52,752 nt of DNA from a virus. The notes beneath the pieces are model-generated. The model made no database searches and had not been told where the DNA came from. It worked only from the letters and a program-made list of their open reading frames with translations. Positions 1-52,752 of this stretch are shown here, piece by piece; within the stretch, counting starts at the first letter, position 1, and the number at the start of each line of letters is the position of its first letter. The position numbers were made by a program, and so were the translations under genes. The stretch spans positions 1 through 52,752 of the IMG/VR virus record IMGVR_UViG_3300029985_000054; one strand, 5' to 3'.

Positions 1-120
1 AATGTAGTTATGGTGTCACCAGCTAAAATTGCTGTATTTGTAGGGACTAATGGAGTGCCAACAAATGGTTGTTCAGCTACTAAATTTCCACTTCCATCTA
101 CTGCATTGAAAAATGCATTC
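1..120. repeat. Terminal direct repeat, left copy (contig overlap)
   Basis: The first 120 bases are identical to 52632-52751; the very last base of the window (52752, a) differs from position 121 (t). Joining position 1 to 52631 restores one reading frame through the tail-fibre gene, so the repeat most likely marks the overlap of a circular assembly rather than a biological terminal repeat. A real redundancy or circular permutation cannot be excluded from sequence alone. Confidence 0.9.
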
Positions 121-599
121 TGCACCTCGGCAACAGTCGTTAATGTAATATTATTGCCAGTTTTAGTTATGCCACCAGTTGCTTCAAAATTACCCTCTGA
201 AGCATTTAAAAATAATAAATTAGTGACATCAATAGTTCCTCCAGGCTGTGCTGATGATGCCCATGGAATATTTTTTTGTCCTCCGTTCCCCACAAGAACA
301 GTTAATCCAACAAAATTAATCCATACTGTATATTGAGGATTCCTAGTTAAAGGATTTCCCACTCCATTAAAATTATATATACCATCTGCTGGATTGCCAC
401 TCCCTGAATCAGGTGTTTGGTTTTTTACTAGTATAGTATCGTTTAATACTAAAGTATAACCGTCTATCGTTGTAGGTGCAGATGTTAGACTAATATTAGC
501 CGTAGTTGCTACAGTTACAGGGAATGTATTGCCAGAGCTTCCTCCAGACCCTCCACTACTAAGAGGGGTGTATCCTATTCCGCCAGTAAATCCAGACAT
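1..599 (-). CDS. Tail fibre protein, N-terminal part (continues across the contig end)
   Basis: Starts at ATG 599 after AGGAG and runs off position 1. In the circle it continues at 52631 down to 49523, giving 1,236 codons with stop and no frame break. The first about 30 residues are Gly/Ser-rich. They are followed by a domain with the pattern TIDGYTLVLNDTILVKNQT, then PADGIYNF, a module common in phage fibre and virion proteins that I take to be a particle-attachment or shaft module. The gene follows two small tail-associated genes and ends the structural operon. I infer a distal adhesion fibre; receptor unknown. Confidence 0.8.
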   Translation of the reverse strand, partial: MSGFTGGIGYTPLSSGGSGGSSGNTFPVTVATTANISLTSAPTTIDGYTLVLNDTILVKNQTPDSGSGNPADGIYNFNGVGNPLTRNPQYTVWINFVGLTVLVGNGGQKNIPWASSAQPGGTIDVTNLLFLNASEGNFEATGGITKTGNNITLTTVAEVQNAFFNAVDGSGNLVAEQPFVGTPLVPTNTAILAGDTITT

Positions 600-608
600 A
601 ATAATCTC

Positions 609-962
609 CTAAGTTGATTTTGTGCTATCTAAAATTATATTTACAAAGTTTGTATTAGCAAGTGTATTTGTTATAATCTGAAGTTGATAAACAGCTTGAT
701 TCACTGATAATGATAATGCGTTTGCTACATCAATTGTAGTTGGTACACTACTATTTGGAATATTCTGCCAAATAGAATTAGCAGACATTTTACCATTTAC
801 AGTTATTGAACCTGTCATCCCAGTTGATGGAATAGTTAACGCTGCATCATTATAAAACTCAAAAGTAATTATATTACCAAAAGTATCTAGTGTATTTATA
901 TTTTTATTTATAGGACTAGTATATGTGCCATTTGCTGCCGCAATTACAAAATTTGCCCTCAT
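609..962 (-). CDS. Hypothetical tail-associated protein
   Basis: 117 residues, starting at ATG 962 after AAGGACAAATAA, directly after the stop of the upstream gene and 10 bases before the large fibre gene. The protein is Asn/Thr/Ile-rich and looks all-beta, with no transmembrane segment. Composition and position between two fibre-type proteins suggest a virion or fibre-associated component. I recognise no family, so the role is inferred only from place in the operon. Confidence 0.6.
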   Translation of the reverse strand: MRANFVIAAANGTYTSPINKNINTLDTFGNIITFEFYNDAALTIPSTGMTGSITVNGKMSANSIWQNIPNSSVPTTIDVANALSLSVNQAVYQLQIITNTLANTNFVNIILDSTKST

Positions 963-1181
963 TTATTTGTCCTTTAACTTATATCTTGTTTGTGGATTAC
1001 CATCGGCATCAATATAGATTTCTTTTTTATCTTTCAATGCTTGTATGTATATATTGTAATCTTCTTGCGTGATTTTTAGTCTATACCAGCTATTGTCCTC
1101 TGCGTTTAATGGTTCTTTATCATGACTCATTAAAACATATATTTCATTATTTATTATTGTTAAATAGTATCCTGATTGCAT
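963..1181 (-). CDS. Small hypothetical protein in tail-fibre cluster
   Basis: 72 residues, charged and soluble, from ATG 1181 behind AAGGGA. Unlike its neighbours it is rich in Lys, Asp, Glu and Tyr, which argues against a beta-rich fibre shaft. It could be a small chaperone or accessory factor for fibre assembly, as such genes often sit beside fibre genes, but there is no recognisable motif. Its stop is followed at once by the next ATG, so it is co-translated with the 117-residue protein. Confidence 0.55.
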   Translation of the reverse strand: MQSGYYLTIINNEIYVLMSHDKEPLNAEDNSWYRLKITQEDYNIYIQALKDKKEIYIDADGNPQTRYKLKDK

Positions 1182-1191
1182 ATTGTTTCCC

Positions 1192-2400
1192 TTATGTTAT
1201 AGATGTGGCGGTAAATGCAAAGTTGAAGTATGCTCTTAAAGCTCCTGCTCCACTAGTAGCAGCAGAAAAAGAAAGCGTAAAAGATGCTATACTAGATGCA
1301 CATATTATAACTTGATCGTTAATTGAGGGCAACGATACGGGGAAATTTGCAGTACTATATGAAAACCCTCCCACCCCAGTCGCCCCAGTTATTCCAAGTG
1401 TGGAGTTTAGATCAATGCTAAAATTATAAGTGCTTACATCTATTCCAGCTAAATCAATAACCCCTCCTACATTCCCATTCCATGTAGAACCATTGAAAGT
1501 AGCATTCATGTATATATTTTGATCCCCAACTACTGCTACCTTTCCTCTAATATTATTAGTCACCACAGGCAATTCCGATATATAGGCAAATGTCAATGCA
1601 GGGTCAGTTACTGTAGCGCTACCACCAGTATAATACGCTCTAGTGCTACCATTAGCAGTTATTGATATTGGGGCAGGTAGGATAGGCAAATCAGCTAATG
1701 TGGCGTATGTAGCACTACCGCCAATTTGCGCACCACTCGGATTACCTGAATATGCCCTACCATTAGGTGGCTGTATCATATGACCAGTACCTGCGATTAA
1801 ATTACATCCTGTTGATGTAGCATTAACTGTATATATATTGCCACTTGCATCAGAATTAACTAATGAGGTAACTCCGTAATTTAACCCATAATTCTGCGCA
1901 CAATTAGAATCAATAAATACTGTATATACCCCTGAGGTATTAGTTATTGCACATATTGGCATATAAGCCAATGGATTTGATGCTGCTGCTATTTGTGCCA
2001 ATGTCATTGCTGTGCCTAATATTGCTACCGATGTTTGGCTATTGTATGTATCTAACGCAGTAAATGTTACATTAGCCACAATATAATACTGAGATCCAGG
2101 GGAGCTTGGGGACGTTACCGTAACTGATGCTGAATTATAAGTGGCAAAGCATGGAGCTATTGTTGTCAATACTGGAATAGTCTGATCTGGGAATCTAACT
2201 ACACCATTTGTAAATGCAAATACATTACTAGTTCCAACTTGCCCAAAATTATTAATAATATTCCCTACTCCATTACATATACATGGTGTAATTGGGAAAA
2301 ATGAAGTTAGTTCTTGTGGAGTGTTATTATAAAATGTAGTCATATTATCTGCATTTACATTTTCTAAGTTCCTAAATGCTTGTATTTTAAAATTTGACAT
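1192..2400 (-). CDS. Tail fibre or tail tip protein
   Basis: 402 residues, beginning at ATG 2400 after AAAGGA. The sequence is Asn/Thr/Ser/Val-rich and low in charge, typical of phage beta-structured fibre proteins. It has a distinctive N-terminus (MSNFKIQAFRNL) and several Cys near residues 40-85. It lies directly after the baseplate wedge genes, where Mu- and P2-like phages place the proximal tail fibre, so a baseplate-attached fibre or adhesin is the best inference. I see no enzymatic motif. Confidence 0.65.
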   Translation of the reverse strand: MSNFKIQAFRNLENVNADNMTTFYNNTPQELTSFFPITPCICNGVGNIINNFGQVGTSNVFAFTNGVVRFPDQTIPVLTTIAPCFATYNSASVTVTSPSSPGSQYYIVANVTFTALDTYNSQTSVAILGTAMTLAQIAAASNPLAYMPICAITNTSGVYTVFIDSNCAQNYGLNYGVTSLVNSDASGNIYTVNATSTGCNLIAGTGHMIQPPNGRAYSGNPSGAQIGGSATYATLADLPILPAPISITANGSTRAYYTGGSATVTDPALTFAYISELPVVTNNIRGKVAVVGDQNIYMNATFNGSTWNGNVGGVIDLAGIDVSTYNFSIDLNSTLGITGATGVGGFSYSTANFPVSLPSINDQVIICASSIASFTLSFSAATSGAGALRAYFNFAFTATSIT

Positions 2401-2409
2401 ATTTATCCT

Positions 2410-3780
2410 TTAAATAATTGTGTAAGTAATATTTTTATATATTACTCCTAGATATATATTAATTTCAACCGTTCCCGTAGTATTCGCCACGAAATGTTCA
2501 TTTGTACCGTCAAAGTACGTGCTTAATAAAATAGAATCTTGGGTATAAAATTGGGTATAATATACTATAGGTTCTGGTAATACTATAGGTTCAGCAGATA
2601 TGGGTGTTATTGTAACCGTATAATCTGTTCCATGTGTTAAGGTGTTTCCACTTGGAATAGGACTTAAGGATACTATAAAGTCTGTAATATCACCACTACT
2701 AGAAATACCACTATATCCCAATGCTTGAGCTAATTTATTAGGATTATACTGAATACATGCCACATTATTTTGTCTTGGGTCTCCAAGATAAGTGTCTGCA
2801 ATATAAGCCAAATGTAGGTCATCAGCTGTATATGTGTAATATACATTTAATAATAAATAAGGAGGAACTAGTCTTCTTATAAACCAATTTAGTTCTGTCT
2901 TAAATTCATTTGATAACACATTACTATCGGCTAATATAAATATTGAAATAGTATAATCATTTACCCCAGGGAAATCATTACCTCCATTAAATATACATTG
3001 CCCTAATTTATTTAAATTTAAAATAAAAGAGGCGCTAATATTATTAATTGTAGATTCCCCTATTAATACAAACTTTTTTACTCCTAGTCTAAAATTTATA
3101 TATTGAGAGATATTATAAGCTAAAAAATATGGATTGGTGTTATTATTTATATTGGTTTGATATAATAATTGTAATAACGCAGGATAATTTGTATTACTCT
3201 GGTAATATAAAGCATTAGTTCCTAATAATGCTTGTTCCCATGCTGGATTACCACTGTTGGGAAATAAATTAGCAGATACTGTAGTTAAATCAGTAAATGC
3301 GACACTCTGAGTATCAGATAGTATAGTTTGCAGCAAAGAGCTATCGTATATCTGCGCTAATGTAGTAGCAGTAGCTGTATTATCACAAAATACTGGAGAG
3401 TTAGGATTATTAGAGGTGGTATAAACACCTTTGGGTAAGTAACTTATAAAGTTTCTATATAAATTATTTATAGTGGGCAATGATAAATTCTGCACAAAAC
3501 ATAAAGAAAAATATTGCGGAGGATTATTTAAATATGTGATTTTTAAATATACTGTTATATTTTGAGTGCTGCCCTGCACAAATAAACTTGCAGTATTAGT
3601 AGCGCTGTCTATATCTATAATAGATGCGCCTACTGTAGGTTGTAATATTTGAATTGCTGCATCAAGAGTAACATTAATTATACTATAATCATTAGCAATC
3701 CAACCAATTTGAAATGGGGATAATGTTCCTATATATGATGGGTTAGGAAATAAATAAAATACTAATTTATTGTTTCCCAT
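2410..3780 (-). CDS. Baseplate wedge protein, Mu gp48 / P2 gpI-like position
   Basis: 456 residues; the ATG overlaps the upstream stop (TAATG). The middle contains WEQALLGTN and, near residue 305, RRLVPPYLLLNVYY, compatible with the family of Mu gp48 and P2 gpI, which connects the wedge to the tail fibres. The gene comes right after the J/gp47-like wedge gene, as expected. It is longer than typical gpI proteins; the last about 110 residues (NPLTHGTDYTV-type beta sequence) look like an added fibre-contact domain. Assignment is mostly from gene order. Confidence 0.65.
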   Translation of the reverse strand: MGNNKLVFYLFPNPSYIGTLSPFQIGWIANDYSIINVTLDAAIQILQPTVGASIIDIDSATNTASLFVQGSTQNITVYLKITYLNNPPQYFSLCFVQNLSLPTINNLYRNFISYLPKGVYTTSNNPNSPVFCDNTATATTLAQIYDSSLLQTILSDTQSVAFTDLTTVSANLFPNSGNPAWEQALLGTNALYYQSNTNYPALLQLLYQTNINNNTNPYFLAYNISQYINFRLGVKKFVLIGESTINNISASFILNLNKLGQCIFNGGNDFPGVNDYTISIFILADSNVLSNEFKTELNWFIRRLVPPYLLLNVYYTYTADDLHLAYIADTYLGDPRQNNVACIQYNPNKLAQALGYSGISSSGDITDFIVSLSPIPSGNTLTHGTDYTVTITPISAEPIVLPEPIVYYTQFYTQDSILLSTYFDGTNEHFVANTTGTVEINIYLGVIYKNITYTII

Positions 3781-5198
3781 TATGTACCTGCCAATATAAC
3801 ATTTAAAATGCTTACATCTATATCATACACTATTAATGCTTCATAAGTTCCTAGTGTTGGGATAAAGACAAACTCGTTAGAATCTTGTAAGCTTGGAACT
3901 GATATATAACCAGTAGTAGGATTAGATATTCCACCAGGAAAGTATGCAATTTGAATCCCCAACAATAAAGATGCAAAATTACCCTGCAAATTGCTATTAT
4001 TAGCTAGCCCTTGCATAATGGTATCTTCAATAAAGCTTATTGGGATTCTTTGATCAGTGACTCCGTTATAAGGAATAGCAGAACCCCCAAGAGGGGATGA
4101 TATTATTGCTCTTCTAAATTCTCTTTGAATAATTGCTTCAACTGTAATATACCCAGGAGAAGGTAAATTTGGCAATGTAAGCTGTGTAGATAATGTTAAT
4201 CCTGCACTAAGGCTCACATACACATTAAAATAAGTACCAGCCTCTGGAATGGTAGCATTAAACTCATAAGTAGCTGCGGTTAAGACATCTGGGTTGGCAT
4301 TAACTGGATTTACATTGTCAATATAAGATTGTACACTTGCAATATCTATTAATGATGCATTACGCTGTATAGGAGCCACAGCTTCTGCAAACCCATTAGA
4401 TATATTGCCATCAATATAGTAATTAGGATCTGGGTTACCCTCTAATATTATAGGGAAAACGATATTATTGGTTCCAATAGAATTTGTAGTAAATATCTGC
4501 ACTTGAGTTACATTTGGAGAGCCAAGGAAGCACCATGCATAATAATCTCCAATACTTCCACCACCTCTTGGATTCAATGAATAATTAAATATTCTAGCTG
4601 CAAAAGTATTATCATTTTCCACATTTGATCCAAGCACCATTCCTGTAGCAGGAACTGCGCACGATGTTATGGTTTGCATACTACTAATTACTATAGGGGT
4701 TGTAAAAGTTAAAACATCATTAGGGGGGCTTTCAGTTCCAGTCCCCAAATTTACTGATATTATTGGTAATAGTGTATCTACAATAGTATCTCCTATTGCG
4801 ACCTCAACATCAACAGTAGTTATATATTGATTATTGGTAATTGCATCTTGCATAGTTGTGCCAGCTAATATAGTATAGTTAGCAAGGAATGTAGAACCCC
4901 CAGTTCCAACTTGTAAAGGTGCTGAACATTGAGATGGCAATCCCCCCATACGTGGTGTCATCCCTAATGCTCCTGCATGTTTATCTAAGTATACTCCACT
5001 TGAACTCGCAGCAAATATATTATTAGCTACAAGTTGTATATCTTGAATTATATTAGCTCCAATTTGTGATGTGGCATTAGCTTTAAAATATAAATCAGAA
5101 CCTTGTATTGCAGGTGCTAAATTAGGGTTTAATGTTGTTATAGCATTATCATATACTTGTACTAATTGTGCCTGACTTTGTGGTATATTTGGATTCAT
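3780..5198 (-). CDS. Baseplate J-like protein (Mu gp47 type)
   Basis: 472 residues. The N-terminal half contains an LDKHAGALGMTPR segment and an AGTTMQDAITNNQYITT segment, followed by NDNTFAARIFNYSLNPRGGGSIGDYYAWC, here split for length around residues 195-225. This pattern is typical of baseplate J/gp47 proteins, which form the wedge core around the tail hub of contractile tails. The length matches the family. It lies between the gp25-like protein and the gpI-position protein, exactly the Mu/P2 order. High confidence in family, structural role from knowledge of the family. Confidence 0.88.
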   Translation of the reverse strand: MNPNIPQSQAQLVQVYDNAITTLNPNLAPAIQGSDLYFKANATSQIGANIIQDIQLVANNIFAASSSGVYLDKHAGALGMTPRMGGLPSQCSAPLQVGTGGSTFLANYTILAGTTMQDAITNNQYITTVDVEVAIGDTIVDTLLPIISVNLGTGTESPPNDVLTFTTPIVISSMQTITSCAVPATGMVLGSNVENDNTFAARIFNYSLNPRGGGSIGDYYAWCFLGSPNVTQVQIFTTNSIGTNNIVFPIILEGNPDPNYYIDGNISNGFAEAVAPIQRNASLIDIASVQSYIDNVNPVNANPDVLTAATYEFNATIPEAGTYFNVYVSLSAGLTLSTQLTLPNLPSPGYITVEAIIQREFRRAIISSPLGGSAIPYNGVTDQRIPISFIEDTIMQGLANNSNLQGNFASLLLGIQIAYFPGGISNPTTGYISVPSLQDSNEFVFIPTLGTYEALIVYDIDVSILNVILAGT

Positions 5199-5199
5199 A

Positions 5200-5574
5200 T
5201 TATCTCGTTATAAATGATAAAGGCAATGAATAAGTATTTTGATTATTATCTAAAATGTCACAATTTATAAATGCTTTATTGTTAGTTATAGTAGTTACCG
5301 AAGTTGTTATAGCCAACACTCTTCCTGAATCTATCATGGGTTTTAAACATGCATTTTGCATGGTAGTTAATATTTTAGAGGTTATCAATACGGTCCTATT
5401 ATTAATTAGTAGAGGTATTTCACTTCCAAATGTAGTATCAAATTGATAACTACCTAACGGAGTAACTGATCTAGTATATGCTTCTGTTAATACTGCCAAC
5501 CTTTGTTGTAGTATACCATTCTCTGCCACATAATCATGTGTTTTAAAACTTATAAATGTTGCTAATTGGCTCAT
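5200..5574 (-). CDS. Baseplate wedge protein, gp25 / Mu gp46 family
   Basis: 124 residues; start ATGA overlaps the stop of the spike gene. The segment DTTFGSEIPLLI matches the conserved core of gp25/Mu gp46-like wedge proteins, and the C-terminal half has the expected alternating strands (INCDILDNN...). Such proteins sit at the inner baseplate and start sheath polymerisation. The length and position before the J-like gene agree with the family. Confidence 0.82.
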   Translation of the reverse strand: MSQLATFISFKTHDYVAENGILQQRLAVLTEAYTRSVTPLGSYQFDTTFGSEIPLLINNRTVLITSKILTTMQNACLKPMIDSGRVLAITTSVTTITNNKAFINCDILDNNQNTYSLPLSFITR

Positions 5575-6206
5575 GATATTATCTCACCATTGGTATCTAC
5601 AAACATTTTGCTGGGAGATTGATTAACAAATGTTTGGTCTCTTGTGTAATTAGTGGTGGGGATATAAGCAGGAATTGGCGTTGTACTTGTAGATGCTAAG
5701 GTTCCTCCCACTCCTGCCTGTAATGTGGGGATTGTATTAACTAATTGATTAATAACCCCAATCATAACATTTACTTTCGTTTCTAATGCTGCAATCTCTG
5801 CTATAGTATCTATGGATAGAGTATTAACATTCTCATCTATAGCTACACGTGTGCTTACAACATCCATTGCCGCATTAGTAAATACCATATATAATTTATC
5901 ATTCTTTATTTGGAATGTATAATTACCTTTACTTAGTAGTGCCACTTCACCCTTTAATAATCCCGCTACATTCCTATCTTCTGATAATTGATTAGTATAT
6001 CCTGTAACCGCTGATGCATTAAAATCACCCATTCCATTATATATGCAAGTAGAATTATCATCAGGAATAGCTATATAACCATAAGGGGTCGGTACTGGAA
6101 CAGATTTAGCATAGCCATTAACGGTGCTATAATTCACTGTAACTGTTACCGCAGGAGATGGAGCATAATTTAATGTTCCATTAGTAGTATAGCCAGCATA
6201 TATCAT
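5571..6206 (-). CDS. Baseplate spike / assembly protein (Mu gp45, P2 gpV type)
   Basis: 211 residues, TAATG overlap with the preceding hub gene and AGGAG upstream. It has a small beta-domain at the N-terminus with YGYIAIPDDNSTCIYNG near residue 42, then a repeated-strand region and a predicted helical stretch about residues 135-165. This is the arrangement expected for a membrane-piercing spike that plugs the hub. I do not see the HxH iron-binding tip typical of some spikes. The role rests on gene order and length. Confidence 0.7.
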   Translation of the reverse strand: MIYAGYTTNGTLNYAPSPAVTVTVNYSTVNGYAKSVPVPTPYGYIAIPDDNSTCIYNGMGDFNASAVTGYTNQLSEDRNVAGLLKGEVALLSKGNYTFQIKNDKLYMVFTNAAMDVVSTRVAIDENVNTLSIDTIAEIAALETKVNVMIGVINQLVNTIPTLQAGVGGTLASTSTTPIPAYIPTTNYTRDQTFVNQSPSKMFVDTNGEIIS

Positions 6207-7870
6207 TATGTAATCTCCTGTAATTGGTCAGCCCATAATGCAGTAAATACATAAGGCTTGCATAAATTTAATGTAGTAACTGATCCAGTTTCTAAACTCC
6301 ACTCAATGGAGAAGCCATAACAAAACAATTCTGTTAATCCATCAAAATTATCATTTTGTACATTAAACATTTGCACCATCTGATTCAAGGGTAAAATCCT
6401 CAACCTTCCTAATTCTTCATTAAAAGTAGATACTGTAGGCATTGTAACATTTACTAGCATATCTTGCAATAAACTTTCGGCTAACTTCCTACTTGCATAA
6501 AGAGACATTAAAAATTTAATCCATTCTAAGTTGGTATTACTATTGGTTAAATGTATATTTTGATTATCAATGTTCAACATAGACTTCATTCCTACAACCC
6601 CACTTGTACCATCAACGCCGTTAGCTATATTAATTGCAGTATTTAATAAACCACTATTTTGTAGTATGGCATCTCCATCTATTGCTTCAATATCAAATAG
6701 AGTTTGCAAAGCTAAACCACTTTGTACAAAATCATAAGCTCTAGGAAATATATTATGCGGAGGTGTTGCAATAGAGAATGGCGCATTAGATGCATTATTA
6801 CCTGCATTAGTTGACAAATTAAACTCAGTGAATAATTGATTAAATGTACAATATGCTCTATTTTGGATAACTGCTGTATTTTTCTCTAAATATACTCCTG
6901 TTATACCTATCCCACTTGGTATCCTATCATTATCAAAATTCAAGCTCCAATCTTCATCAGTGTCAAAAAATGTACTTAGTGGGGTAATAGTAAAATCCCC
7001 AGCAGGACTAACATAAAATACACGCTGATATGGGTATAATAACTGCAATATACAGTCTAATTTTGACCCTGTTGGTGGGGTAGTAGCCAAAACCCAAGAA
7101 TTTGCTCCTATAGCACTTCCTGAGGTAGATTGCGGAGTTTTAGTATCTGGTTTTCCAGTAGCAATCTTTTCTGATACAGTATCTGTATATCCCGCAAAAT
7201 ATCTAGTATTGGTTACTGTTTGGCTAATATAGGTCTCTTCAATTAATTGTGTTAATAAATTACCAAATTGAAAATTCTGAGTAAGTATACTGGTTAATTG
7301 TGTACCTTGACTTTTTGAATCTGATTGTGTTTGTACTAATTGACTTCTAGCTAATATATTTGGTAAATAACCTATAGGTATTCTTAACAATGTCCCATCT
7401 ATGTCACTATTAATTTTAATAGGGGCTTCTATAGTTCCAACAATTAATTGTGGGTTATAACTATCGTTTATAAATCCATTTTCAGTGGTATAACTAATAC
7501 GTATTATGTCATTGGCTCTAAATAAATTGCATAATGGATTACTAAATACATACTTACCTCGATTAGAATTAATCTTAACTTCTATAAAACATTGTCCAAT
7601 TGGGCTAAATATATTATTTGATACATTAATCTTGGTAATCGCTATGGGATTATACACATTAATTAGATCAGAATAACTTAAATCATTTTCACCATAATAC
7701 CTAACTTCATCTCCCATATATTGTAATGTGGTTTGTTGTATCCCATTTAATATTTCAAATATAATAGTATCTACCCGTTGACCGTCTCCAAGGGTAAGGT
7801 ATTTACCTAAGTCATTATCTCCATTCGTCATGATAGGTTCTATTGTTATAGTATAGTTTACATTTGCCAT
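6206..7870 (-). CDS. Baseplate hub protein (Mu gp44 / T4 gp27 type)
   Basis: 554 residues, TAATG overlap with the upstream gene. A segment near residues 80-150 (SPIGQCFIEVKINS and FRANDIIRISYTTENGF) looks like the barrel of tail hub proteins, and a middle segment contains ILQLLYPYQRVFYVSPAGDF. It lies between the DNA-circularisation-like protein and the spike, as in Mu. It is larger than Mu gp44 (about 380 residues) by a central insertion. Function: trimeric hub that links the tube to the spike. Confidence 0.7.
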   Translation of the reverse strand: MANVNYTITIEPIMTNGDNDLGKYLTLGDGQRVDTIIFEILNGIQQTTLQYMGDEVRYYGENDLSYSDLINVYNPIAITKINVSNNIFSPIGQCFIEVKINSNRGKYVFSNPLCNLFRANDIIRISYTTENGFINDSYNPQLIVGTIEAPIKINSDIDGTLLRIPIGYLPNILARSQLVQTQSDSKSQGTQLTSILTQNFQFGNLLTQLIEETYISQTVTNTRYFAGYTDTVSEKIATGKPDTKTPQSTSGSAIGANSWVLATTPPTGSKLDCILQLLYPYQRVFYVSPAGDFTITPLSTFFDTDEDWSLNFDNDRIPSGIGITGVYLEKNTAVIQNRAYCTFNQLFTEFNLSTNAGNNASNAPFSIATPPHNIFPRAYDFVQSGLALQTLFDIEAIDGDAILQNSGLLNTAINIANGVDGTSGVVGMKSMLNIDNQNIHLTNSNTNLEWIKFLMSLYASRKLAESLLQDMLVNVTMPTVSTFNEELGRLRILPLNQMVQMFNVQNDNFDGLTELFCYGFSIEWSLETGSVTTLNLCKPYVFTALWADQLQEIT

Positions 7871-9147
7871 TATTGTCTAATCTTCTTATTCGGTGAAATT
7901 GGTAATATGAGAGGCGTATTTTTAGCTATATAGTTTGTACTAAAAATAACGCTTTTATTTAATTGTAATATAGAATTTGATTGACTAAAATAATCTAAGT
8001 TATTTAAAAAACATATATCAAATAAATTACTATCATACGGAACAATAAATTGTTTAGTAGTACCATAAAACCCATTTAGTAAAGATAAAGACAATTTATT
8101 CATCTGTGATTGTAGGGCAATTAAACTTGTAATAGAATCATATATCGCATTAACATTTATCTGATTAAGTATAGTCATGCAGCTTTCAATGTTAGCATTA
8201 TTGAAAGTTAATATAGTATTTACATCTGTGGGGGTCATGTTGCTATTAAAGTAATATAAAGATGGAATATCATTTGTTGGAGTGGTTATAGTATTATTTA
8301 ATGGAACACTATTAAATCCTGCTGGTTTTAGATTAGACACTAATAATTTAGTAACCACTAAAGAAGTATTAACTGTACTCAATACTGATTTCTGACTATT
8401 CTGGATAGATTGTCTAACACTATTAGTATTACCTTTTGAACCAAAAGCATTTAATAATGCACTAGCTTCTCCCCATATAGTTGCCAGAGAGCTAGTAATC
8501 GTTAGTATTGCAGTAATAGCACCAACTAATGTTATTCCTCCTTGAACCACATTACTAGTATTATAACTTAAGGGCTGTGTACTCATAAAGTTAAACTGAT
8601 ACTGACAAGATCTCCATAATTTAGGATTATGCATTTTCTGTAATGACAATAGTCTTACATTCTGGATAGTCCCTAATATTGGATGCACTAATACATATCT
8701 ATCATCTTCTGATGCTGCTGCTGGATTAGTTATAACATTTAATAAATTATCTAATGCTTGGGTATATGACCCTCCCCAAATAATACCTTGGATACTAAAT
8801 GTTTCTCCATGCCATCCCATATCTTCAAATACATCCGCACCATTTGGGATGCTATGCGTAATAATCTTACTTCTCATGCCATCAGAGATTGCCGTACTTA
8901 CGGTATTAGTACCATAAGGCAATTTCATATTGTCTTGTTGGTTATTGGTAACTCCGAGCAATGATTCTGTTGCCCCAACTAAAGCATCAATATTGAGTAA
9001 CTCATTGCCTAACCTTTTTAAGGTAGATGGCACGGTGTGGAATGCTACACCATTATAAGAACCTGTTTGTATCTGCCAGCTATCTAGCCCAAGGGCGGTA
9101 GCTAATTGTTCAACTGCTGAAGTAATACCTAATACTGATAAAGCCAT
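7870..9147 (-). CDS. DNA circularisation-family tail protein (Mu gp43 type)
   Basis: 425 residues from ATG 9147 after GGAGGATC. The N-terminal region (about residues 90-190) contains DMGWHGETFSIQGIIWGG and, later, HPILGTIQNVRLLSLQ and RSCQYQFNF, matching the conserved DNA_circ_N domain. Despite the name, proteins of this family are baseplate or tail components located after the tape measure. The C-terminal half is poorly conserved and helical. Family call is good; detailed role is inferred. Confidence 0.82.
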   Translation of the reverse strand: MALSVLGITSAVEQLATALGLDSWQIQTGSYNGVAFHTVPSTLKRLGNELLNIDALVGATESLLGVTNNQQDNMKLPYGTNTVSTAISDGMRSKIITHSIPNGADVFEDMGWHGETFSIQGIIWGGSYTQALDNLLNVITNPAAASEDDRYVLVHPILGTIQNVRLLSLQKMHNPKLWRSCQYQFNFMSTQPLSYNTSNVVQGGITLVGAITAILTITSSLATIWGEASALLNAFGSKGNTNSVRQSIQNSQKSVLSTVNTSLVVTKLLVSNLKPAGFNSVPLNNTITTPTNDIPSLYYFNSNMTPTDVNTILTFNNANIESCMTILNQINVNAIYDSITSLIALQSQMNKLSLSLLNGFYGTTKQFIVPYDSNLFDICFLNNLDYFSQSNSILQLNKSVIFSTNYIAKNTPLILPISPNKKIRQ

Positions 9148-9148
9148 A

Positions 9149-11329
9149 TTATAAAGATCCTCCTACAGATACCTTAGGTCTAGTATACATACTGCCAGTA
9201 GTACCACTCTTAGGCTTAGGCATCTGATTTGTTGATGAAGAAACTGATGTGCTACCATTATTTTTACTCATTCTTCCTATAACTGAACTTAGCAAGTCTA
9301 CCTGAGTGGTTGCATGAATTAAGGATTGGGCTAAATCTTTAAGGCTAAATGAAGTATGAGTTGCTTCTTCATTTACCATAGCAAACCCTTTGCCTATTGT
9401 AAAATCTTTTGAATTTTCTGCTGTTAATGCATTGGTAGCGGCTATAAATCCACGTTGTGTTTTAGTTGATGTTACATTACCATTTACTGATGTTGGTGCT
9501 TCTGCTTCCTGATAATTAGATAAATTATGTTTCCTATCAAACCACATCGCCGTTATGCCACCACCAAATGGGTTTTTATCTTTTTGAGCCTGTAATAAAT
9601 TTTTTCTGTATTCTGCTGCTTTTGGATCCCCTTTACCTGACATTAGATTGGGTAGATCAACTCCAGCTAAAGTCTTAGCCAAATAGTTGTCCATGGTTCT
9701 TCCAGATATTGTATCTCCATAATAAGCAGCCTGCATACTTTGCATTCCTGGATTCAAACCAGTTGAACGTGCAATGGTATCAATTGCAGCACTAGAACTC
9801 ATTCCCGATTGTTTAAGTGTAATTGCATTAACTGCTGCTGCTGCTGGGTCAGATACTCCATAAGCACTAAACTTGCTCGTCATATTGTTAACAAAATCTT
9901 TAGATTGAGAAGTGTTCATTCCTTTAGTTAAAAATGCTGTTGATGCCGCCATGCTAGTGGATTGTTGCATAGTAAGTTGTGCTGCAATAGTATAATCAGT
10001 TAATTGGTCTATAGCCTTAAAATTCTTATTATACGCTCCAGCTGCTTTCTTCATTGCAGTAACTAATGGATATTGCGCATCTGTAACTGAATATCCACCA
10101 CCAGATAAGTTAGAAGCTCTTTGATTGGTTGCTCCTAATGCCTCACCACTCATGGTATTATTAGTAGCAGTTTCCCATGCTTGTGATTTTAATGCATTAC
10201 CAGCACTATTATAAGACGCATAAGCTTGACCAGCTGCCATTACCCCAACCCCAGTAACTGGTGCAAACTTACCAACAACTCCGCCAACTCCTGCACTTAT
10301 TCCCTCAACATATGCATTTTTACGTTGTGTATCAGCATTCATTACACCACTTACCTGTGAGCCATAGTTGAACCCGTTTGTTATTGGGTTTTGCATCATA
10401 GCACTACCAGCGGTTACATCAGCTCCCATTAGTTTATCAAATGCTCTACCTGCAATTGGTATAGAGCTAAGAGCGACAATCTGGGATAGTTTACTCGTAG
10501 CGGATTTTTTAATCGCACCATTTAAGTCTGTAGATATATTACGCAACAATTCTTTGGCAAACTTAGAATCACCTGATTTTTCATATTCATTGGCTTTATC
10601 CATTAATGCTGAAAGGTTATCTTGTTTTTTTAATAATGCTTGATTTTTATCAGCATTAGAACCTGCCGAAATATTTCTGGATTGAGCATTTAAAGTTGCA
10701 TTAGCTAATACCTCTGGAGAATTAAGATGTGATATTTTAGCAGCGTTGTTTGCATTTTTAGCAGCATCATTAGCTATTCTATCAGGATTAAGCAATATTG
10801 AGGCTCTTGCTTGTGTATTCTGTAATCTTGTACCCGCTACTTGGTTTTGTAATCCAAGACGTTGAGTTATTCCTTGATTAGCTAATGCTAGATAATCAGT
10901 TTTTCTCTTATAGTTCGCTGCATCTGAACCATTTCTATTATTTTGTATTGCAATCTGATGGTCTCTATTTTTTTGAGCTTCTGATGCTTGACGGTCTGCT
11001 TTATATTTATCAGCGGCTGTTTTTATTTGTAAATCTGCAGTTTTTTGATTTGCTGCAAATCTAGCAGTTTCAGCAACTAATTGTTGAGCTGGGATTTTTG
11101 TTTGAACGTTTAATCGGGATGTCTCCTGAGCATAAGACCTAGGCATGTGAGTATTTTTGTCTTTATTATAATTGTTGCTTTTAGTTATGAATTCTTTCAT
11201 ACTTCCACTAAAAGAACCCATTTGAGATGCAAGACTATCAATAGCAGATATTAGTTTATCATTATTAACCGCATGTTCTCCACCACCTGAAGATGTTGCA
11301 TCTAATTGAAATACTAATTTTTCTTGCAT
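9149..11329 (-). CDS. Tail tape measure protein
   Basis: 726 residues, starting at ATG 11329 after AGGTAAATAAG. The first about 280 residues are helical and rich in Ala, Gln, Asn and Lys (coiled-coil type). The centre has small-residue hydrophobic stretches (GISAGVGGVVGKFAPVTGVG, about residues 344-363) as found in tape measures that may insert into the host membrane. The gene follows the frameshifted chaperone gene, the canonical position. Length implies a rather short tail of the order of 100 nm if the usual length rule holds. Confidence 0.88.
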   Translation of the reverse strand: MQEKLVFQLDATSSGGGEHAVNNDKLISAIDSLASQMGSFSGSMKEFITKSNNYNKDKNTHMPRSYAQETSRLNVQTKIPAQQLVAETARFAANQKTADLQIKTAADKYKADRQASEAQKNRDHQIAIQNNRNGSDAANYKRKTDYLALANQGITQRLGLQNQVAGTRLQNTQARASILLNPDRIANDAAKNANNAAKISHLNSPEVLANATLNAQSRNISAGSNADKNQALLKKQDNLSALMDKANEYEKSGDSKFAKELLRNISTDLNGAIKKSATSKLSQIVALSSIPIAGRAFDKLMGADVTAGSAMMQNPITNGFNYGSQVSGVMNADTQRKNAYVEGISAGVGGVVGKFAPVTGVGVMAAGQAYASYNSAGNALKSQAWETATNNTMSGEALGATNQRASNLSGGGYSVTDAQYPLVTAMKKAAGAYNKNFKAIDQLTDYTIAAQLTMQQSTSMAASTAFLTKGMNTSQSKDFVNNMTSKFSAYGVSDPAAAAVNAITLKQSGMSSSAAIDTIARSTGLNPGMQSMQAAYYGDTISGRTMDNYLAKTLAGVDLPNLMSGKGDPKAAEYRKNLLQAQKDKNPFGGGITAMWFDRKHNLSNYQEAEAPTSVNGNVTSTKTQRGFIAATNALTAENSKDFTIGKGFAMVNEEATHTSFSLKDLAQSLIHATTQVDLLSSVIGRMSKNNGSTSVSSSTNQMPKPKSGTTGSMYTRPKVSVGGSL

Positions 11330-11334
11330 CTTAT

Positions 11335-12086
11335 TTACCTATTATTGTTAGTCATTGCATCTTTTAAAGATATAGTGTTATTACCAAATGATTTTAATTG
11401 CTGTTTAGTGTCTTCTCGTCCTCGTTTATGGATAACATATCTTGTAAGGATTTGATGATAGACGTATTCTCCTCTAGTTTTATCAGCATTTCGTATGTTT
11501 TCTCCAATACTTTTGACATCTGAGCAGAAGTCAATCCAGCTATAGTAATTGACTTTTTTTCTGGGTCGCATAATTCCTCCATGAGTTGAACTATAGACTC
11601 TTCACTAATTTCGTCAATCACTGGATTATAATCAGCTTCTAATTTTATATATGCATTTAATAAAGAGGCAAATTCAACCGCCGTCATTCCACTAATTTCA
11701 TCTTCTGTAAAATATCTAGTATCAGGTATTTCTTTACAATTAGCGGATTCTTTACAAACTGTAGTAGCTCTACTAATCTGTTTAATATTAAATATTCTCT
11801 CAAAGTTCAGATTATATAACAATCCTTTAAACTCAGGGTATTTAGTTTTCATATCAATTATAGTCTGGTGTTGGAGTTTTGCTGTTTCTTCCATAGATAA
11901 TAGACGCATAGGAACATCTATACCGTTTATATTTACTTGATGAATAGTACGAGTACCTTTACCAATCTTAACTACACGTTCAAAATCTAATCCATGATTA
12001 GCTATTAATTCAGCTTTCACCCCTGGTTGGTTAAATCTCTCATCTTGAGAGGTGTATTCATCTATATATGATTTTCCATTATTCAT
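11335..12086 (-). CDS. Tail assembly chaperone, -1 frameshift product (250 aa)
   Basis: The 230-residue chaperone frame contains the heptamer A AAA AAG at 11553-11559 with zero-frame phasing GAA AAA AAG (codons 176-178). A -1 slip there enters an open frame that continues to a stop at 11335, giving 178 + 72 = 250 residues. A, AA, AAG is one of the most efficient bacterial -1 slippery sites. The arrangement just upstream of the tape measure is the well known G/GT (lambda) or E/E' (P2) design. The downstream frame has its own ATG only inside the overlap and no clear ribosome site, so it is best explained as a frameshift extension. Confidence 0.8.
11394..12086 (-). CDS. Tail assembly chaperone, unshifted product
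   Basis: 230 residues, from ATG 12086 behind GGTGGAGTATAA. Soluble, acidic and helical, rich in Glu and Lys, unlike the beta-rich virion proteins around it; contains MRLLSMEETAKLQHQTI near residue 61. It lies between the tail tube gene and the tape measure, where tail chaperones are encoded. It would coat the tape measure during tail assembly and not be part of the virion. No sequence family recognised; the call comes from place and the slippery site. Confidence 0.78.
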   Translation of the reverse strand: MNNGKSYIDEYTSQDERFNQPGVKAELIANHGLDFERVVKIGKGTRTIHQVNINGIDVPMRLLSMEETAKLQHQTIIDMKTKYPEFKGLLYNLNFERIFNIKQISRATTVCKESANCKEIPDTRYFTEDEISGMTAVEFASLLNAYIKLEADYNPVIDEISEESIVQLMEELCDPEKKSITIAGLTSAQMSKVLEKTYEMLIKLEENTSIIKSLQDMLSINEDEKTLNSN

Positions 12087-12530
12087 TTATACTCCACCAA
12101 TCCAATCGGTATCACCACGCACATAAAACACTAAATCCTCTTTAACATTAATTCCTGAAGAAGCTGTTATGTCATCAGAAGCCCACGCTATATTAGTTAA
12201 TAGATATACATTACCACCAGCATATACATTACTTGCATAATTACCAGCAGCAGCTATTAATGTCATATTGTAAGATGAAGAATCATAATCTAATGAGCTG
12301 AAGTCTACAGGCAAAGAGTCCGCTTGTAAATTACCTGATATTCTAAGTATAGTATGTTTATTGCCTAAAATAGTTCCTGATGAGTAATGGTCTTCACTAA
12401 AACCATCCACCCATGAAATACCCCCATCACGAGATATTGCTACCGATACTATATTGCCTGGTTTACCAAGTATAGAGTTTGCCCCTAAAAGTACATTAAA
12501 CCTATCGAAATAAATTCCTTTTGCAGCCAT
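12087..12530 (-). CDS. Tail tube protein
   Basis: 147 residues after GGAGTTAAATT ATG. Compact beta-rich protein with YFDRFNVLLG at the N-terminus, SVAISRDGGISW in the middle and VKEDLVFYVRGDTDWIGG at the C-terminus. Size and position directly after the sheath gene and before the tail chaperone match the inner tube protein of contractile tails. The family itself is diverged, so the call leans on synteny. Confidence 0.75.
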   Translation of the reverse strand: MAAKGIYFDRFNVLLGANSILGKPGNIVSVAISRDGGISWVDGFSEDHYSSGTILGNKHTILRISGNLQADSLPVDFSSLDYDSSSYNMTLIAAAGNYASNVYAGGNVYLLTNIAWASDDITASSGINVKEDLVFYVRGDTDWIGGV

Positions 12531-12542
12531 AATTTAACTCCT

Positions 12543-14738
12543 TTATGCAGCTTGTTGAAGGTTAACTGTGCTACTAAATATATTAATTGTGTAAAATATA
12601 TTTTCTAATCCTGGGATAATTTGCATAGGAATTACAATATCAACTCCTAATGGATTATTAGGGTCTTGCACTATAGTTACGAATGCTTGATTTTGAATTA
12701 CATTTAATAACATCCCTGCATTCTGCATAGTTAACATAAATGCAATAATATTACTTTTGAGTTTAGTTAATATTGTAGTATTCTGCCTAACTTGCCCCAA
12801 ACCTATAGTAGAACAAATTAAGTATAATCCTAATTTTAAATAATCTACAGTTTGCCACACATAAATAGGATAATTTTCTCTATCAGGAGTTGGTAATCCA
12901 GGAAAAGTTATTTGTCCTGTTATTGGGTTAATTACGTAAGCTTGAGTATTATTATTCACCGCTATCACATTCCAGCCAATTTGTAATATTGAATCTGCTG
13001 GACCAGATATAGACACATCAATATATGTGTTATTATTAGCAGAAGTAGGTAGACCATTTATGATAACGCCACCTTGTGGATTCAATGGAGATACATTACT
13101 ACCAATTACCATAGCAAAGGCTGCTGATAATTGACCAGCACTACATGGCAATTCCCCAATTGATGGGTTATAAGGGTAGTAAATAGGCTCAAATTGGTAA
13201 TTATTAACATTACTAGGCAAACTCATAACTGCTGTATTAACTGGGATTGTTAAATTAGCAAAACATATAAAGCACACTCCTTGACCATTTTGAGTAGCCG
13301 CAGGTAAGTTTAAAGTTGCAACATAATCAAATGCAGGCTTATATGTAGTAGTAATGTCTGTATTCGTATTAATTTGATATGGCAAAGAAAATTGTTGTAA
13401 TGATATTTTTTTATAAGCGAATAACTTTTGCTGAAAAGTAAATATTGTTTGTAATGCATCCAACTGTAGTGTACATAAATTGGTTGTATTAAATGTGCCA
13501 GTTACATTAGATAATGTTACATTTAAAACCCCACCATTCACTACTGCACTTACCACTGTTCCTACAGCTAAACTTGTTGCTTGCGTTATTGTAGTATTAC
13601 CCAATGCCGATAATGGAATATATGCCACATTCAATGATGGGATTGCAAAAGTAACAACTGACCCAGATACAACAGTTGGAACAGTTAAAGTTAATGCATT
13701 AGATGTGGGTCCAAATAATCCACTATCTGTTGCATTAGGTAAAAATGAAAAGTATACATTTGGAGTTGCAACAGTTGAATTCTGGTTTAATGGAATTAAA
13801 CTTGCTGCAATACCTTGATAAATATTCATAATAAAAGGTTCTGTATAATTTGCATCTGGAACTAATAAATTACTATTAACAAAACTAATTTGTAGGACAT
13901 CAGCTGCGGCTACACTTGCAAATCCGTTTGATTGTAGAATTATATAACTATCGTATGTCACACTACTAATCACGGTTGTAGCCACTGTTGCGCTGATAAA
14001 TGCTCCAGTAATAGATGCAGTGGTATCATTAAATGTACCACTTATCCCAGCCCCTACCAAGGGCTGAATTAGTGAAGCACTACTGGTGAAGTATACAATT
14101 ACTTTACTTTGAGATGCTAAAGTTGTTGTATCTACATGAGCCGAACCTAACAAGGTTTCTGTAGCGCTGTAACCTGTTTGTACAGTAAATCCACAGGATA
14201 CAAAATATTCTAATGTGCCTGCAGCATCATTTAGGTATTGAGTCGGCAATTGATAGCAATTATAATATTGATACATTGGAAACCCAGATTGTGGCTTTAA
14301 TATAGGTAGTCCCATATTTGCATAAGTTACTGCAATAATATCACCAGTAGTAATAGTAGCAAATGCTGTAGCTTGTAAAATTATATAACTATCATAAGTT
14401 ACTGAACTTACTACAAATGAACCAACTGCTGCACTAACAAATGTACCTGTAACGGTAGCTGTACTATCATCAAATGTACCAGAAACTTCAACACTAAGCA
14501 AAGGGTTTACTAATGTAGCGCCCTCAGAGTAATATACGATAGCTTGATTTTTAGCAGCTAGAGTAATTACATCAACATGTGAAGCCGCACCAAAGGTTAC
14601 AGTTCCGCTATTTGGAGTATCTAAGGGCTTTCTATTACCAAAAAGATAAATGTTATTTTGTGAATTTGGGAGTCCTGGTGATGCAATTTGAAATTGCTGT
14701 CCCTGTACACTGGGGATCCTAGTATTAAGATTAATCAT
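12543..14738 (-). CDS. Tail sheath protein with duplicated domain
   Basis: 731 residues, start after GAGAGGA. The C-terminal part (about 480-731: YINPITGQITFPGLP-like strands, DYLKLGLYLICSTIGLGQVRQN, LENIFYTINIF) is typical of a sheath core, and the next gene is the tube. Residues about 50-140 and 198-288 are two diverged copies of the same about 90-residue beta-domain: both contain HVD..TLA, a GTF(D/N)D(S/T)TA motif and SSVTYDSYIILQ. Sheaths carry surface-exposed insertions, so the copies probably decorate the outside. The protein is longer than Mu (495) or P2 (396) sheath, mainly through this insertion. Confidence 0.8.
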   Translation of the reverse strand: MINLNTRIPSVQGQQFQIASPGLPNSQNNIYLFGNRKPLDTPNSGTVTFGAASHVDVITLAAKNQAIVYYSEGATLVNPLLSVEVSGTFDDSTATVTGTFVSAAVGSFVVSSVTYDSYIILQATAFATITTGDIIAVTYANMGLPILKPQSGFPMYQYYNCYQLPTQYLNDAAGTLEYFVSCGFTVQTGYSATETLLGSAHVDTTTLASQSKVIVYFTSSASLIQPLVGAGISGTFNDTTASITGAFISATVATTVISSVTYDSYIILQSNGFASVAAADVLQISFVNSNLLVPDANYTEPFIMNIYQGIAASLIPLNQNSTVATPNVYFSFLPNATDSGLFGPTSNALTLTVPTVVSGSVVTFAIPSLNVAYIPLSALGNTTITQATSLAVGTVVSAVVNGGVLNVTLSNVTGTFNTTNLCTLQLDALQTIFTFQQKLFAYKKISLQQFSLPYQINTNTDITTTYKPAFDYVATLNLPAATQNGQGVCFICFANLTIPVNTAVMSLPSNVNNYQFEPIYYPYNPSIGELPCSAGQLSAAFAMVIGSNVSPLNPQGGVIINGLPTSANNNTYIDVSISGPADSILQIGWNVIAVNNNTQAYVINPITGQITFPGLPTPDRENYPIYVWQTVDYLKLGLYLICSTIGLGQVRQNTTILTKLKSNIIAFMLTMQNAGMLLNVIQNQAFVTIVQDPNNPLGVDIVIPMQIIPGLENIFYTINIFSSTVNLQQAA

Positions 14739-14750
14739 TTTGTTCCTCTC

Positions 14751-15458
14751 TTATGAGAATAAATAAGGTTTAGGATAAGCGTAATCAGAAAAATATTGAA
14801 ATAAATTATATATAATTTTATTAGGATCTACTTGACCCTCTACACCTATTCTTTGTAACATATCATAATAATTTGACATATCAAATTGATAGTTAGTTCT
14901 AATCTCTAATTTCCAAGCATCACCAATTTCAGATAATTTATATCTAGTAGGAAATACAATGTCTATTTGTTTGCCAAATTCCACTAATGGACTACCAAAC
15001 TCTTCTTTATATCTAACTATATCATCGTAATTATCTGCATTTGGATTTGGCAAAGGAACCATTGCATCATTCAAAATAGTCCAAAATGGAATACTTTGTA
15101 GTATATTTTTAAATGCATGACCTAGAGTAACTAATACTGAAGTGCTATCTTCTCTGTCTAATCTAATCGGTAAGAATATATCTATACATATTTGTCCCAC
15201 ATCTGAGTAGAATCTACTAGATGTCTTTGCTGATGGCTCATATATTACCATTGCGGGTAACGAGGTAATTGTAAAGTCATCACGCTTATAACTTGTTATT
15301 GATGCTTCATTTCCGAATGCTTGTAAAATATATGGATTAGCTAGAAGAGCCTGCTTAATAGCAGGGCATATCCTATTTGTACCTAGATAAGTTATCCAAG
15401 TAAAATCTGCCATTGATAGTAATGCAGCACTACTATCGTTATCTAAAGGACTCTGCAA
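14751..15458 (-). CDS. Neck / tail terminator protein (Mu gp37-like position)
   Basis: 235 residues if translation begins at TTG 15458, which has GAGAA at correct spacing and overlaps the upstream stop by 20 bases; an in-frame ATG at 15413 lacks a ribosome site. The protein has a mixed fold with TSLPAMVIYEPSAKTSSRFY and a C-terminal YFSDYAYPKPYLFS. It sits just before the sheath gene, where contractile phages encode the tail terminator or a neck protein. Function inferred from synteny only. Confidence 0.6.
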   Translation of the reverse strand: MQSPLDNDSSAALLSMADFTWITYLGTNRICPAIKQALLANPYILQAFGNEASITSYKRDDFTITSLPAMVIYEPSAKTSSRFYSDVGQICIDIFLPIRLDREDSTSVLVTLGHAFKNILQSIPFWTILNDAMVPLPNPNADNYDDIVRYKEEFGSPLVEFGKQIDIVFPTRYKLSEIGDAWKLEIRTNYQFDMSNYYDMLQRIGVEGQVDPNKIIYNLFQYFSDYAYPKPYLFS

Positions 15459-15849
15459 TTAATTCTCGCAATCTTCTAACTATAAAAGCTATTTCTTTTT
15501 CATCAAAGTTGAAAAAATCTCTACCATAATCATAAATCAATCTGTTAATAGCCCCATCTCCCTCACGATGGTTAGCTGTTACAATTATTTCTATCTCATT
15601 TTGAGATAACTGATAATCAATATTGATTGAATTTCTTAAATATCCATACTCTAAGTTAAAACTATTTGCATGATTAGGTGATCTTCTGTTTTTTCTCTTA
15701 ACTGTGTTTTCTTTTAATGGTTGCCAACCTTCTTTACCTTGAGGACTGAAATATGACTTTTTCATATCTTCTAACTCTTGGCATACTATAGGTAAAGCAA
15801 CATCCAATTCAGCAACTAATCGTTCTTTAAATTTATCTAGTACGTCCAT
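15439..15849 (-). CDS. Virion morphogenesis protein, Mu gpG / HK97 gp10 type
   Basis: 136 residues overlapping both neighbours by short stretches. The pattern GWQPLKENTVKRKNRR followed by LRNSINIDY resembles the W.PL...T...K.......L..S core of Mu gpG/gp10-like neck proteins, which help join head and tail. Size is normal for that family. The N-terminal 30 residues are helical. Confidence 0.7.
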   Translation of the reverse strand: MDVLDKFKERLVAELDVALPIVCQELEDMKKSYFSPQGKEGWQPLKENTVKRKNRRSPNHANSFNLEYGYLRNSINIDYQLSQNEIEIIVTANHREGDGAINRLIYDYGRDFFNFDEKEIAFIVRRLRELIAESFR

Positions 15850-16441
15850 ATCTGCCCATATTATTGTAAAACCAATTTCTAAATGGGTTTATCTGTCCTT
15901 GTATTGCGCGCTCGTTTAATCTGCCATTTTCTGTAACTGGTCTTGACCCTACTCCAACCACCATTGGTCTTGCGACACCTTTTTGATAAAAAGATGACTG
16001 AGGGTCTAGCATTAACCCTGGGAATGGAGGGAATAAGTATTGGTCACTTTTTGGGTCTTTACCCAATATATCATGTTCTAAACGTTCAAAGCGTTGTATG
16101 TAGTTCTCTAAGTATGACTCTCCACGTGTACCCTCACTTTTACCAAATTCGGTTTCCATGATATATATACACGCTTGAAGTACACATAATTTTTGGATAG
16201 CTTTGGAAGTAGACGGAGGAACTATCTCATTAAATGGCTCTCCATTTACTCCCATTAGTGCAGGATTTATAATATATTGACGACTTAATATCCTCTCTAC
16301 CCAAGATTCAGCATCTTCAATATTATCTAATACTTGATTATCGGATAGATACTTAGTATTAGTATTGCTAAATGTTACCTTACCATCAAGACTAGACTTG
16401 ACCATTTGTAAGGTTATATATTTAGGGGTATAGAAACTCAT
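15833..16441 (-). CDS. Head-tail connector (Mu gp36 / DUF1320-like)
   Basis: 202 residues. The N-terminal two thirds are helical, with YITLQMVKSSLDGKV and DNIEDAESWVERILSRQYI, as in connector proteins that bind below the portal. The C-terminal 60 residues are Pro/Gly/Arg-rich and probably disordered or wrapped in the assembled neck. Position after the capsid genes and before gpG-like protein supports the call. Confidence 0.65.
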   Translation of the reverse strand: MSFYTPKYITLQMVKSSLDGKVTFSNTNTKYLSDNQVLDNIEDAESWVERILSRQYIINPALMGVNGEPFNEIVPPSTSKAIQKLCVLQACIYIMETEFGKSEGTRGESYLENYIQRFERLEHDILGKDPKSDQYLFPPFPGLMLDPQSSFYQKGVARPMVVGVGSRPVTENGRLNERAIQGQINPFRNWFYNNMGRYGRTR

Positions 16442-16920
16442 TAATCTACAATCTCAGCTAGAGGTATTTTAAGACAATCACGCTTAAAGTCTTGTTCGTA
16501 TTTATAAACTCTAATAGTGTCATCTCTAGGAACCGTTTTAGTTTGTGCTGGGTCTATATAAAATAAAGCATCTTCCATTGACATTTCATAAAATGGCAAT
16601 CCAGATCTTTCTTTATCTGTCATTTCTCTAATTTCATCAAGTGTATATGCTATACCATTAATTCTAGTAGCTCTATTAAATACATATGGTTGACCATATT
16701 TTTGCACTAACATATTCTGGATTACAGAGTCTTCATTAGGTACAAATTTATACATTCCACCAAACATTGGGTTCTTTATGAAATTAGCAATATATTCTTC
16801 TCTTGCCTCATCCCATAAAGATTTTCCACTATCATTCTTTTTAAGATACTTTTGATTAACCGAAATTTGGTTAAACTTTAATTTAACCATTTTACTTGGT
16901 TTTGCTTTATCTTGGGTCAT
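16441..16920 (-). CDS. Hypothetical head or neck protein
   Basis: 159 residues, Lys/Asp-rich, with MVKLKFNQISVNQKYLKKND at residues 11-30 and DEIREMTDKERSGLPFYEM in the middle. Its stop overlaps the next ATG (TAATG) and it follows the major capsid gene by about 10 bases, so it is part of the head operon. No family recognised. It could be a minor capsid or head-completion protein. Confidence 0.55.
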   Translation of the reverse strand: MTQDKAKPSKMVKLKFNQISVNQKYLKKNDSGKSLWDEAREEYIANFIKNPMFGGMYKFVPNEDSVIQNMLVQKYGQPYVFNRATRINGIAYTLDEIREMTDKERSGLPFYEMSMEDALFYIDPAQTKTVPRDDTIRVYKYEQDFKRDCLKIPLAEIVD

Positions 16921-16929
16921 TTAATATCC

Positions 16930-18327
16930 TTATGACAATACATTAAAAGTAAAAACGTCGAAGTAACGAGGTAATCTAACACCACCACGCCATCCATTCA
17001 TCAATGCAATCATTGGTTGGGTAACCCCCTGAATTGTATTAGATGCCATACTATCAATAATTTGGAAGAATTTACCAGGTCTTGCATTTTGCATTCCACC
17101 ATTTTGAGCTGCTAAACTATAAGCATACTCTCCATATGGCGCACCGAATGCATTAGTGTCAACTTTAATCCAAATTTGACCAGTAGGAAGTAAATAATTA
17201 GTTGTTCCTGCTGCATGACCATTAGGGTCATTAACATCAGCAATATAAGCACTTGCATCATACATAACATCAATATCTAAATCAGCACCTAAATAATATG
17301 ATAAAACACTTTTTACGCTATTAGGATTGTTATCTCCATGTTTTTGCATAATTCTATCTGAATATTGCGTATTTACACGATTAATAACTGTAGGATTCTG
17401 GTTAAATAATGATCCAGTTATTGGATTCATAATTAAAGTAACATTTAAATTCTTATAAAGAATTAACAATAAGTTACGAATAGTGATTAAATCTAATATT
17501 GGGTTTGAGTTAGCATTAGGAACTATATTACTTCCTGATACACTACCCCATACTCCATTCAATGCACCAGCTGTAAATCTGTTACCTGAGGGGATACCAT
17601 AGCTAATGGATTGATCTTGCCAAGTATAACTACCAGTAAAGATAGCTTGGTAAATATCATTCATACGTCTTGTTCCGCCACGATGCGTTAACTGTGCTGA
17701 CCATTTAGACATACAAGCCGCTAATCCACGAATCGCCAGATTTTGATTCCCTGGGTCACGTAAGTTTAATGCTTCATTTTGGTTAATCTGAATCATTTCT
17801 ATCGCAAATGGAGGCAGCCATTCTTCTGTTTGGAATCCTCTTTTTTGAACTACTTGTACGGGTGTGTCCATAGCATTCTGATGCGTCATACCAGTAATTG
17901 GTTGCCATACATCCATAAATAACTTATTAGCTTCATATTCACCTTCTGGGAACATTTTAGCTATAACTTCATTTTCCACCACAGGAGTAACCTGTTCAAT
18001 TACACCAGTAATCAAACTAGTACCATCTAAATAATCACTTCCAGTAGTTCCTAATTTAACACTAGAAAAGCTATTTTGAGAAAATTTAGATTTTTCCGCT
18101 AATTTTGAGCCTTCTTTAAAAGCAAATTTAATATTGCTAGGAATTTTCCCATTTTTGCTTTCTTCATGGGTAATGGGAGCAATAATATCTCCAATTGTTT
18201 TAACTCCAACCCTTAGAAACACTTCTTCAATAGCTGCTTCTTTTTCAGACTCAGACTTAAACATTACCGATTCCAACATTGGGATCTTAGGTTTGTTAAC
18301 TTTCAAATGTAACATTGAGTTATTCAT
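16930..18327 (-). CDS. Major capsid protein
   Basis: 465 residues, AGGAG before ATG 18327. A polar helical N-terminal part (about residues 1-100) could be processed by the upstream protease. The rest has HK97-fold features: an E-loop-like GTTGSDYLDGTSLITGVIEQ, a long mid helix, and a C-terminal part with MNDIYQAIFTG and ILDLITIRNLLLILYKNLN. It follows protease/scaffold and a decoration-type gene, the standard order. Identification by order, size and composition. Confidence 0.8.
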   Translation of the reverse strand: MNNSMLHLKVNKPKIPMLESVMFKSESEKEAAIEEVFLRVGVKTIGDIIAPITHEESKNGKIPSNIKFAFKEGSKLAEKSKFSQNSFSSVKLGTTGSDYLDGTSLITGVIEQVTPVVENEVIAKMFPEGEYEANKLFMDVWQPITGMTHQNAMDTPVQVVQKRGFQTEEWLPPFAIEMIQINQNEALNLRDPGNQNLAIRGLAACMSKWSAQLTHRGGTRRMNDIYQAIFTGSYTWQDQSISYGIPSGNRFTAGALNGVWGSVSGSNIVPNANSNPILDLITIRNLLLILYKNLNVTLIMNPITGSLFNQNPTVINRVNTQYSDRIMQKHGDNNPNSVKSVLSYYLGADLDIDVMYDASAYIADVNDPNGHAAGTTNYLLPTGQIWIKVDTNAFGAPYGEYAYSLAAQNGGMQNARPGKFFQIIDSMASNTIQGVTQPMIALMNGWRGGVRLPRYFDVFTFNVLS

Positions 18328-18330
18328 CTA

Positions 18331-18819
18331 TTATGCTCCTGTAATCATGTTAGTAAATTGTACCCATTTTACAGGCACTCCGCCCTCAACTATAGTCTGC
18401 ACTGATGCATAACCATTAGTTATTAAATAATCAATGTCTGTAGTTCCTGAATTAAAACCAGTTAATGCAAGATAATTAAATAATGTACCAATATTCATCT
18501 GCGTAGCAATTTCGAAGAATCCAGAAGTTATCTCTCCACTTACAGGAACAAATGCATCTGAACTTGCTGCTTCATCGAAGAAAACTCCAGCAAAAGCACG
18601 AGTAGACTGTAGTGTACTATCGAATATTTGCAAATTAGAAGTAGTCGCATACGTAGAAGATTTAGCCATTAAAGTACCAACAACATATTTTGTTACGTCA
18701 GTTTGTTTAGTTAAATCAATTTGGTTTGATGATACAACAGGCACTGGTCCTCTAATACTATTAGGGATGCCAAAAGTAGCGCCAGCATAATTATTATTAA
18801 TCTGAGGGTATAGCTTCAT
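18331..18819 (-). CDS. Head decoration-type protein
   Basis: 162 residues, beta-rich and nearly charge-free, beginning MKLYPQINNNYAGATFGIPN. It lies between the protease/scaffold and the major capsid gene, where phages encode the capsid-stabilising decoration protein. A barrel around TKYVVGTLMAKSSTYATT fits lambda gpD-type proteins in outline only. ATG overlap with the preceding stop (18819). Confidence 0.65.
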   Translation of the reverse strand: MKLYPQINNNYAGATFGIPNSIRGPVPVVSSNQIDLTKQTDVTKYVVGTLMAKSSTYATTSNLQIFDSTLQSTRAFAGVFFDEAASSDAFVPVSGEITSGFFEIATQMNIGTLFNYLALTGFNSGTTDIDYLITNGYASVQTIVEGGVPVKWVQFTNMITGA

Positions 18820-19355
18820 TATTTACTCTCTTTCATTTTAGATATTTCAGACAAAAGAACTTTTATATCTGAACTATTAAATTCTCCACTTAGCTTCTCA
18901 GTAAAACTTGACAATACAGCCATTTGCTCATCTTTAAATTTACCTAAAGCGATATTCTGTTCATCTTTGTTTTTAGCTAATGCCGTGGTTAATTCTGCAA
19001 TCTGAGCCGACATTTTTTTAACTTCATCAGATTTCTTGCTATCTTCTTCAACTTCATATGCGCTTAAATTATACATGCCATCAGCACAATCTTCTGATAA
19101 TTTACTAGCTTTTTCATGATATTTTTTAGCCATCTCAACATCGCCTTTTTCATAAGACTCTGCCATTTTAGACATCAACTCTTTATGCTTTAAGGAATGC
19201 TCTTTACTATATTTTTCGGTTTTTTCTTTTTCTTCAGATAATTTCTTCTCTTCTTTTTCGTCTTCTTCTTTACCTAGTTTCTTTTTATCTTCTTTAGATA
19301 AACAAACAGATGCAAGAAAATCATGTACGTTGTATGGAGTATTTTGCTCACTCAT
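18819..19355 (-). CDS. Probable nested scaffold protein (internal start)
   Basis: ATG 19355 (codon 291 of the protease gene, same frame) is preceded by AAGGAAG with an 8-base spacer, a better ribosome site than most starts in the window. It would give a 178-residue protein from MSEQNTPYNVHDFLAS to the shared C-terminus. Internal starts producing scaffold from the protease gene are known in Mu (I/Z) and lambda (C/Nu3). Its existence here is inferred. Confidence 0.6.
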   Translation of the reverse strand: MSEQNTPYNVHDFLASVCLSKEDKKKLGKEEDEKEEKKLSEEKEKTEKYSKEHSLKHKELMSKMAESYEKGDVEMAKKYHEKASKLSEDCADGMYNLSAYEVEEDSKKSDEVKKMSAQIAELTTALAKNKDEQNIALGKFKDEQMAVLSSFTEKLSGEFNSSDIKVLLSEISKMKESK

Positions 19356-20225
19356 AACTGTATCTTCCTTATTATTTTTAAGTTTATAATATTGAGGTTT
19401 AAATTTATCATGAGGCAAAATAGACTCCATAAGTCTTACAACTTCTATAGGATTATCTATTTTTTTAACCTCTATTTCATGTTCTACAAAATCAGCAGTA
19501 GCTCTATTAATTTTTCCATTTACACATAATGCAACTAGATATTTCTTTAAAGCTAACTTTTTCTCTAATTCTTGCTTTTGAAACAATAATTTATGCTCGG
19601 TTTGTTGTATTATATCATAATCATGTCTCATTTTGTCAAGTTTTTCTTTCATTTTGATAGAAAAATTATTATCCAAAGTGAGAGAATTTTGTGGCTTAGA
19701 CAGCATGGCTCTAGCTTCTACAGCAGCTCCCTTTACCACCCAAGATATTTCCACAAACTCATAAGTCTCTGGATTATATTGAACGGACACATTGCGTCTA
19801 CGCTTATCTTTTACTGGTAGTACATTCTCAGTGCCTTTTACCCTAACTTTCATAAACAAATGAGGAGTTTCGTTTATATCTTGCACTTCCATAAATCCAA
19901 TGATATTACCAACTGTCTTAAGAACAGTTCCATCATCATGGTCTAATTGATTAGGCGCATTGCGATTATCAAATGACTCTATGCCAACTTTTTCTATATC
20001 AGGGGTTAGAATCTTATCATTTTCAAATAATTGTTTTACATGTTCGTTATATGTATCACAAATGCTATGAATGGTTTTAGAATCTACAATAACCTCTGTT
20101 CCATTCATATCATAATAAGTACCAGGCCTTAACCCCATAACTCTTACATCTAATTCAGAATTATCAGAACTTGATTTACCTAATGAAGTTGAAAATCCAC
20201 AATTCATTAATTTTATATTAGACAT
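18819..20225 (-). CDS. Prohead protease with C-terminal scaffold (Mu gpI-like)
   Basis: 468 residues. The N-terminal 190 residues look like the Mu gpI-type head maturation protease: LDVRVMGLRPGTYYDMNGTE, an HDDGTVLKTVGNIIGFM stretch offering the candidate catalytic His (near residue 95), and RRNVSVQYNPETYEFVEISW with candidate Ser near 147. From residue 190 on the protein is charged, helical and coiled-coil (long Lys/Glu runs), i.e. scaffold. An in-frame internal start at 19355 would produce the scaffold alone. Catalytic residues are assigned by pattern only. Confidence 0.8.
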   Translation of the reverse strand: MSNIKLMNCGFSTSLGKSSSDNSELDVRVMGLRPGTYYDMNGTEVIVDSKTIHSICDTYNEHVKQLFENDKILTPDIEKVGIESFDNRNAPNQLDHDDGTVLKTVGNIIGFMEVQDINETPHLFMKVRVKGTENVLPVKDKRRRNVSVQYNPETYEFVEISWVVKGAAVEARAMLSKPQNSLTLDNNFSIKMKEKLDKMRHDYDIIQQTEHKLLFQKQELEKKLALKKYLVALCVNGKINRATADFVEHEIEVKKIDNPIEVVRLMESILPHDKFKPQYYKLKNNKEDTVMSEQNTPYNVHDFLASVCLSKEDKKKLGKEEDEKEEKKLSEEKEKTEKYSKEHSLKHKELMSKMAESYEKGDVEMAKKYHEKASKLSEDCADGMYNLSAYEVEEDSKKSDEVKKMSAQIAELTTALAKNKDEQNIALGKFKDEQMAVLSSFTEKLSGEFNSSDIKVLLSEISKMKESK

Positions 20226-21897
20226 CAGCTATACTCCTTTTTGTATAATGGTCGCCAGATTCTTTGGCGTTATTCTTTTTACTATTATCATTTTTCTCAG
20301 TGAGTTCTTTTTCTTTATTTTGTTTAATCAATTCTTCTAATTCTTTACCCTCAATGGTTGATTCACCAAGAGTCTTGCGAACTTTATTAATATCTTCACC
20401 ATTAGTATTACTCATATATCCATCTAAAGTCATCCCTTGATATAATTTCTGATACTTAAGCTTATCATCAATATTTTGCAATTGTGATTCGAAATAGCCT
20501 AAATCATATTTTGTGCCAAAATTTTCATGAATTAAAAATTTTACTACTTGGTTAATCATTACGTGAGATACCATTTCAGTAGATATCCCAGCCATTAATT
20601 TAGTAAATATACTATTTTGTGCTGTAGCTCCTGCAAATGTAGTTGCTGTACTAAAAATACCTTCTGGAATTAAATGACCTTTTTCTAAACTAGCATCAAG
20701 AGCTTTCAAAGCTGTATCATAAACAGTAAAATTCCCTTTATTATCTACTACATCAATATCATATATTTCACCTTTACGTCCAGGTAATATAATAGCAGAA
20801 TCTTCACTATAGCTCGCCATTACATCATACGCAGCCTCTACAGCATTTAAATCCCCTTGTCCTAGGTTATATATAGCTTTCTGAGCATCGGCGTATACAA
20901 CCACCATAGGATTAGCACATCTACCCATAGCTGATTGTTGGAGTCGAATACATATTGTTTTTCTTAACCAAATATAATAGAGTGCCTGCTCTATAGATTC
21001 TCCGTATGGGCTTATCTTGCCATTTAAAGATCCATATGCAAAATGTAATGTTTTTTCTCTCTCTAATTGAATCAAGCCAAAAGTATTTATGAAATTGGTT
21101 CTAAATGGATAATCCATATTGCCTAATGATGATGCGTTATCTAATCCAAACCCTACTCCACCATTCCAACTATCAACTCCACCTGCTAATCCTCCAAATC
21201 CAAAACCTGTACTCAATGCATTTTGAGTGCCTGTATAAGGGTAGTTGTATACATATTGCCATATGTTTTCTATATCACCTTGTAAGGTCGCTGTAAATTG
21301 TATAGAAACTTGAGGTAGATGACGGATATTGTCAATAACTGTATAACCGTTTTTATCTCGTGAATCTTCTATAACTCCAACCCAGAAACCAGCCCAGATA
21401 GAGGTACAGATTTTTCTAATTAACTCATCTTTACCGCCATTCATGTGTTTAAATGCGTAACGAACAAAATCTTGTACTTTCCTATCTGCATTATAGTATT
21501 CGCCGACTCTATTAACAATATCTGATACCATCAAAGTTAATCCACGTTGGATAGTGTCATCTGTTTGCGACATCTTTTGAAAAGTAGATATATTAATAGG
21601 GCATGGGTTAACTAAGAAATTCCCAGCAATTGTAGATATAAAAGGTATAGTTGTTCCCTTTTTAGCCTTTACTAAGTCTCCAATCCCTATAAAATTAGCG
21701 AATACTTCTCTGTTCGTATCATCAAGTAATTTCTCACCACTAGTAACTAAGTTTTTTAACTGTTCTTTAAATGATATACCTTTATGTGCAGGTATAACTA
21801 TTCTTCCCCCTTTTTCAACCCTAGGTACATTATTACTAGTAACCTGTACGGATGGATTTTTGTCTATACGGGGAGTTTGTTTTTTTCTTTTGCTCAT
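20218..21897 (-). CDS. Portal protein
   Basis: 559 residues. ATG 21897 has AGGAAATA and lies inside the last 62 bases of the terminase gene. N-terminal about 45 residues are basic and disordered. The body has portal-like elements: SQTDDTIQRGLTLMVSDIV, CTSIWAGFWVGVIE, YIWLRKTICIRLQ and a C-terminal long helix ending in a charged Lys/Glu tail. Glycine-rich insert at about residues 235-260 is unusual. Size and position directly after the terminase make the call. The family resembles DUF935-type portals of Mu-like phages. Confidence 0.8.
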   Translation of the reverse strand: MSKRKKQTPRIDKNPSVQVTSNNVPRVEKGGRIVIPAHKGISFKEQLKNLVTSGEKLLDDTNREVFANFIGIGDLVKAKKGTTIPFISTIAGNFLVNPCPINISTFQKMSQTDDTIQRGLTLMVSDIVNRVGEYYNADRKVQDFVRYAFKHMNGGKDELIRKICTSIWAGFWVGVIEDSRDKNGYTVIDNIRHLPQVSIQFTATLQGDIENIWQYVYNYPYTGTQNALSTGFGFGGLAGGVDSWNGGVGFGLDNASSLGNMDYPFRTNFINTFGLIQLEREKTLHFAYGSLNGKISPYGESIEQALYYIWLRKTICIRLQQSAMGRCANPMVVVYADAQKAIYNLGQGDLNAVEAAYDVMASYSEDSAIILPGRKGEIYDIDVVDNKGNFTVYDTALKALDASLEKGHLIPEGIFSTATTFAGATAQNSIFTKLMAGISTEMVSHVMINQVVKFLIHENFGTKYDLGYFESQLQNIDDKLKYQKLYQGMTLDGYMSNTNGEDINKVRKTLGESTIEGKELEELIKQNKEKELTEKNDNSKKNNAKESGDHYTKRSIADV

Positions 21898-23512
21898 TAT
21901 TTCCTACCAAAAAAGGTCTACTAATTTTAGTTAATCCTTTACCTAAACTGAATGGATTCTTCACATTATAATCTGTTTTTTCTAATTTTATTGGTTCTAG
22001 TAGATAATTAAACTCAATAAATGCCTGTGAACATGCATCAACAATATTATCTTTTAAACCATCTTGACCTGTAAATGTCATAAATTCATTTACTACTCTT
22101 TGTATGTCTGGGCATATTAATTTTCCATCTCTGTCTTTAGCTTGGGGAGTAGGTAAATAAAATTGACCAGCTCTACAATATGGAATCATTGTTTGCGCTC
22201 TATATATTTTACTTTGTATAGGGATATAGTCTATTATTTTACTAATCCCATTGCGCTGCATAATAGTTTTAATATCCTCCCCCTGTGCTTTATTCTCTAT
22301 AACTACAGAGTAATAATTAGGATATTTATGTATAAATGCCATTATTCGATTAATATTATCAATAATATCCACTTTATTAACGGATGAAAAGTCTAACAAA
22401 TATACTTTATTACTTTTAAATCCTAATACAACAATAGCACTTTCATCCCCTTTTTTACTTTCTTTTTTATAATTAGGGTCAACACTAATTATAACACGCA
22501 TATTATTTGGGTCTTCCCAAGTATCATACCATCTAAAGCAAGTTGCGTCAAATACAACTCCACTACTACTAGGAGGCATATTTTGATAAGTTGTTTGCCA
22601 TCCTATAGGGTCAATTACTTTACCCTCTAAGTATACATCTAGTCTCTCCTCTGGCCAGAGGTATTCACCAATCTTTCTATGATCGTATGGATAATCTCTT
22701 TCATCTTTTTCTGCATTAAATACTATTACTTCCCAATCAGGAGCATTTGGATCTTTAATCTCTATATATTTCTTTAATCTACCAATAATATCATCTTCAT
22801 GCCATTGTGTAGACATAATTAGAATAATTGTGTCTTTTTGTTGACGTTTTAGGATATTCTCAGTAAATATCTTCCAACGCTTCTCTCTAATAATTGGGCT
22901 ATTATATTCTGCTGGTCCACTAAAGAAATCATCTAATATAATTAAATTGGCATCATAACCAGATGTGGAACCCTCAATACCTACCCCTTTAAATTCTCCA
23001 CGTTTACTATTAACGTTAGTAAAATTGCTAATAGAGAGTTTATTGCTGCGTTTAGTAGCGGTTCTAACTTCTTCTTTAATATTATCTTTTAATACCACAT
23101 TAGGGAATAGCTTATTATAATTATCATCGGCTATGAGGCTCAATATATCTGCGGATACTTCTTTCGCTCTATCATCACTAAAAGTGACATACATTATTTT
23201 CCACTCAGGACATTTGCCAAAAATGTATGGAACCATTAATCTACCCATTAGCTCACTCTTGGAGTGCTGCTGCGGCATTTGGCACATGATACGACCATTC
23301 TTTTTATTTACCGCTGAATTTATTTGTTGAATTATATAATCTTGAAACCACGCCCATTTATAAGTTGGTCTCATTGCTCTACAAAATGAAGCATAGTCTT
23401 GAGTTTTAAGTTGACGAGTAATCTTGTTAAAATCTTGAATATCTAAAGGGGATAGTTTTTGTCCACTATCCTTTTTAGTTAATATTTGATTTAAACGAGA
23501 ATGATTAATCAT
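21836..23512 (-). CDS. terL: Terminase large subunit
   Basis: 558 residues. Walker A-type loop MPQQHSKSE (79-87), Walker B LIILDDFF (190-197) and coupling motif ILIMSTQWHED (230-240) define the packaging ATPase. The C-terminal RNase H-like nuclease has Asp345 (ISVDPNYK), Glu406 (VVIENKAQGED) and Asp488/492 (KDNIVDAC). All key residues are present, so the enzyme should be active in cutting and pumping DNA into the prohead. It starts overlapping the upstream stop and overlaps portal by 62 bases, an unusually long overlap. Confidence 0.95.
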   Translation of the reverse strand: MINHSRLNQILTKKDSGQKLSPLDIQDFNKITRQLKTQDYASFCRAMRPTYKWAWFQDYIIQQINSAVNKKNGRIMCQMPQQHSKSELMGRLMVPYIFGKCPEWKIMYVTFSDDRAKEVSADILSLIADDNYNKLFPNVVLKDNIKEEVRTATKRSNKLSISNFTNVNSKRGEFKGVGIEGSTSGYDANLIILDDFFSGPAEYNSPIIREKRWKIFTENILKRQQKDTIILIMSTQWHEDDIIGRLKKYIEIKDPNAPDWEVIVFNAEKDERDYPYDHRKIGEYLWPEERLDVYLEGKVIDPIGWQTTYQNMPPSSSGVVFDATCFRWYDTWEDPNNMRVIISVDPNYKKESKKGDESAIVVLGFKSNKVYLLDFSSVNKVDIIDNINRIMAFIHKYPNYYSVVIENKAQGEDIKTIMQRNGISKIIDYIPIQSKIYRAQTMIPYCRAGQFYLPTPQAKDRDGKLICPDIQRVVNEFMTFTGQDGLKDNIVDACSQAFIEFNYLLEPIKLEKTDYNVKNPFSLGKGLTKISRPFLVGNNEQKKKTNSPYRQKSIRTGY

Positions 23513-23985
23513 GTTGATGGAGAAGTTGACATATGCAATGTACTACCAACTAAAGTAATAGTAGATGGATTACTAAGTACATAAGTTCCAGCACTCCCGC
23601 TAACAACTGTGGTTCCTAATGGGATTCCATAACCTGAGATAAATTCACCGGCAGTTAATGTAATACTCGCATTAGTTATTGTTGCACTTCCTAAAACCAG
23701 ATCAGCTGTAAAGTTATATATTATCTGATTTAATACAATCCAATCATTGGCTGTATAAAGGTCATTCATGGTAAAGCTTAAATCTTGGGTATTACCAATG
23801 GTAACTTGACCTGTAACTGTATTAAAGTAGAATATTGGCACATATAGTTGAGGGTTTACATCAGCCACATAAGGGGTGTAGTATTCTTGTCGAGTAAGTT
23901 GAGCATTAATTCCACTTTGTAACAAAATTGTTGCTGGGGTAGATAATAATAATTCATTAAGTGCCGTTTCTAATATTAGTGACAT
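23509..23985 (-). CDS. Beta-rich hypothetical virion protein between terminase genes
   Basis: 158 residues after AAAGGATTACC ATG. The C-terminal 65 residues contain ISGYGIPLGTTVVSGSAGTY, a pattern (G.GI..GT.I...G.GTY) that recurs in phage fibre and adhesin proteins. The N-terminal half (LTRQEYYTPYVAD) is not recognised. It sits between the small gene at 23976 and the large terminase, an unusual place for a fibre-type protein. I infer a structural protein; its precise role is unknown. Confidence 0.55.
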   Translation of the reverse strand: MSLILETALNELLLSTPATILLQSGINAQLTRQEYYTPYVADVNPQLYVPIFYFNTVTGQVTIGNTQDLSFTMNDLYTANDWIVLNQIIYNFTADLVLGSATITNASITLTAGEFISGYGIPLGTTVVSGSAGTYVLSNPSTITLVGSTLHMSTSPST

Positions 23986-24272
23986 GGTAATCCTTTCATA
24001 TGAGGTAATTTACCTGTAAATAAATATTTAAGACGAGTTAAAAATGAATATTCAAAATAACCTAATTTCATTTCTAATCCTTTGGCAAATTTTATAAAAT
24101 ATTTGACATCCCCATTTATATCTAATAACCAGTGATAATTCTTATAATCAACATTAAATACCCCAATATCATAAGTCATAAAGTCAGGATCAATTTGATA
24201 TTGGATTAAACTTTCATCATTATTGGATAAAGTTTTAACAAATTTATTATCTTTAAATACTGCATATGTCAT
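23976..24272 (-). CDS. Hypothetical protein
   Basis: 98 residues when started at ATG 24272, which overlaps the upstream TGA as ATGA; an upstream in-frame ATG at 24320 lies inside the previous gene and is less likely. The protein has DFMTYDIGVFNVDYKNYHW in the middle and a basic C-terminus (LTRLKYLFTGKLPHMKG). No family recognised. Tight coupling to the preceding 59-residue gene and to the packaging genes suggests a head or packaging accessory. Confidence 0.55.
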   Translation of the reverse strand: MTYAVFKDNKFVKTLSNNDESLIQYQIDPDFMTYDIGVFNVDYKNYHWLLDINGDVKYFIKFAKGLEMKLGYFEYSFLTRLKYLFTGKLPHMKGLPCH

Positions 24273-24448
24273 TTTTTGTCTTTCATCATACTTTTGAATA
24301 TAGACATAACTTCTGCCCAATACTCACTATTTTTTTCTTTTCCATACTCTTTATCAGCTTGGGATTTTGCTTTTTCCCACATTGACTCGGTATGTTCTTT
24401 TGAAACTCCGTGTTTTTCAGCTTCTTTTTTAATAACTGGAACTGGCAT
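24269..24448 (-). CDS. Small helical protein upstream of terminase
   Basis: 59 residues, ATG 24448 with AAGGAAAA, coupled to the terminase small subunit candidate by TAATG and to the next gene by ATGA. Starts MPVPVIKKEAEKHG and contains MWEKAKSQADKEYGKEKN and YWAEVMSIFKSMM, a pattern (W..AK...A....K....YW..V..I...M) I associate with small phage proteins near terminase genes. Function unknown. Strong coupling on both sides supports it as a real gene. Confidence 0.65.
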   Translation of the reverse strand: MPVPVIKKEAEKHGVSKEHTESMWEKAKSQADKEYGKEKNSEYWAEVMSIFKSMMKDKK

Positions 24449-24915
24449 TATAGATTTTCCTTATATTTATTCATGAAATCCCGTGCAGAATCTTCATCAT
24501 CTGCATCCATACTTAGATCTGATGAATCTTTAGCCATTTTATTGGTACGAGCTTTATCTTTAATATCACCAGATTCTTTACCTGTTCTGAACTGAAAATC
24601 TATCATTTTAAGCATAATTTGGGTAATTGTTTTAATATCTCCATGTGCAGCTGCACCCTCTAACACTTTTTTTACTCCTTGATTAAGTACATCAATAGTA
24701 ATATTAGGGATTAGAGCTACAGCTTTCTTGAAGTCTGGATATTCTTTAATCCAAATTTCTTTCATGGATTCATCGATATTATATTTACCCCAGAATCCAT
24801 CGGGATTAATAAATTCACGAGCATATTCTATATACAAATCACAAAATATAGGCTCATAATCAGTTTTAATCTTACTACTTTGTTTAGACTTAGAATATGC
24901 TTGTATATTACTCAT
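24448..24915 (-). CDS. Terminase small subunit (candidate)
   Basis: 155 residues, helical. Pattern: a central FKKAVALIPNITIDVLNQGV and LEGAAAHGDIKTITQIMLK, then an acidic tail (DLSMDADDEDSARDFMNKYKENL). Helical DNA-binding protein with an acidic C-terminus, two genes upstream of the large subunit, is what is expected for a small terminase that recognises phage DNA and contacts the large subunit. No clear helix-turn-helix signature, so this is a positional call. Confidence 0.55.
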   Translation of the reverse strand: MSNIQAYSKSKQSSKIKTDYEPIFCDLYIEYAREFINPDGFWGKYNIDESMKEIWIKEYPDFKKAVALIPNITIDVLNQGVKKVLEGAAAHGDIKTITQIMLKMIDFQFRTGKESGDIKDKARTNKMAKDSSDLSMDADDEDSARDFMNKYKENL

Positions 24916-24917
24916 TT

Positions 24918-25877
24918 TTAACCATTTATTAGTATAGCAATATTAGTTGATAACAAAGTACCAGTTACAGCAGAGCTATTGATAGAAATTGTAGGGGTTC
25001 CTCCAGTAGTCGTCACAGTTGCTATTAAAGTAATCGGGTAATTAGTTGTGTTTGGCGATATACTCATCGCTACTGTACCAGACACTACAGCATTTGTTGA
25101 CCCTGTAATTGTAAAAGTAGCCATAGACCCAGCGTCGCTACTTACTAAGAGGTTAGCCATTACTGTAAGGGTTTTGTTAACTGGTAATGTAATAATCCCA
25201 GTACTAGTAACTACACTAATATTACTAGAAGTGCTAGGAACTGCTCCAGTAAAGATTAATGGTGAATTTACTGGAATTGATATAATACTTGCTGTTGCGA
25301 TAGTTGCATAAGTTTTATAAGTTAAATATCCCATTGCTTGTAAAATAGTAGATGCAGCAATTGGAGTTCCTGATGCAACAGTTAACCCTGTTAGTGGAGT
25401 AGCTAAAGTGCTTGCCGCCATATTAGTTTGACTATAAACCAAATTATTAAAGGCTCCTAAGATTGTACTAGCTGATGTCGGTGTACCTGACGCTGGAACT
25501 AGTCCAGTTAATGTAGTTGCTAGGGTGCTTGCTGGTAAATTGGTTTGGCTATATACTAAGTTGTTGAAAGCTCCTAGAATAGTACTAGTTGCAGTAGGAG
25601 TTCCTGATGCAGGTACTAATCCTGTTAATGGCGTTGCTAAAACAGCTGCTCCAGATTCAGTGGTTGCAACGATAGTCCAAGCTGTATCACTTGATGGAAC
25701 CATCCCTAATGTTGGGTTTGCAGAATTATTACCTACATATAAAGCACCTAAATAGGTAACTGATGGAGTAAGTCCAGTTTCAACAACTGGAGTTAATATA
25801 ATATCGCCTAGATCTAGATAAGAGTAGTTTGTAGTATTGCTCCATGTACCTAGAAAGTTAACCATTAAATTTTGCAT
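24918..25877 (-). CDS. Tail-fibre-like protein with 39-residue tandem repeats
   Basis: 319 residues after AAAAGGAAACTAAT ATG. Residues about 80-185 are two and a half copies of a 39-residue unit (ATPLTGLVPASGTP, STILGAFNNLVYSQTN), a pattern known from phage adhesins, where LTG..-type motifs and ILGAF..L helices alternate. The C-terminal about 120 residues form a beta-domain, possibly a head for receptor binding or trimerisation. It is located ahead of the terminase genes instead of with the other tail fibres, so it may be a head fibre or an acquired adhesin. Confidence 0.65.
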   Translation of the reverse strand: MQNLMVNFLGTWSNTTNYSYLDLGDIILTPVVETGLTPSVTYLGALYVGNNSANPTLGMVPSSDTAWTIVATTESGAAVLATPLTGLVPASGTPTATSTILGAFNNLVYSQTNLPASTLATTLTGLVPASGTPTSASTILGAFNNLVYSQTNMAASTLATPLTGLTVASGTPIAASTILQAMGYLTYKTYATIATASIISIPVNSPLIFTGAVPSTSSNISVVTSTGIITLPVNKTLTVMANLLVSSDAGSMATFTITGSTNAVVSGTVAMSISPNTTNYPITLIATVTTTGGTPTISINSSAVTGTLLSTNIAILING

Positions 25878-25889
25878 ATTAGTTTCCTT

Positions 25890-27215
25890 TTATATTTTAG
25901 TTTTAATGAGTCCATTTGACTGCATTAATTGTTGGTAATCTATTGAGGCTTGCTTCATAAATTCTGGGAACTCTTTTTTAAGTAATCTATTATGAGTTTG
26001 GGTATCCATATCCCATGTTTTGCGAGATTGTTCAATAAGTGATTCATCCATTTTTAAATGTATCATTCTAGTAGCCTCGTGAGCTATTTTATCACTATAA
26101 TTGGGTGCTATGTTACTATTTATCATAATTTTTACTAATAATTTTTTATTTTCTGGGTCATGATAGAGTTTTTTTATCTGAGTATAGTCATTACCTGTCA
26201 GCACCATTATTTCTTTTCTGGTCATCAAATTAGGATCTAATTGATTAGATAGGACAGCGAATCTACAGCGATCAAAATTAACTAAGTTTATTTTTTCAAA
26301 CGGTTGTACTTCTATGCTATTAAATAATAATTGGTTATATTCAGCCAATATTTCACCTATTACCGAGGCTATTGTAGATTTACCTGTATGTCCTTCTCCT
26401 TCAACCCACAACATCTGTCTGCCTTTATCTTTAGCGACAAATATGCTATAAATCCAAGCTCTAAATATTTTACGTTCTAACTCAGTTTTAAATAAGGATA
26501 GGAATTTATCCCATGACGGGGCATAATAAGCATTATCTGGTGATTGATGAGAGGGCAATTTAAAATATGCTAGACAATAAGTTTCTTTATCATTAGCTAT
26601 TTGCTCAACTTTATTATTAGATATTAGGTTACCTTTGTTAAGTTCTATTTTAATGTTGCGCATTATTTTATTATCTGGGAGGTTTACAATGCTTTTAAGG
26701 TTAGAGAAATACCTAAGATAGGATACTATGGAATTTTCAAATAGGACTTTATTATTAGATGACGCTATAAACTTAACTTGTTTAGACTGTTTAACATTAT
26801 CTATTCCGTAGCAATCTAAGAAGATACCATTTCTAATAAATATTAGGTTAAACTCTTTATCATCATGTACGGATGGTTGGTTAGTTACTTTATTAGATGT
26901 CAAGTCAAATCTTCTTTTTTCACACCATGCACTAAAATTATCGGTATTATTATATCTTTCTATGATATATGCTTCAAACTTACGTTTTTTAGGCATATTC
27001 CAAGTAGGGTCATTATAAATTGAGGTAAAAGCATCCAGAGTCATCATTTTTTTAATCTTACCATCGTACTGTATTCTTGTAGAGTTGCCCACTCTTTGGA
27101 TAACTATGGTATTAATTAATCTATCGAAATAAGACCTATCTCCGTCACTTAATGTTTCTAGTTGTAGTGATGCTTTTTCGTTATCGTATATTATATCGGC
27201 ATTAAACATTTTCAT
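25890..27215 (-). CDS. SF3-type replicative helicase (D5/P4-like, no primase domain seen)
   Basis: 441 residues. Walker A VEGEGHTGKST (271-281) is preceded by FRAWIYSIFVAKDKGRQMLW, and later come RCRFAVLSNQ and IMINSNIAPN, the latter matching SF3 motif C ending in Ser/Thr-Asn. This layout (FxxWI...R.....W..G.G.tGKS) belongs to the P4/D5-like helicase family used by phages and plasmids for DNA unwinding. The N-terminal about 250 residues have no primase signature that I can see. The start is uncertain between ATG 27215 and ATG 27209. It is part of the leftward block together with the head genes, not with the replication genes at 34-36 kb. Confidence 0.75.
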   Translation of the reverse strand: MKMFNADIIYDNEKASLQLETLSDGDRSYFDRLINTIVIQRVGNSTRIQYDGKIKKMMTLDAFTSIYNDPTWNMPKKRKFEAYIIERYNNTDNFSAWCEKRRFDLTSNKVTNQPSVHDDKEFNLIFIRNGIFLDCYGIDNVKQSKQVKFIASSNNKVLFENSIVSYLRYFSNLKSIVNLPDNKIMRNIKIELNKGNLISNNKVEQIANDKETYCLAYFKLPSHQSPDNAYYAPSWDKFLSLFKTELERKIFRAWIYSIFVAKDKGRQMLWVEGEGHTGKSTIASVIGEILAEYNQLLFNSIEVQPFEKINLVNFDRCRFAVLSNQLDPNLMTRKEIMVLTGNDYTQIKKLYHDPENKKLLVKIMINSNIAPNYSDKIAHEATRMIHLKMDESLIEQSRKTWDMDTQTHNRLLKKEFPEFMKQASIDYQQLMQSNGLIKTKI

Positions 27216-27570
27216 ACTTTGCTATTATACGTTTATTTTTTATTTTCTGAACTGGCTTCCCTCTATATTTGTCTGGCACTTCCTCCATATTAATAAACAT
27301 TTCGGCGGTACTAATCCCTGTAGTAGCATCATATATTTCATAATGACCTTTGGTGTATTCCACATAGTAACCAAATGATTGCCAATAAAATATAACTTTA
27401 AACAATTTTCCTTTAAACTTATGCATATGACTAATTAATAGAGTATTAGATAATCCAAGCGGATTAATTTCAGGTAACCCAAATGAAACTTTATTACTAC
27501 GTCTATCGATAAAGTTAAATTCTTCTTTAGAAGGGTTATAGTCTTGGTATTTAACTAATGTAAAATTCAT
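27202..27570 (-). CDS. Hypothetical protein
   Basis: 122 residues, soluble, basic C-terminus (KYRGKPVQKIKNKRIIAK). TAATG overlap with the upstream gene and 14-base overlap with the helicase gene. It contains FYWQSFGYYVEYTKGHYEIYD. No family recognised. Translational coupling to the helicase suggests an accessory role in the same process. Confidence 0.5.
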   Translation of the reverse strand: MNFTLVKYQDYNPSKEEFNFIDRRSNKVSFGLPEINPLGLSNTLLISHMHKFKGKLFKVIFYWQSFGYYVEYTKGHYEIYDATTGISTAEMFINMEEVPDKYRGKPVQKIKNKRIIAKYENV

Positions 27571-27884
27571 TATTCAAAGGTCTTTGCTGACTGTTTAATT
27601 AATTTAACTAACGCATCTAACTTTCCCATTTGTTCTAACTGACAAAGTAATTCAAAATCAGATTTACTTAGGCTTTCCACAAATGGTACTACTGTATTAT
27701 AATACTGAGCCAGATTAGGAATAGGCAGTATATCATAAAGGTAATCTATCATATTTCTATAGAACTTATAATCAGAGCTATAGTATGCATGTCTAACTTT
27801 TTCAGTTTGGAATCCGAAGTTATCGTATACAACTTTAATTTTACCGAATAGTTTTTTAGGTTTTTGCGATATTATTGCTGCCAT
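27570..27884 (-). CDS. Hypothetical helical protein
   Basis: 104 residues, Lys/Tyr-rich, with VRHAYYSSDYKFYRNMIDYL and a helical C-terminus (LEQMGKLDALVKLIKQSAK). Start overlaps the stop of the zinc-finger peptide gene (TAATG) and stop overlaps the next start. Not recognised. Confidence 0.5.
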   Translation of the reverse strand: MAAIISQKPKKLFGKIKVVYDNFGFQTEKVRHAYYSSDYKFYRNMIDYLYDILPIPNLAQYYNTVVPFVESLSKSDFELLCQLEQMGKLDALVKLIKQSAKTFE

Positions 27885-28036
27885 TATAGTTTCACTGTTT
27901 CCTCTTTAACTTTGATTTTACCAGTTCCATTACATTTATAGCATGTAGCTGGAGTTAATCGTTTCTTAACAACCTCTCTTATCTCCCCTACCCCATCACA
28001 TCTGGGGCAAGTGATTTGTTTAAAGTTAGTTTTCAT
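27884..28036 (-). CDS. DnaJ-type zinc-finger mini-protein
   Basis: 50 residues, coupled on both sides by TAATG overlaps. Two CxxCxGxG motifs (CPRCDGVGEI at residue 10, CYKCNGTGKI at residue 32) form a complete DnaJ-like zinc-binding hairpin. Such small proteins are common in phages; they may act as chaperones or protein-binding modules. No J-domain or other domain is present. Short but clearly a real gene because of the double motif and overlaps. Confidence 0.75.
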   Translation of the reverse strand: MKTNFKQITCPRCDGVGEIREVVKKRLTPATCYKCNGTGKIKVKEETVKL

Positions 28037-28452
28037 TAATTAACTTCTGTTACTGTTGCAAGTCTAAGGTTAGACTCATGGAACGTTCTACATAGTCGAC
28101 CAGAATGACCAATGATTGATTTATTAACTGGGTAACTCATGCCATGAATAGCGTAGGTAAAGTTTTCTAATACTTTATACACTTTGCCATACATCATGTA
28201 GTTAACACATTCTGGTAATCCGTGAACTTCAACCATGTCACCCTCTTTGTATTTAGAGTATAGTGGTGTAGTTTCTGGGAATTTAGATGCATCCATCATT
28301 TTAGGAATATCAAGTTCATCATTCTGTTTCTTTTTAGGGAATGTAACATTCGTAATCTCACCATTAGAATCAGTTTCAACATCAACTTGAACGTATACAT
28401 CAATCTGTTGTTTATCTTCTGCGAGTTCCATTATCTTTTTTGGTTTAGACAT
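28036..28452 (-). CDS. Hypothetical protein
   Basis: 138 residues, from ATG 28452 after GGAGATATAAATC. Two halves: a polar N-terminal part, then a barrel-like segment YSKYKEGDMVEVHGLPECVN with YGKVYKVLENFTYAIHGMSY, resembling SH3/KOW-like barrels that bind nucleic acid or protein. Family not recognised. Confidence 0.5.
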   Translation of the reverse strand: MSKPKKIMELAEDKQQIDVYVQVDVETDSNGEITNVTFPKKKQNDELDIPKMMDASKFPETTPLYSKYKEGDMVEVHGLPECVNYMMYGKVYKVLENFTYAIHGMSYPVNKSIIGHSGRLCRTFHESNLRLATVTEVN

Positions 28453-28795
28453 GATTTATATCTCCATTAATTGTTCTACATTTACCATTTATTTGCATAG
28501 CATTGACATTTCCATTAGTTATGGTTACATCACCTCCTATCCCATTTACATGAATCTTATCTACATTAACGCATTCCACATTACGAACAACATCACCTTG
28601 TACTTGTATGGTATCACAACAATCCACTTCTATATTATTGCAATTTCCAGTAACAACTATGGATATATTCTTTTCAACAATATCATTAGTATTATAGGAT
28701 TTACCATTAATTGTGATATTATTCCCCTTGATGGTTATTGAGGAAATACTACTTCCCACTGATGCAGAATTATGCTTGATATTAAATATGTCCAT
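28445..28795 (-). CDS. Small beta-solenoid-like protein
   Basis: 116 residues made almost only of short Ile/Val/Asn/Gly strand repeats (e.g. ITIKGNNITINGKSYN, VVRNVECVNVDKIHVNGIGG, DVTITNGNVNAMQINGKC). The regular alternation suggests a right-handed beta-solenoid. Related phage proteins exist that I cannot name. Not predicted to be secreted. ATG preceded by AAAGGAGATAAATA; overlaps next gene. Confidence 0.6.
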   Translation of the reverse strand: MDIFNIKHNSASVGSSISSITIKGNNITINGKSYNTNDIVEKNISIVVTGNCNNIEVDCCDTIQVQGDVVRNVECVNVDKIHVNGIGGDVTITNGNVNAMQINGKCRTINGDINHV

Positions 28796-29289
28796 TATTT
28801 ATCTCCTTTATGTTGAGTCAGCCCAGGTACTAATTCAGTCCAGCCATTAACGCTTAACGCTACTTCATCACATAAATTATTTGCGTGATATTTATACATG
28901 TTATCGCCCTCTAGTGGAGGTCTTAAGTTAATAACATCATCATCAATAATCGGTGACATATCTTTATTAGTGAATGGAGTGGATATATCTAGTTTATAGG
29001 TATTACCATTATCAATACATATTATTGCTATTCCATCCTCAAGTAACATTTCTAACATATTTCGTAAATAAAAAGGATGAGGTAATATAGGAGGTCTATC
29101 ATTACTGTATACCATTATTTCAGATGCTAGTTCTAAGTTATTAATAGAACCACCTATTTTAAATAACGCAAATCCTCTACCATTTCTTAAGTCGTTTAAT
29201 TCTCCACCACTCACCAATAACTGAAGTGCTGGTTCATCACCCTGTGAAGATAATAATAAACTATCTCTTACTTGATTTTTAAACTTCAT
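28795..29289 (-). CDS. Hypothetical protein
   Basis: 164 residues from ATG 29289 (GAGAAG upstream, 11-base overlap with the preceding gene); an upstream TTG at 29307 is possible but less likely. Mixed alpha/beta with LLSSQGDEPALQLLVSGGEL and a central LPHPFYLRNMLEMLLEDGIA helix. C-terminus FNGWTELVPGLTQHKGDK-like. Not recognised. Confidence 0.5.
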   Translation of the reverse strand: MKFKNQVRDSLLLSSQGDEPALQLLVSGGELNDLRNGRGFALFKIGGSINNLELASEIMVYSNDRPPILPHPFYLRNMLEMLLEDGIAIICIDNGNTYKLDISTPFTNKDMSPIIDDDVINLRPPLEGDNMYKYHANNLCDEVALSVNGWTELVPGLTQHKGDK

Positions 29290-29572
29290 AACTCTTCTCT
29301 TTCTCAAAACTACTTATTTTAAACTTAGTATCAATACCCATTATAGTTAAATGAATATCTTGATTCAACTGATGCCACCATGTATACATCATATCAGCAT
29401 ATATCTGCGCATTACTTATATTGTTACTATCATTAGCAAATATAGTTGTAGACGATATATGATGATAAGTATCCCTATACATATTACGTAACTCCATCAT
29501 CCTAAATAACTTAATCGGTATAGCATCTAATCTGGGAATAACATTTGCAAATACCCTGTATTGTGATTTCAT
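29279..29572 (-). CDS. First gene of the leftward block, hypothetical
   Basis: 97 residues from ATG 29572, which has AAAGGTG at good spacing. A longer reading frame begins at TTG 29632, but that codon is the -35 box of the promoter at 29603-29632, so it cannot be the start. The protein is helical: RVFANVIPRLDAIPIKLFRM, then DTYHHISSTTIFANDSNNIS. Its position as first gene after the promoter would make it early or regulatory; no family recognised. Confidence 0.6.
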   Translation of the reverse strand: MKSQYRVFANVIPRLDAIPIKLFRMMELRNMYRDTYHHISSTTIFANDSNNISNAQIYADMMYTWWHQLNQDIHLTIMGIDTKFKISSFEKEKSYEV

Positions 29573-29602
29573 CCGTGTCACCTTTAACATATCTATGGCG
29601 TG

Positions 29603-29632
29603 AGTATAACATAGTAATTCATATATTGTCAA
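29603..29632 (-). promoter_or_regulatory. Near-consensus sigma70 promoter of leftward block
   Basis: Reading on the minus strand: TTGACA (29632-29627), 18-base spacer, TATACT (29608-29603). Transcription would begin near 29596 and reach the first gene's ribosome site after about 20 bases. This is the best promoter in front of the structural block and needs no phage factor to be recognised, so leftward genes may be transcribed by host polymerase from the start unless repressed by factors binding the neighbouring palindromes. Confidence 0.8.
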
Positions 29633-29831
29633 TAGTTCAGGAATTCTAGCGCAGCTTGCTTTAAACAGTTGCTTTGGAAAAATAGGTTATTTTTGGGAGG
29701 GGTTCGATGCTTGCGCTGGAACTAAAGCGTTAAGATTAGGACGCTTGACTAAGTGGTGGGAAATTGTGTCAACTCTAGCATAGTATTTGTTGTTAGAGTA
29801 AGAGTTCCGCGTTATTCAAACCCCAAGGTTA

Positions 29832-29859
29832 ATTCACTATTATAAGAGTAATAGTGAAT
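29832..29859. promoter_or_regulatory. Perfect 10-bp inverted repeat
   Basis: ATTCACTATT (29832-29841) and AATAGTGAAT (29850-29859) are exact inverted copies with an 8-base centre. It could be an operator dimer site or an RNA hairpin. It lies about 200 bases upstream of the leftward promoter. Confidence 0.6.
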
Positions 29860-29907
29860 GAAATAATAGCTGATTATACATCAATATGACATATGAGTAT
29901 AAATATT

Positions 29908-29955
29908 GGCGTTTAGGTCAATAATGTTGCCATTATTAACCCCAGTGGTAACGCC
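29908..29955. promoter_or_regulatory. Nested stem-loop
   Basis: Outer arms GGCGTT (29908-29913) and AACGCC (29950-29955); inner arms AATAATG (29920-29926) and CATTATT (29931-29937). The two stems are separated by an internal loop, typical of a structured RNA or a protein-binding cruciform. GC-richer outer arms in an AT-rich surround suggest selection. Confidence 0.5.
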
Positions 29956-30189
29956 AAAAGCATTGCGGCAGTAGTGTATACGCAATATCATTGTAAATCA
30001 GTAACTTAACTAATTTAACTACAACCCCAAGTTTGACATTTACTGATTTTCTATGTTAGCTTCACACCATAGTTTCCACCAAGAGGCGCAATCCACTAGT
30101 CCCAAGTGTGAAAATCAAGCTAAAAAATAGTTTAAAATAAACTTGACAAATCACCCTAAAGTGTGCTATGTGAAATATGCGGCAGGTAT

Positions 30190-30221
30190 AAAAAAAGACT
30201 AACGAATTAACATCAGTCTTT
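30190..30221 (-). terminator. Intrinsic terminator of leftward small membrane-protein transcript
   Basis: On the minus strand, AAAGACT and AGTCTTT form a 7-bp stem closing a 14-base loop, with the T-run continuing to seven T. A possible rightward promoter (TTGACA at 30143-30148, weak -10) lies just upstream on the other strand, so a very short rightward RNA is also conceivable. Confidence 0.6.
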
Positions 30222-30391
30222 GATTTTATCTGTACACATAACATGTTGCTGACCAGTACGCCAATACTAATCAGCAGTATAAGCCAACCAAGCAATAAAT
30301 ATAAGGCTTTAGGTAATTATTATAGCACATTAATTAGTATTAATGCTTGTTTTTTTTGAGGATTTTCTTGAATTTTATTAATTATCATTTG

Positions 30392-30559
30392 TTAAACTCT
30401 ATCAATCATACACTCTATAGATATAGTGATTATACTTATAAAATAAGCTAATGATGCTATACTAATTAAAATACTGTCACGATGTGCTACAACTGCAACA
30501 ATCCATATTGCAAATGCTAACATTATCAAATTCACTAATAACAAACCAAATCTAATCAT
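30392..30559 (-). CDS. Small two-helix membrane protein
   Basis: 55 residues from ATG 30559 after GGGGAG. Two hydrophobic segments (LLLVNLIMLAFAIWIVAVV and ISIASLAYFISIITISI) separated by a short AHRDS loop mark it as an inner-membrane protein. It is followed by a 22-codon frame (30320-30388, starting just after its stop) that I cannot judge and by a terminator at 30190-30221. Separate transcription in the switch region hints at superinfection immunity or a similar host-takeover task, but this is a guess. Confidence 0.6.
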   Translation of the reverse strand: MIRFGLLLVNLIMLAFAIWIVAVVAHRDSILISIASLAYFISIITISIECMIDRV

Positions 30560-30575
30560 AATTATATACTCCCCA

Positions 30576-30607
30576 TTATAACTATGCTGATTATAACATA
30601 GTTATAA
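30576..30607. promoter_or_regulatory. Perfect 11-bp dyad, operator candidate
   Basis: TTATAACTATG (30576-30586) and CATAGTTATAA (30597-30607) are exact inverted copies around a 10-base centre. The dyad contains several TATAAT-like elements for both strands and sits directly upstream of the membrane-protein gene, so a protein bound here would control divergent transcription. Confidence 0.65.
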
Positions 30608-30609
30608 AC

Positions 30610-30623
30610 GTTTCATGTGAAAC
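30610..30623. promoter_or_regulatory. parS-like palindrome
   Basis: GTTTCATGTGAAAC has perfect 6-bp arms (GTTTCA/TGAAAC). It differs from the core of the bacterial chromosome parS consensus (GTTTCACGTGAAAC) at one central base, and extended to 16 bases it matches 14. It abuts the 11-bp dyad. It may be a ParB-binding site or simply an operator of a phage regulator. There is no ParA or ParB gene in the window. Confidence 0.5.
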
Positions 30624-30643
30624 AATATATATCTCATTTTGAG

Positions 30644-30676
30644 AGATAGTACAAGCTGCGCTATCTTAGTTTTTTT
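30644..30676 (+). terminator. Rightward intrinsic terminator
   Basis: AGATAG (30644-30649) pairs with CTATCT (30661-30666), followed by seven T at 30670-30676. An upstream ATCTC (30631-30635) could pair with GAGAT (30643-30647) and compete with the terminator stem, so attenuation is possible. Non-coding stretch 30560-30861 otherwise contains only the operators listed and AT-rich DNA. Confidence 0.5.
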
Positions 30677-30786
30677 ATATATATGCAATATAATACAAAA
30701 TATACGATATTGCCAAAATATCTCAAAAATAGTTATCAATATAATCAGTAACTTACAACATATCTATTAATATTATGTTAAATAAC

Positions 30787-30815
30787 TACACGTGTAATAC
30801 TACACATGTTATAAT
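30787..30815 (+). promoter_or_regulatory. Promoter/operator of the small rightward block
   Basis: TACACGTGTA (30787-30796) is a perfect palindrome and TACACATGTT (30801-30810) repeats it with two changes; they lead directly into TATAAT (30810-30815). No good -35 is visible at the right distance, so the promoter may rely on a bound activator at the two repeats or be repressed by it. Confidence 0.6.
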
Positions 30816-30861
30816 ACATTACTTAGATAAAGAAACGAAACAATTTAAAAAGGATAATAAA

Positions 30862-31083
30862 ATGAGCATACAAAGTCAATTAGATAACGGATCAATAGCA
30901 ATGTTACCAAGAATTGTGGCTATAATAGAGCGTGCAAAATCTTATGAAGCTAATCAAATGAGATGTCGCACATTACGAGAAATAGGAGACAGTAAAATAG
31001 CTATTGATAACATGAATCCAGCACAATTATATGAATTTCAAGAGGAATTAATAGAGACGTTTAACTGTTTTGACTGGATTTAA
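30862..31083 (+). CDS. Small early-type protein
   Basis: 73 residues from ATG 30862 after AAAAGGATAATAAA; an in-frame ATG at 30775 lies upstream of the promoter and is not used. Helical, with PRIVAIIERAKSYEANQMRC, then LYEFQEELIETFNCFDWI. First gene after the operator-type promoter. No family recognised; a regulator or host-interaction peptide is plausible. Confidence 0.6.
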   Translation: MSIQSQLDNGSIAMLPRIVAIIERAKSYEANQMRCRTLREIGDSKIAIDNMNPAQLYEFQEELIETFNCFDWI

Positions 31084-31410
31084 TTAAGTCAATATATAGA
31101 TATAAATACAACTATGCTTAAGCAACTATTGATAAATCCAACACCAAACAGTTTGAGTGTTGGTGGACTCTGTCCCCAAACCCCTGCCACTCGTGCCGAG
31201 CTGAAGCTCTGGCCGTGGAGGCCGTAAAATATTTTTTTAGGGGGTAAGTACAAATGAGCAATTGCAGATGCGTCTATTGTTGCATAACTTTAGTTAGGCA
31301 TCTATAGCTACGCTAATATAGTAATGTAACTCTAATAAACACGGCTTGTCAAGTGCTAATTTTTAACATACTGTAATTACTTATAACTATTTTTTAAAAA
31401 GGTACAATTT
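31084..31410. other. GC-rich structured intergenic region (possible RNA)
   Basis: A 12-bp stem (CCAACAC/GTGTTGG outer, CAAAC/GTTTG inner) lies at 31138-31163. It is followed by a GC-rich island with hairpins GAGCT/AGCTC (31198-31209) and GGCC/GGCC (31211-31223), then seven T at 31232-31238. It looks like a structured RNA ending in a terminator. After it, a 17-codon, four-Cys frame (31254-31307) has AGGGGGT ahead of its ATG. TTGTCA (31346-31351) with a weak -10 could drive the next gene. None of this matches an RNA family I know. Confidence 0.45.
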
Positions 31411-31677
31411 ATGAACTTAAAAACAGCATTACTACAAATGCATACTTTTAATGAAGACAACATTAAATATCATATACTAGTTGCTGATAAGAAAGCTCAA
31501 TATCAGCCGTTAACTAATCGTAAAAATAATAAAATGTTGCAAGGTGATACTAATACATGCTTAGCAATGAGAAAATCAACTACTGTAAGATTTGAAAGCC
31601 TTAGAGGTGATTTAACACGTGACCAATTTATGAATCAATTATTAAATGATTTTGAAAGTAAACAAAATGTCAAATAA
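31411..31677 (+). CDS. Hypothetical protein with RGDL-type C-terminal module
   Basis: 88 residues, start preceded by AAAAAGGT. N-terminal half is Lys-rich. The C-terminus has TTVRFESLRGDLTRDQFMNQ, a strand followed by two helices that could be ribbon-helix-helix-like. The 84-residue protein at 32379 ends with the same layout (TKVDIYCTDKEDADFLRGDL), so the two genes share a module. Possible DNA-binding early regulator; unproven. Confidence 0.55.
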   Translation: MNLKTALLQMHTFNEDNIKYHILVADKKAQYQPLTNRKNNKMLQGDTNTCLAMRKSTTVRFESLRGDLTRDQFMNQLLNDFESKQNVK

Positions 31678-31939
31678 GTATACAATAGTCTGTAAACAAG
31701 ATAAAAGCTTAAAACTACCTTTCTATAAAAGTAGTGTTGCAGCTCTGAAAGATTGTAGACGATTAAATAAAATTAACGATAAAAAACAATTTAGCGTTAC
31801 TTACATACGTTGCACAGACGCAATACTAAAAGCTTATAATAAAAATGCTAGAGCTGACCTAATCGCATTAGCACTTAAAAGCGGTGGACTTAAACGTCAA
31901 ACTATAGACACAATACTATATACAAATTATAATATTTAA
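31667..31939 (+). CDS. Basic small protein
   Basis: 90 residues from ATG 31667, which lies inside the end of the previous gene; an earlier in-frame ATG (31646) is less likely. Very basic, with FYKSSVAALKDCRRLNKIND and IALALKSGGLKRQTIDTIL at the C-terminus, compatible with a nucleic-acid binding or inhibitor peptide. Not recognised. Confidence 0.5.
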   Translation: MSNKYTIVCKQDKSLKLPFYKSSVAALKDCRRLNKINDKKQFSVTYIRCTDAILKAYNKNARADLIALALKSGGLKRQTIDTILYTNYNI

Positions 31940-31953
31940 AGAAAGAAACTAAT

Positions 31954-32172
31954 ATGCTAAACTTAATAAAAAACTATCGCTCAAATAAACAACTTAGTAA
32001 ATATCTAAAATCAATCCCGATTGCTATTGATGTTACACAGTATCAAATTGACACGCACCGTAAAATAATTAAATTTGGGTTTGATTTTAAAGTAAATGCT
32101 ATTAACCAACTAAGAATTGAAATGCTAATAACTAAAGTACACAGCGATGTATTTACAATAAATTATAATTAA
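31954..32172 (+). CDS. Small hypothetical protein
   Basis: 72 residues, starting 14 bases after the previous stop behind GAAAG. Lys/Ile-rich, soluble, with AIDVTQYQIDTHRKIIKFGF. No motif recognised. Part of the short rightward cluster. Confidence 0.5.
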   Translation: MLNLIKNYRSNKQLSKYLKSIPIAIDVTQYQIDTHRKIIKFGFDFKVNAINQLRIEMLITKVHSDVFTINYN

Positions 32173-32183
32173 AGGATTAAACT

Positions 32184-32360
32184 ATGTGGACTCTAATAAT
32201 ATTTATACATGCATCTATCTTATCCAGCGATGATAGTGTCGCACTTACAAATATACCTAAGTTTAAAACTGAACAATCATGCATAAATGCAGGTAATGAA
32301 GCACATAAATTAACAGAGTTAACTGTTAAAGTTCTTAAATTTACATGCGTACAACAATAA
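32184..32360 (+). CDS. Small secreted-type two-Cys protein
   Basis: 58 residues, AAAGGATTAAACT before the ATG. A hydrophobic start (MWTLIIFIHASIL) is followed by SFKT-like sequence and two Cys (near residues 34 and 55, in KTEQSCINAG and LKFTCVQQ). The arrangement W-hydrophobic-C-AG-C is known to me from small phage proteins of unknown function; the Cys pair may form a disulphide in the periplasm. Confidence 0.6.
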   Translation: MWTLIIFIHASILSSDDSVALTNIPKFKTEQSCINAGNEAHKLTELTVKVLKFTCVQQ

Positions 32361-32378
32361 TTTTTAGGATTAAACTAA

Positions 32379-32633
32379 ATGAATGATACAGAAAAATTAC
32401 AAGAAACAGTAAACTTGCTAGACAATGCAATGGCTAAATTAGAGAAACTTAAACTCCAAAATAAAAAAAACTGCACTAAATATCAACAAAAACTCAAAGG
32501 AATTGTTACAAAAGTTGATATATATTGCACAGATAAAGAAGATGCAGACTTTTTAAGAGGTGATCTATCTTATAAAGCATTTTTCCACAAATTAATTACA
32601 TCTTATAAAGAAAAAGGAGGCGTAAATGCTTAA
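32379..32633 (+). CDS. Hypothetical coiled-coil protein with RGDL-type module
   Basis: 84 residues after AGGATTAAACTAA. Residues 1-40 form a Leu/Lys coiled coil (TEKLQETVNLLDNAMAKLEK). The C-terminus DFLRGDLSYKAFFHKLITSY is the same module as in the protein at 31411. Followed by AAAGGAGGCGTAA and ATG 32625, a perfect ribosome site that opens only a seven-codon frame (ends 32648). Confidence 0.55.
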   Translation: MNDTEKLQETVNLLDNAMAKLEKLKLQNKKNCTKYQQKLKGIVTKVDIYCTDKEDADFLRGDLSYKAFFHKLITSYKEKGGVNA

Positions 32634-32702
32634 AACAATAAAAATGTAATCATTATCGTGTCGGTCTGCGTCAATTAATGTATATTCTTTAATCTCAATC
32701 AT
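32592..32702 (-). CDS. Short leftward gene, probably truncated
   Basis: 36 residues starting in a TAATG overlap with the stop of the 32702-33049 gene. Begins MIEIKEYTLIDADRHDNDYI, a pattern typical of small phage proteins; the frame then runs into the antisense of the convergent gene's 3' end. It may be a gene whose 3' part was lost where the two modules were joined. Confidence 0.4.
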   Translation of the reverse strand: MIEIKEYTLIDADRHDNDYIFIVLSIYASFFFIRCN

Positions 32703-33049
32703 TAAACGACAATCTCCCAATCTACAGCTAATATGTCATGAGGTGTCAATATGCACGGAACTATACCACCTAATTCTTTATAACATAGAGTATGTTCACC
32801 ACACGCAAATATTAATGGCTCTTTAGAATTCTTTCTTTTAAAAGTTATAGCCTTTTCACCATGTGGGGAATTTTTAGATATTTCTGCAATCTCAAATAAT
32901 GTATAATATTTTTTAGTTTCTTTTGGCTTTGCTTTTTCTTTTTTAATATTTTCTTTTTTTGGTGAGCAGTCTGCACATGGGCACTCTGTTGAAAACTCCT
33001 CTAGAAACTCCATAAATTCCGCAAATGCTAACATTTCTTTAGTAATCAT
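32702..33049 (-). CDS. Hypothetical protein, C-terminus resembling DUF2829 (Tad2-like)
   Basis: 115 residues, AAAGGTATTAAA before ATG. Residues 24-30 CPCADCS hint at metal binding; a Lys-rich linker follows. The C-terminal half has YYTLFEIAEISKNSPHGEKA and ends LTPHDILAVDWEIVV, resembling the typical ending of DUF2829/Tad2 proteins (L...D.LA.DWE.V). Overall similarity is weak, so this is a tentative relation. If true it may sequester a Thoeris signal as Tad2 does. Confidence 0.5.
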   Translation of the reverse strand: MITKEMLAFAEFMEFLEEFSTECPCADCSPKKENIKKEKAKPKETKKYYTLFEIAEISKNSPHGEKAITFKRKNSKEPLIFACGEHTLCYKELGGIVPCILTPHDILAVDWEIVV

Positions 33050-33068
33050 TTTAATACCTTTCTAATTG

Positions 33069-33240
33069 TTAATAATATTTCGGTAATTTACACGTTTTTA
33101 TTTCAATTTAGCTTTTTTTCACTGTAGTAGTACTTGAGTTACTAAATATTTTTACTAAATTTACTCTAAAACTATACAGTATTGCACGGGTTTACTACAT
33201 GTGGCACAATATCCCGTATAAACTACCGAAATATTATTAA
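33069..33240. repeat. 26-bp inverted repeat flanking about 120 bp
   Basis: 33069-33094 and 33215-33240 are inverted copies matching at 24 of 26 positions. The interior has no gene. A smaller stem ACGGG/CCCGT lies at the inner side of the right arm. The right arm ends two bases from a tRNA 3'-end fragment. It may be part of an attachment site or a short mobile-element remnant. Confidence 0.7.
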
Positions 33241-33242
33241 GT

Positions 33243-33270
33243 TGGTGGAGAGAGAAGGATTCGAACCTTC
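33243..33270 (-). tRNA. tRNA 3'-end fragment (T arm, acceptor strand, CCA), no 5' half
   Basis: On the minus strand: GAAGG, loop TTCGAAT, CCTTC, then TCTCTCC, A, CCA. The T arm pairs perfectly and the acceptor half is followed by an encoded CCA. The matching 5' acceptor strand GGAGAGA is absent within 450 bases upstream, so this cannot be a complete tRNA. Such fragments are typical of attP cores, restoring a host tRNA on integration. Host tRNA identity is not decidable; a Ser-type acceptor is one possibility. Confidence 0.7.
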
Positions 33271-33322
33271 GAGATCATCCATAATAAAAATAAAACCCAC
33301 TAGAAGTGGGGTTCACAGTGGG

Positions 33323-33371
33323 TTAATGTGCTGTACTAACTTAGCATAACGTAAGTGCTTAATGTGCTGTG
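33323..33371 (+). repeat. Short direct repeats beside the tRNA fragment
   Basis: TTAATGTGCTGT occurs at about 33324 and again at about 33359, 35 bases apart. Short direct repeats beside a tRNA-derived core are characteristic of integrase arm-binding sites. No integrase gene is present in the window. Confidence 0.5.
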
Positions 33372-33602
33372 CTTAAGAAAGTCCCGAGCTGTGCCAAAAT
33401 GTAACTTAAAAGAGTTTTACACTAGTTATCCCATTAACCTACCATAGTTATTTATAATATTATTATAATTCGCAAAACTCTTAAAGAAGTTAGGAGGTCT
33501 ATTGTCCTAGCTTCTTTAAAAGCTCTGGGGGACGGAAGAGGATAATAAATACACTTCCGTCAGTGCCGTACAGTGCTTATATTTAATAGAACATTAACAC
33601 TT

Positions 33603-33694
33603 AAAAAAAATCTAACACACCCAAACAAACCTAACAATATTTGTGTGCGCTGTCAGCAGTTAAGAAGAAGGATTCAGCAAACTTCCTAACCACT
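33603..33694 (-). ncRNA. Probable small RNA, about 90 nt
   Basis: A near-perfect promoter at 33701-33730 would start transcription near 33694 on the minus strand. The RNA begins with a 16-bp stem (arms 33682-33697 and 33652-33667) in which all three non-Watson-Crick positions are G-U on this strand only, evidence for an RNA structure. A second stem (CACACAAA with TTT..GTGTG, about 33613-33650) is followed by eight T at 33610-33603. Promoter, two hairpins and U-run form a typical sRNA gene. Target unknown. Confidence 0.55.
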
Positions 33695-33700
33695 GACGAT

Positions 33701-33730
33701 ATTATACAATACTTGGGGTTGGAGTGTCAA
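33701..33730 (-). promoter_or_regulatory. Promoter of the small RNA with shared 15-bp box
   Basis: TTGACA (33730-33725), 18-base spacer, TATAAT (33706-33701) on the minus strand, a perfect consensus. The stretch ACACTCCAACCCCAA (33727-33713), overlapping the -35 and spacer, is repeated exactly in the promoter at 36633-36661. The shared box is a likely operator. Confidence 0.75.
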
Positions 33731-33889
33731 CTTTATTTGCAATTATTTTGTAATTAATTTATAAACTCAATAATCGCAATGTTTTATCACTGCAACTATG
33801 AGGTTTTTATAGTCAAAAAGCGACGTTTACGGAGCGAAAACACTCACTGAGAATAAGTCGCCTTTACCATTCTTATGTTAACAAAACTC

Positions 33890-33925
33890 TAAAATCTTAA
33901 CACATACTAATGCATATGTTAAGAT
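33890..33925 (-). terminator. Terminator of replication block
   Basis: ATCTTAACA (33894-33902) and TGTTAAGAT (33917-33925) are exact inverted copies; on the minus strand the stem is followed by TTTT. It lies 38 bases after the stop of the helicase-loader gene. A second perfect pair, ACCATTTT/AAAATGGT (33932-33959), directly follows the stop codon but lacks a T-run. Confidence 0.65.
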
Positions 33926-33962
33926 TATGCTACCATTTTCGCCGTGTGGGAAAAATGGTTAA

Positions 33963-34700
33963 TTATTTGTTAAATTTCTTAGTAATTCGATAATCATTCC
34001 ACGTGCAACTTTCTATAGCATAATTTTCTTTTACTCTGCTGTAAAGTGGTGCTGAGATAAGCGACCTAAACGCATCAGTTCCTAAGTTACTGATTAACAC
34101 AGTGTGAAGCATATTATCGTAACGATAGTCAATAATTTCAAACAATAATCCTTGCTTAAATTCTGTCGTGTTGGTCCCGATTTCATCAATTACTAAAATT
34201 TCAGAGTTCAAAAGTTCAATATATTTATTTTTTTCTTCCACTTTTATTTGAGCAATTTCATAATATTTAACATAAGAGCAGGGGCTAGTAACTCTGTGCT
34301 TAAAATTAAAATTCTCAATATAATCATCATCAAAACTCATATTTAAAATATAGTTTTTAATCATTGCACAAGCTAAATGCGTTTTACCTGTACCAGTTGT
34401 GCCAAGCAATAATAAATTAGTTTTCCCCGAGTAGGTTTTTAATAGTTTAATTATTTCAGTTTGCTTAAAATCAGTTATTTTATAATTATCAAAAGTAGAA
34501 TTGTTATAACGCTTAGGTATTGTAGATGCTGATAATATCTCGTTTTTTATTTTTGTTATTTTGTCAGCTTTTTCTTTGTCTTTTTCTAACTGTCTACATT
34601 GTCTGCAACTACCATTAAGAAGTGATTCTACATTTTCTCCGTGTATTTCACAGTTAGTTATAAAATTATTTGATGGTTTTAAATTTGGTAAATTCTCCAT
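33963..34700 (-). CDS. DnaC-type helicase loader ATPase
   Basis: 245 residues. N-terminal zinc-binding motif C-EIH-(11)-C-RQ-C (Cys17, His20, Cys32, Cys35), then AAA+ ATPase: Walker A LLGTTGTGKTH (98-108), Walker B ILVIDEIG (168-175), and a sensor-type ISNLGT and arginine-rich C-terminus (YSRVKENYAI). It belongs to the DnaC/IstB family and should load the host DnaB helicase at the phage origin. It follows the initiator gene by one base, as in many phages. Ribosome site GGAGGAG. Confidence 0.88.
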   Translation of the reverse strand: MENLPNLKPSNNFITNCEIHGENVESLLNGSCRQCRQLEKDKEKADKITKIKNEILSASTIPKRYNNSTFDNYKITDFKQTEIIKLLKTYSGKTNLLLLGTTGTGKTHLACAMIKNYILNMSFDDDYIENFNFKHRVTSPCSYVKYYEIAQIKVEEKNKYIELLNSEILVIDEIGTNTTEFKQGLLFEIIDYRYDNMLHTVLISNLGTDAFRSLISAPLYSRVKENYAIESCTWNDYRITKKFNK

Positions 34701-34701
34701 T

Positions 34702-35526
34702 TTAAAAATCTCCTCCTACAAAATTTGCGTTACAATCTTTTAAAGTCTGTTGTATTGTTTTAGATGTGTTATTATTAAATTGCTTTTTGGGTTCAAACAA
34801 TCCCAAATAATTTCTACTTATTGATGTTTTAATTATTTCAATAATTGAATAACCCTTCAATTTAAATTCAAGCAATTGTTCATGCAATCCTTCTAATCCA
34901 GTTTTAGTATAAGATTGTTTTCTTTCTTTTTTATACTTTAAAAATTTATTAATTTGGGTTATTTCATCATTAGTAAAATCTTGTTCATTAAAAATATTAT
35001 CTTGATTAATAGTAGAAGGGATAATATTAGGTTGGATAATAGTAATAGGATTATTATTTATATATGTCTCCGATTTTACCTCATTTCCACTACGATTTTT
35101 CTTACTATCCACTACGATTTTTTCTCCAGCCACTACGATTGAATCGTCGTGCAAAACATCATTTTCGGCAGAGGGTATATAATTATTTACGTTAGAACTG
35201 CTAAGAGATAAAAATTTGTCGGTAAGCATAATGTATGTAAAAACCCCAAGAGGTGTTCTATCTGGCTCTAATTTTATTAATCCCTTCACTTGCAATTGTT
35301 TTACATATACTCCAACTTGCTTAGAATTTGGTATATCTAAAAATGGGTATTCGTTTAAAAATCCATCGTATTTAACCCACGTATATGACATATCGTTAAA
35401 AATTTTTCTATGCATTTTAGATACTGAACAACACGTTTGAATGTACTTAAGTAATAAAACATGTTTATAATTTAATCCATATTCTAATAATTTTACTTGG
35501 CTAAACCCCTCAATTGTATATTTCAT
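34702..35526 (-). CDS. Replication initiator with internal iterons
   Basis: 274 residues. N-terminal winged-helix-like domain (about 1-110: GLNYKHVLLLKYIQTC, LDIPNSKQVGVYVKQLQVKG). A polar linker (about 115-190) is encoded by the iteron DNA. The C-terminal domain contains KYKKERKQSYTKTGLEGLHE and ISRNYLGLFEPKKQ, the pattern of phage DnaT/DnaD-like replication proteins that bind the helicase loader. ATG overlaps the upstream TGA. Comparable to lambda O, whose gene also carries the origin. Confidence 0.8.
   Translation of the reverse strand: MKYTIEGFSQVKLLEYGLNYKHVLLLKYIQTCCSVSKMHRKIFNDMSYTWVKYDGFLNEYPFLDIPNSKQVGVYVKQLQVKGLIKLEPDRTPLGVFTYIMLTDKFLSLSSSNVNNYIPSAENDVLHDDSIVVAGEKIVVDSKKNRSGNEVKSETYINNNPITIIQPNIIPSTINQDNIFNEQDFTNDEITQINKFLKYKKERKQSYTKTGLEGLHEQLLEFKLKGYSIIEIIKTSISRNYLGLFEPKKQFNNNTSKTIQQTLKDCNANFVGGDF
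35087..35152 (+). repeat. Iteron array, likely replication origin
   Basis: CCACTACGATT occurs exactly at 35087-35097, 35109-35119 and 35130-35140: spacing 22 and 21 bases, i.e. two helical turns, so a protein would bind one face of the DNA. A fourth inverted copy at 35142-35152 matches 9 of 11. The array lies in the linker part of the initiator gene, next to about 100 very AT-rich bases (34960-35075) that could melt. The design equals lambda-type origins. Confidence 0.75.
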
Positions 35527-36041
35527 AATTTACACCTTTCTTCACTTTTTTTTATTTTTTCTATCATATGAAGTGAAAATTTTTTATTTTTTATTTTTTC
35601 TACGTCTTCATCTAAAATATAACTTTTTAAATTATATGAATATATTTTTAAATCTAATTCTTTAATTATCTTTTTTAAAAAAGGTTTATTAAAATATTTA
35701 TTTGATAATTTTTTATTATCTATTTCTATATTTTTAATAAAACTTTGAATTGTTGAGAGACTTTTAAAAGTCATATTATTGGCTTTATTATATATGGGAT
35801 TATATTTCATGATATATAAGCCTTCTAATAAATTTAATGATTCCTCTTTACATTCAAAATAATAATATTTATTAAATATTTTATCTTTTAAGTGAGAACA
35901 TAATCTATTATTAATATCATGGGTTTTACCAACATAAACTACTTTATCATTATTAATTAAAAAATATACACATGCTTTTCTTTCAAATGTAATTGCATTA
36001 TTTAATATATCTTCTATATTAAGCAATTCTTTTATATTCAT
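35523..36041 (-). CDS. GIY-YIG endonuclease
   Basis: 172 residues from ATG 36041 (AAGGA at good distance; an ATG six bases upstream is too close to it). The N-terminal domain has VYFLINN (25-31), YVGKT (36-40), Arg46, Glu73 and NPIYN (81-85): all parts of a GIY-YIG nuclease, with VYF replacing GIY. The C-terminal 80 residues are Lys-rich and could bind DNA. ATGA overlap with the initiator gene. It may be a homing nuclease or a DNA-processing enzyme; no intron is visible around it. Confidence 0.8.
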   Translation of the reverse strand: MNIKELLNIEDILNNAITFERKACVYFLINNDKVVYVGKTHDINNRLCSHLKDKIFNKYYYFECKEESLNLLEGLYIMKYNPIYNKANNMTFKSLSTIQSFIKNIEIDNKKLSNKYFNKPFLKKIIKELDLKIYSYNLKSYILDEDVEKIKNKKFSLHMIEKIKKSEERCKL

Positions 36042-36063
36042 TTTCATATCCTTAAAAAGAAAA

Positions 36064-36148
36064 AGCCTGTAATAAACTCAGAACGACTATAAATTGGTAA
36101 TACTATGAATAAACGCATAGCTTTGTCATCCTAAGCCTATTACAGGCT
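36064..36148 (-). promoter_or_regulatory. Attenuator-like structure upstream of the GIY-YIG gene
   Basis: AGCCTGTAATA (36064-36074 as plus strand) and TATTACAGGCT (36138-36148) are exact 11-bp inverted copies. On the minus strand the far arm is followed by TTTTTCTTTTT, so the long-range stem is a terminator. The leading arm can instead close a local hairpin (AGCC..GGCT), and the loop holds another stem (CTATG/CATAG). The two folds exclude each other, as in attenuators. The terminator lies directly before the nuclease ribosome site. The rest of 36149-36213 shows nothing. Confidence 0.5.
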
Positions 36149-36213
36149 CTGTTTATTATATGTAATGCTTATAACCGGATACCAAACCTCTTATCGCACA
36201 TTCCGTTATTGTA

Positions 36214-36423
36214 CTACAAAATATCTAATGCTTTTGCAATTATTTTAATCCGTGTTTCATAATCTTCGCTAGGTAAGTTTAATGATTGTAGATATTGCTT
36301 GCAGTTCTCATAATTTATATACTTCACATCCATTAACAATTGTGGTCTAGGGTATTCTTCAGTTTCTATCTGTAATACCTCATCATCTGTAGGATAAGGT
36401 TTGCCAGTTATGTAATTATTCAT
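36214..36423 (-). CDS. Small acidic hypothetical protein
   Basis: 69 residues after AAGGAG; the start overlaps the end of the 62-residue gene. Sequence YPTDDEVLQIETEEYPRPQL then a helical C-terminus (YETRIKIIAKALDIL). Coupled to the ribbon-helix-helix-like gene, it could be its partner, in the manner of small two-gene regulatory units. Not recognised. Confidence 0.5.
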   Translation of the reverse strand: MNNYITGKPYPTDDEVLQIETEEYPRPQLLMDVKYINYENCKQYLQSLNLPSEDYETRIKIIAKALDIL

Positions 36424-36604
36424 TACTATTCTCCTTATGAAATTTTATTAAATATTCAGCCACTTCTGTTTGATTATTAAGACCCAAAAACAACTTTAAG
36501 TCAGAAAATTGCTTAATAGACTCTTTTTTTATTTTCATGGTTCCCATTCCGTGCTTATCATTGTAAGTTTTAGACCATTTTTGCTGTGCTTTTTGCTTTG
36601 ACAT
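36416..36604 (-). CDS. Ribbon-helix-helix-like DNA-binding protein
   Basis: 62 residues after AAAGGACG. The part TMKIKKESIKQFSDLKLFLG followed by LNNQTEVAEYLIKFHKE shows the strand-helix-turn-helix layout of ribbon-helix-helix (Arc/CopG-type) proteins. The N-terminus is basic. First gene of the replication block; its promoter carries the 15-bp box shared with the small-RNA promoter, so it may repress both. Family call by pattern only. Confidence 0.55.
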   Translation of the reverse strand: MSKQKAQQKWSKTYNDKHGMGTMKIKKESIKQFSDLKLFLGLNNQTEVAEYLIKFHKENSNE

Positions 36605-36632
36605 GTGCGTCCTTTGTATTATTTAAGGATGT

Positions 36633-36661
36633 AGTATATCACATTGGGGTTGGAGTGTAAA
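36633..36661 (-). promoter_or_regulatory. Promoter of the replication block with shared 15-bp box
   Basis: Minus strand: TTTACA (36661-36656), 17-base spacer, TATACT (36638-36633), then the first gene's ribosome site. The box ACACTCCAACCCCAA (36658-36644) is identical to that in the small-RNA promoter and sits in the same position relative to the -35 box. Confidence 0.75.
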
Positions 36662-36672
36662 ATATATTTCAA

Positions 36673-36769
36673 TTACCCCTTGAATTACCCATGTTTAAAT
36701 AAAATAGTTACTATGCATTACAGTTATTTACCTCACACATGCAAAAATAGTTACCCCTTGAGTTATCCA
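36673..36769 (+). repeat. Pair of 19-bp direct repeats in divergent promoter region
   Basis: 36673-36691 and 36751-36769 match at 17 of 19 positions and start with TTACCCCTTGA. The second copy is followed six bases later by TATAAT (36776-36781), a strong -10 for rightward transcription with no good -35, so the repeats may bind an activator. AAAATAGTTA also recurs next to both copies. Region 36605-36970 has no gene. Confidence 0.6.
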
Positions 36770-36866
36770 ACAGGTTATAATACGGCATGGCTTGAGAAAA
36801 AGACCAAAAATAGTTCTTTAACAATTTAAAACCAATTAATAATATGCAGTTTAACTATCTAGATAT

Positions 36867-36902
36867 ACAACGTGCGCTATAGTATGAGTCTATAGTCGTT
36901 GT
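36867..36902. promoter_or_regulatory. Two-part dyad, operator or leader hairpin
   Basis: ACAACG (36867-36872) and CTATAG (36877-36882) are mirrored by CTATAG (36890-36895) and CGTTGT (36897-36902). It lies 70 bases ahead of the first rightward gene of the large right-hand block and may be bound by a dimeric regulator or fold in the leader RNA. Confidence 0.55.
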
Positions 36903-36970
36903 GTTTGATGTTCTTTGGATTGCATTAAAAAGTGGTTATTGACAATAAATTTAATTGTAAGGAAGCTATA

Positions 36971-37516
36971 ATGATTAAAAAATACGAATTAATAAAAACA
37001 GATACAAAAATTTGTCTTGGTAAAACTTTATTCAGAATTAAAGCTTTAGTATCTTTTGGTGATGTGACAATTGGTGAGCTTGGGGGATATGTTAGCGACG
37101 AAAATTGCTTACAAAATGAGTTTAAAGGAAAAGTTACGGATAACAGCGTGCTGAATAACAGCATCGTGGATAACAGCATCGTGAATAACAGCGTGGTGGA
37201 TAACAGCGTGGTGAATAACAGCGTGGTGGATAACAGCGTGGTGGATAACAGCGTGGTGAATAAAAAAAGTGAAAAAAATGATGGAGAAATTGCTATGGAA
37301 GATGCGATTGAATTTACTTTTAGTAAAGCATTGAAACTTATTAAAAAAGGATATAGGATATACCGCAAAGGTTGGAATGGTAAAAATATGTATTTAGAAT
37401 TGCAAACTCCTGATGAAAATTCTAAAATGTCATTACCGTATATTTATATGAAAACAGCATGTGGTAATAAAGTGCCGTGGATAGCCTCACAAACTGATTT
37501 ATTAGCAACTGATTAG
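36971..37516 (+). CDS. Fusion: phage beta-repeat domain plus Tad2-like (DUF2829) domain
   Basis: 181 residues from ATG 36971 (AAGGAAG upstream; a GTG at 36932 is less likely). Residues 1-55 match a phage family with the core LFRIKALVSFGDVTIGELGG, normally followed by beta-helix repeats; here eight pentapeptides [DN]NS[VI][VL] follow (57-96). Residues about 109-181 are DUF2829: FSKALKLIKKGYRIYRKGWN, then PYIYMKTACGNKVPW and SQTDLLATD. DUF2829 includes Tad2, which sequesters the Thoeris signal molecule. The frame ends in TAG exactly where the family has Trp; the following codons read HVLE and then TAA. An internal ATG 37295 with GGAG could produce Tad2 alone. Confidence 0.8.
   Translation: MIKKYELIKTDTKICLGKTLFRIKALVSFGDVTIGELGGYVSDENCLQNEFKGKVTDNSVLNNSIVDNSIVNNSVVDNSVVNNSVVDNSVVDNSVVNKKSEKNDGEIAMEDAIEFTFSKALKLIKKGYRIYRKGWNGKNMYLELQTPDENSKMSLPYIYMKTACGNKVPWIASQTDLLATD
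37139..37258 (+). repeat. 15-bp coding minisatellite, eight units
   Basis: Eight head-to-tail units of [GA]ATAACAGC[GA]TG/[AC]TG type encode DNSVL, NNSIV, DNSIV, NNSVV, DNSVV, NNSVV, DNSVV, DNSVV. The DNA is GC-richer than its surround and the last units are almost identical, indicating recent expansion by slippage. Since a unit has 15 bases, copy number can change without breaking the frame. Confidence 0.9.
37295..37516 (+). CDS. Possible stand-alone Tad2-like product (internal start)
   Basis: ATG 37295 is in frame, preceded by GGAGAAATTGCT, and begins MEDAIEFTFSKAL, which is how free-standing DUF2829 proteins usually start. The product would be 73 residues, close to the family size. Whether both the fusion and the short form are made is not decidable here. 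Confidence 0.5.
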   Translation: MEDAIEFTFSKALKLIKKGYRIYRKGWNGKNMYLELQTPDENSKMSLPYIYMKTACGNKVPWIASQTDLLATD

Positions 37517-37544
37517 CATGTTCTTGAGTAAGAAATATTGTATA

Positions 37545-37569
37545 AGTTGCCTATGTTTTGTAGGCAACT
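37545..37569 (+). promoter_or_regulatory. Perfect 9-bp hairpin between Tad2-like and zinc-ribbon genes
   Basis: AGTTGCCTA (37545-37553) and TAGGCAACT (37561-37569) with a 7-base loop. No T-run follows, so it is not a classical terminator; an RNA processing or stability element is possible. Confidence 0.5.
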
Positions 37570-37604
37570 GGTGACAAAATGTAACCGTTTGAAAGGAATA
37601 AATT

Positions 37605-37748
37605 ATGTTGTACGATGATTATATTGATAATAAAATGGACAAGTGGAATTGTCGAAACGATGGCAGATGTCAACGTTGTGGTACTGCTGAGTTCGAGTGG
37701 GACATTTATGTTGGTCGTGATGAACAAATTTGTGGAGATTGTGAATGA
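37605..37748 (+). CDS. Zinc-ribbon mini-protein
   Basis: 47 residues after AAAGGAATAAATT. Cysteines in CRNDGRCQRCGT and CGDC near the C-terminus give two pairs typical of an HNH-like or zinc-ribbon hairpin, with no nuclease residues visible. Real gene by ribosome site and Cys pairs; function unknown. Confidence 0.65.
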   Translation: MLYDDYIDNKMDKWNCRNDGRCQRCGTAEFEWDIYVGRDEQICGDCE

Positions 37749-37968
37749 CATTAGTAACATATTATGCAATTATGAGAGAAGTTTAAAAGCGATTGACACC
37801 CTCAAATTATATATTGATGGGATTGCAACTTTTGAAGAGTTAACCAATGCTGCTGATGCTGCTGATGCTGCTGCTTATGCTGCTGCTTATGCTGCTGATG
37901 CTGCTGCTAAAGAAATGCAAACTAATTTGCAATTAGATAAATTAGTCGAGATTTTGGAGGGTAAATAA
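37720..37968 (+). CDS. Ala-rich repeat protein of a phage/immunity-like family
   Basis: 82 residues from ATG 37720; start uncertain because neither this ATG nor GTG 37741 has an ideally spaced ribosome site, while an out-of-frame ATG 37745 does. Pattern LKAIDTLKLYIDGIATFEEL then (AADAADAAAYAAAYAAD) and a helical end is that of a widespread phage and bacterial family with AADAAYAA repeats, sometimes called putative immunity protein. Encoded by GCT-rich DNA (37850-37910) that may vary in length. Confidence 0.6.
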   Translation: MNKFVEIVNDISNILCNYERSLKAIDTLKLYIDGIATFEELTNAADAADAAAYAAAYAADAAAKEMQTNLQLDKLVEILEGK

Positions 37969-38228
37969 TGGACTTTATAAATATGACTAGCACAGGTAAA
38001 GCGACTATTGAGGTTGATGTGAAAAAGTATAACCAAATGTTGTTGGATTGCCACAAATTAAATTTATTAGAATGTGGAGGGGTAGATAATTGGGAGGGGT
38101 ACGCTGTGTCATTTTTCCCAGATTATTTTCTAGATTATGATTCAAGATTTGAAGTAGATGGTGAGGTCTACTTTGGATTTTATTCTTATAAAAAACAAAT
38201 GGAACGTGCAAATAATTTTAAGGAGTGA
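37968..38228 (+). CDS. Hypothetical protein
   Basis: 86 residues, TAATG overlap and GGAGGG before the ATG. Acidic and aromatic (EGYAVSFFPDYFLDYDSRFE, EVDGEVYFGFYSYKKQ). Not recognised. It precedes the recombination genes and is likely co-transcribed with them. Confidence 0.5.
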   Translation: MDFINMTSTGKATIEVDVKKYNQMLLDCHKLNLLECGGVDNWEGYAVSFFPDYFLDYDSRFEVDGEVYFGFYSYKKQMERANNFKE

Positions 38229-38234
38229 GGAGGT

Positions 38235-39125
38235 ATGGAACTACAAACAATAGAGAACTTAGATATAGTAGTCAATTATCAACAGGCATTGATTGATTTT
38301 GATAATGCTGAATTAATTAGATTAACTACACAAACCGTGGGTAAATATAAAGATTTAGTGGTTACTGAAGATATTGTAACAGATATTACAAAAGAGGTTG
38401 CTAATCTTAATAAACTATTTAAAAAACTCGATGATAAACGAAAGGATATTAAAAGAGATTATACTAAGCCATTAACTGTGTTTGAAGATAAGATTAAATT
38501 AGCTACTGGCATGATTACTGATGTTGTTGATAAATTGAAAAATCAATTGCAGGGATTTGAAGATAAACGCAAGGATAATATGCGTTTACAGATTGTAGAA
38601 TTTATAAAAGAGATAGTCATAGAACATAAGTTATTACCAAAATATGCTTCTCAAATGCAGATACATGATCAATATTTAAACAAAACAGCCAAGAATAAGG
38701 ATATTATAGATTCATTAGAACAACAAGCTATATTACTATCACAAGCACAAGAACTTGAAGAGTTAAAAGTTAATCAAGAAAAAGAACGTATTGAACGTGA
38801 AAAAGCAGAACATGCCAAACACGTTGCTCAACGTTGTGAGTTAGTTAATAAACTTAATTTAGATTATGGATTAAATTTTACATATGATAAATTTGTGGGA
38901 TACTCTGATGTTGCAGTTATAGATTTTTATAATAAGACTCAAGAAAAAGAAGAGCCAAAAGTTGCAGTTATCAATAAAGTAGAAATAAAAGTAACTACCG
39001 ATATTAACGACACCCCTAAATATATTTTACAAATTAAAGGTTTAAACTTAGATGAGATTAAACGCATTACTAATGGTTTAGACAGCAAACTACCGCATGC
39101 AATTTATAACACAATAAAGGAGTAA
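38235..39125 (+). CDS. DUF1351 protein, recombination-associated
   Basis: 296 residues after GGAGG. Long helical N-terminal part (LNKLFKKLDDKRKDIKRDYT, LTVFEDKIKLATGMITDVVD) and a Lys/Glu coiled coil near 170-195, then a small C-terminal domain. This is the DUF1351 pattern: proteins encoded beside single-strand annealing or Sak4-type proteins in phages, probably aiding recombination or DNA binding. Direct neighbour of the Sak4-like ATPase. Confidence 0.75.
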   Translation: MELQTIENLDIVVNYQQALIDFDNAELIRLTTQTVGKYKDLVVTEDIVTDITKEVANLNKLFKKLDDKRKDIKRDYTKPLTVFEDKIKLATGMITDVVDKLKNQLQGFEDKRKDNMRLQIVEFIKEIVIEHKLLPKYASQMQIHDQYLNKTAKNKDIIDSLEQQAILLSQAQELEELKVNQEKERIEREKAEHAKHVAQRCELVNKLNLDYGLNFTYDKFVGYSDVAVIDFYNKTQEKEEPKVAVINKVEIKVTTDINDTPKYILQIKGLNLDEIKRITNGLDSKLPHAIYNTIKE

Positions 39126-39128
39126 GAA

Positions 39129-40079
39129 ATGGCTATTACAATAATTAAGAAAAACGAAGTTATTAAAACTGAGAACATGATTGTTACTTTGTATGGACAA
39201 CCAGGAATTGGTAAAACATCATATGCTCTAACATCTAAAAATCCAATTCTATTTGATTTTGATAAGGGTATGCAACGTAGTTTACTAAGAGCAGATTGTT
39301 TATCAATAGAAAATTGGCAACAAATAGAGAACTTAATGGAAAGTGACTTACAAGCATATGACACAATAGTAATAGATACTGTAGGTCGTTTATTAGAGGT
39401 TTTAGCGTTGTATTTAATCAAAGGTAATGCAAAGCTAGGTCGTGGCACTGGGGAGTTAACATTGCAGGGGTATGGGGCTTTAAATGCAGCATTCAAAGCT
39501 TGGATGGGTAAAATAAAGTCTTATAAAAAGAATATTATTTTAATCGGACATGCCAAGGAAAGTACAAAGAATGATAATACTATAGTTAGAATTGATGCAG
39601 TTGGTAGTTCTAAAGATGAGATTTTTAAGATTAGTGACTTAATGGGGTACATGGAGTTTAAAGATGGTAACAGAGTTATTACTTTTGACCCAACAGAGCA
39701 TAGTTTAGGTAAAAATTGTGCTGGAATTAAACCAATAGTTGTGCCTTATATTTCAACAGGTGATACATTTATGGGTGATGAAGTTGCTAAAACACTCGGA
39801 TATATGAATGCGTTAAGTGCAGAACAAACAGAGTTGCTTAATCAAATATCAGTATTTAAAGAGCAGTTAAACAATACTTCAAAACTTGAGGATATAAACT
39901 CATTAGTTGAAAGCTTAAAACTTGATGCTTCTAATCCAAATATTCGTGAGTTAAAGGGTTTATTGCATAATCATGCTATTAACTTAGGGTTTATTGCTGA
40001 TAAAGAGAAAGGTTGTTATGTAGCTAAAGTAATTGAACCCGTAAAACCTCCTACATTACCTACTGATGAGATATTTTAA
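39129..40079 (+). CDS. Sak4-like RecA-fold ATPase
   Basis: 316 residues. Walker A GQPGIGKTS (23-31), Walker B TIVIDTVG (79-86), and NIILIGHAKEST (about 135-147) as sensor. C-terminal about 100 residues helical. The AAA_24/Sak4 family are phage recombination ATPases that pair single strands together with the phage SSB; both SSB and nuclease are encoded close by. Confidence 0.82.
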   Translation: MAITIIKKNEVIKTENMIVTLYGQPGIGKTSYALTSKNPILFDFDKGMQRSLLRADCLSIENWQQIENLMESDLQAYDTIVIDTVGRLLEVLALYLIKGNAKLGRGTGELTLQGYGALNAAFKAWMGKIKSYKKNIILIGHAKESTKNDNTIVRIDAVGSSKDEIFKISDLMGYMEFKDGNRVITFDPTEHSLGKNCAGIKPIVVPYISTGDTFMGDEVAKTLGYMNALSAEQTELLNQISVFKEQLNNTSKLEDINSLVESLKLDASNPNIRELKGLLHNHAINLGFIADKEKGCYVAKVIEPVKPPTLPTDEIF

Positions 40080-40081
40080 TC

Positions 40082-40735
40082 ATGAGTGCTTATCACTGGA
40101 TTAATAGATATATAACCCCATCACGTATAGATAGTTATATTTATCATAGAGACACGGAGGATAATACAACCCAAGACTTTATCAATAATCTTTTGAAATT
40201 AGATACTCGCTTTGCCATCAATATGGAAGCGGGTAATGTAGTACATAGTTATATAGAACATGCTAACTACGGTACTGTGCCAAATGTATTTGTTAAAGAT
40301 GGTTGGACTGTACAAACCAGTCCATATTTAGATTGTCGGGTTGCGTTACCTCCTATGCGTGAGATGAAAATATCTAAAGAATATAAACAATATAATATGT
40401 TTGGTAAAGTGGATTGTATAGATGGTATGGTTGTGCATGATATTAAAACTACTAGACAGATTAAACTAGAAAAATACGCAGAATCTATGCAGTGGAAACT
40501 ATATCTTTGGATGACTGGATTATCTATATTTGAGTATAATATATTTGAGATTAAGATTGAGGAGTTAACAAAATCAATCCTGATTAACAAATATCAAGAA
40601 CTCAAGATGTACAGATATTATGGCATGGAACAAGATATATGTCATGTGTTAGATGAGTATATTGGGTATCTATACCAAATTAAAGAACAGATAATGGATA
40701 CAGCACGATTAAACAATATATTATTAAAGTTGTAG
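40082..40735 (+). CDS. PD-(D/E)XK exonuclease (RecB/Cas4-like)
   Basis: 217 residues. Motifs in order: EAGNVVHSYIEHA (49-61), MFGKVDCID with Asp111, HDIKTT with Asp120 and Lys122, and QWKLYLWM with Gln137 and Tyr141. These form the RecB-type nuclease site. There is no helicase or Cys cluster, so it is a lone nuclease that likely resects DNA for the Sak4-like ATPase. Three bases after the ATPase gene; a TAG stop is part of the next gene's ribosome site. Confidence 0.8.
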   Translation: MSAYHWINRYITPSRIDSYIYHRDTEDNTTQDFINNLLKLDTRFAINMEAGNVVHSYIEHANYGTVPNVFVKDGWTVQTSPYLDCRVALPPMREMKISKEYKQYNMFGKVDCIDGMVVHDIKTTRQIKLEKYAESMQWKLYLWMTGLSIFEYNIFEIKIEELTKSILINKYQELKMYRYYGMEQDICHVLDEYIGYLYQIKEQIMDTARLNNILLKL

Positions 40736-40744
40736 GAGCTTAAT

Positions 40745-41017
40745 ATGCTAATGAAAATAACGCTAAATTCTATAGTTCAAGCTACAGATGAAGCGGTTTG
40801 TTTTAAATTAATTAAAAAAAACAATTTAAATATTGTGTACTATTGGATTCCAAAATCTCAAATTATTGAGACAAATTTAAAAATTTCAAAAGATTTTTTA
40901 TATAAAGTGCAGAGTACAACTGGTGATACATTGATAAGTGGAGATGCTTTATTTAGTTACTATGAATTAATAAGAGAATCACATTTAATTAGTTTAATGT
41001 GCAAAAATAACAAATAA
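40745..41017 (+). CDS. Hypothetical protein with WIPKSQI motif
   Basis: 90 residues, AGGAG upstream. Contains YYWIPKSQIIE, a motif seen in small phage proteins of unknown function, usually in replication or recombination regions. Beta-rich N-terminal half, helical C-terminus. In frame with the preceding gene across its TAG stop, which is probably chance. Confidence 0.55.
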   Translation: MLMKITLNSIVQATDEAVCFKLIKKNNLNIVYYWIPKSQIIETNLKISKDFLYKVQSTTGDTLISGDALFSYYELIRESHLISLMCKNNK

Positions 41018-41043
41018 ATTTAAAGAACCATAGAAGGAAGAAA

Positions 41044-41244
41044 ATGCTAACAAACATATTACAATATAAGTTAGATATGTCTATATTTGGGTACGCAACA
41101 ATTGATATTGAAAAAGCAAAGATAGAATTATCAAATGCATATTATCACCCAGATTCAGGGGTAATGAACCGCATTAAAAAATTAATTCTTGACATACCAA
41201 ATAATGAGTTTAGTAAATATATTGAGGAATTAATTAAATTATAA
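41044..41244 (+). CDS. Small helical hypothetical protein
   Basis: 66 residues after GAAGGAAGAAA. Helical throughout (IDIEKAKIELSNAYYHPDSG, VMNRIKKLILDIPNNE). Not recognised. Placed in the recombination/SSB operon. Confidence 0.5.
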   Translation: MLTNILQYKLDMSIFGYATIDIEKAKIELSNAYYHPDSGVMNRIKKLILDIPNNEFSKYIEELIKL

Positions 41245-41255
41245 AGGAGTAAATA

Positions 41256-41618
41256 ATGATTAACGAATTACCAATAAAAGTTGGAGATATAATTGTAAAT
41301 ATTGAGGGTATGAAGAAGGGTAGTGAGCAGGTTATTTTTACCTTATCTACAGGAATAAAATATAAAATGTATCATGACCAAGATTGTTGCGAATCTGTAG
41401 AATTAGAAGATGTAGTGGGAGACTTTATAGATTTATTAAATTCTCCGTTAATTATATCTGAATCTTCAGATAATTGTGGAGAATATAACGATGGCAACAG
41501 ATATACGTATACTTATTATAAATTTGCCACAATAAAAGGGTATATTGATTTACGTTGGTATGGTATATCAAATGGTTATTACAGCGAAAGCGTGGATTGG
41601 GAGTTGCTAAATGACTGA
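41256..41618 (+). CDS. Conserved phage protein with MYHDQDCCE and RWYGISNGYYSE motifs
   Basis: 120 residues after AAAGGAGTAAATA. The motifs MYHDQDCCESVELEDVVGD and LRWYGISNGYYSESVDWE belong to a widespread phage protein family of unknown function (DUF7448-like as far as I recall). The Cys-Cys pair and acidic residues might bind metal. Full family length. Confidence 0.7.
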   Translation: MINELPIKVGDIIVNIEGMKKGSEQVIFTLSTGIKYKMYHDQDCCESVELEDVVGDFIDLLNSPLIISESSDNCGEYNDGNRYTYTYYKFATIKGYIDLRWYGISNGYYSESVDWELLND

Positions 41619-41886
41619 TGTTACAAAAGAGTGGCTGTTGGAACAGGGGTTTAAATTTAAAAAGGAAGAATGTTACTACGTATATAAAAATAAATATTTT
41701 GAAATCACGATTTGCTTAGAAAATTCAGAGTATAACGAGCAACCATTTCTATCAGTAAATTTGTGTCCTTTTTGTGATGATGAATATTGTTCTTTTATAA
41801 AAAATGAAATAGTTAAATTAACTCAAAAAAATATAATTAATTTAATTCAAATAAATAAACTTAAACAATTAATAACTAAGGAGTAA
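41611..41886 (+). CDS. Hypothetical protein with CPFCDDEYC
   Basis: 91 residues; ATG overlaps the upstream gene, GGGAG at good spacing. Beta-rich first half (YYVYKNKYFEITICLENSE), then NLCPFCDDEYCSF, then a helical tail. Resembles small phage proteins in operons with SSB; function unknown. Confidence 0.5.
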   Translation: MTDVTKEWLLEQGFKFKKEECYYVYKNKYFEITICLENSEYNEQPFLSVNLCPFCDDEYCSFIKNEIVKLTQKNIINLIQINKLKQLITKE

Positions 41887-41889
41887 ATT

Positions 41890-42279
41890 ATGCTACATGA
41901 AATTACAACAATTGGGTACGTTGGACGTGACCCAGAATTAAGAAACACTAAAGAGGGAAAATCATTTTATACATTTAGTTTAGGAGTAAACATTGGTAAA
42001 GATAAAACTGAGTGGCTAGATGTTACTGTCAATGCTGACAATAAGATAATGCCTTATGTTCAAAAAGGAACTAAAATGCTAATAAGAGGTAAGCCGTCAA
42101 CTAGGGTTGTTAAGCCAAAAGATGGTGGGGAACCTTACGCTACACAAGGTGTCTGGGCTAATACAATTGAGTTATTAAGTTCTAAGAGTGACGCAAAGTC
42201 ACAGAATGAGTCAGCATATGAGCCAATGAGTATGCCTGCTGCTGGTAGTAGCTTGCAGAGTGATGATATACCTTTTTAA
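41890..42279 (+). CDS. ssb: Single-stranded DNA-binding protein
   Basis: 129 residues. OB-fold signature GYVGRDPELRNTKEGKSFYT and TFSLGVNIGKDKTEWLDVTV, then YVQKGTKMLIRGKPS, matching bacterial and phage SSB. A disordered Ser/Gln linker leads to the acidic tip DDIPF, which binds host and phage partner proteins. Complete and likely functional; partner of the Sak4-like ATPase. Confidence 0.93.
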   Translation: MLHEITTIGYVGRDPELRNTKEGKSFYTFSLGVNIGKDKTEWLDVTVNADNKIMPYVQKGTKMLIRGKPSTRVVKPKDGGEPYATQGVWANTIELLSSKSDAKSQNESAYEPMSMPAAGSSLQSDDIPF

Positions 42280-42290
42280 AAGGGATTATA

Positions 42291-42410
42291 ATGGACAATT
42301 TAATACTATATGGATTTTTAATAATTATTTACTTACCTATTTTTGCATTAAGCATAGGTGTAAGTATAGGGTTTGGATTTTGTATGTACAAAATGATAAA
42401 AGATTATTAA
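42291..42410 (+). CDS. Single-helix membrane peptide
   Basis: 39 residues after AAAAGGGATTATA. Hydrophobic stretch YGFLIIIYLPIFALSIGVSI and a short basic tail (MYKMIKDY) on the cytoplasmic side. A longer out-of-phase frame covers the region but has no ribosome site. Possible small membrane regulator or lysis helper; unproven. 42411-42490 contains nothing else clear. Confidence 0.55.
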   Translation: MDNLILYGFLIIIYLPIFALSIGVSIGFGFCMYKMIKDY

Positions 42411-42490
42411 ACGAATTTATAAAAGGAAGTGTAAATATTGTAATAAAATCAATAGCATTTTCTTTTATAAATGTATTTTGGATGTAAAGA

Positions 42491-42754
42491 ATGAAAATTA
42501 AACAACTTGAATGGACAGATGCGAGCTTTATGCATGGAAGCTGTAGATCTATTGCTAAAATAAATCAAAGGATGTATATTATACAAAACTTTATAATGAC
42601 ACCCATTAGAAATGCCAATGAGATTTATAAAGAAAGATATGATTGTTATCGCGATACCTTTTATTTTGGTACATGTAATACTTTAGAACAAGCAAAAGAA
42701 GTATGTGTCAAACATTGTGAAGATTATGTAAAGGGATACTTAGAAAATGAATAA
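42491..42754 (+). CDS. Small conserved phage protein
   Basis: 87 residues. Pattern IKQLEWTD at the start, YIIQNF in the middle, FYFGTCNTLEQAKEVCVKHC at the end: the LEW...Y.I........TLEEAK..C..H layout is frequent in phage early and middle regions. Function unknown. Overlaps the inner spanin candidate by 8 bases. Confidence 0.6.
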   Translation: MKIKQLEWTDASFMHGSCRSIAKINQRMYIIQNFIMTPIRNANEIYKERYDCYRDTFYFGTCNTLEQAKEVCVKHCEDYVKGYLENE

Positions 42755-43067
42755 TCTAATCTTAGGTGCAATTGCTGGAATTGGGTCTTTATGCTTGATT
42801 GTAGTTATGTCTTATGAGTCAGGTGTGCATGATGAAAGGGTTAGACAAGAAGTATTAGCTGGTAAACAGATGGCTAAAAATCAGGTAATTACTCAAAACA
42901 ATGATACAGATAGCAATAATATTGCTAGTGTAGTAATGGGTGCTAATAAATTAATGTATAACAGTTTAATTACTAATACTGAAACTGTTGTGCAATTAGT
43001 ACCGATCAATACCAAATGTGATTTTGAAAGTAATGTTGTTACTGATATTAATAAAAGGGGGAAATAA
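42747..43067 (+). CDS. Inner-membrane spanin candidate (Rz-like)
   Basis: 106 residues. N-terminal membrane anchor (LILGAIAGIGSLCLIVVMSY) and a periplasmic part that ends VQLVPINTKCDFESNVVTDI, similar to Rz-type proteins with a late Cys. It is followed, after one small gene, by a lipoprotein of Rz1 type, forming a two-component spanin that fuses inner and outer membrane during lysis. The coiled-coil part is shorter than in lambda Rz (153 residues). Confidence 0.6.
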   Translation: MNNLILGAIAGIGSLCLIVVMSYESGVHDERVRQEVLAGKQMAKNQVITQNNDTDSNNIASVVMGANKLMYNSLITNTETVVQLVPINTKCDFESNVVTDINKRGK

Positions 43068-43069
43068 TC

Positions 43070-43249
43070 ATGCAAAAAAAGCTAATAAAAGTAAGAATTG
43101 AGTGCGACGAATTATATCCGTGTTACTACTTTGACCCAAATGGAGAAGAAGTGGAAATATCTGAAATAACCCTCAAGCGTTGGGAATGTGTTATTTCAGA
43201 ATTTAATGTTGTCCAAAAAGAAATGGATTACTTATTGAGGAGTTCTTAA
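43070..43249 (+). CDS. Small hypothetical protein between spanin genes
   Basis: 59 residues after AAAAGGGGGAAATAATC. Starts MQKKLIKVRIECDELYPCYY and ends with VISEFNVVQKEMDYLL; the I..D.LYP.Y......E.ELTE....W..V..EF pattern is common in small phage proteins. TAATG overlap with the lipoprotein gene. Unrelated to lysis as far as can be seen. Confidence 0.6.
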   Translation: MQKKLIKVRIECDELYPCYYFDPNGEEVEISEITLKRWECVISEFNVVQKEMDYLLRSS

Positions 43250-43533
43250 TGCAGAAACTAATTGACAATATACTTATCATAGCGTTGCTGTCAACGATGA
43301 GATTGTTGCAGGGATGCTCTACAGTGCAATATGTAGATAAACCACACTTACCCACCATACCATCATATTTTATGCAGCCATGCGAAGATTTGCCTACTTT
43401 AAACAATGGTTCTCAACGTGAGGTTGTGAAGGTGTTGTTTGCAGATGCTGTAGTTTATAAAGATTGTGCAAATAGGTATAAAGGTCTACAAGATATATTA
43501 ATTAAATTTAAACAAAATATGGAGGGTAAATAA
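43249..43533 (+). CDS. Outer-membrane spanin candidate (Rz1-like lipoprotein)
   Basis: 94 residues. Hydrophobic signal IIALLSTMRLLQGC with lipobox LLQGC places Cys23 as the lipidated residue; the mature part begins STVQYVDKPHLPTIPSYFMQ, Pro-rich as in Rz1 proteins, and has PCEDLPTL and Cys near DCANRY. Together with the candidate at 42747 it forms the last lysis step in Gram-negative hosts. Not nested inside the Rz gene, unlike lambda. Confidence 0.75.
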   Translation: MQKLIDNILIIALLSTMRLLQGCSTVQYVDKPHLPTIPSYFMQPCEDLPTLNNGSQREVVKVLFADAVVYKDCANRYKGLQDILIKFKQNMEGK

Positions 43534-44720
43534 TGAAATATATAAATTCTGGTAAGAATCTAGTAAAAATATGGACTAATGATATAGAAAAAGAAGCAGA
43601 AGAACAGTTGTTAAATTTAAGCAATTTGCCATTTATATACAAACATATTGCTGTAATGCCAGATGTACATGCGGGAAAAGGGTCAACAATAGGTACAGTG
43701 ATAGCTACCAAGGGAGCTGTATGCCCTGCTACAGTTGGGGTTGATTTAGGGTGTGGAATGACTGCATTAAAATTACCTTTTAAGGTTGATGTTATTATGG
43801 ATAAACTTTTATTAATAAGGCATTCTATCGAAAGGGCTGTACCTGTTGGATTTAATAAACATAGTATGATAGACACTAATAGAGGTTCTATTTTAACTGA
43901 TATTCTGGGAGATGATTTAACATGCTTTGACAAAGATAGGGGTAAATTATTAACTAATGCTGGTTTGCAATTAGGAACTTTAGGAGGAGGAAATCATTTT
44001 ATTGAAATTTGTTTTGATGAAAATGCAGATGCTTGGATAGTCTTACATACTGGTAGTAGAAATATAGGTAAAATGATTGCAGAAGTTCATATAAATAAAG
44101 CTAAGGGTTTAATGAAATCTTATTTTATAGATTTACCAGACCCAGATTTATCTTATCTTGTCCAGAATACTTTAGAATTTGATAATTATATACATGATAT
44201 AAATTGGGCTCAAAAATATGCTTATGAAAATAGAGAACATATGCTAAAAAATATTTTAGCAGAAATAGCTTATTATGCGTATGGAGATAAAGATATATCA
44301 AGATTTGACACTTGTTTAAAAATTAGCTGTCACCACAATTATACTACAATGGAAAATCATTTTAATAAGAATGTTTTAGTTACAAGAAAGGGTGCTGTAT
44401 CTGCAAAATTAGGTCAATTAGGTATTATCCCTGGTAGCATGGGTGATAAAAGCTATATCGTTGAGGGATTGGGTAATATTGAGTCTTTTTGCTCCTGTTC
44501 TCATGGAGCAGGTAGAAGAATGTCTAGGAATAAAGCAAAATCAATATTTACTATTGATGATTTAATTAAGCAAACATCTAATGTGGAATGCAGAAAAGAT
44601 GCAGATATAATTGATGAGATTCCTGGAGCATATAAAAATATTGATGAAGTTATGGACAACCAAAAAGATTTAGTAAAAATATTACATACATTAAAACAAA
44701 TTATTTGTATTAAAGGGTAA
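43533..44720 (+). CDS. rtcB: RNA ligase RtcB
   Basis: 395 residues. Signature elements: MPDVHAGKGSTIG (42-54), VDLGCGM with Asp71 and Cys74, LGTLGGGNHFIE with Asn154/His155, LHTGSRNIG with His172, CHHNY with His267, RKGAVSAKLGQLGIIPGSMG (285-304), and SHGAGRRMSR with His324, the residue that accepts GMP. The set is complete, so it should ligate 2',3'-cyclic phosphate to 5'-OH RNA ends. In phages it may repair tRNAs cut by host anticodon nucleases. Overlaps the upstream gene (TAATG). Confidence 0.93.
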   Translation: MKYINSGKNLVKIWTNDIEKEAEEQLLNLSNLPFIYKHIAVMPDVHAGKGSTIGTVIATKGAVCPATVGVDLGCGMTALKLPFKVDVIMDKLLLIRHSIERAVPVGFNKHSMIDTNRGSILTDILGDDLTCFDKDRGKLLTNAGLQLGTLGGGNHFIEICFDENADAWIVLHTGSRNIGKMIAEVHINKAKGLMKSYFIDLPDPDLSYLVQNTLEFDNYIHDINWAQKYAYENREHMLKNILAEIAYYAYGDKDISRFDTCLKISCHHNYTTMENHFNKNVLVTRKGAVSAKLGQLGIIPGSMGDKSYIVEGLGNIESFCSCSHGAGRRMSRNKAKSIFTIDDLIKQTSNVECRKDADIIDEIPGAYKNIDEVMDNQKDLVKILHTLKQIICIKG

Positions 44721-44909
44721 ATGATGATGGATGAACAATTGAAAGATGAAGTTACATGCCTACAGTGTAATCAAATAATAAAAGGAAAGCTATATGGAAC
44801 ACCTATTTACAATTATAAAGAGTTACATATACCAATCCAATGCAATCATTGTAAGACGGAATTGATAGCTATTGTAAAAACGATTATAGAAGTAGAGAGG
44901 AAGCAATGA
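44721..44909 (+). CDS. Zinc-ribbon protein
   Basis: 62 residues; three Met codons in a row blur the start. CLQCNQ at residue 13 and CNHCKT at residue 40 form a four-Cys zinc ribbon. It follows RtcB without gap and overlaps the next gene (ATGA). Could bind nucleic acid or protein; no more can be said. Confidence 0.6.
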   Translation: MMMDEQLKDEVTCLQCNQIIKGKLYGTPIYNYKELHIPIQCNHCKTELIAIVKTIIEVERKQ

Positions 44910-45097
44910 CTAAGACTAGCGTAGAAACATGGATGCCACGAGATGAGTTTTTAAAACATGCTGACATGAATATCAAAAAGCTTTATAAGCTTATTTATAT
45001 CCACGGATGGCTTAAAAAAGGCATTATCAGAAAAAAAGGTAATGAAATTAAAGATGTTTATTTAGAAAAATATAATAAATGGTTAGAAGAAAGGTAA
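44906..45097 (+). CDS. Small winged-helix protein, excisionase-like
   Basis: 63 residues, GAGAGGAAGC upstream. WMPRDEFLKHADMNIKKLYK, then IYIHGWLKKGIIRKKGNE and KYNKWLEER: a MerR/Xis-like layout with first helix, recognition helix and basic wing. Many phages have such genes next to RusA. It might be a recombination directionality factor, although no integrase is present, or a transcription factor. Confidence 0.5.
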   Translation: MTKTSVETWMPRDEFLKHADMNIKKLYKLIYIHGWLKKGIIRKKGNEIKDVYLEKYNKWLEER

Positions 45098-45101
45098 GGA
45101 A

Positions 45102-45461
45102 ATGGAGTTTAAGTTGCCTTATCCAATAAGCGCTAATACTTATTGGCGCAAGACTAATCGTGGAATTGTATACTTGAGTCCAGCAGGAAGGAAATATAAA
45201 GACACTGTTATAAAAAATTATGGATTTATTAACAAACCTGTCGATGCTTTATTAGCAATGGAAATAACTATACATCCAGCATTAACTAAAAAAGGAGTTG
45301 CTAGTAAGAGACTAATAGATATAGACAATGGAAATAAATGTATACTTGATAGCTTGATTGGTATTGCGTATGTTGACGATAAACAAATAAAAGAACTACA
45401 TATTAAATATGGTTATCCTGTGCTTAATGGTGCAGTAACTATCAAAATAAATAATTTTTAA
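45102..45461 (+). CDS. rusA: Holliday junction resolvase RusA
   Basis: 119 residues. PYPISANTYWR at the N-terminus is the RusA start; LIDIDNGNKCILDSLIG with Asp73, Asp75, Asp83 and AYVDDKQIKEL with Asp92/93 hold the acidic active site. Full-length family member that should cut four-way junctions made during replication and packaging. Four bases after the winged-helix gene. Confidence 0.9.
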   Translation: MEFKLPYPISANTYWRKTNRGIVYLSPAGRKYKDTVIKNYGFINKPVDALLAMEITIHPALTKKGVASKRLIDIDNGNKCILDSLIGIAYVDDKQIKELHIKYGYPVLNGAVTIKINNF

Positions 45462-45472
45462 AGGATTAATTC

Positions 45473-46042
45473 ATGAAAAAACTACTATTAAGTACATTAA
45501 TTGGAACTGTTACACTGTGTCATGCTTTTGGAATTGAAACAGGTGTTGGGGTTGCAGGTTATGGAATTGGTGTTACTTTACCAATCCAACAATCTGATTT
45601 TAGTATTAAACTTAATGCTAATAAATTACAATTTGATTTATCAAATACTAACGCTGATATAAATTCTTTTGGACTATTGCTTGATTATAAATTGTGGAGA
45701 GGTTTATCAGTTAATGGAGGATTATATTATTTAAATGGCAACGCAAATGAGAATCAACCGTTGGTAGTGAATAATGCCCAACAAGTGCAGATATCTAATA
45801 CAGTAACTATGAATATTGATACATTCTCACCATACCTTGGGCTGAGTTATAAAGCTGATATTTATAAAGGTTGGTATCTTAATACTGACTTAGGAGTGAT
45901 GCAAGTAAAATCCCAAAAAACACAACATATAGTTACAGACATGATAAATGATGGACAATTAGCACAGTCTAATTATAACAATGTAACAAATATGAGTAGC
46001 GTTATACCAGTTGCTAAAATAAGCATAGGTTTTGACTTTTAA
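45473..46042 (+). CDS. Outer-membrane beta-barrel protein
   Basis: 189 residues. Signal peptide MKKLLLSTLIGTVTLCHA then FGIETGVGVAGYGIGVTLPI. Alternating strands with aromatic girdles follow (FGLLLDYKLWRGLSVNGGLY, YLGLSYKADIYKGWYLNTDL) and the protein ends in IPVAKISIGFDF, a classical barrel-targeting C-terminal Phe signal. About eight strands. Phages such as lambda (Lom) encode outer-membrane proteins that alter the host surface. Likely surface change or receptor masking; specific role inferred. Confidence 0.85.
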   Translation: MKKLLLSTLIGTVTLCHAFGIETGVGVAGYGIGVTLPIQQSDFSIKLNANKLQFDLSNTNADINSFGLLLDYKLWRGLSVNGGLYYLNGNANENQPLVVNNAQQVQISNTVTMNIDTFSPYLGLSYKADIYKGWYLNTDLGVMQVKSQKTQHIVTDMINDGQLAQSNYNNVTNMSSVIPVAKISIGFDF

Positions 46043-46069
46043 CATCTATCAAACACAATTTTAACAATT

Positions 46070-46126
46070 AACACTTTTATGTTGTTGAGTCAATAATACC
46101 AATGGTATAAGAGTGTTGATATTTTT
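46070..46126 (+). terminator. Terminator-like stem between barrel gene and lysozyme gene
   Basis: AACACTTTTAT (46070-46080) pairs with ATAAGAGTGTT (46107-46117) with one G-U, and is followed by GATATTTTT. A small inner stem (ATACC/GGTAT) lies in the loop. It would end or reduce transcription ahead of the lysozyme gene, which lies 14 bases downstream. Confidence 0.5.
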
Positions 46127-46139
46127 AAGGAATTAACAA

Positions 46140-46595
46140 ATGAAGATTAACATACCATTTATAAATCAAGAAGGATTTATATTTTTATTGGCTCATGAAG
46201 GGTTGCGCTTATCTCCTTATCTCGATAGTAACAGAGTCCCTACAATTGGATTAGGTACTACATTCTTGCCAAATGGTGATAAGGTAACAATGAATACACC
46301 ACCAATTACCAAATTACAGGCTATACAATATGCTAATCATTACTTAAAACATCTCCAACAATGGATGCAAGATAATCTAAAGTGGCAACCTAATGCTAAT
46401 CAACTTATAGCGTTGTATTCATTCTTATATAACACAGGTGTAGGAAGTAGATTTGATAGGTACGTTAATACTAAGAAAGCAATAATCAATGGTGATATGC
46501 CAAATATTATAATTGGCATGAAGTCTATTAGAAATGATGGATTGTTAGATTTTCGTAGAAAATTAGAATGTGCAATGTTTGAAAGAAGTATGTAA
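46140..46595 (+). CDS. Endolysin, GH24 (T4-type) lysozyme
   Basis: 151 residues after AAGGAATTAACAA. Catalytic triad Glu20-(8)-Asp29-(5)-Thr35 in HEGLRLSPYLD and VPTIGLGTT, same spacing as T4 lysozyme. Further family segments ALYSFLYNTGVGSRF and LDFRRKLECAMF. No signal sequence or membrane anchor, so it needs a holin to reach the cell wall. Cuts the glycan of peptidoglycan. Confidence 0.92.
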   Translation: MKINIPFINQEGFIFLLAHEGLRLSPYLDSNRVPTIGLGTTFLPNGDKVTMNTPPITKLQAIQYANHYLKHLQQWMQDNLKWQPNANQLIALYSFLYNTGVGSRFDRYVNTKKAIINGDMPNIIIGMKSIRNDGLLDFRRKLECAMFERSM

Positions 46596-46597
46596 AT

Positions 46598-46891
46598 ATG
46601 AAAACATACAAATATTTGAAAAGAGACCTTACAAGAATAGATCTTAATAAAGAACTTAAAACAACTAATAATGACTATGTAGAATACCCTGATGAATTAT
46701 GGCGGCATATGAGTTATATGACGAGTACTAAGTTTGAACGTCCTGTATATTTAGGTCAGGATGATAACGGTAACATTATGTCTTATTGTAAAAAAACCAA
46801 TCTGGATGGTTCAGAGCAAGAAGTTATATTGGTGCAACCAGTAGTTTGTAATAATAATTTTTATGGTACGATATTTCACATAGAAAGATAA
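46598..46891 (+). CDS. Hypothetical protein after lysozyme
   Basis: 97 residues, starting two bases after the lysozyme stop. Mixed charged sequence with YVEYPDELWRHMSYMTSTKF and YLGQDDNGNIMSYCKKTN, then a hydrophobic strand VILVQPVVCNNNF. No family recognised. Last gene of the rightward block. Confidence 0.5.
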   Translation: MKTYKYLKRDLTRIDLNKELKTTNNDYVEYPDELWRHMSYMTSTKFERPVYLGQDDNGNIMSYCKKTNLDGSEQEVILVQPVVCNNNFYGTIFHIER

Positions 46892-46894
46892 TCA

Positions 46895-46939
46895 TAAAAA
46901 TCCTTAGTCAGATTTGAAACGTTAAACTTGACTAAGGAT
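46895..46939 (-). terminator. Terminator between convergent blocks
   Basis: ATCCTTAGTC (46900-46909) and GACTAAGGAT (46930-46939) form a perfect 10-bp stem. On the minus strand it is followed by TTTTTA, so it ends the leftward gene at 46986; on the plus strand there is no T-run but the stem may still slow polymerase. Confidence 0.75.
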
Positions 46940-46985
46940 AATTAACAGTAAAATAATTATAAAAGAAAGAAGTGCAATAATTACT

Positions 46986-48029
46986 TTATGCAACAACAAC
47001 CGCGGGAGTTTGTGCAGGAAGTAAACTAGCACGCAAATTAGCAAAGTTCAATTTGTCTTTAGTATCAGATAATTCTCTAGCTAAAGTGTCAATTTTCATA
47101 GAGCGGATTAATTCTCTAGTAGCATCACCCTCAGCCATAATTAGCTTTTCAGTTTTGCAACAACATGCAGCAGCATCAGCTAAAATCTTAGCAGTATTAG
47201 CATCAGCTTGACGTTGAGATTCTAAATGGATAACATCTCTATCATGTTGCGCATCTTTTGCATTCTCAACAGATTTGATTTGTATTTGGTAGAAATTGTT
47301 ATCGCCTTTACCTTCTAGTGCAGCTAATTTATCTTTAAGCGCAATGTTGCTAACTAATATTTCTTTTTCTACAGCACAAAATCCAGATGCCATTTTAGAT
47401 TGAGTATCATTGCCAATCATAGAAGCTTGTAATGTACCAGCAGCTCCGATTTTCTCAGCTTGTACACCAATTGCAGCAGCATTAAGATTTGCATTAATCA
47501 CGCCGTCTTTATAACCAAGAGTTTGGCTTAATAAAATATTACTAGTGTTTGTTGCATCACGTAATGCACTTTCATAAGAGCTACCAGTTACTTTATCAAC
47601 AATTTGTGATGTTTGATAAGCCCCAGATGTAGCAGCACGAGTAAACCCATCAGATGTTGCACCAATTACACTAGCAGTACCAGATGTAACTGTAGATACA
47701 GTATCAGCATAATGGTCTGCACCAGAATTAATAATGCGCATTGTATCGTCAGATGCTTGTACCAATATTTCTTTTTCAGCATTTTTAGTAGCTGCAAAAT
47801 TAGCTCGGTTCCCATTTAATGATTCACCTGCAAAATATCTAGCTTGGTCTGCGCCATCTTTACTGGTTGAATAAACGCTATCTTGAGTGCGAGCGCTAGT
47901 TCCATTAGTTGTGTTATAACCCTCAATAGCTAAACGCTCAACTTGACCTGTTGTTGCGCAATGTTCTTCATTATTATGATGACCGTGGTGTTTTAATGTA
48001 TTAACTGCATTGTCTGTGATTTGATTCAT
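46986..48029 (-). CDS. Helical phage protein with CCC and TRELI motifs, function unknown
   Basis: 347 residues, Ala/Asp/Ser-rich, largely helical. His-rich start (HHGHHNNEEHC), a long middle part with repeats of NIALKDK/ALEGKG type, then ADAAACCCKTEKLIMAEGDA and TRELIRSMKIDTLARELSDT near the end. The CCC..T..LI...G..TR.LI pattern is shared by a phage family of predicted virion or membrane-associated proteins that I cannot name. It is alone, leftward, with its own long leader and terminator. Ribosome site weak. Confidence 0.6.
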   Translation of the reverse strand: MNQITDNAVNTLKHHGHHNNEEHCATTGQVERLAIEGYNTTNGTSARTQDSVYSTSKDGADQARYFAGESLNGNRANFAATKNAEKEILVQASDDTMRIINSGADHYADTVSTVTSGTASVIGATSDGFTRAATSGAYQTSQIVDKVTGSSYESALRDATNTSNILLSQTLGYKDGVINANLNAAAIGVQAEKIGAAGTLQASMIGNDTQSKMASGFCAVEKEILVSNIALKDKLAALEGKGDNNFYQIQIKSVENAKDAQHDRDVIHLESQRQADANTAKILADAAACCCKTEKLIMAEGDATRELIRSMKIDTLARELSDTKDKLNFANLRASLLPAQTPAVVVA

Positions 48030-48541
48030 GATATATGTGTCTTTTTAATATATCCTTGTCTCGATAAGAATTGATATAATCTCTGGAATAGTGCGAACGT
48101 TTTCGAGACTTAAACTTTTCGGGAATGACCCTATCCGCACTAATTTAATATTAGTACATTATAACAGTTAGTAAAGTTAATAATATTTATATATTTTAAG
48201 TAGCTGATTATGCTGGAATGATTTATTTTTTATATGTTATTGAAGAGATGAGATAGGAGATAGTCGCACCAACTTGGGACTATCCATGCAAGTTGGCACT
48301 GTTGGGTCTACGTGACGGTCAGGATTATATCATAGTTAGTTAAGTAATTTCTGAATTAATTTATAATATTTTCCGTTACGGGTTTTTCCGCTTCCAGAAT
48401 TAAATATGGAGTATTTGCAGATATAATGACATGGCTGTCAGCCATGTGGTATAATTATATTTTAACACATATTATAAAGGCGAATTAATATTCCCCACAT
48501 GGAGAAAATGGTTAACTTAGGGTATAAAATCTACAAGTTAA
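48030..48541. other. Leader and intergenic region with interlocking inverted repeats
   Basis: No gene. On the leader side of the 347-residue gene, GTCTCGA/TCGAGAC (48058-48064 with 48103-48109) interlocks with TAGTGCG/CGCACTA (48089-48095 with 48136-48142). Further up, GATAGTC/GACTATC (48259-48265 with 48278-48284) interlocks with CCAACTTG/CAAGTTGG (48269-48276 with 48289-48296). A perfect hairpin ACATGGCT/AGCCATGT (48427-48445) overlaps a possible rightward promoter (ATGACA 48424, TATAAT 48448). TATAAT on the minus strand near 48157 may start the leader. Confidence 0.5.
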
Positions 48542-48793
48542 TTATTTATTAATCCACTGCCACAATTTAGAGATTCCTTTTGTAATAACTGGTACTAATC
48601 CCACAGCCAGAGCTTCTACTAATCTTTCATTATTAAATATATTTGTCATTAGCTCTTTCATGGTAACTAATATAAAATAATTAACTAATTCAAAAATAGC
48701 TTTATGCCACACACTTACTAATATAAAACCAATTAATAAGCTTATTATCAAATGAGAATGTTTTATAATAAAATCAAGCAGTTTTTTTGGCAT
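48542..48793 (-). CDS. Holin candidate, small membrane protein
   Basis: 83 residues with two hydrophobic segments (LIISLLIGFILVSVW and ALAVGLVPVIT) around a short loop and a basic C-terminus (KLWQWINK). Overlaps the upstream gene by 20 bases. Size and topology fit a class II holin, which would release the GH24 lysozyme. Alternative: membrane accessory protein of unknown type. No signature motif. Confidence 0.5.
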   Translation of the reverse strand: MPKKLLDFIIKHSHLIISLLIGFILVSVWHKAIFELVNYFILVTMKELMTNIFNNERLVEALAVGLVPVITKGISKLWQWINK

Positions 48794-49034
48794 AAACTTT
48801 CTCCAAGTCTCTTATTCTTTCTCCATGGTCTTTTATAAAGTCTTTAATATGAGGTAATTCTGCATTGATAGTAGCTTTTATTTCTTTAACTTCAATTTTA
48901 GTTTCCACACCTGTATCTTTTACTTCTTTTAGTTCGGTGATAATTACGTTGAATTTGCCAATTATCTTACCAACACCAAACACAAGAACAACACCAAATA
49001 CAAAGATCTCCCACCAAGGCAAATCAGTAGACAT
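48774..49034 (-). CDS. Membrane protein with coiled-coil tail
   Basis: 86 residues from ATG 49034 (a GTG at 49043 lies inside the ribosome site). One membrane segment (WWEIFVFGVVLVFGVGKIIG), then a charged coiled coil (LKEVKDTGVETKIEVKEIKA, LPHIKDFIKDHGERIRDLEK). Similar one-anchor coiled-coil proteins next to holins act as antiholin or lysis regulators; possible here but unproven. Confidence 0.5.
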   Translation of the reverse strand: MSTDLPWWEIFVFGVVLVFGVGKIIGKFNVIITELKEVKDTGVETKIEVKEIKATINAELPHIKDFIKDHGERIRDLEKVYAKKTA

Positions 49035-49035
49035 A

Positions 49036-49470
49036 TTAATCACTTTCTAAAATACCTTTTAATTTCTTATGTACATATTGTAGATATTTATAGATAAATA
49101 TTCCAGTATAACCCACCATCATTAAGTCTACGATTATATAAAACGTTTGCTTAGCATAATTTGTCGGTAAATCTACAAAATCTTCCCATGTGTAATATAT
49201 ATTGCGATAAAATAGGAACATACCCAAAAAGAAAAAGAATAAGCCACCAATCATATATGCGCAAAAATGTTTTTTATCTAAATAATCATGAACGACTTTT
49301 ATTTTGAATAATGTAGGAACAATAAAAATTATAGAAGCAATCGCAGTAATCATATTTATAGGTTCATATGCCCACCAATACGTTGTGTGATTAGCAAACA
49401 TTGTCCACCTAATTGCAGAATACCATCCGAACATTGTTGCGCCGAGAATATTATATATAATTGAAATCAT
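49036..49470 (-). CDS. Multi-spanning membrane protein after the tail fibre
   Basis: 144 residues from ATG 49470, preceded by AAAAGG; an upstream ATG (49539) lies inside the fibre gene's end. Four hydrophobic segments (e.g. MITAIASIIFIVPTLF, MIGGLFFFFLGMFLFY, IIVDLMMVGYTGIFIY) and many aromatic residues. It leads the three-gene membrane cluster at the end of the structural operon. Holin or superinfection-exclusion functions are possible; no family recognised. Confidence 0.5.
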   Translation of the reverse strand: MISIIYNILGATMFGWYSAIRWTMFANHTTYWWAYEPINMITAIASIIFIVPTLFKIKVVHDYLDKKHFCAYMIGGLFFFFLGMFLFYRNIYYTWEDFVDLPTNYAKQTFYIIVDLMMVGYTGIFIYKYLQYVHKKLKGILESD

Positions 49471-49522
49471 TGTGTACCTTTTAAAAATTATGGACTGCCA
49501 AGAATTACTTGACAGCTTCTTA

Positions 49523-52500
49523 TTATGGTATATATCCACTATTAATTAGCACTTTTAATCCACTTAATTGCGCATTAGTAACAGCTACACCTGTAGTAGC
49601 ATTGAATATATTAAGGGTTGTGCCAGATAATCCCCCATAAACTTCCAGAGTGCCGTTCGTATCCATCGGTATTACAACTGTAGTTCCCCCTGTAGTACCG
49701 ACAGGAAATCCGCTAATCATAGCAGAGTTAGTATTGGCCGTAGTAGGATATAAGATATTTGCTTGTACTTGCACTGTAGAGCCAGTACTTACATACCTAT
49801 TATTGTCAAATGTTAGAGTTAAAGATGCTCCACTACCATCAGCAGGTGTCCAACTACCAGATGTTGGTATAGGTGCAGTTGCTATTGGTACAAAACTAGC
49901 CCCATTATAAATAACAGACAACGAACTACCTACTGCTATTGTTGACCATAACGACCCAGTTGATGTTAAAAATATTTGAGCAATCCCTGAAGATGTTGGG
50001 AGATTAACAATTTTAAGAGATTGTCCTGTATAAGGTTGACCTACTGTATTTTGTAAATTAATACGAGTTGTGTTGCCTACTAAGTTAAGCGCAAATTCTC
50101 CATTATCTCCTCCCCCAAAAGTAAATACCTGTGTCCCAGTCAGAGTAATAATAGGGGTAGTAGGTGTATTAACTTCCCACGCAGTATTAGCAGTATTTCT
50201 TACAAAAGTTATAGGCATTCCTGTATTCGGTAGTAAATTAGCTAATAAGAATGGAGCTCCTGTTGTGTTAGGGTCTTCAATTGTTATTGCAGCAGTACCT
50301 TGATTATAGATACTATACATCTGCCCTGGGTGTGGCGCAGTAGAGTTATCAGGTAGATATACAACTTGAGGTGCTGTTGCAGATAAATATATAACTGGTG
50401 AAGAAGCTAGTGGTAAAGCTAATGCTGTAGTTAAAGCTATAATTTCATAATTTTGTATAATATTAGCCGTTGTAACATTAATATGTATATTTAAGTCATT
50501 ATCAATTAAAATATCAGCTGACTGTCCGCCATATAATTTTGCTATTTGGCTATCGTCAAATGCATTTAGTATAGAGCAACTAGCTCCAGCATCGCAGTTT
50601 ATCGTAGTTTTAAAATTTGGGCAGATTTTAGTAGTATCAACATATAGTAAATTATTTAATAGCGGTACATTGATAGTACCTCCACTATCATTTAGCATTA
50701 ATAAATAATCACCAGTTAAAATATTTGGGTGATTATTTAATACAATTTGCTTAGTAGTAGCTCCCTCAGAACAAAATATATCAGGCAGTGGGTAACAGTT
50801 ATAAAATCTCACATTCATTTTATTGCCGTACAATTCCATGTTTATAGTAGAGTCTAGCCCAAAAATACAGCTATTAAATGTGTCGAATATATTTGTGGTT
50901 TGAGACGCAAATCCAGCCTGAAAATATCTAATATCAGAGATAACATTGACATTAGTATAATTACCCCCTGTTTGAAATCCTGAAGTTCCACCGCTTATAT
51001 CGTAAAGTATGCCATTCGTAATGCATCCATTAAAAATTAATGTGTTAATACTGTCCCTGAAACTATAAATACTAAGCCCTGAATTTATTAGTGCATTATT
51101 GATGCTTATCTCTTCACCTCCTCCATGTTCATCTGTAATCTGCAAACTTCCAAGTTGGGAGTTTAGACCCTGAAAATTTACCGTTAGTACACTTGCAGAG
51201 TCTAATGTTAAATCTGTATAGCCAGAAACGTTAGGTCCCACATTGATTGTATCCCCTAATGTTGCAGAATTAGCAGCAGCTTGGAGTGTGGCAAATGGCA
51301 GAAATTGGTTATACGGTTGCGCTGTTGTATCATTTCCAGATACTTGTACATATATTTCAGCATCAGTTGTGACATTAGTTGATATAATTTTTATATCAGT
51401 AGAGCCATCGCATTGATAATCAACATATTGCCCTTTTGTATTAAGAGTAATACCTCCAGTTGTGTTACCATTAATAGTGTTGCCACCTTGCGTAAGAGTA
51501 AAAATAGGACTCTCATTGCTATCTACTTTTATTATTCTTATAATCCCTGGGATAGCTCCAGATGATGGCGGCAAAGTAGCATTTATAGAAGTTGAAATAG
51601 TACTAGCTTCTACGCATACTCCCCAAGATGTAAGAGTGGTATTAGAAGTTATTGCCTGGATTGTTAAAGCTCCGAATATCGTATTGCTTGTAGCCTTTTG
51701 AGTTGGTACATTATTCCCAATCCATACTCCTGCGGTAGTACCTGCGGTTTGCAATATCTCAGTAACTTGCCAGTATGGTAATAAATTATTAATAGTTGTG
51801 CCTGTATTATTTTTAATAATAACAGGATTGCCACTGTTCTCAATAATTTGAAATTCTTTAAATTGAGATATTGCCGTTCCGCTGGGCAATGTTAATGTAG
51901 TTGCCCCAGAACCTCCAGATATTTGGATAATGACATCTGTGGTACTTATAGTAGTTGTAGTGCCAGCAGCTATAGTTCTAACTGTTGGCGTTATCACTTC
52001 CGCAATAATAGCATTTATTTGTCCCTGAACTTTACCAAATGCCACTCCCTCAGCATCATTGTTAGCAAGAGCTGTATTAGTTAAACTCAAAGCTCCTATA
52101 GTTGTCAATGAGCTGTCTATAGATGGCAATTGAGCAGTGCCATTTAATTGTACTAATTGATTAGCACCATTGAAATTATTACCCTGAATAGTTAAATTTA
52201 CTGCGTCAGTTGGGAATTTATATACTTCCCAATCATTCTGAAATTCTTCATATACCCCAATCCAGCCGTATGTTATGGGAGCACCCTCTTGGTCTGTTTC
52301 TGAATTCTGCACAATTATGTCACTATATACTGATAAATTAAATATGGAATAACTAACATCATTGTCCTGAGGCAACGAATCTACAGTAGGTAAAGTAATT
52401 GTTACATTATAATTGGTTGTATCACTCTGGAATATAGTAATAAATCCTGGGCTATTACTTGGTAAAGTAATATTCACTACTCCACCAACTTGTTCGACAG

Positions 52501-52752
52501 TTAAATCATATTCAATATGTGCTATACCAATTGTGTTTACTGTTACATTACCATTGGCATCATAACGCATTAATGCATTAGCTGTTGGGAAGTTAGTTGC
52601 AGCATTAAATTGACCTTGAGTTTTATCTGCTAATGTAGTTATGGTGTCACCAGCTAAAATTGCTGTATTTGTAGGGACTAATGGAGTGCCAACAAATGGT
52701 TGTTCAGCTACTAAATTTCCACTTCCATCTACTGCATTGAAAAATGCATTCA
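49523..52752 (-). CDS. Tail fibre protein, main part (5' end at positions 599-1)
   Basis: Continuation of the fibre whose start lies at position 599; upstream bases run open through 52752, so the ATG at 52570 is internal. After the N-terminal module comes a beta-structured shaft, then at about residues 610-780 of the whole protein a right-handed beta-helix opening (YVQVSGNDTTAQPYNQFLPF, then ATLQAAANSATLGDTINVGP). The C-terminal part (GSWTPADGSGASLTLTFDN, RYVSTGSTVQVQANI) matches phage fibre tips of the TW.P......Y...G..V type. Total 1,235 residues. Likely trimeric host-adhesion fibre. Confidence 0.85.
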   Translation of the reverse strand, partial: NAFFNAVDGSGNLVAEQPFVGTPLVPTNTAILAGDTITTLADKTQGQFNAATNFPTANALMRYDANGNVTVNTIGIAHIEYDLTVEQVGGVVNITLPSNSPGFITIFQSDTTNYNVTITLPTVDSLPQDNDVSYSIFNLSVYSDIIVQNSETDQEGAPITYGWIGVYEEFQNDWEVYKFPTDAVNLTIQGNNFNGANQLVQLNGTAQLPSIDSSLTTIGALSLTNTALANNDAEGVAFGKVQGQINAIIAEVITPTVRTIAAGTTTTISTTDVIIQISGGSGATTLTLPSGTAISQFKEFQIIENSGNPVIIKNNTGTTINNLLPYWQVTEILQTAGTTAGVWIGNNVPTQKATSNTIFGALTIQAITSNTTLTSWGVCVEASTISTSINATLPPSSGAIPGIIRIIKVDSNESPIFTLTQGGNTINGNTTGGITLNTKGQYVDYQCDGSTDIKIISTNVTTDAEIYVQVSGNDTTAQPYNQFLPFATLQAAANSATLGDTINVGPNVSGYTDLTLDSASVLTVNFQGLNSQLGSLQITDEHGGGEEISINNALINSGLSIYSFRDSINTLIFNGCITNGILYDISGGTSGFQTGGNYTNVNVISDIRYFQAGFASQTTNIFDTFNSCIFGLDSTINMELYGNKMNVRFYNCYPLPDIFCSEGATTKQIVLNNHPNILTGDYLLMLNDSGGTINVPLLNNLLYVDTTKICPNFKTTINCDAGASCSILNAFDDSQIAKLYGGQSADILIDNDLNIHINVTTANIIQNYEIIALTTALALPLASSPVIYLSATAPQVVYLPDNSTAPHPGQMYSIYNQGTAAITIEDPNTTGAPFLLANLLPNTGMPITFVRNTANTAWEVNTPTTPIITLTGTQVFTFGGGDNGEFALNLVGNTTRINLQNTVGQPYTGQSLKIVNLPTSSGIAQIFLTSTGSLWSTIAVGSSLSVIYNGASFVPIATAPIPTSGSWTPADGSGASLTLTFDNNRYVSTGSTVQVQANILYPTTANTNSAMISGFPVGTTGGTTVVIPMDTNGTLEVYGGLSGTTLNIFNATTGVAVTNAQLSGLKVLINSGYIP
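52632..52751. repeat. Terminal direct repeat, right copy
   Basis: Exact copy of positions 1-120, in the same frame of the tail-fibre gene. See the left copy. The final base (52752) is the first mismatch. Confidence 0.9.

Follow-up and report, generated by a model that had tools for sequence, protein, structure and literature searches.

Tad2 proteins are tetramers that bind gcADPR, His-ADPR and cyclic dinucleotides. In the solved YdcK protein, short repeats form a left-handed beta-helix. Members of the YdcK-like family share one layout: the cap is constant, the stack of short repeats behind it varies, and the C-terminal modules are exchangeable. Most complete relatives of the cap carry a C-terminal segment behind the repeats, and these segments are of several unrelated kinds. 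The Tad2 family holds nucleotide immune signals of Thoeris and CBASS (PMC12043709), and both His-ADPR and gcADPR are held by Tad2 (PMC13299392). Here we analysed a viral reading frame in which a YdcK-like cap and its repeats are followed by a Tad2-like domain.

Results

The fused reading frame and its neighbourhood

The window, that is, the whole stretch of 52,752 bases analysed here, is a virus record with a GC content of 32% that includes head and terminase genes of tailed-phage type. Open-frame analysis and domain searches revealed an ORF of 181 amino acids (36971-37516, + strand) comprising the cap, 5-residue repeats and the Tad2-like domain. A Shine-Dalgarno-like AAGGAAG (36959-36965, +) lies ahead of its ATG at 36971. 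The ORF sits between leftward genes, which reach 36604, and a rightward block that encodes a gp5.9-like gene, DUF1351, an AAA_24 ATPase, SSB, RtcB and RusA. It is most likely an accessory phage gene, and early expression is plausible because it opens the rightward block.

Several neighbouring frames were recorded in addition. An 86-amino-acid frame (37968-38225, +), located two frames past the Tad2 gene, matched the T7 gp5.9 RecBCD inhibitor family (PF25708, E=3.2e-8); it is likely a second counter-defence gene in the same block as Tad2. Within 37605-37968 (+), a 47-amino-acid frame with four cysteines in a zinc-ribbon-like arrangement (CQRCG...CGDCE) overlaps, in a different frame, an Ala-rich frame (AADAADAAAYAAAYAADAAA), of which the virus locus L092 contains a longer relative with a different Ala-rich stretch. 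The RtcB-type RNA ligase (43533-44720, +; PF01139, E=3e-117) possibly repairs cleaved tRNA.

A YdcK-like cap is followed by five-residue repeats

PHROG, NF040481 and profile matches assigned the N-terminal cap (RIKALVSFGDVTIGELGG; 36971-37111, +) to the YdcK-like family. The N-terminal half matched PHROG 5070, 7964 and 20149 with E-values from 1e-15 to 1e-17, while its match to the YdcK family model NF040481 (E=8.5e-8) was partial and stayed under the model's own cut-off. A profile built from the phage relatives of the cap matched E. coli YdcK (2F9C/2PIG) with E=1.6e-20, and the cap contains the GELGG motif that characterizes the family.

Behind the cap, Tandem Repeats Finder detected a 15-bp tandem array (37140-37263, +; 8.3 copies, 89% match) coding for (D/N)NSVV-type 5-residue repeats from amino acid 57 to about 98. 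The initial annotation had called these pentapeptide repeats. The length of five residues and the underlying 15-bp array are real, but a Pfam search gave no match to the pentapeptide-repeat family. CfAFP was rejected as well, since its match was weak (E=0.025) and under the cut-off. The fused ORF contains about eight such repeats, whereas in the relatives of the cap the repeats are six residues long (GNAWVY type); judged by sequence, the 5-residue period is thus a departure from them. A full-length structure model, built on a ten-row alignment, was poor (mean pLDDT 51), and neither the fold of the repeats nor the arrangement of the two halves is readable from it; the same applies to the multimerising or positioning role that the initial annotation had suggested the repeat part may have.

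Searching with the repeat DNA gave one match elsewhere, an unrelated array in L340 outside the annotated frames there. On the opposite strand of the window, a 147-amino-acid frame (36925-37368, -) is open right across the repeat array and is likely a by-product of the repeats. L208 contains a cap-family frame (2432-3379) that runs through its repeat array in the wrong frame (GRCQSMGRCLGIW...), which is a sign of frameshifts in such arrays. Some viral contigs (L243, L247, L218 and L256) contain several adjacent cap-family genes, each with a repeat stack of its own.

The Tad2-like domain is preceded by an internal start

Amino acids 116-181 (37316-37513, +) matched positions 2-69 of the 73 positions of the Tad2 (DUF2829) profile PF11195 with E=1.7e-21 and a score of 77 bits, compared to a Pfam gathering cut-off of 25, so the original naming of this domain stands. 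By sequence, the solved proteins closest to it are SPO1 Tad2, SptTad2, AcrIIA7/HgmTad2 and ModTad2. Between the Tad2 part and its relatives pN amounts to 0.21-0.30 and pS to 0.59-1.03. Changes are thus found mostly at silent sites, which argues for a lineage under selection; the comparison points to purifying divergence of the Tad2 part from its relatives.

An internal ATG at 37295 directly precedes the domain, at its border, and 8 nt upstream of this ATG lies a GGAG (37283-37286, +). The initial annotation had already proposed that Tad2 could be released from an inner start, and such a product would be 73 amino acids long (37295-37516, +). Searched by itself, this part matched PF11195 with E=1.8e-22. 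Comparable ribosome-site motifs are common ahead of gene starts in the window (24 of 35) and rare ahead of internal in-frame ATGs (12 of 217), which makes a free Tad2 plausible.

The combination of cap, repeats and Tad2 was found once

The pairing had been described as unfamiliar, and our searches agree. Profile searches for both domains in one protein, run over every frame of 338 loci (254 Tad2 and 126 cap frames), found the two together only in the window's own protein. These loci came from scans of IMG/VR, GTDB and phages; the first two of these contributed the best 80 loci each, so that rarer cases may be missed and the absence is a sampled one. With the whole protein as tblastn query, none of the hits in 50,697 phage records covered both halves, and no record with both halves was obtained among 72,556 plasmids. 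Nor did a second fusion turn up in 398 and 298 genomes drawn from two phyla. The fused protein was also unmatched in the nearest virus kin, L338 (TerL 70%) and L092 (DUF1351), where empty answers are weak evidence; no close relative with this gene is thus at hand that would speak for an inherited fusion.

While the majority of the Tad2 frames found begin less than 20 amino acids from the domain, 71 distinct frames have N-terminal extensions of at least 40 amino acids, 41 of one recurrent kind and 13 of another. N-terminal additions to Tad2 are thus common, and only the partner made of cap and repeats is new.

The fusion itself, as first annotated, is real in the given sequence, where a single open frame (36971-37516, +) joins the repeat part to Tad2. 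The linker between them contains two runs of seven A (37262-37268 and 37272-37278, +) and an out-of-frame TGA at 37270-37272. With an eighth A in the first run, the cap frame would end in AAG TGA; the GGAG and then the start codon of a Tad2 of normal size would follow, and this two-gene layout would be ordinary. The locus might therefore consist of two neighbouring genes, one for a short repeat protein of YdcK-like type and one for Tad2 by itself, that seem fused through an error of one base or a recent indel within the A run. Both the start position of most Tad2 frames, within 20 amino acids of the domain, and the lack of a second cap-Tad2 fusion among phages, plasmids and the 338 loci are consistent with such neighbours. 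However, the given sequence is open throughout, and a TGA in another frame is a possibility rather than evidence, because such stops are not rare in AT-rich DNA and at 32% GC are common by chance. In addition, the split version would leave the repeat protein without the C-terminal segment that most complete cap relatives carry. A Tad2 module behind repeats fits both families, since cap relatives vary C-terminally and Tad2 often follows another segment. We therefore regard two separate genes as unlikely.

An amber codon replaces the terminal tryptophan of Tad2

The initial annotation had overlooked that a TAG (37514-37516, +) takes the place of a near-invariant Trp, with four further codons between it and a TAA. 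Alignments of Tad2 frames placed this TAG at the position that opens the last beta strand, and the Tad2 end of the window reads ...LLATD-TAG-HVLE-TAA. A terminal DW occurs in 197 of 207 distinct Tad2 frames, and seven of the other ten end in DY or NW and so keep an aromatic residue. Thus, the motif or an aromatic residue is kept in 204 of the 207 frames, while the terminal D-W/Y and the last strand are absent here. Besides this window, the frames without the aromatic residue are those of L115, a remnant that lacks the front half of the domain, and of L080, which has an altered end. The commonest tail after the Trp is four residues long (100 frames), and HVLE has the same length; by this comparison, HVLE-TAA (37517-37531, +) is the remainder of a normal-length Tad2 tail. 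Among the relatives compared, the codon at the Trp position was TGG, or TAT in one case, and the other conserved residues of the domain are retained in the window. The simplest reading of these alignments is that one base of the Trp codon has changed.

We built a structure model of the Tad2 part (37295-37528) with the TAG read as Trp. This read-through form reached a pLDDT of 91.8, its last strand starts at the Trp position, and it aligned to solved Tad2 chains with Z-scores of 10.7-12.2 over 71-75 residues. The Sm-like Tad2 fold was thus found for the read-through form, whereas the form as encoded is represented only in the poor full-length model. Outside Tad2, the structural comparison gave its best match with 8QKH, a phage 812 neck protein (Z=6.7, 14% identity) that may have the Sm-like fold in common with Tad2.

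According to a review of solved structures, the gcADPR pocket is formed by loops 1-2 and 3-4, strand 4 and helix 3 (PMC12043709). All of these elements fall upstream of the TAG in the window. Loss of the tail would therefore be more likely to harm folding than to remove a binding residue. Since the TAG sits at the first residue of the last strand, this strand is missing as sequenced, and without read-through of the TAG the present Tad2 copy is probably impaired.

The amber codon could also mean that the gene is decaying, with an inactivated Tad2 part and a fusion that is now a functionless relic. Its position at a near-invariant aromatic residue fits decay, and so does the company in which it is found, the remnant in L115 and the altered end in L080 being the only other frames without that residue. 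Any loss would have to be recent, however, as the rest of the domain keeps its conserved residues; moreover, the loss amounts to just five residues, and no pocket element past helix 3 is named in the review (PMC12043709). We consider decay a serious alternative, though on balance a doubtful one.

Conversely, the protein might be functional, either because the TAG is read through or because the repeat stack stabilizes the short Tad2. The normal tail that is still encoded after the TAG, followed by a TAA, the usual stop here (28 of the 34 long frames in the window end in TAA), would suit read-through, but a recent mutation would leave an identical tail. No tRNA gene, and hence no suppressor tRNA, was found in the window. 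TAG serves as the ordinary stop of the terminase frame and of one further gene, which also speaks against read-through. Given this use of TAG, the predominance of TAA and the lack of tRNA genes in the window, reassignment of TAG to a sense codon was rejected as unsupported. A functional protein therefore seems quite improbable to us.

Discussion

We favour, at slightly better than even chances, an accessory and probably early phage gene for a YdcK-like protein with a Tad2 module, the present copy of which is probably impaired. The product would be a modular beta-helix protein carrying Tad2 as its C-terminal module, with the repeat stack serving as a spacer. Judging from the Tad2 family, its ancestral role was likely the capture of a host defence signal. 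Tad2 could additionally be produced by itself from the inner start, so that two products might be made, and the amber codon at the start of the last strand would impair the present product unless it is read through.

By analogy with the Tad2 family, signal binding and an anti-Thoeris role may be proposed; the anti-Thoeris claim is weakened because Tad2 as sequenced is without its last strand. A working sponge would combine a Tad2 held on a beta-helix arm, the length of which varies by 15-bp slippage, with free Tad2 from the inner start, and would gain the last strand only via read-through. We think this very improbable. Given the TAG at the Trp position, the single example and the A run, we hold the importance of the locus down accordingly. 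If the fusion is real and expressed, Tad2 sponges could be attached to a repeat scaffold of variable length, and the widespread YdcK-like phage repeat proteins would be carriers of exchangeable modules, some of them anti-defence, which would give a first handle on their role. If the amber codon has disabled the gene, the locus would merely record a recent loss.

Among known systems, SPO1 Tad2 (gp34.65; PDB 8SME/8SMF/8SMG) shares the domain and the fold with the Tad2 of the window. It aligned to the read-through Tad2 part over 74 residues with Z=11.9 and 39% identity, and both have conserved GWNGK and SQTD stretches. SPO1 Tad2 is a standalone protein of 89 amino acids that ends in EDWDIV. In contrast, the N-terminal half of the protein described here is built from repeats, its middle loop is shorter, and a stop codon occupies the Trp position. 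Extended Tad2 proteins (PHROG 1048, PHROG 872 and AcrIIA7, 9KZR) likewise carry Tad2 C-terminally, behind another segment. The extensions that recur in them, either of a YIGVK...RGW type or consisting of a second DUF2829-like copy, have no relation to the cap and repeats described here. YdcK and the phage GELGG repeat proteins (2F9C, 2PIG; PHROG 5070 and 7964) share with the window the cap (RIKALVSFGDV..GELGG), the short repeats and a variable C-terminus. They differ in their repeats, of six residues (GNAWVY type) compared to five in the window, and in their C-termini, since all 126 cap frames found at other loci lack a Tad2.
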